Of a DNA stretch of 32,001 nt, positions 1 through 32,001 are shown piece by piece (within the stretch, counting starts at the first letter, position 1; each line of letters begins with the position of its first letter). The notes beneath the pieces are model-generated. The model was not told the DNA's origin and did no database searches. It worked only from the letters and a program-made list of their open reading frames with translations. The position numbers were made by a program, and so were the translations under genes. The DNA comes from Mariprofundaceae bacterium. Lineage in GTDB: Bacteria; Pseudomonadota; Zetaproteobacteria; Mariprofundales; Mariprofundaceae. The stretch lies in contig JAUZQZ010000063.1 of the NCBI GenBank assembly GCA_030950745.1, positions 1 to 32,001 on the forward strand, given 5' to 3'.

Positions 1-112
1 GCGGCAATCGGCTTCCCCACTTCGGCCCATTTCCGAGCTGGAATTTCGGTCCATGGAACCACCATGCACCTCATTCCACCCCGAAAATGGACTCAAAGTG
101 GGATTGCCGCTC
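1..112. repeat. Imperfect long inverted repeat at the window edge
   Basis: GCGGCAATC (1-9) vs GATTGCCGC (104-112); CCCACTT (17-23) vs AAGTGGG (97-103); CCATTTCCGAGCTGGAAT (27-44) vs reverse complement of 73-90 (15/18). May extend beyond the window. Confidence 0.5.
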
Positions 113-176
113 ATCCACCCAGAGTTTTGCAAGTGGCTCAAGTTGTACGCCGCTTGTTTTTCGGAAATAAGAGAAT

Positions 177-1538
177 TCACGCAGCCTGATTGCCAAGCCA
201 TCCTTCAACCAGTTCACGCATTTCAGCCATCCGGGATTTGTCGGGAGCTTCGAAACGCAGCACCAGCGAGGGTTGGGTGTTGGAGGCGCGCAGCAAAGCC
301 CATCCATCACCAAATTCCAGCCGCATACCGTCCACATCAATGATGCGATAGCCCAGCGAGGCGAAGTGTGTCTTGGCTTCTTCCACCAGATCAAACTTGC
401 GGTCATCCGGGCAATCCACCCGGATTTCCGGCGTGGTAACGGAATCGGGGATATCCGAAAGCATGTGTGAGAGTGGGCTGTTCTGGCTGGCCACTGCTTG
501 CATGATGCGCGCACCGGCATATACGGCATCGTCAAATCCGAAGAAACGGTCGGCAAAGAACATGTGGCCACTCATTTCACCGGCCAGCAATGCACCGGTC
601 TCCTTCATCTTGGCCTTGATCGGGGAATGGCCCGTGCGCCACATGATGGGGTTCCCGCCATGCGCGGCAATATCGTCATACATATGCCGGGAGCATTTGA
701 CTTCAGAGATAATGGTTGCGCCGGGATGTTGCTTAAGCAGGTGGCGGGAGAGTAGCAGGAGCAGCATGTCGCCATAAATAATACGGCCCTGTTCATCGAC
801 CACGCCGATACGGTCGCCGTCACCGTCAAAGGCTATCCCCAGGTCCGCACCCTGTTCTACAACGGTACGGATAATGTCCCGCATGTTTTCTGCTACGGTC
901 GGGTCGGGATGATGGTTGGGGAATGTGCCATCCGGTTCGCAGTAGAGTTCGATGACCTCGCAGCCCAGATCACGGTAAATCGGTCCGGCAAGTATGCCTG
1001 ACGGACCGTTTCCCGCATCAATTACCACCTTGAGTGGCCGGGCCAGCGTACAATCGGATGCCACGAAAGCCTTGTAATCGCCGTGGATATGCGCCTCGGT
1101 TGTTTTGCCGCGCTGTGGCGCCCTGGCGGGCGGGGACAGAATCAGGGATTTGATACGTTGAATGTCCTCACCATGCAGACTATCTCGATCCCGCATCATC
1201 TTGAAACCATTGTAATCAGCGGGATTATGGCTAGCTGTAATCTGGATGCAGCCTGCGCCATCCAGATGAAATACCCCGTAATAGGCAAGCGGGGTCGGAC
1301 CCATACCGATATCCATGACATTCCTGCCACCATCACGTACACCCTCAATTACAGCTGCCATCAGCGAAGGGCCGGACAGGCGTACATCCCGCCCGACAAT
1401 CACCGGGCGCGTTTCATCTTCTGGCAGCAGCGCGGTGTAGGCCAGCCCCAGCCGGTAAGCGATGTCATCAGTAATTTCGCTTCCGACGATACCCCGGATA
1501 TCGTATTCGCGGAAGGTGTGATGTGGGAATCTCTGCAT
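177..1538 (-). CDS. Phosphomannomutase/phosphoglucomutase
   Basis: 453 aa ORF; EYDIRGIVG start, phosphoserine loop TASHNP, metal loop DGDGDR, C-terminal RASNTQP typical of alpha-D-phosphohexomutases. Confidence 0.93.
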   Translation of the reverse strand: MQRFPHHTFREYDIRGIVGSEITDDIAYRLGLAYTALLPEDETRPVIVGRDVRLSGPSLMAAVIEGVRDGGRNVMDIGMGPTPLAYYGVFHLDGAGCIQITASHNPADYNGFKMMRDRDSLHGEDIQRIKSLILSPPARAPQRGKTTEAHIHGDYKAFVASDCTLARPLKVVIDAGNGPSGILAGPIYRDLGCEVIELYCEPDGTFPNHHPDPTVAENMRDIIRTVVEQGADLGIAFDGDGDRIGVVDEQGRIIYGDMLLLLLSRHLLKQHPGATIISEVKCSRHMYDDIAAHGGNPIMWRTGHSPIKAKMKETGALLAGEMSGHMFFADRFFGFDDAVYAGARIMQAVASQNSPLSHMLSDIPDSVTTPEIRVDCPDDRKFDLVEEAKTHFASLGYRIIDVDGMRLEFGDGWALLRASNTQPSLVLRFEAPDKSRMAEMRELVEGWLGNQAA

Positions 1539-1632
1539 GTGTGCAAGGATAACATTTGGTGTAAATCACTCAAGCACGCTATCGTTTAATGGTGCTTGCC
1601 ATGAAGTGGGTCAGAGATAGGCTCACCGATTC

Positions 1633-3579
1633 ATGTCCGAGCTTAATCCACAACAATATGAAGCTGTTTTCCATCGCAAAGGACCTTTGCTGGTGTTGGC
1701 GGGTGCGGGTTCGGGGAAAACGCGTGTGATTACTGAGCGCATTGCCGCTCTGGTGGAACGTGATGTGCCGCTGGATGCGATTACGGCTGTGACATTTACC
1801 AATAAGGCTGCGCGGGAAATGCGCCAGCGTTTGACTGCGCGATTGGGTGATCAGAGCAAGAAATTGCGTATCTGTACATTTCATGCTCTGGGGCTATCCA
1901 TGTTACGCGAGTATGCCGGGCTTGCCGGCAGAAAACCGAACGTGTCCGTATTTGCCGGGTCGGAGCAACGCTCGGCATTGCGCAGTGTCTTGCAGGATAT
2001 GCGTCTGCCCGCCGATATCAAACAGATTGACGCGATGCTCGGCCGCATATCCAAACTGAAGAGCGGTCTTGCCGTGGCTGATGACCCGGGTTTGCAGATG
2101 GTACGAGACCGTTACGATAAGCTGTTGGCACGCATGAATGCAGTGGATTTCGATGATTTACTTATTCTTCCGATTCAAATGTTACAGAAAGATACGTCGA
2201 TGCTGGCGCTTTGGCGGGAACGTTGCCGCTATATGCTGGTGGATGAATATCAGGACAGCAGCCGGGTCCAATATGATTTTATACGCCTGCTTGTACCACC
2301 GGATGGGAATCTGACCGTCGTGGGTGATGATGATCAGTCCATCTACGGCTGGCGTGGTGCTGAAATCAGCAATCTGTTCCGGCTTGATGAAGATTATCCG
2401 GGATTGACGGTCATCAGGATGGAGGAAAATTACCGTTCAACTGGCGCCATTCTCCACACAGCCAATGCGTTGATCGGCAACAATAGCCAGCGGATGGGTA
2501 AACAATTGCGTGCCAATCTGGGGCAGGGTAAGCCCTTGCGCATATGGGAGACTGCGACACCCGAAGATGAAGCCGGGCGTGTTGCGGCTGATATTGTAGC
2601 GAGACATGCAACTTCAAAAAGCAAATGGGATGATTTTTGCATTCTTTACCGTGCTTCGTATCAATCACGCCCACTTGAACTGGCGCTGCGCGAGCGGGGA
2701 GCGCCTTACCATGTCAGTGGCGGTATCTCCTTCTTTGAGCGGACGGAGGTGCGCGATGTACTGGCCTGGCTACGCCTGATTGCCAATGCCGATGACGATC
2801 TGGCTTTTTTGCGGGCGGTAACGCGTCCTCGCCGTGGTTTGGGGGACAAGGCTTTGGGCGCACTGGGGCTGTTCGCACAGGAGTGCCAGCTTTCATTGTT
2901 GGATACATGCTTTCGGGATGATTTTGTACACAAGCGTGCTCCGGTTTTTACTGTTTTCGCTAATCTGATTGTTGAACTGGAACATTGTTTCCTGCACGGC
3001 GAAGCGGATGATGCATTTGATACTCTGCTGGCCGATTCCGGTATCGAAACCATGCTTGAAGCTGAGGCCGATGATGAAAAGGAATTAAATTTCCGTATGG
3101 CCAATGTCCATGAATTACGACGCTGGTGGATGCTACATGCTGAGAAAGGCGGGAAACTTGATGCTTTCATTCAGCGGTTGACTCTTTTCACGGATAAGGA
3201 TGGTGACGAAAGCGGTGATGCCGTGCGATTGATGACGGTGCATGCGGCCAAGGGGCTGGAGTTTGACCATGTGTATATCGTGGGGATGGAAGAAGGCAGT
3301 TTTCCGCACAAGAATGCCGTGGAAGAGCAACGCATGGAAGAGGAGCGGCGCCTGATGTATGTGGCAATGACCCGTGCGCGCTTTTATTTGACGTTAAGCC
3401 ATGCCAGAAAGAAACGGCGCTTTGGGCAAGTCGAGATTCAGTCGCCCTCTCCGTTTTTGGGCGAACTGGGCGATGTGCATGTGCAGTGGGTGGATAAGGA
3501 ACCGGAGTCTGAGGCTTCAATGGAGGAAAGTGAGTCGCATATGGCGGCCATGCGCAAGGCGCTGGGACTGGTTAACTGA
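1633..3579 (+). CDS. rep: ATP-dependent DNA helicase, Rep/UvrD (SF1) family
   Basis: 648 aa; LNPQQYEAV, Walker A AGAGSGKTRVI, DEYQDSS, GDDDQSIYGWRGA, VRLMTVHAAKGLEFDHVY, RRLMYVAMTRA motifs. Confidence 0.93.
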   Translation: MSELNPQQYEAVFHRKGPLLVLAGAGSGKTRVITERIAALVERDVPLDAITAVTFTNKAAREMRQRLTARLGDQSKKLRICTFHALGLSMLREYAGLAGRKPNVSVFAGSEQRSALRSVLQDMRLPADIKQIDAMLGRISKLKSGLAVADDPGLQMVRDRYDKLLARMNAVDFDDLLILPIQMLQKDTSMLALWRERCRYMLVDEYQDSSRVQYDFIRLLVPPDGNLTVVGDDDQSIYGWRGAEISNLFRLDEDYPGLTVIRMEENYRSTGAILHTANALIGNNSQRMGKQLRANLGQGKPLRIWETATPEDEAGRVAADIVARHATSKSKWDDFCILYRASYQSRPLELALRERGAPYHVSGGISFFERTEVRDVLAWLRLIANADDDLAFLRAVTRPRRGLGDKALGALGLFAQECQLSLLDTCFRDDFVHKRAPVFTVFANLIVELEHCFLHGEADDAFDTLLADSGIETMLEAEADDEKELNFRMANVHELRRWWMLHAEKGGKLDAFIQRLTLFTDKDGDESGDAVRLMTVHAAKGLEFDHVYIVGMEEGSFPHKNAVEEQRMEEERRLMYVAMTRARFYLTLSHARKKRRFGQVEIQSPSPFLGELGDVHVQWVDKEPESEASMEESESHMAAMRKALGLVN

Positions 3580-5215
3580 AATCGAAACCGAGACGTTGCG
3601 AAGTATGCAATTCTTCGGCACGCACTGCTTTTACAATGGCATAGTTCGGGCCGGTTTCAACCACTGACTGTACCTTGAAATGGGCACTTTTGCTCTCATC
3701 CGAGATGATAAAGGCCATTTTCTGCATGATATGGGCGTCCGGAAAAATAACGGTCAGATCCTTTTTCCCCGGCTTGACCAGAAGAGGCCACGCCCGTCCC
3801 TTGATGGAATCGTCTTCAGCGCCACCCATCATCGCGCCTTTCATTAAACGGTATTTTTCACGGATAAAATGTAGTCCAATACGTTGTTCACCCGGCTTGG
3901 GTTCCTTGAACCAGCGGATAAAGGCCAGCATGGGTTCATTTTTGTGGGGAAGCCAGTTTATTCCGACAATAGCGCCTACGCCATTTTCCAGCGGCTCGAA
4001 AGAGACGCGTTCCAGACAGGCGCCACCTTTACTGATATCAATGACCGACCATGCCGCAGCACTGACCCGCTCTGTTGGCGCATATTCATATTCATTCATC
4101 ACCAGAGCGGTGCGTGATTCAACCATGGCTTTGTTCAGGCGTGGTTCGAAAATGACACGCACACCGGCATAATCCTGTCTTTCGTGTACGCGTTTCCTGG
4201 CATGCATGGATTCAAGGATGGCGTTGCCACCGATAATGGTGGCATGCAGAGCCTCTTCGGTATGCAGATCCTGTTTTTGCAAAGCAGGACTGTTCAACAC
4301 GGTTTCCACCCGGTTAACGGCGGTTACCAGACGGTCAACGAATTCATCCATGGGGATGGCAATCCCATCCGATATGAATTCAGACGGAAGTCTGGAGGTA
4401 ACGTCCGGCGCGGTATGCGGTCGCATGAAATTGGTAAAAAGAAAGCTTGCACCTTCAAGATCAGCGGGTGCATCTCCCTTATGGCAGAAGCGGGGTTTAA
4501 GCACGCCAATATGATTCCTGAGTTCCTGCCAAATTATTTTCTGAATTGCCTTAGGCTTTCCAAAGAAATCCAGTTTGCGCAGGAGTTCGTGGCTGGATAC
4601 AGCCCTTTCCAGACGATCGATTTCGGAGGCCGAATCCTCGGGTAAAACAGGCAGTACGGCCAGTCCCAGGCGGGAAAGATCGAACACCTGCCGTGTGGCG
4701 ATAACGGCTGGCACCCGGTATTCCTCAAGCCCCTGGCGTAACAGCTTTGCGGCCAATTCAATTGCATTAGCTGCCATATCCACAACGATACGGTAATAAC
4801 CGGGTTGAGACCGCGCTGCTTTCTGCACCATGTTCACGCCAATTTTGTGCGCGTTCAGGACGGCTGCGGTCATTTCCGCATCAAACAGTTCCAGTTCACG
4901 TTCAAATCGGTTCAGTACCTTCAGGCGAAAATGCAGAGGGATCAGTGGGTTGGAATTCAGGCGGCCCAGATAATCTTTCATGCTGCGGCGCAGGATGTCG
5001 GTTTCTTCGGGTGAAGATCCGATAATGTATTTGGCCAGCCGCTTTTCAATATCCATGAAGGGTAGGGTAATGGCATCCGTGAGTAATTCGGCCTTACCTA
5101 GTTTCAGCCGCTGGGGATGCAAACGTAAATCCGTATCCAACTCGAAGGATACGGTCTCCATCAGGCGTCGCGCGGATTCTTGATTTACTTGTTTTTCATT
5201 ATCCATGGCATGCAT
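3572..5215 (-). CDS. Uncharacterised protein with PilZ-like C-terminal region
   Basis: 547 aa ORF; C-terminal DISKGGACLE resembles the PilZ D/NxSxxG motif, followed by a beta-rich segment ending RIGLHFI. N-terminal ~350 aa is helical with no family recognised. Confidence 0.6.
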   Translation of the reverse strand: MHAMDNEKQVNQESARRLMETVSFELDTDLRLHPQRLKLGKAELLTDAITLPFMDIEKRLAKYIIGSSPEETDILRRSMKDYLGRLNSNPLIPLHFRLKVLNRFERELELFDAEMTAAVLNAHKIGVNMVQKAARSQPGYYRIVVDMAANAIELAAKLLRQGLEEYRVPAVIATRQVFDLSRLGLAVLPVLPEDSASEIDRLERAVSSHELLRKLDFFGKPKAIQKIIWQELRNHIGVLKPRFCHKGDAPADLEGASFLFTNFMRPHTAPDVTSRLPSEFISDGIAIPMDEFVDRLVTAVNRVETVLNSPALQKQDLHTEEALHATIIGGNAILESMHARKRVHERQDYAGVRVIFEPRLNKAMVESRTALVMNEYEYAPTERVSAAAWSVIDISKGGACLERVSFEPLENGVGAIVGINWLPHKNEPMLAFIRWFKEPKPGEQRIGLHFIREKYRLMKGAMMGGAEDDSIKGRAWPLLVKPGKKDLTVIFPDAHIMQKMAFIISDESKSAHFKVQSVVETGPNYAIVKAVRAEELHTSQRLGFDFS

Positions 5216-5276
5216 TCATGTTTTTTATAGTCGCCATGGCATCTTGATAGACGCACGCGCATGGTTTGTCAAAGGA

Positions 5277-6677
5277 TTAATCACCAATCTGAATGCGTTC
5301 GACCAGTTCGCGTACGCTTGGAATAAAGCCATTTGCATAGAATGGGTCTTCGGAAAAACGGTAGGCAGCGTGACCGGCAAACATTAAATGTGAATCCGGT
5401 TCGGCACCGTGCGCAATTTCCTGTAAGGTCTTTTGGATACAAAAGCTTCGCGGGTCTGCCTTGCGCCCCGTTGTACCTGCTTCATTGGCCGCCCAGTTGG
5501 AAAAACGGCATTGCGACAGGCAGCCCATACAGCCCAACTGATCTTCCCTGATTTCCTTTGCTTTTTCCGGCGTGACGAACACCAGTGTTGAATCAGGTGT
5601 GGGCAAGGCTTTGGCGTAGCCATCCAGAATCCAGTTGTCCGCGAGTTTGCGGTCATATTTGGTGACAAACACTTCGCGGTTGCGGACGCCGAAGGTAAGC
5701 GGAGTAATATGATCATCAGCCGGGCGATCCATGAAGGGAATTTCACGGTCGTTGCGTTCATACAATTCGTGCAGAAAGTTATTGTAAACTGCTGATGAGT
5801 AAAATCCGGTCGGCGAGAACCTGTTCAGTTTGATATCACCATCTTTCAATTGTAAAAGGCGTTTCTTCCATGCATCAGAAATTGGGCTTTCACGGGTCAG
5901 GAGCGTACGGGTGCCGAACTGGAATGCGATTGGGCCGATTTCCGGATTATCCATCCAGTCGGACCATTCGCGCAGAAACCAGACGCCGCCTGCCATAATA
6001 ATGGTGGTGTCTTGCAGACCGAGCTCGTTCATGGTTTTGCGCAGTTCGGCGACGCGCGGATAGGGATCGCCCGGTTTTTCCGGGTCCTCGGCGTTGGATA
6101 AACCGTTGTGTCCACCAGCCAGCCACGGGTCTTCGTAGACCACGCCACCGAGCCATTCCGGAAACTTGCGATAGGATCTGAGCCAAAGGGCGCGAAACGC
6201 GCGGGCCGAGGAAATAATAGGATAATAATACACCTTGTATTGCGCCGATATGGGTGCCAGACGGAACGGCATACCGGCACCGCAGGTGACGCCGTGGATC
6301 AGGCCCCTGGCACCTTCCAGAACACCGTGAAGCACACGTTCGGCGCCAGCCATTTCCCACAGGATATTGGCATGAATGCGGCCCTCGCCACCAGCGCGGT
6401 CATGTGCATTTTTCGCCTGGCTGATACCACCGGCAATCGCCTGGCTAACCAGTTCCTCGAAACGCGCTTTGCGGCTTTTGCCGTGATAAACGGTACGGAT
6501 GATATTGCCTTGCTCATCCACGCTATCCGCATTGACTGCCGAAAATGTGCCAATACCGCCTGCTGCGGCCCATGCGCCGGAACTTTCCCCGTTGGACACG
6601 GCAACGCCCTTGCCTCCCTCAATCAGGGGCAGAACTTCCTTGCCGGACATCATCACGGGCTTGAGCATCATAGGCAT
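5277..6677 (-). CDS. Nitronate monooxygenase / 2-nitropropane dioxygenase-like flavoprotein with C-terminal Cys cluster
   Basis: 466 aa; TIM-barrel-like GKGVAVSNGESSGAWAAAGGIGTFSAV, IIMAGGVWFLREW, GPIAFQFGTRTLLTRESPIS; C-terminal LGCMGCLSQCRFSNWAANE. Confidence 0.75.
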   Translation of the reverse strand: MPMMLKPVMMSGKEVLPLIEGGKGVAVSNGESSGAWAAAGGIGTFSAVNADSVDEQGNIIRTVYHGKSRKARFEELVSQAIAGGISQAKNAHDRAGGEGRIHANILWEMAGAERVLHGVLEGARGLIHGVTCGAGMPFRLAPISAQYKVYYYPIISSARAFRALWLRSYRKFPEWLGGVVYEDPWLAGGHNGLSNAEDPEKPGDPYPRVAELRKTMNELGLQDTTIIMAGGVWFLREWSDWMDNPEIGPIAFQFGTRTLLTRESPISDAWKKRLLQLKDGDIKLNRFSPTGFYSSAVYNNFLHELYERNDREIPFMDRPADDHITPLTFGVRNREVFVTKYDRKLADNWILDGYAKALPTPDSTLVFVTPEKAKEIREDQLGCMGCLSQCRFSNWAANEAGTTGRKADPRSFCIQKTLQEIAHGAEPDSHLMFAGHAAYRFSEDPFYANGFIPSVRELVERIQIGD

Positions 6678-6743
6678 ATATTGTCCTTTCGATTGAGTCG
6701 GTTAATCTTGCCAAACCTAACTGACGAACAGGTGGCTGGAAAC

Positions 6744-7880
6744 ATGATTATTGGCATCCCCAGAGAAATCAAGAATCGCGAGCATCGCGTGGCGATCACC
6801 CCCGGTGGTGTACGGCAACTGGTGCAGGACGGACATAAAGTGTGCGTGGAGCATGGGGCGGGCGTTGGAAGCTGTTTCTCCGATGCGGATTATGAAGCTG
6901 CGGGCGCATGTATTGTTGCAACGCCTGAGGATGTATGGGCGGCTAATCTTGTGCTTAAAATCAAGGAACCATTGCCGGAGGAATATGTCCACCTGAGGCC
7001 CGGGCAATGCCTTTTTACCTACCTGCACCTGGCTGCAGTGCCGGAATTGCTGGATATATTACTGGAAAAAAGTGTGCGCGCCATTGGCTATGAGACTGTA
7101 CAGATGGACGATGGAAGTTTACCGCTGCTTGCGCCCATGAGCCGGGTTGCCGGGCGTTTGGCAACCCAGATCGGCGCATCGTTATTACAGAAGGAGAATG
7201 GAACGCCGTATCCGGGAAGGGGTGTGTTGATGGGCGGGATTGATGGCGCCCCCCCTGCGCATGTGCTGGTTCTCGGGGGCGGAAATGTTGGCTGCAATGC
7301 CGCAGAGGTGGCCTTAGGTATGGGGGCGTCGGTGCAGATTCTGGATGCCAGTGCGGACTGTGTATCTCGACTCAGGCAGCGGTTCTCAGGGTTTGGTGAT
7401 GCTTGCGATGTGCGCTTCTTTGCCGAACAACTGATGTTCGAGGCGCTGGAAACATGCGACCTGCTGATTGGCGCGGCGCTGATTCCGGGTGAACATGCGC
7501 CGCTCCTGCTCACACCATCGTATCTGGAACGGATGGCCGGTGGCGTGTTTGTGGATGTGGCCATTGATCAGGGAGGCATTTCACAAACCAGCCGTCCGAG
7601 TAGCTATGATGAACCGGTGTATGTCGAAGCGGGTGTCTTGCATTGTTGCCTGCCCAATCTTCCGGCTGCCGTGCCGGTGAGCGCCACCCAGGCGTTAACG
7701 CACGCAACCTTTCCCTACGTTCGGCATCTGGCAAACGCGGGCATGGATGCTGTACACGAAGATACCGCGCTTGCCCGTGGCGTGAATACATGGGATGGTC
7801 ATGTCACGCACCGGGGTGTTGCGCATGCCTTGGGCCGCTCTTTCCGCGCAGACCTTGACATGGGGAAAGCCATGCCCTAG
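6744..7880 (+). CDS. ald: Alanine dehydrogenase
   Basis: MIIGIPREIKNREHRVAITPGGV start (trimmed from longer ORF 6108..7880), TYLHLAAVPEL, APMSRVAGRLATQIGA, VLVLGGGNVGCNAAEVALGMGASV. Confidence 0.93.
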   Translation: MIIGIPREIKNREHRVAITPGGVRQLVQDGHKVCVEHGAGVGSCFSDADYEAAGACIVATPEDVWAANLVLKIKEPLPEEYVHLRPGQCLFTYLHLAAVPELLDILLEKSVRAIGYETVQMDDGSLPLLAPMSRVAGRLATQIGASLLQKENGTPYPGRGVLMGGIDGAPPAHVLVLGGGNVGCNAAEVALGMGASVQILDASADCVSRLRQRFSGFGDACDVRFFAEQLMFEALETCDLLIGAALIPGEHAPLLLTPSYLERMAGGVFVDVAIDQGGISQTSRPSSYDEPVYVEAGVLHCCLPNLPAAVPVSATQALTHATFPYVRHLANAGMDAVHEDTALARGVNTWDGHVTHRGVAHALGRSFRADLDMGKAMP

Positions 7881-7952
7881 ACATACCCATATGAAAAAGA
7901 TGGATGATTTGGGAATGAAGTATTTTTCCGGTACACGCATCCGGATGCCGGC

Positions 7953-9461
7953 ATGATTGATCCGCATTTGCTGGCTACGGCCATGGATCAATCCAGCGAG
8001 GCGGTGATTATTACGGACCGGCGCGGGCGCATTGAATACGTCAATGCCGCCTTTGGCCATATGATGGGCATTGCCCCCGAGGATTTAATGGATCAGCCAA
8101 TCCATGAGTATGAACCGCGCATGGCGGGAGAAGGCTGGCGGCGCTCTTTCCTGGACTGCGTGGCGAGGCGGGGGAAACCATGGCGGGAGGAAATCCGGGA
8201 GAAAGGATGGCAGACGGGAGAGGGCATCCGGGTCGTTGATTATTCCACCACGCCTGTCCGGGTAGATGGCCGCATCACGCATTTCGTCACCATCAAGCGG
8301 GACATCAGTTCCCGGCGAAATCTGGAGCAGCAATTGCAACAGGCGCAGAAGATGGAGGTGGTGGGCGCGCTGGCCGGAGGTATTGCCCATAACTTCAATA
8401 ATATGCTGGCCGCGCTGAATGGTAATGTGTATCTGCTGAACAGCATGCTGGACGGGGAATGGGATGCGGCCAAAGCCCGCGCGAAGCTGGATGCGATGAA
8501 CGGAGTCATCATGCGCGCCGCGGAGCATATTCGCGGATTATTATCCTTCGCCCGCAAGGGGCGGATGGATGTCAAAGTCTTTCCGCTTGCGCCGCTGGTT
8601 AAGGAAACACTAAAGCTGGCGGCCTCAGGCGTGCCGGAAGCCATACGTCTGGAAACGGATGTACCCGCTGACGATGATTTGCTGGTGAACAGCGACGCGG
8701 CACAGTTGCAACAGGCATTGCTGAATCTCATCAACAATGCCGTGGATGCGCTGGAGGACGTGGAACAAGCCCTTATTCGCGTGGAAGTCGCGGCAGTGGA
8801 CAGGGCGGGAAAGCGGCATGCATGCATCACGGTGACGGACAACGGTTGTGGCATGCCACAACATCTTCTGACCAAGGTTTGCGATCCGTATTTCACGACC
8901 AAACAACCGGGCAAGGGGACGGGGCTTGGGCTGGCGATGGTCAGCGGTATGGCGGATCAATGCAAGGGGATGTTTTCCATCGAGAGCCTTAAGGGGAAGG
9001 GGACGACGGTTCGCCTCTGTCTGCCGCTGGAGAAACACGAACAGCTTTCATCCAGTGACATGCCGGCCATGGCGGAAGCAGTCACTGGCCGGGGCGCATG
9101 CGTGCTCTGGGTGGATGATGACGACGATGTGCGCGAAACCGGGGCGGAAGCGCTGCGTAGCGCGGGATTTCATGTGTTGACCGCGGTGGACGGGCAGGAT
9201 GCCCTGAATGTGTTTCTTGAGCGGCGCGGTGAAATTCATGCCGCGGTGATGGATGTGATCATGCCGGAGATGGGTGGCGTCAAAGCTGCGCGGCGCATGA
9301 ACGAGGTGCGGCCCTCTTTACCCATTATATTGATGAGCGGATATGACAGTAGTGGAGAAGCGCAAACCGCATGTGATGAAGGTATCTGCGAAGGGGTCAT
9401 TAGCAAACCGGTTCAACCCGGGCAGCTTGCCGCAATGTTGCAATCTTTGATTCATGATTGA
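7953..9461 (+). CDS. PAS-domain hybrid sensor histidine kinase with C-terminal receiver domain
   Basis: PAS ([19 protein letters not shown]), H-box [15 protein letters not shown]-box [10 protein letters not shown]-boxes DNGCGMP and [25 protein letters not shown] / [12 protein letters not shown]. Confidence 0.92.
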
Positions 9462-9515
9462 TGACTTCGTAAAGTCATCAAAGCGCCCATGGGCGGACTT
9501 TTTTACGACTTCATC
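9460..9515. repeat. Palindromic intergenic repeat; may also act as terminator of the kinase gene
   Basis: GATGACTT-CGTA-AAGTCATC (9460-9479), then CGCCC-AT-GGGCG (9484-9495), then GACTTTTTTACGACTTCATC (9496-9515), whose reverse complement (GATGAAGTCGTAAA) nearly matches the left flank GATGACTTCGTAAA. Confidence 0.7.
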
Positions 9516-9656
9516 CGGACTTGTTCAGAGCTTTGGATAAATCCCCGGCAATCATCCTGAACCCGAGGTAGGCATCCAGCGTTGCTTTCCGTATGCTTCG
9601 TCCCTGCTTGGCGGAGCGCTGATTCGCCTTTTTTCAGTAAGGAGAGCTTCCGAACA

Positions 9657-12600
9657 ATGCCCCGCCGCGATGACATTGAGTCTGTTCTGATTCTGGGTGC
9701 CGGGCCGATTGTCATCGGTCAGGCCTGCGAATTTGATTATTCCGGCGTGCAGGCATGCAAGGCCCTGCGCGAAGACGGATATAGAGTGATTCTCGTGAAC
9801 TCCAATCCAGCCACCATCATGACGGATCCTGATTTTGCCGATGCAACCTATATCGAACCGGTTACATGGGAAGTGGTGGCCAGGATTATTGAAAAAGAGC
9901 ATCCGGATGCGATTTTGCCGACCATGGGTGGGCAGACGGCACTGAATTGTGCATTGAGTCTGAACAAGCACGGGATTCTGGAAAAATTTAACGTCAAATT
10001 GATCGGCGCACAGCCGGAAGCCATTGATAAAGCCGAAGACCGGGAACAGTTCAAACAGGCCATGGACTGCATCGGTCTTGAAATGGCGCGCGGTAATTTT
10101 GCGCATTCCATGGAAGACGCAAAAGTATTTGCCGAGGAAATCGGTTATCCGCTGATTATCCGGCCCAGCTTCACACTGGGGGGCTCCGGTGGCGGTATTG
10201 CCTACAATCCCGACGAATTTGAACAGATTGTGGCTTCCGGTCTGGATGCCAGTCCGACCGACGAAATTCTGGTCGAGGAATCCATGATTGGCTGGAAGGA
10301 ATTTGAAATGGAAGTGATGCGGGATGCCAATGATAACTGCGTCATTATCTGCTCCATCGAGAATGTCGATCCGATGGGGGTGCATACCGGTGATTCGATT
10401 ACGGTGGCACCGGCACAGACGCTGACCGACAAGGAATATCAGCGCATGCGTGATGCCTCGATTGCCTGTTTGCGCGAGATCGGCGTCGAAACAGGTGGCT
10501 CCAATGTGCAATTTGCCGTTAATCCGGAAGATGGCCGTCTGATTATTATTGAGATGAATCCGCGCGTGTCGCGTTCCTCAGCCCTGGCTTCCAAGGCGAC
10601 CGGATTTCCCATCGCCAAGATTGCGGCAAAGCTGGCCGTGGGTTACACGCTGGATGAGATTCGCAACGATATTACAGGTGAGACATACGCTGCCTTTGAG
10701 CCGACCATTGATTATGTCGTCACCAAGATGCCACGTTTTGCCTTTGAGAAGTTTGAGGGGGCGGATTGCCGTTTGACCACGCAGATGAAATCGGTGGGTG
10801 AAGTCATGGCTATTGGCCGCACATTCACCGAATCGCTGGGCAAGGCCATGCGAGGGCTGGAAACAGGCACATGTGGTTTTGACGGAAGCATTCCGGACGA
10901 TGTCGAGCGGGATGTGTTCCTGCAGGAGAACCTGGCCGTGCCGGGTGCGGAGCGCCTGTGGTGGCTGGGCGAGGCTTTGCGATTGGGAGAAGAGGGGGGC
11001 TGGCCAGAGGAACGCGTTGTCAACGTTACCCGCATTGACTCCTGGTTTGTACATGAAATTGCTGCCGTTATTGCGCTGGAGCAACGGCTTGCCGGACGGG
11101 ATGCGGCAACATTGACGGCAGAGGAATGGCGGGAGGCCAAGCGCGAAGGGTTGTCCGACATGCGGCTGGCACAATTGATGGATGCGGATGAAGCCGATAT
11201 TCGCAGGGTAAGGATGGAGGCGGGCGTCGTGCCTGTATTCAAGCGGGTGGACACCTGTGCGGCCGAGTTTGAGGCACACACGCCCTATCTGTATTCCACC
11301 TATGAACAGGAGTGTGAAGCACGACCGACGGATGGAAAGAAAATTATGGTGCTGGGAGGTGGCCCGAACCGTATCGGGCAGGGGATTGAATTTGATTATT
11401 GTTGCGTACATGCCGCTTTTGCCCTGAGCGAGGACGGTTTCGAGAGCATCATGGTGAATTGCAATCCCGAAACGGTATCCACCGACTATGATACGTCCGA
11501 CCGGCTGTATTTTGAACCGCTAACCTTTGAAGATGTGATGGCGATTGTTGAAACCGAGAAACCGGATGGTCTCATTGTTCAATTTGGTGGGCAGACGCCG
11601 CTGAAATTGGCGAAAGATCTGGAAGCGGCGGGCGTGCCTATTATTGGCACCAGTCCGGATATGATTGACCTGGCCGAGGATCGCGAACGTTTCCAGAAGC
11701 TGTTGCACGAGCTGGGATTACTCCAGCCTGAAAATGGTACGGCGCGTTCGGTGGAGCAGGCGCTTGGAATAGCTGTAAAGATAGGCTATCCGGTCGTGGT
11801 GCGTCCATCTTACGTATTGGGTGGGCGTGCCATGCAGATTGTGCATGACGAGGCGGGGTTGCTGCGCTATATGAAAGAGGCGGTCAGCGCCAGCCCCGAT
11901 CACCCGGTATTGCTGGATCGTTTTCTGAATCAGGCCATTGAACTGGATGTGGATGCTCTTTGTGACGGGAAACGGGTGGTGATTGGCGGTATTATGGAAC
12001 ATATTGAGGAAGCAGGTGTGCATTCCGGCGATTCAGCCTGCTGCCTGCCACCGCATTCGATTTCCGATACGGCCATTGCCGAGGTCCGCCGTCAGACAGA
12101 AATGTTGGGTCTGGCCCTGAATGTAAAGGGCTTGCTGAACATCCAGTTCGCGTTGCAGGGAGATGATTTGTATGTGTTGGAAGTCAACCCGCGCGCCAGC
12201 CGCAGCGTTCCTTTTGTTTCCAAAGCCACAGGGGTGCCATTGGCGAAAATGGCAGCACGAATCATGGCCGGGCAAAGCCTTGATGATCTTGGGCTGGATG
12301 AAGTGCCACAACCAACAACGTATCGCGCGGTAAAGGAAGCCGTATTCCCGTTTGTAAAATTCCGTGGCGTTGACCCGTTGTTGTCACCTGAAATGAAATC
12401 TACCGGCGAAGTAATGGGCATTGCAGCCGATTTTCCCACCGCTTTTAATAAGGCACAGTTGGGCGGGGGGCACCGTCTTCCTGATACGGGGAGAGTTTTT
12501 ATTTCGGTGCGGGATGTGGACAAGGAAGCCGCCGTTCGTGTGGGGCGGATGCTGGTTTCGGCGGGATTCGATCTTCTCGGCACGACGGGAACGCACGCAG

Positions 12601-12884
12601 CCTTGCAGGCAGCGGGTGTGGCGAGTTCGCATGTGGCCAAGGTGATCGATGGTGTGCGCCCGCATATCGTTGATCTCTTGCTTTCCGGCGATGTCGATCT
12701 TATTGTCAATACGACTGAAGGAACGCAAGCCATTGCCGACTCGAAATCTATCCGGCAGGCGGCACTGAATCAGGCCATTCCCTATTTTACCACCATCGCG
12801 GGGGGATTGGCTGCGGCTCAGGCAATCTTGAGTTCCGTGGACCTGATGGAAGTCAAAAGTATTCAAGCATATCACGGAGGTTAA
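9657..12884 (+). CDS. carB: Carbamoyl phosphate synthase large subunit
   Basis: Start [30 protein letters not shown]; two ATP-grasp halves, [24 protein letters not shown]-like C-terminus. Confidence 0.97.
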
Positions 12885-12887
12885 CCG

Positions 12888-13361
12888 GTGGAACGTGTTC
12901 CAATGACGAAGCAGGGTGCTGAAGCCTTGCGAAAAGAATTGAAGTTTTTGAAGAGTGAAAAACGGTTTCAGATTGTTGAAGCAATTGCTACCGCCCGGGC
13001 GCATGGCGATCTGTCCGAGAATGCCGAGTACCATGCGGCCAAGGAAGAACAGGGTTTCAACGAAGGGCGTATCGGCAATATTGAAGACAAGCTGGCCCGC
13101 GCGCATGTGATTGATCCATCCGGTATTCATTCAGATAAAATTGTGTTTGGCGCTACGGTAGAGCTGATCGATATGGATTCCGGTGTGGAAGTCAAATACC
13201 AGATCGTAGGTGTGGACGAGGCCAATATCGAACAAAATAAGGTGTCCATTACATCACCCATTGCCCGCTCAATGATTGGTAAAGAGCCCGGTGATATAGC
13301 CGTTGTGCAGGCACCCGGTGGTGAACGTGAATATGAGATACAGGATGTTCGTTATGTTTGA
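12888..13361 (+). CDS. greA: Transcription elongation factor GreA
   Basis: 157 aa; [44 protein letters not shown] start 4 bp after carB. Confidence 0.96.
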
Positions 13362-13851
13362 TTGTCCCTGTTTTTCACTGGCATGTCTGCGTGCGGGGTC
13401 GGTACGGTTATCGCTGGCATTGGTGCTGGCGCTTCTGGTTGTTCCAGGATATGTAGTTGTGCCTGTATTGTTTGCCAATCTGGACAGTCACGCGTTGGCA
13501 GGCCATTTGGCTGGAAATATCTTTCATATCGTCAACCGTGGTATCCTGCTGTTATTGCTGGCTGTAGCAGCCTTTTGGTGGAAGCAGGGCGTGGGGCGCT
13601 GGCGTTGGACCATGCTAGTGATTGTGGCATGTCTGGTGGGACTTAACGAGTTTCTATTGTCGCCCGTACTGGAAAGCCTGAAATCAGCGATGGGTTCGAT
13701 AGATACGTTACCGGCGGGTGATCCAAAACGGATTGAGTTCGGTATCTGGCATGGCGTGAGCTTTATTTTACATTTGTTTTCTTCACTGGTGGCGGTGCTG
13801 CTGGTTGCACCGGGACAGTCTGAGTGCGGGAGAGGGCATTGCAAGCCATAA
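13354..13851 (+). CDS. DUF4149-like membrane protein
   Basis: Start [43 protein letters not shown] overlapping the greA stop; about four hydrophobic segments. Confidence 0.6.
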
Positions 13852-14921
13852 AAACATGGGTGGAACGGCAACTTGCGGACACCGAGATGGTTGCGCTGAT
13901 GGCATCCCTTCTGGTGCTGTTCGGGTTGCTGGCGCTGTTCGGAGATACACTTGCACCCGTTCTTGTGGCTATTGCCATGGCCTATGTTCTGGATGGAGTG
14001 ATGGATCTGTTGGGGCGTTGCCGTGTGCCTCGCCTGATCAGTATCTTTCTGGTCGGTGCAGGTGCAATTTTGTTTATCCTGTTTACTTTGCTGGCTGTTG
14101 TACCGCTCTTGAGCGAACAAGTCGGTCGTCTGGTGTCACAGGCGCCACATTATGTTTCCAGCCTGCGCGATTCGTTACATACGTTGCAAAACCAGTACGC
14201 CAGCTGGATTAATCCGGATTATGTCCAACGTCTGGCATCGCTTGTGGCCGGTAAGCTTCAGGAATGGGGTGCAGCGGTCTTTTCCTTTTCTCTGGCTTCC
14301 ATTCCGGGGTTGATTACCCTGCTTGTTTATGTGGTTTTGGTGCCGGTGCTGGTATTTTTCCTGCTCAAGGACAAAGGGGTCCTGATTACATGGGGTCAGC
14401 AGTTTTTGCCCCGCCATCGCGTGTTGCTTAGCCGGGTCTGGAGTGAGGTGGATATTCAGATCGGAAACTATATCCGTGGTAAATTCTGGGAAATGTTTGT
14501 GGTTGGCGTGGTTACCTGGCTGGTTTTATGGTGGTGTGGACATCAATATGCACCGCTCCTGGGAGCGTTGACCGGTATTTCGGTGTGGATTCCCTTTGTG
14601 GGGGCTGCCGTGGTGACGATACCGGTGGTGTTGCTGTCATTCTTTCAGTGGGGAATATCTGATGCCACCTTGTATGCTCTGATTGCCTACGGTGTGGTAC
14701 AGGCACTGGATGCCAACCTTCTGGTGCCGTGGCTGTTCTCCGAAGTGGTGAATATTCATCCCATCGCCATTATTGTGGCTATTCTGGTGTTTGGCAGCCT
14801 GTGGGGTGTGTTGGGTATATTTATTGCTATTCCAATGGCGGCTCTGGTGCAGAGCGTATTGCAGGTGATGATGGGACGAAAATCATCGGAGGTGATCGCC
14901 GAAAATGTCCAAGAGCATTGA
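13824..14921 (+). CDS. AI-2E family transporter (PerM-like permease)
   Basis: 365 aa polytopic protein; LAPVLVAIAMAYVLDGVMDLL, VLVPVLVFFLLKDK, SVWIPFVGAAVVTIPVVLL, LDANLLVPWLFSEVVNIHPIAIIVAILVFGSLWGVLGIFIAIP. Confidence 0.88.
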   Translation: MRERALQAIKTWVERQLADTEMVALMASLLVLFGLLALFGDTLAPVLVAIAMAYVLDGVMDLLGRCRVPRLISIFLVGAGAILFILFTLLAVVPLLSEQVGRLVSQAPHYVSSLRDSLHTLQNQYASWINPDYVQRLASLVAGKLQEWGAAVFSFSLASIPGLITLLVYVVLVPVLVFFLLKDKGVLITWGQQFLPRHRVLLSRVWSEVDIQIGNYIRGKFWEMFVVGVVTWLVLWWCGHQYAPLLGALTGISVWIPFVGAAVVTIPVVLLSFFQWGISDATLYALIAYGVVQALDANLLVPWLFSEVVNIHPIAIIVAILVFGSLWGVLGIFIAIPMAALVQSVLQVMMGRKSSEVIAENVQEH

Positions 14922-14996
14922 CACTTCGTGGGCCGGCTTTAGTTTTCGCACGCGCCGATTATTAGACACAGCCATATATCAGAGAGGAAATATAAC

Positions 14997-15677
14997 GTGA
15001 CCAGTTCATCAAAGGAACCACAGCCAAATCCATCCGCTGTCAGTCAGGAAGAAATGAATGGGCTAAAGCGCGATATGCGTTCGGCACATCTGGCGGCATG
15101 GGTCCAGGGAAACCAACAGAAGATTATTGCCGCCATCGTCGCCCTGCTGCTCGTGATCGTGGGCGCCAGCCTGTGGAGACAACATATTACCACACAACGC
15201 GTATCGGCTGCCACTCTCTACCATCAGGCCTTGAATTCGTCAGATGCAGAGGCCAAACGTGCCTTGCTGGAAAAAGTGGTGAAAGACTACGCCAGCACCG
15301 CTTATGGCGGTATGGCACAACTTCTCCTGGCTAAAGTGGATCAGGAGCATGCCGATCAGCACCTTGAAGCCTTACTTTCAAGTTCGGCGGTAGATCAGGG
15401 AATGCGTTGGCAGGCACAACTTGACCTTGCCCGGGTCTGGTTGCACAAGGGTGATAAGGCGCAGGCAAGGAAAATCCTGGGAAAATCTGTAGGTAAGGAT
15501 TACGAGCAATTGCGCCATTATTTAATGGCCGAAGCTTCCGGAAAGGATGCGGACCGCATAGCTCATCTTGAACAGGCATTAAATTCCATTTCACACGATA
15601 CGGAGTTGAAGAAACATATCGAAAAGCGTTTGGCTGAACTCAAGTCTTCTCCCGGTACAGGCGTTTCCAGCCGATGA
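14997..15677 (+). CDS. YfgM-like tetratricopeptide/ancillary translocon protein
   Basis: One N-terminal TM helix followed by TPR-like helices; syntenic with bamB-der; GTG start. Confidence 0.8.
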   Translation: MTSSSKEPQPNPSAVSQEEMNGLKRDMRSAHLAAWVQGNQQKIIAAIVALLLVIVGASLWRQHITTQRVSAATLYHQALNSSDAEAKRALLEKVVKDYASTAYGGMAQLLLAKVDQEHADQHLEALLSSSAVDQGMRWQAQLDLARVWLHKGDKAQARKILGKSVGKDYEQLRHYLMAEASGKDADRIAHLEQALNSISHDTELKKHIEKRLAELKSSPGTGVSSR

Positions 15678-16831
15678 AGCACTGCTTCCGCTGTCTGCCC
15701 GCCTGGGTGGCCGGCTTTTTAATATTGACTGCTTGTGCTTCAACACCGGAGATTCAGGAAAACACCTCAGCGGCAGGGAAAAATACAGCAGAAAAGCCAG
15801 TAGTGATGACGGGCCTTGCCAGTCTGGATATGGTCTGGGTTATGGATGTGGATCAGCGCCACCCCATGTCACCCGCAGGTTTTTCTCAACCGGCTCTTGC
15901 AGAGCAAGAAATTATTATCGGTGGCCGGGACAAACGTGTGCATGTTTATGATTTACATGGCAATGAATTGCGCCGCATTGCCATTGAAGCTGCATGTGAA
16001 TCGGGTGCACTGGCACTGAATCCGGGGTTGGTGGTGCTTGGCGATGTAAACGGAACGCTCTATGGCATCAATCCTCAGACCGGGCGTATTTTGTGGCGAC
16101 AACGGTTATCTTCAGTGATGTTAGGCCATCCGGTCAAGGTAGATAATGATTTTATGGTACAAACTGCTGATAACCGTATCTATCGGTTTTCCCCCGAGGG
16201 AAAGAAACGCTGGAGCTATGCTGGCCAGCCAGGTGGATTGATCATGCATCAGGGGTCTGCGCCGCGTGTGTTCGGGGATACAGTTTACGCCATCTTTACC
16301 AATGGCGATGTGGTGGCCTTGCGGGCAGGTTCAGGTGATCTGATTTGGCGGCGGCAACTCCTGTTGGATACGAGTGCCGTTACGTTGAACGAAATGAAAG
16401 TCCCAGTTGCCGATCCGGTGCTGGCCGGGAACGTCCTGATTGTATCCTTTTATCAGGGAGATGTGATTGCGTTGTCCGTCACGGACGGCCAACGGCTCTG
16501 GCAACGGCATTTATCGCTGAAATCCACACCGATAGTACAAGGTAAACGCTTGCTTGCAGCGACCAGTAATGGTGCGGTTGTTTCTCTGGATACGGCCAGT
16601 GGTGAAACGCTCTGGCGGCAGAAGTTAAGCGTGGGTGAGCTGGTTGGGCCCGCCCTGTCACAGGGGAAGCTGTTTGCCGGTGATGATCATGGGTATGTTT
16701 ATGCACTTACCCATGATGGGCGCAAGATTGGAGTGCTGAGTCTTTCGGGCCGCATAGACCGACCGCCGACCACTGTTCCCGGTGGCGTTTTGGTTCGAAA
16801 TAATTTGGGCGGCCTCTACCTGATTCGATGA
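15674..16831 (+). CDS. bamB: Outer membrane assembly lipoprotein BamB
   Basis: Lipobox LILTAC; PQQ-like beta-propeller repeats (LYGINPQTGRILWRQRL, VVALRAGSGDLIWRRQL, VVSLDTASGETLWRQKL); upstream of der. Confidence 0.9.
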   Translation: MKHCFRCLPAWVAGFLILTACASTPEIQENTSAAGKNTAEKPVVMTGLASLDMVWVMDVDQRHPMSPAGFSQPALAEQEIIIGGRDKRVHVYDLHGNELRRIAIEAACESGALALNPGLVVLGDVNGTLYGINPQTGRILWRQRLSSVMLGHPVKVDNDFMVQTADNRIYRFSPEGKKRWSYAGQPGGLIMHQGSAPRVFGDTVYAIFTNGDVVALRAGSGDLIWRRQLLLDTSAVTLNEMKVPVADPVLAGNVLIVSFYQGDVIALSVTDGQRLWQRHLSLKSTPIVQGKRLLAATSNGAVVSLDTASGETLWRQKLSVGELVGPALSQGKLFAGDDHGYVYALTHDGRKIGVLSLSGRIDRPPTTVPGGVLVRNNLGGLYLIR

Positions 16832-16838
16832 TACAGGT

Positions 16839-18227
16839 GTGCTGATGGGGACCGCCCTCCAGGTGATTGCCATCGTAGGCCGCCCCAATGTTGGAAAATC
16901 AACCCTGTTCAATAGTTTGATTCGGCAACGTAAAGCCATTGTTGGCGACAGGCCCGGCGTAACCGTGGATCGTCTGGAGTCTGAATGGCGGCTGGGTGAA
17001 CGCAAGGTGACGCTTGTGGATACCGGTGGTATTGGCCACGAAGATCCTGGTGGTGCATCCGAACAACGTGATATGCAATTCTGCATTGAACAGCAGGTGG
17101 AAGCCGCACTGGATGTGGCCGATCTGGTGATGTTTGTGGTGGATGGTGAGGCAGGCCTGACTCCGGTGGACCAGTCGGTGGCGGATAAGCTACGCCGTCG
17201 GAATATGAATGTGGTGCTGGTGGTCAACAAGGCTGAAAATCCGGATATGGCGGCGGAGTTCTTTTCTCTCGGCATGGGTGATCCGGTTGCGGTGTCCGCC
17301 TTACATGAACATGGCATTCGTCAGTTACGGGACATGCTTGATCAGCGGTTACCCAGGAAACAATCACCCGAACAACATGTAAGTGATATCCCGGCAAGCC
17401 ATATCGTTGCCCGCCTTGCTGTCATAGGTCGCCCGAACGTTGGAAAGTCTACACTGATCAATGCATGGCTGGGCCGGGAACGTATGGTGGTCAGTTCCAA
17501 AGCAGGCACCACGCGCGATGCCGTGGATGTGGACATGCCGTATGTAGATAAGGAAAACGAAGGGGTGGTGCGTCTGGTGGATACGGCGGGGCAACGGCGG
17601 CATGCGCGAATCAGCGATGTCATCGAATTTGTGGCGCGCGTAAAAGCGCAACAGGCGTTTGCACGGGCTGATGCCGCGATGCTTCTGCTGGATGGCAGCG
17701 AAGACGTGGCCGAACAGGATATGAGGTTGATGGGCCTGGCACAGGAAAAAGGCTGCGCGTTGCTGGTTGCCGTGAACAAGGTTGACCTGCTGGATGCTGA
17801 GGCATGGAAATACTATGCTGAACGTCTGGATTTCCGTATGCGCAGTCTTGCGGATATTCCTGTGTTTCGTATTGCCGCGAAACAGAGCAAGGGTGTGAAG
17901 GGCTTACTGAAACATGCGGTGCAGGCAGCTCGGCGGAACCGGGTAACTCTGAATACAGGAGAGTTGAACCGCTGGCTTACAATAGCGCAGGAAAAGCAAC
18001 AGCCACCCAGTGACGACGGGGCTGCGGTACGTATGAAATATTGTACTCAGGTTTCCACAGCCCCGCCCGTTATCAAGATATTCTGCAATCGTCCCAAGGC
18101 GATGAAACAAACGTATCGCCGCTATCTGGAGCGTGATTTTCGTAAACGCTTCAACCTTCCCGGCGTTCCGGTCCGTCTGGAGTTTTCGACAACGGATAAT
18201 CCATACGGTGGGCGAGGGAAGCGCTAG
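16839..18227 (+). CDS. der: Ribosome biogenesis GTPase Der (EngA)
   Basis: Two G domains: GRPNVGKSTLFN...DTGG and GRPNVGKSTLIN...DTAGQRR; C-terminal KH-like domain. Confidence 0.97.
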   Translation: MLMGTALQVIAIVGRPNVGKSTLFNSLIRQRKAIVGDRPGVTVDRLESEWRLGERKVTLVDTGGIGHEDPGGASEQRDMQFCIEQQVEAALDVADLVMFVVDGEAGLTPVDQSVADKLRRRNMNVVLVVNKAENPDMAAEFFSLGMGDPVAVSALHEHGIRQLRDMLDQRLPRKQSPEQHVSDIPASHIVARLAVIGRPNVGKSTLINAWLGRERMVVSSKAGTTRDAVDVDMPYVDKENEGVVRLVDTAGQRRHARISDVIEFVARVKAQQAFARADAAMLLLDGSEDVAEQDMRLMGLAQEKGCALLVAVNKVDLLDAEAWKYYAERLDFRMRSLADIPVFRIAAKQSKGVKGLLKHAVQAARRNRVTLNTGELNRWLTIAQEKQQPPSDDGAAVRMKYCTQVSTAPPVIKIFCNRPKAMKQTYRRYLERDFRKRFNLPGVPVRLEFSTTDNPYGGRGKR

Positions 18228-18661
18228 TGCCCAGTTATGACGATATACGTTCGCTCGCTTGCCCGGCTGCGCATATGTTTGATGTGGTGATGGATATCCC
18301 TGCCTATCCGGAGTTTCTGCCGTGGGTGGCAGAGGCACGTATTCTGAGCCGTGAGGATGATGTCCTGACTGCGGAACTGGTGGCGGACTTCAAGGGAATC
18401 CGGCAGCCACTCAAAACCGTGGACCGGTTTGTGCCGAATAAGCTGGTTGAGATTCGTTTGCTGGAAGGACCGTTCCGTTTTCTGGAGAGCGTATGGTCGT
18501 TTGAGGAAACCGGTGAAACCTCATGCCGTGTTCATTTCTCCATTGAATTCGAGTTCAGGAGCATAATGCTGGGCATGGTGGCATCCCCGATTTTCGGTCA
18601 TGCCTGCATGACTATGGCGCGTGTATTTGAGAAGCGGGCCATGGCGTTGTATGAAGGCTGA
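18227..18661 (+). CDS. ratA: RatA-like / Coq10-like SRPBCC protein
   Basis: MFDVVMDIPAYPEFLPWVAEARIL, GPFRFLESVWSF, HFSIEFEFRSIMLG; followed by an RnfH gene. Confidence 0.88.
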   Translation: MPSYDDIRSLACPAAHMFDVVMDIPAYPEFLPWVAEARILSREDDVLTAELVADFKGIRQPLKTVDRFVPNKLVEIRLLEGPFRFLESVWSFEETGETSCRVHFSIEFEFRSIMLGMVASPIFGHACMTMARVFEKRAMALYEG

Positions 18662-18670
18662 GGAGGATGC

Positions 18671-18994
18671 ATGAATATTACGGTAGCCTATGCGCTTCCA
18701 CACCAACAGACGTTGGAGGAAATGGATGTGCCGGAAGAGACGACGGTCGAAGAAGCAATTTCCATGAGTCATCTGCTTGAAAAATATCCGGAGATAGATT
18801 TCTCCGTCCACAAGGTTGGTGTGCTTGGAAAACTGGTTACCATGCCAACCAAACTGCGTGATGGTGACCGGGTTGAGATTTATCGAGCCCTTCCAAAGAA
18901 AGCGCGGGATGCCCATGCGGGGGATGACAGAAAGGCCCGGATTCGTGCCAGGAAGGAGCAAAAAGCGAAAGCATCAGGCGAAAACGAAAATTAG
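18671..18994 (+). CDS. rnfH: RnfH family ubiquitin-like protein
   Basis: MNITVAYALPHQQTLEEMDVPEETTVEEAI; FSVHKVGVLGKL; DGDRVEIYRAL; KKARDA. Confidence 0.88.
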   Translation: MNITVAYALPHQQTLEEMDVPEETTVEEAISMSHLLEKYPEIDFSVHKVGVLGKLVTMPTKLRDGDRVEIYRALPKKARDAHAGDDRKARIRARKEQKAKASGENEN

Positions 18995-19173
18995 TGAGCA
19001 GGTTTACCGAAGGGAGAAATCTTTTGGTCACCTTCGGCAACACCAACCGCATCAGTTGCATTCTTCTCATAGACCTTCTGCTTTTGATCCGAAACGGGTG
19101 TGGGCTGAACAGAATCTCCACATCCAGTCAGTAATAGCGCAACAAGCAATAGTAAAGGCATACCCCTGATCAT
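18991..19173 (-). CDS. Small putative lipoprotein
   Basis: 60 aa from internal start: MIRGMPLLLLVALLLTGCGDSVQPTPV, signal peptide plus LTGC lipobox; stop overlaps the rnfH stop. Confidence 0.65.
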   Translation of the reverse strand: MIRGMPLLLLVALLLTGCGDSVQPTPVSDQKQKVYEKNATDAVGVAEGDQKISPFGKPAH

Positions 19174-19263
19174 AAGATGTTTGGTTATCCTTGCAATAGC
19201 TTGCGTATGGCTGCGCAGCCATCTGCAACTTTTGCTACACTGAATCTTACAGGAGCTGCATAC

Positions 19264-20451
19264 ATGATAAAGCCAAACCCCTTTTCCTTTGCTTCTACGC
19301 CACATATTCATTTTGGATCAGGCAAGCGTACGGAACTGGTCGGCATCCTTTCCGGATTTGGCCAGCGGGTATTGCTGGTTACGGGTGGACAATCCTTTGA
19401 TGCATCACCGGCATGTCAGAAATTGTGGGGCGAGTTGCAGATACATCTTGATATTCAAAGGGTGCGGGTAAAGGAGGAGCCCTCGCCCTGCCTTGTCGAT
19501 GAGGCTGTAGCGGAGTACCGGGATTTTCTGCCGGACAGCGTGCTGGCCATTGGCGGCGGCAGCGCCGTGGATGCCGCCAAGGCCATTGCCGGGTTGCTAC
19601 CGCTGGGCCGATCTGTGATGGAATACCTGGAAGGTGTGGGGAAGGGGGAACCATACCATGGGCCATCCACGCCTTTTGTGGCTATGCCAACAACGGCGGG
19701 GACGGGGGGTGAAACCAGCAAAAACGCCGTCCTGTCCGTGCAGGGGGACGGCGGATTCAAAAAATCTTTCCGGCATGAAAAACTGGCAGCCAGGCATGTT
19801 ATTCTTGATCCTGAACTGACGCTGTCGTGTCCACCGGATGTTACGGCTGCCTGCGGTATGGATGCCATGACGCAGTTGTTGGAGTCATACGTATCTTCTA
19901 ACGCCAATCCAATCACCGATGCCCTGGCATTAAGTGGATTGAAAATGGTGCGGGATTGCCTTGTGCGTGCGGTGGAACAGGGTGATGATCTGAAGGCGCG
20001 TGCCGGTATGCTTTATGCGGCATCTATTTCCGGACTGACGCTGGCCAATGCGGGGTTGGGATCTGTCCATGGTTTGGCCTCACCTCTGGGAGCCTTCTTT
20101 CCGATTCCTCATGGCGTGATTTGTGGCACACTGGTTTTTGAAGCAAGCGGGTTGAATATTGAAATCATGCAATTGCGACAGCCCGAAAATCCTGCGCTGA
20201 CGAAATATGCCGAGGTTGGCCGACTCATGACGAAGCAGGTTGACCTGAATGACCACGACGCACGTTTGGCCCTGATTGATTTGCTGGGAGAATGGACGGC
20301 GCATTTGAACATGCCGCGTTTATCCGGATACGGTGTTAAAAATACTGATGTGGCAAGGGTTGTAACAGGGAGCCGTGGTAACAGTATGAAAACAAACCCG
20401 ATAGAATTATCGGATGAAGAAATCGCGGTGCTTATTCGTTCTCGTTTGTAG
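19264..20451 (+). CDS. Iron-containing alcohol dehydrogenase
   Basis: MIKPNPFSFASTPHIHFGSGKRTEL, VLAIGGGSAVDAAKAIAGLL, PTTAGTGGETSKNAVL, GSVHGLASPLGAFFPIPHGVICG. Confidence 0.9.
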   Translation: MIKPNPFSFASTPHIHFGSGKRTELVGILSGFGQRVLLVTGGQSFDASPACQKLWGELQIHLDIQRVRVKEEPSPCLVDEAVAEYRDFLPDSVLAIGGGSAVDAAKAIAGLLPLGRSVMEYLEGVGKGEPYHGPSTPFVAMPTTAGTGGETSKNAVLSVQGDGGFKKSFRHEKLAARHVILDPELTLSCPPDVTAACGMDAMTQLLESYVSSNANPITDALALSGLKMVRDCLVRAVEQGDDLKARAGMLYAASISGLTLANAGLGSVHGLASPLGAFFPIPHGVICGTLVFEASGLNIEIMQLRQPENPALTKYAEVGRLMTKQVDLNDHDARLALIDLLGEWTAHLNMPRLSGYGVKNTDVARVVTGSRGNSMKTNPIELSDEEIAVLIRSRL

Positions 20452-21055
20452 CCGGAGGCGTGTCCGGGGTGCTGGATGGGCTGACGGAGGCCTGAATGAG
20501 TTCGGACCATGCATCGCGCAAGTATTCGTAAGCAGACCATAAGGTTAACAGGGCGGCCAGCCACAGCATTGCCAATCCGATGAGATGCATGTTCAGACCC
20601 AGAATATCTTCGTGCAGCAGAAGACAGATGATAGCGATCATCTGGACGGCAGTTTTCCATTTCCCCAGTAATGAAACATGAACAATACTGGAAACCTGAG
20701 CCAGCCATTCACGCAGGGCGCTGATGATAATTTCCCGTCCAATAATAATGGCAGCCAGTAATGCAGGCGTTCGTCCGGCTTCAACCAGCAGCACCAGCGC
20801 CGTGGCGACCAGTAACTTGTCGGCTACCGGATCAAGGAAACGGCCAAATGCAGTAACTTCATCACGCCGGCGTGCGAGATAGCCATCCAGCCAGTCCGTC
20901 AGGGATGCCAGGCCGAACAGGAGCGCGGCGCCAAAGTGTCCGGCCTTGCCCGGCAAATAGAAGGCAAGCACGAGCAGAGGAATAAGCAACACGCGGGCGA
21001 TTGTCAGCTGATTGGATAGCGTCCACTTCATTGGCCTATTGTTGACTGAAGGCAT
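20432..21055 (-). CDS. pgsA: CDP-diacylglycerol--glycerol-3-phosphate 3-phosphatidyltransferase
   Basis: CDP-alcohol phosphatidyltransferase motif SLTDWLDGYLARRRDEVTAFGRFLDPVADKL; SD-like GGAG upstream of the 21055 start; alternative start 21031. Confidence 0.93.
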   Translation of the reverse strand: MPSVNNRPMKWTLSNQLTIARVLLIPLLVLAFYLPGKAGHFGAALLFGLASLTDWLDGYLARRRDEVTAFGRFLDPVADKLLVATALVLLVEAGRTPALLAAIIIGREIIISALREWLAQVSSIVHVSLLGKWKTAVQMIAIICLLLHEDILGLNMHLIGLAMLWLAALLTLWSAYEYLRDAWSELIQASVSPSSTPDTPPATNENE

Positions 21056-21131
21056 ACTCCGGGTAAAGCTTTTCCTGTTCGGAGTTAATCATGAATCCCC
21101 TAAGTGCTGATGTTTCAAGGGCTTACACCGA

Positions 21132-21359
21132 CTATCCACAGAGGCTGTGGATAAATAAGTGAATAACAATGCAGATTTCGGAGTTTATTTACAGGGGACG
21201 GATGGTGCAGCACAACGCCTATTTTTTCAGCATCCCGGAAAAGTTTTATATTACAGTTACTTAAGAATATAAATATAACAGTTATCTTAATACAGGCCCC
21301 TTATATGAATAAATATTCATAAATTTGGGAGGCAGTGGATAAGTCCTCATCTATACACA
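21132..21359. promoter_or_regulatory. DnaA-box-like cluster in AT-rich spacer upstream of pgsA
   Basis: CTATCCACA 21132-21140; TGTGGATAA 21146-21154 (reverse complement TTATCCACA, perfect); AGTGAATAA 21158-21166; TTATTTACA 21185-21193; AGTGGATAA 21334-21342; CTATACACA 21351-21359 (each one mismatch to TTATNCACA apart from the perfect one). Confidence 0.5.
21304..21321. promoter_or_regulatory. ARG-box-like palindrome
   Basis: TATGAATAAATATTCATA fits the published E. coli ArgR consensus wnTnAATwwwwATTnAnw at every position; AT-rich, so chance is possible. Confidence 0.3.
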
Positions 21360-21410
21360 GTTGAATGGGTGTAAATCATACCCCATATTTTTCAGGCAGC
21401 CCTGCAATTC

Positions 21411-21887
21411 TTATGAATTTTCCGGGAAAGGCTGTATCTGGTGAAGGGCTTCATACACCACAATCGCACAAGCTGAAGAAAGGTTGAGGGAACGTACCGG
21501 AACATCCTGACGCATGGGGATGCGGATGGTGTTTAAATCCAGCTTCACCTGTTGAGGAAGGCCACGGGTTTCTGGTCCCAGCACCAGCACATCGCCAATC
21601 TTAAACTGTGTTTCCCAAACACTACGGGATGCTTTGCTCGAGAGTCCATACCAGGCCCCTCCGGTTTGCAATGATTGCCGCAAGGCATTCCAGTTAGCGT
21701 GCTCCTGCACCTTGAGAAAGGGCCAGTAGTCCAGGCCCGCCCGTTTCAATTGTCTGTCGCTGATTTCGAACCCCAACGGATGTACCAGATGGAGTTGGCA
21801 GCCCGTGCAGGCGCAGAGGCGGGCGATGTTGCCGGTGTTCGGCGGTATTTCCGGCTCAAAGAGTACAATGTGTAATGGTGTTTTCAT
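21411..21887 (-). CDS. trmL: tRNA (cytidine(34)-2'-O)-methyltransferase
   Basis: MKTPLHIVLFEPEIPPNTGNIARLCACTGCQLHLVHPLGF, LVLGPETRGLP, IRIPMRQDVPVRSLNLSSACAIVVYEA (SPOUT family). Confidence 0.95.
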   Translation of the reverse strand: MKTPLHIVLFEPEIPPNTGNIARLCACTGCQLHLVHPLGFEISDRQLKRAGLDYWPFLKVQEHANWNALRQSLQTGGAWYGLSSKASRSVWETQFKIGDVLVLGPETRGLPQQVKLDLNTIRIPMRQDVPVRSLNLSSACAIVVYEALHQIQPFPENS

Positions 21888-21933
21888 GCGCCTGCACCGT
21901 GATGGTGGTAGCCATCATGCGCAAAGGGGACAA

Positions 21934-21971
21934 GCTTAGACGAAAGCAATGGGTGTTGCTTTCGTCTAAGC
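21934..21971. other. Perfect 16-bp stem, 6-nt loop hairpin in gmk-trmL spacer
   Basis: GCTTAGACGAAAGCAA (21934-21949) TGGGTG TTGCTTTCGTCTAAGC (21956-21971). Confidence 0.85.
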
Positions 21972-22065
21972 GCGGCAGTAACTGTAAAATAGCCGCAGGA
22001 AAGTGGCCTGGCCCGCATGGCGAGGGGAAAGCGTTTTCCCTTGTAGAAACAAAGGTGGCTCAAAG

Positions 22066-24456
<2,391 letters not shown>

Positions 24457-24486
24457 GTCATCGTTCCCCCATGCCAGTATCCGGTC

Positions 24487-24831
24487 TCAGAATGTGCCTC
24501 CGTTCCAGCCCCACATATGTCGTTCCGGGCCGGAAAACTCGATATAGACGCGTCCTGAATCAATGCCCAGTTCCGTCTGCATGAGTTCGCATAACGCTTG
24601 TGAAAAAATGCTGGTCTGTACTTCCGGCAAGCCGAGACTCTTAAGTTGCAGATAAGCCAGCGGTGCATCGCTACCGGCAAAGAGCATGGTATTGCCGGAA
24701 TCAAGATTTATCATTACATAGGATTCCGGCTTTCCCAGAACGGATGCCACGGTTTGCGATGCCTTTCTTAATAGGGTTTCCTGCCCGACGTCATCCATTA
24801 GAACATTGGTCTGGATACTGAGATAAGGCAT
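24487..24831 (-). CDS. MIF-like tautomerase (macrophage migration inhibitory factor superfamily)
   Basis: 114 aa; MPYLSIQTNV (catalytic Pro1), GKPESYVMI (Lys near residue 32), GRVYIEFSGPERHMWGWNGGTF C-terminus. Confidence 0.85.
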   Translation of the reverse strand: MPYLSIQTNVLMDDVGQETLLRKASQTVASVLGKPESYVMINLDSGNTMLFAGSDAPLAYLQLKSLGLPEVQTSIFSQALCELMQTELGIDSGRVYIEFSGPERHMWGWNGGTF

Positions 24832-24846
24832 ATGCGTCTCCCGCTG

Positions 24847-25500
24847 CTATGCTTGTTCTTGGGCGGTGTGTGCCGCAGGTCGGCAGGCAGCCACAGATTG
24901 TGAGGTACGCCCCACACGCCGATTGATGATGTTGATGCCGGCAATGATGAATCCCAGTGCGATGAATGCACCCGGTGGTAGCACAAACATCAGAAAATCA
25001 GGATAATGTTCACCAAAGAGTGAAATGCCGAAAAAACTTCCGTGTCCAAGAATCTCACGCACGCTGCCCAATAGCATTAAAGCGAAGGTAAAGCCCAGAC
25101 CCACGGCGAGGGCATCGGTAGCCGAATCCAGTACGCTATTCTTGCTGGCAAAGGCCTCAGCGCGTCCCAGAATGGCGCAGTTGACGACAATCAGAGGGAT
25201 GAACAGCCCCAGAATCAGGTACATGTCATGCATCCAGGCATTCATCGCCATACCAACCACAGTAACGAAGGCTGCAATCACCATAATATAAGCGGGAATG
25301 CGCACATTTTTTGGAATGAAACCACGAATCAGGGATACCACGATATTAGAACCCAGCAACACCAGCACCGTGGCGGCGCCCATCCAAAAGCCATTGATAG
25401 CGCTGGTGGTGACGCCCAGCAGCGGACACATGCCCAGAAGTTGAGCGAAGATCGTATTGTTATGCCAGAAGCCATCGGCGAGGATTTCTGTTTTATTCAT
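24847..25500 (-). CDS. rnfE: Electron transport complex subunit RnfE/RsxE
   Basis: NTIFAQLLGMCPLLGVTTSAINGFWMG; FIPLIVVNCAILGRAEAFASKN; LPPGAFIALGFIIAGINI. Confidence 0.94.
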   Translation of the reverse strand: MNKTEILADGFWHNNTIFAQLLGMCPLLGVTTSAINGFWMGAATVLVLLGSNIVVSLIRGFIPKNVRIPAYIMVIAAFVTVVGMAMNAWMHDMYLILGLFIPLIVVNCAILGRAEAFASKNSVLDSATDALAVGLGFTFALMLLGSVREILGHGSFFGISLFGEHYPDFLMFVLPPGAFIALGFIIAGINIINRRVGRTSQSVAACRPAAHTAQEQA

Positions 25501-26165
25501 GAGGGGAGTTTCCCTTTTTCACTTTGTATATCAAGGTGCGCGGCCATCTTGAGCAGTTTCGTCCTGTTGGTCTTGAAGAACTCCAGACCCTTCCTGACCG
25601 CTTTGACAACAGCGCGCGGTGTAATCGTGGCACCGGTAAACTGGTCGAAATTTCCACCATCCTTTTTTACGGCCCAACGGGTATTATCCAGAGTTTTGCC
25701 CACAAAGAAATCAAGCCATGGTTTGTTGTGGACAATGCCATCACCCAGTCCCGGCGTTTCCTGATGGTCGGTAATACGGATGGCATGAATCCCGCCGGAT
25801 GGTAAAATACCGATAAGGATTCGGATGGAACCCGAATAACCGTCCGGTGCAACAGCCTCCCATGCAAATGCTGTAACCTGTCCTCGCGCGTCGCGTGCCA
25901 AATAAACAGGCATATTTTGCCCTGCCGCATGCCACACCAGTTTATCGTCAATTGGACTGTTGACGTGTGCCGGCAATACCTGTTCCAGGCTCCGGTGCAG
26001 CATGGCGCGTTGAGCCTGACGAATCGGCTCACGCGTAAACATGTCCGTCACGCCAAGCAAAGAGGCGGCGATGACGGTTACCAGCGTTAATGCAATGACC
26101 ATCATCAGCATTTCCATGGTATGTTTGGCCTTGCGGTTTTCGGCCTGATTATTTTCCATAGACAC
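25497..26165 (-). CDS. rnfG: Electron transport complex subunit RnfG/RsxG
   Basis: GYSGSIRILIGI, HQETPGLGD, flavinylation motif FTGATITPRAVV. Confidence 0.94.
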   Translation of the reverse strand: MSMENNQAENRKAKHTMEMLMMVIALTLVTVIAASLLGVTDMFTREPIRQAQRAMLHRSLEQVLPAHVNSPIDDKLVWHAAGQNMPVYLARDARGQVTAFAWEAVAPDGYSGSIRILIGILPSGGIHAIRITDHQETPGLGDGIVHNKPWLDFFVGKTLDNTRWAVKKDGGNFDQFTGATITPRAVVKAVRKGLEFFKTNRTKLLKMAAHLDIQSEKGKLPS

Positions 26166-27204
26166 GTGGCCTTAAATAATGGTCAATCAGGGGTACGGCA
26201 CAGTTCATCAGCAGGATCGAAAACATCACACCCTCCGGATAGCCGCCGAAACTGCGAATACTCCATGTAAGAATGCCGCAGCCAATGCCAAACACCAACT
26301 GCCCATGCGGCGTTACGGGTGATGTGACCGGGTCTGTCGCCATGAAGAACGCGCCCAGCATCAGCCCTCCCGCCAGTAGATGGAACAGCGGTGGAGCGAA
26401 GTGTTCCGGGTTGATCTGGTTGAAGATCAACGCCAGCACACTTACCGTGGCGATAAACGAGACGGGGATGTGCCAGGCAATGGTATGGCGCGCCAGCAGA
26501 TAAACACCACCCAGGAGCAATGCCAGTGTGCTTGTTTCACCCAGACTGCCGGATTCGCGTCCCAGGAATGCATCCAGATAGCTATAATCATACTCGCGCA
26601 GGGCCTCGAGTACGCCAATGCCACGGCTCCATTCGGTTTTGACATGTCCAAGCGGACTGGCCATGGTGATGGCATCCAGCCCCTGATGCAGCGACTCCGG
26701 TCCCAGCCAGAACAGATGCCAGCATTGCGCGAAATCATATAAATTTACCAGTGGCGCGCCCGCGTGCATGGGGATGATCCATGCCGTCATGTTGAGCGGG
26801 AAGGAGATCAATAACACCACCCGCGCTGCCAGCGCCGGATTGAAGGGGTTGTGTCCCAGGCCGCCATACACCTGTTTGGAAAGGATGATGGCTGTGATAC
26901 AGCCGATCAACGGTATCCACCACGGCACATAGGCGGGCAATGTTAGCGCAAGAAACAGGCCGGTCAGCGCCGCCGAGCCATCGCCCAGAGCAGACGGGGG
27001 GCGGTCCATCAGCTTGAGGCATGCCATTTCGGTCAACATGCACCCGGCCATGCAAAGTACAATAAGAAACACAGCCATCCAGCCGAACAGATAAACGCTG
27101 ACCACCGTGGCCGGGGCCAGCGCCAGCATCACGGATAGCATATTGGCACGAATCGTATCGCCGCCATGGGCATGCGGTGAACTGATTAAGCCCGAGTTAT
27201 TCAT
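26149..27204 (-). CDS. rnfD: Electron transport complex subunit RnfD/RsxD
   Basis: 351 aa polytopic; GLGHNPFNPALAARVVLLISFP, GAFFMATDPVTSPVTPHGQLVFGIGCG, FGGYPEGVMFSILLMN. Confidence 0.95.
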   Translation of the reverse strand: MNNSGLISSPHAHGGDTIRANMLSVMLALAPATVVSVYLFGWMAVFLIVLCMAGCMLTEMACLKLMDRPPSALGDGSAALTGLFLALTLPAYVPWWIPLIGCITAIILSKQVYGGLGHNPFNPALAARVVLLISFPLNMTAWIIPMHAGAPLVNLYDFAQCWHLFWLGPESLHQGLDAITMASPLGHVKTEWSRGIGVLEALREYDYSYLDAFLGRESGSLGETSTLALLLGGVYLLARHTIAWHIPVSFIATVSVLALIFNQINPEHFAPPLFHLLAGGLMLGAFFMATDPVTSPVTPHGQLVFGIGCGILTWSIRSFGGYPEGVMFSILLMNCAVPLIDHYLRPRVYGK

Positions 27205-28790
27205 GTACTTTCTTCCTCATTATTTTCATTGGTATTTTGAGTTTCTTTAGCGGCCGGTTTCGTTTCAGACTTACCCGCTGTTTCAGCCTTGTCAGCAGAG
27301 GCTGCTTTGTGCTGTTGCTTTGCTCTGGAACGGCGAGCCGCACGCTCGGCCTGCTCCCGTGCCAGACGGTTATCGCGGGCCCCACTTCTGATCTTGGAAA
27401 TTCGGGCAAATTCCTGTTCCTTCTCAATTTTTGCAACCTGACCCTTGGCATAACGAAAATAATGTACCAACGGGATATGCGAGGGGCATACATAGCTGCA
27501 GCAGCCACACTCAATGCAATCAAATAAATCGTATTCCTGGCCACGGTCAAACTGGTCGTTGCGGCAGTGCCATGCCAGTTCATTGGGCACCAGTCCCGAC
27601 GGGCATACTTCAACGCAGTGGCCGCAGCGAATGCAGGGCTCTTCCACGGCTTGCTCGCTGTAAAAAGTGTCCCGTTTCATGGCCAGCAGACCATTGGTCG
27701 ATTTTACCACCGGCACATCCAGTTTCGACAGGCGTTCACCCATCATCGGGCCACCGTGAATCACATGCACGTCATCCATGTCATGTAAGCCGTGCCGGGC
27801 AAACAGGAAAGGGACGGGTGTTCCAATACGGGCGCATACATTTCCCGGTTGAGGTACGGCATCACCGCTCACCGTTATGATTCTCTCGGTCAAAGAGCGG
27901 CCCAGACATACGGCATTATGGACGGCATTGGCGGTGCCGACATTCTGGCAAAGCAGGCCAATATGAAGCGGTAATCGTCCTGCCGGGATTTCACGGCCCG
28001 TCAGCGCATAAATCAGTTGTTTTTCACTTCCCTGCGGGTAACGGGTTGGCAATACGCGGACCTCGATGTTACAGGTATCGATTCCGTGCATTTCGGTTAG
28101 AGCTTTGCGTATGCCTTCCACGGCATCTAATTTGTTGTCCTCAATGGCGATGATGCCATGTTTTGCGTTCACCGCATGCATGATGATGTCCATACCACGA
28201 AGAATTTCCTCCGATTTTTCCAGCATCAGGCGGTGATCGTTGGTAAGGTATGGCTCACACTCAATGCCATTAAGAATGACCGTGTCAATCGGATTACGTT
28301 GGTCTCTGACCATCTTGATAAAGCTGGGAAACACCGCACCGCCCAAACCCACGATGCCGCATATGCGAATGCGTTCGCGGATGGTGGATGGTTCTGTATT
28401 ACGATAATCCGGCATCGGTTCGAGGCTCTCGTCCGGGGTATCCTTGCCATCAGGTTCAATAAAGATGCATGGTCGTCCCATGCCGGAGGGGTGCGGTATG
28501 GGGTGCTCTTCAATCTTGACGACTTTGCCGGAAGAGGAAGCATGGATAGAAGCGGATACGTAACCCTGTGACTTGGCGATCTTCTGCCCAAGCAGTACGG
28601 AATCACCTACGTCCACCAGTGGCGTGCATGTTTCACCGATATGCTGTTTGAGCGGCAGAATTAGCACCGGCGGCAATGGACACTGACTAATCGGTGAGGT
28701 GGCTGTGATCTTGTGCTCCGGCGGATACATGCCACCGGGAAATGTTCCAGGTGTTGTCGGCTTCAGGTGCTCAAGCAACTTACGCAGCAT
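27201..28790 (-). CDS. rnfC: Electron transport complex subunit RnfC/RsxC
   Basis: [41 protein letters not shown], two CxxCxxC clusters ([24 protein letters not shown]), Ala/Lys-rich tail. Confidence 0.96.
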
Positions 28791-29346
28791 GTTTATTCCC
28801 GGTTTCTATCTTTTTATGGGTTCCTGGCGCTGACCATGTCCACTCCTCCAGAACCTCGGGTTTGAGTACCATATCGATGCAATTTACAGGGCAGGGTTCC
28901 ACGCACAAGGTACAACCCGTGCAATGATCCTCGATCACCGTATGATACTGTTTCGGCGCACCGATAATGGCATCTACCGGGCAGGCCTTGATGCACAGCG
29001 TGCAGCCGATGCATTCATCCTCACGGATAAAGGCCAGCATGGGCGGCGCGGGTTCTTCTTCAACCTGTTTGGGTTCTACGCCCATCAAATCCGCAATGGC
29101 CAGCATGGCGCGCTCACCGCCGGGAACGCAATGATTCACATCTGCTTCACCCCGCGTTACGGCCTCGGCATAGGGTTTGCAACCGGGATAGCCACATTGA
29201 CCGCACTGGGTCTGGGGCAGTATGGCATCAATCTTACCCACCATGGGGTCGCCCTCGACATGGAAGACGCGTGAGGCAATCGCCAGCACGATACCTGCAG
29301 CCAGCGCCACGCCTCCCAAACTCAATATTGCTGCCAGAATACCCAT
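28780..29346 (-). CDS. rnfB: Electron transport complex subunit RnfB/RsxB
   Basis: N-terminal [59 protein letters not shown]. Confidence 0.96.
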
Positions 29347-29359
29347 TGCCGGGGATTAA

Positions 29360-29625
29360 CCCTGTCCTTTACACACAAGTCGCGCCACAGCGAGTTGCCC
29401 GGTGGTCATACGCAAGGCGCACTCTCGCAGCAAGGGTTGTTCCCTTGCAAGAGAGTGCAACGAAGACAGAGGGCCGCCTGGCGGCTCGTCCGAAGGGAAC
29501 CCTTGCACACGGGCCATACCGGCGTTGCGGCGCTTGCCAATGGAATAACCATTATCTGCGTACCTCGCCTTGGTCTGACCCGTGTGCCAGGGTTCGGCGA
29601 CATGACTTGCGTGTAAAGGACAGGG
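29360..29625. mobile_element. MITE-like nested inverted-repeat element between rnfA and rnfB
   Basis: Outer inverted repeat 29360-29381 CCCTGTCCTTTACACACAAGTC vs 29604-29625 GACTTGCGTGTAAAGGACAGGG (21/22); inner inverted repeat 29497-29513 vs 29579-29595 (16/17); hairpins 29419-29458 and 29473-29485; no credible ORF. Confidence 0.75.
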
Positions 29626-29722
29626 CTAACCTCCTGGAATCCGTTAACAGTAGAAAAACGGTGTAAATGTTGTGCTTTTAATCAAACTGAATAACGTGTG
29701 AAATTGAATAAATGGTCTGGAC

Positions 29723-30304
29723 TCAGGTTTTGACCAGTCCGGAGAATCCCATGAAGGCCAAACTCATCAAGCCTGCCGTAATCAATGATACAGCCGACCC
29801 CTTGAAGGCTGCCGGCACGGGTGCTTTATCGATACGCTCCCTCAAACCTGCGAACAGCACCAGCACCAGCGCGAATCCAAGTGCGGACCCGAACCCGTAC
29901 AGTGCTGATGTCATAAAGGTCTGCTCTTTCTGCACATTGAGCAGCGCCACACCGAGTACGGCACAGTTGGTGGTAATCAGTGGCAGAAAAATTCCCAGCG
30001 CCTGATACAGCACCGGACTGGATTTGTGGATCATCATCTCGATGAATTGTACCAGTACAGCGATAATCAGGATGAAGAAAATAGTTTGCAGATACAGCAA
30101 ATCATACGGAATCAGAATATACTGCTGTACCAGCCATGTTGTGGTAGAAGCCAGTGTCATCACGAACAACACAGCCAGTGACATGCCTGCCGCTGTTTCC
30201 AGTTTTCCCGAAACGCCGAGAAACGGGCAGATGCCAAGGAATTTGGTGAGGACGAAATTATTTACCAGTACGGCGGACAGCAGAATCAATGCAAATTCAC
30301 TCAT
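29723..30304 (-). CDS. rnfA: Electron transport complex subunit RnfA/RsxA
   Basis: [56 protein letters not shown]. Confidence 0.96.
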
Positions 30305-30510
30305 CGCCGCAGTATAGAAGGCACAACCATAGTGGTATATAGCATTTTCAGTGTGGGTTTATCTCAGCCGTTCTCCGGCAGAAGACCTGTCTGCACATCC
30401 ACGATGACGGGCGCATATTTGGATTACAGTTCCGCATTGCATTTCTTTCTACAGGTATGGCGGATAAGGACGCTACGATTCTTGATTTTAAGGGATTCTT
30501 GGGAAAGTGG

Positions 30511-31209
30511 CTATCCGTTACCGTGCAACAGTTTTACGGCTTCCTTATGGTTTACGTGGCGAATATCATGCCCCTGGATATTATAGATTACCATTTCGGC
30601 GATGTTAGTGGCATGGTCAGCGATACGCTCCAGATTTCTGGCTGCGTTGGACAGCGTGATAGAAGCACTGATGGTGCGTGGGTTTTCCAGCATGTAAGTA
30701 ATCATTTCGCGGTACATGCTCTTGTATAATTTATCTACGCTCTTATCCTTTTCGATGACGGACATGGCCAGATGAATATCCCCGCGTGAAAGTGCATCCA
30801 GCGCATGATTTACCTGTTGCTGCACCTGATTGCCCATTGCTTCCAGATGGGAAAAATCTGCAGGAGGGTGATCCTGTATCTGTATGGCTTCCTCAGCGAG
30901 GCTGGCTGCCAGATCGCCCATGCGTTCCAGGTCGGTGACTACCTTGATGATGGTGATAATAAAGCGAAGATCGTTAGCGGCGGGTTGCCGCCGTACGATA
31001 ATATTACGTGTAATATCATCACATTGAACTTCCAGGGCATTAATGGCGCTATCGCGGCTAATGGTTTTACGGGCAAGCTTTTCATCTTGCTCCAGCATGC
31101 TTTTCACTGCATTTCCAATGGCATGCTCTACCAGTCCACCCATGAACAGGACACGTTCCTTGAGTTGAGTTAGTTCGTCATCGAAACGTCTTAACGTGTG
31201 GACATTCAT
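30511..31209 (-). CDS. phoU: Phosphate signalling complex protein PhoU
   Basis: MNVHTLRRFDDELTQLKERVLFMGGLVEHAI; RRQPAANDLRFIITIIKVVTDLERMGD; NLERIADHATNIAEMVIY; ATG at 31209 preferred over the TTG at 31218. Confidence 0.94.
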   Translation of the reverse strand: MNVHTLRRFDDELTQLKERVLFMGGLVEHAIGNAVKSMLEQDEKLARKTISRDSAINALEVQCDDITRNIIVRRQPAANDLRFIITIIKVVTDLERMGDLAASLAEEAIQIQDHPPADFSHLEAMGNQVQQQVNHALDALSRGDIHLAMSVIEKDKSVDKLYKSMYREMITYMLENPRTISASITLSNAARNLERIADHATNIAEMVIYNIQGHDIRHVNHKEAVKLLHGNG

Positions 31210-31217
31210 AATGTTCA

Positions 31218-31246
31218 ATTATAAATCAGAGCATGATAGATGTCAA
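31218..31246 (-). promoter_or_regulatory. Consensus sigma70 promoter for phoU
   Basis: On - strand: TTGACA (31246-31241), 17-nt spacer, TATAAT (31223-31218); both hexamers exact. Confidence 0.75.
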
Positions 31247-31394
31247 TAAATCTCTGTTAAATTAAAAAGTTATGTACGATAAATGGATGTGATGCACTAG
31301 AATAATTACGTAACTATTTGATTTTCTAATTTGGACACACGTTTCCAGGCGGGATGATGATGATTTCCATGCCGGAGGCTATGTGGGAGGATGT

Positions 31395-31868
31395 TCACGT
31401 GTAATAGGGTTGAAATGTGGCTATCATTGGCCTGTGCGGTATGTTCTTAATGTGTCCGCAGGTATTCATACCATGATGGATGGCTGATCCATGATTTCCA
31501 TGCAGAAACTGCGCGGCACCGCGTTTGCTGTCCAGCGCCAAGCCCGATTCAGACAGGAAAAAGAAACCACCGGCCATCAATAATCTGGCTTCTTGCATGG
31601 TGGCGACGTTACCACCTGAACACAGGGCAAACCACGCCAGTTCAGGCCTGTGAGCAAGGTGCCAGCGGGCGATTTCCAGCCCTCGAATATCGGGGTCATC
31701 AATATCAGTAATCAGGACGGAAAGAGGCGTTTTAACGATTGCCCGGCACACATGATTGTTGTGCTCTACCTTTGGGAAAAACCCGTTTGCCTCCATCATG
31801 TTGGCCAGTTGATGGGCTGCAATAATTCTTTTCGATACAATCAGGGTGTCATTCCTGAACATACGCAT
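31395..31868 (-). CDS. Receiver-like (pseudo-receiver) protein
   Basis: 157 aa; REC-like DTLIVSKRIIAAHQLANMMEANGF and VLITDIDDPDIRGLEIARW, but lacks the acidic pair after beta1; GGAGG ribosome-binding site upstream. Confidence 0.5.
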   Translation of the reverse strand: MRMFRNDTLIVSKRIIAAHQLANMMEANGFFPKVEHNNHVCRAIVKTPLSVLITDIDDPDIRGLEIARWHLAHRPELAWFALCSGGNVATMQEARLLMAGGFFFLSESGLALDSKRGAAQFLHGNHGSAIHHGMNTCGHIKNIPHRPMIATFQPYYT

Positions 31869-31907
31869 CCTCCTTTTTTCTTCATGGAGACATGATATAT
31901 CAATATA

Positions 31908-31958
31908 ATGACAACATGATGGCAGGATTGTGACAACGTTATGTCATGCATATGTCAC
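31908..31958. promoter_or_regulatory. Candidate divergent PhoB-box array
   Basis: Five 7-bp units at 11-bp steps: - strand TTGTCAC-aatc-CTGCCAT-catg-TTGTCAT (31936-31908), + strand ATGTCAT-gcat-ATGTCAC (31941-31958). Confidence 0.6.
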
Positions 31959-32001
31959 GCTAAAACGGTAGGGTTAGCTTATGGATAAATTGTGGCCGGA
32001 T

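Follow-up and report, generated by a model that had tools for sequence, protein, structure and literature searches.

The 376-bp spacer between rnfA and rnfB in the window (the whole 32,001-nucleotide stretch of Mariprofundaceae DNA analysed here) contains a discrete 272-bp element that is very probably a TA-inserting MITE, mobilized in trans, with a fixed two-module interior behind variable ends, which landed in the leader of rnfB. The evidence supports both its mobility and its TA target. The original prediction had called the spacing anomalous, and relatives confirm this: in 29 with adjacent rnfA and rnfB genes (20 from the same family) the gap is 2–139 nt, and the element is absent from all 29. 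The 139-nt gap (L101) has unrelated sequence, while the 83-nt gap of L082 (genome G011; RnfA identity 93%) resembles the window flanks. The window element is short, non-coding and dispersed, with terminal inverted repeats and an empty site, all features of a MITE. The earlier suggestion of a non-autonomous mobile element is therefore upheld by dispersed copies, empty sites, the TA target and sister-subfamily ends that match IS630 or IS5 insertion sequences (ISs).

A unit of ~266 bp with a 22-bp outer and a 17-bp inner inverted repeat had been proposed. The unit is real and both repeats are in the right place, but the true limits are 29357–29628 and the repeat lengths differ (Table 1). The terminal inverted repeats are ~25 bp with two differences between them; the outer repeat extends weakly past the TA to 37 nt at 84% identity (29345–29381/29604–29640), an extension that is probably due to chance. 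The inner repeat is 24 nt at 88% (29497–29520/29572–29595). The top 24-nt inverted-repeat window scored 22/24, whereas none of 200 first-order Markov shuffles exceeded 20, and folding of the two strands gave z = -9.9 and -10.4, with none of 200 shuffles equally stable. The described GCACTCTC/GAGAGTGC hairpin with GCAAGGG/CCCTTGC was found in its place. The GCCGCC-T-GGCGGC palindrome, on the other hand, is not kept in other copies, and its bases pair instead with the 5' side of hairpin 1. A convincing ORF had been reported as lacking, and no ORF of the element matched Pfam. Finally, the proposed TAAC duplication does not hold: in the left copy TA is followed by the start of the terminal repeat, and in the right copy by flank. 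The target duplication would be TA, which is present at both edges of most family copies, some edges being without TA on one side.

Table 1. Features of the element and of the surrounding rnf genes (positions in the window; R1 and R2 are the models described in the text).
Feature	Position	Strand	Basis
Complete 272-bp element from TA to TA, a subfamily I member in the two-hairpin MITE family	29357..29628	.	Terminal repeats; TA in sister copies; R2 match
Left terminal inverted repeat, TA-ACCCTGTCCTTTACACACAAGTC	29357..29381	+	
Hairpin 1, holds module 1	29390..29489	+	Consensus structure, compensatory changes
Conserved 60-nt module 1 (GCAAGGCGC...GCAACG, apex CAAGGGTTGTTCCCTTG)	29408..29467	+	R1 E 3.8e-15 (training-set member); same place in other end types
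Central mini-hairpin CC-GAA-GG	29490..29496	+	
Hairpin 2, formed by the inner 24-nt inverted repeat; holds module 2, oriented oppositely	29497..29595	-	Compensatory changes
Conserved 60-nt module 2 (CCAAGGCGAGG...GCAACGCCGG)	29518..29577	-	R1 E 4.5e-14 (training-set member)
Right terminal inverted repeat (minus-strand reading: TA-GCCCTGTCCTTTACACGCAAGTC)	29604..29628	-	
AGGAGG, predicted original rnfB ribosome-binding site	29630..29635	-	Sequence; aligns with L082 GGAGG; folding with and without element
rnfB (188 aa)	28780..29346	-	Fe-S and 4Fe-4S Pfam domains; relatives' homology mostly from residues 1-3
rnfA (193 aa), upstream of the insertion	29723..30304	-	PF02508; relatives

Copies of the element were sought in its own genome and in relatives. 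The BLASTN search of 29340–29650 that had been recommended returned 19 dispersed rows from the 1.89-Mb genome, with copies and fragments on other contigs at 79–88% identity (closest sister 88%). A full-length covariance model built from 13 copies (R2) matched the whole window element (E 9e-48, the window copy itself being inside the model) and about 20 places in the same genome, two of which (on contigs C8 and C81) seem to be one place assembled twice. Members matched by R2 were spread over 19 of 61 genomes and, of 36 sampled genera, 13; one genome from another family (G046) had about 20 copies. The window belongs to the class currently named Mariprofundia (Zetaproteobacteria), which has an iron-oxidizing lifestyle. 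A second subfamily (II), whose ends are TAGTGTCCTGTCCCGTARA and whose length hardly departs from 268 bp, is found in the window's own genome and in a related zetaproteobacterial MAG (G005). Own-genome copies of the window's subfamily are 12–21% diverged and so are possibly fossils; the window copy is an old, single-locus insertion at rnf. Copies in genome G232 are 97–98% identical at different loci, which shows recent spread.

The 2.7-Mb one-contig genome of G232 (C1; L462–L471) has at least 18 module matches and three end types. In six contigs of the deep-sea MAG G005 (C2, C26, C46, C47, C76 and C96; L052, L065, L075, L077), the first base lies exactly 90 bp into an element, at a hairpin apex, and the 90-bp ends of C2 and C26 are identical, suggesting recent copies. 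The elements break short-read assemblies.

The overall fold is a long outer stem leading to a pair of large hairpins, which are separated by a tiny CCGAAGG hairpin. In most subfamilies the interior comprises two ~60-nt modules in inverted order flanking a CCC-GNA-GGG mini-hairpin, and the element totals usually 262–286 bp. Each module reads CAAGGCG, stem, upper internal loop (GCRG/CAAG), apical stem (often CAATGG...CCATTG) and GCAACGC, with AAG/AAC as its lower internal loop. In the alignment of the 13 full copies, the share of paired cells is 90.7%, versus 77.6% in shuffled alignments, and 133 cells carry double changes, versus 41.8 in shuffled alignments (0/500); double changes are present at 46 of 79 pairs. 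With the structure shifted by 1–3 columns, no more than 22 such pairs and 41 such cells remained. Because the structure comes from this very alignment, it has an advantage over its shifted versions, but one too small for the difference observed. The proposed covariation check therefore found strong compensatory changes, and these data support a conserved secondary structure in the element.

The same interior was also detected behind unrelated ends. Model R1, built from subfamilies I–III only, identified one or both modules in nearly all of 26 elements with other ends (L221 gave no match), at positions ~51–110 (+) and ~158–217 (-) and with E-values down to 6e-16. In all, the interior recurs behind about eight end types, with up to three in one genome. 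Copies in G232 with other ends match L462 over hairpin 1 only (79–83%), whereas copies with the same ends are 92–98% identical to it across the whole element. At E<=1e-6, R1 matched 55 of 299 Pseudomonadota genomes and 35 of 154 genera, with about 32 occurrences of the module in Acidovorax sp. A1169. Acidovorax, Hydrogenophaga and Aquisalimonas have a shorter form with one module, about 166 bp long and bounded by subfamily II ends, and two-module forms with these ends were found in MAGs labelled Verrucomicrobiota, possibly through mis-binning (L264, L274). Because it recurs across bacterial groups behind unrelated ends, the interior seems to be the preserved part, and because it is fixed while subfamily ends differ, it appears to be kept independently of the transposase used. 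Its retention is most simply explained by selection. We consider it quite possible, if a little short of an even bet, that a conserved two-hairpin cassette, by joining the ends of unrelated ISs, has become widespread in Pseudomonadota and apparently in other phyla. Selection would then act on the cassette, not on the ends, and the fold would have a function at the DNA or RNA level that makes the cassette a generic, transposase-independent parasite scaffold.

The ends were also compared with those of ISs. Subfamily I, to which the window copy belongs, has ends TAGCCCTGYCCTTTACAC; subfamily II, TAGTGTCCTGTCCCGTA; and subfamily III, found on plasmids of Azotobacter, Pseudomonas and Halomonas (L028, L029, L047), TAGGGYCTGTTGACGTTT. 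Subfamilies IV, V and VI end in TATACCCAARCYACCTCAAGATGC, TAATACCTTCATAAATAAAGCC and TAAGGAAGCTCTGAACAAGTC, and further ends in G232 are TTAGAGCCTGTCTCATAAAAT and TAGGAGCCTGTCGGACTTAA. Beside a subfamily I fragment on own-genome contig C3 lies a repeat (L007, 1–166) whose ends, GGAGTCTGTCGGACTTAG, are near the G232 ends TAGGAGCCTGTCGGACTTAA. Subfamily II shares TAGTGTCCTGTCCC with two ISs of 1163–1165 bp whose transposases match IS630 (NF033545; L327, 251 bits; L329, 269 bits), and subfamily III shares TAGGG(G/T/C)CTGTTGACGTTT with an 862-bp Aeromonas IS encoding an IS5-family transposase (NF033580, 268 bits). The hairpin module was not seen in any of these three ISs. For the window's own ends, TAGCCCTGYCCTTTACAC, no IS was found: a terminal-repeat scan of its genome for an autonomous partner returned known copies only, and neither the IS630 loci of the tested element-bearing genomes nor the IS630-like (DDE_3) loci of relatives have matching ends. 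BLAST of the window element against plasmids and phages gave weak matches only, one of which led to subfamily III, and E. coli genomes had no match to a subfamily III element. An IS256 origin, raised by TTTACAC in the ends, was rejected, as PF00872 (Transposase_mut) is absent from the genome and the duplication is TA rather than 8–9 bp. An IS630-derived, RUP-like class was likewise set aside for the window copy: the IS630 end match holds for subfamily II only, and since its own ends match no IS found, the window copy is not filed as an IS630-derived MITE.

On the favoured reading, a transposase supplied in trans by an IS with the same ends (IS630 or IS5 family for the sister subfamilies) would cut at the terminal repeats, and the element would enter a TA, often within CTAG, and duplicate it. 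On Azotobacter plasmids (L028, 3500–3840; L046, 3220–4440), IS630 ISs adjoin MITE ends at TA; their positions suggest that CTAG at the element edge may be a favoured target.

The compensatory changes would be explained just as well by a structure formed in DNA, or in part by template-switch repair, as by an RNA. A role as DNA is a serious contender, although we think it somewhat improbable: a cruciform or single-strand hairpins might aid synapsis of the ends, or a host protein might recognize them. Such a role would be consistent with the strand symmetry, with a length and geometry that stay fixed over many end types and with the sequence-specific CAAGG/CAACG loops, and d(C-GNA-G) mini-hairpins, of the kind at the centre of the element, are very stable. 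Both matching IS630 elements are without the module, however, and internal hairpins are not a known requirement of IS630 or IS5 transposases.

That a functional RNA makes up the interior and rides on different IS ends, be it a substrate of RNase III, a stabilizer of upstream mRNA or a small RNA, is rather unlikely. The compensatory changes, the conserved loop residues and the many copies inside operons would all suit an RNA, as would the UNCG-type centre on one strand: opposite the mini-hairpin the sequence reads CC-TTC-GG, a cUUCGg tetraloop if RNA, and the centre is GNA/UNC in most subfamilies. The elements show no bias in transcribed strand, however (18 vs 13), a negative orientation test by which we rejected a strand-specific RNA role for the UNCG centre; copies also lie between convergent genes; and Rfam gave no relevant match around the window element or for nine others, so that a known Rfam RNA was also discarded. 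Of the original prediction of a structured RNA, the conserved secondary structure is supported; a role for it as RNA within rnf stays a prediction. Unlikelier still is that the paired changes arose by template switching in quasi-palindromes, not by selection on the fold. Template-switch repair perfects imperfect palindromes and would also keep terminal repeats alike, but it should erase mismatched internal loops, and columns 9, 10, 55 and 56 (A) of the module alignment instead rank with its best-conserved positions, at 97% though unpaired.

We then considered what the insertion would do at rnf. In L082, a GGAGG that aligns to the window flank lies 14 nt upstream of the rnfB ATG, and the window read without the element gives CCAGGAGGT-TA-ATCCCCGGCAATG; because the L082 gap and the window flanks agree, the element appears to have inserted at a TA just past the rnfB ribosome-binding site, immediately downstream of AGGAGG. 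In the window, AGGAGG is 283 nt from the rnfB ATG and the element 10 nt from the rnfB start, so that rnfB is predicted to be parted from its ribosome site. Folding predictions gave a mean unpaired probability for the 20 nt before the ATG of 0.16 with the element and 0.48 without it, and the terminal repeat that now precedes rnfB is predicted to be fully paired. The suggestion that RnfA is uncoupled from the remaining rnf genes stays a prediction, sharpened by the displaced ribosome-binding site: rnfB and later genes would be translated more weakly and more independently, and the rnfA message would be stabilized. That the element is a domesticated regulator conserved for its effect on this operon is highly improbable, since for all its position in the rnfB leader and the displaced ribosome site, it is absent here in every relative examined and related elements lie at many unrelated genes.

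Other copies also lie close to start codons. Seven element ends are 3–10 nt before the ATG of plausible genes: rnfB and genes, named by eye from sequence, resembling cheA (C105), ubiB (C29), an SLC13 transporter (C112), gcvPB (C73), NrfD (G005 C36) and vapC (G005 C3). Among about 24 copies, the share is close to three in ten, compared with a roughly expected one in twelve intergenic sites, and the excess is suggestive, the expectation being rough. In subfamily II, one end reads AGGACACTAG-NN-ATG, a ribosome-binding spacing, and the opposite end begins TAG; ends of other subfamilies have no clear ribosome site. At L159 (G005 C3, 4687–7954), 4 nt separate a subfamily II element from the start of a PIN-domain (VapC-like) frame that may be the downstream member, as second gene, in a vapBC pair. 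Our preferred reason for the interior, drawn from few copies, is that a compact fold would let the element be tolerated inside operons with little damage, leaving no long unpaired stretch open to Rho or nucleases; in subfamily II, one end would add a TAG stop and the other an AGGA ribosome site 8–9 nt before the next ATG. The predicted full pairing of the terminal repeat and the want of a clear ribosome site in other subfamilies speak against this tolerance.

MITEs are usually seen as internal-deletion remnants of one IS, and their interiors are therefore expected to be IS-specific and drifting. In this family a single interior, fixed in geometry and with conserved loops and stems that show compensatory change, is joined to ends from two or more transposase families and to several unassigned end types, and because it recurs with different ends, its purpose is directly testable. 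For annotation, such elements matter in that they break assemblies and alter translation starts inside operons. MITEs are an ordinary kind of element; what is apparently undescribed is a conserved interior whose ends are exchangeable, with no description of a two-hairpin family in Rfam or the open literature searched. This novelty is provisional, the search having covered open papers.

Among known systems, RUP of Streptococcus pneumoniae, an IS630-Spn1 MITE, is likewise non-coding, with a TA target, a stable fold and IS630-like ends, but is 107 bp long and has one species, one end type and no described two-module interior (PMC2229807). Correia/NEMIS elements of Neisseria are also TA-flanked MITEs in transcribed regions, and RNase III cutting of their stem-loop RNA has been proposed; they differ in length (107–155 bp), in their restriction to one genus and in having a single stem (PMC2229807). 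CIR repeats of Caulobacter share two long arms and a linker, but are ~110 bp, are without terminal inverted repeats and carry a GANTC motif (PMC2229807). Chunjie of Geobacter uraniireducens, likened here by its description in a review, is a MITE of up to 235 bp within an unbroken operon, given there for a single species (PMC10969869). The IS630 (NF033545) and IS5 (NF033580) ISs have 14–20 nt ends identical or nearly identical to those of subfamilies II and III, and TA/CTAG edges, and differ in carrying a transposase in place of the hairpin modules.
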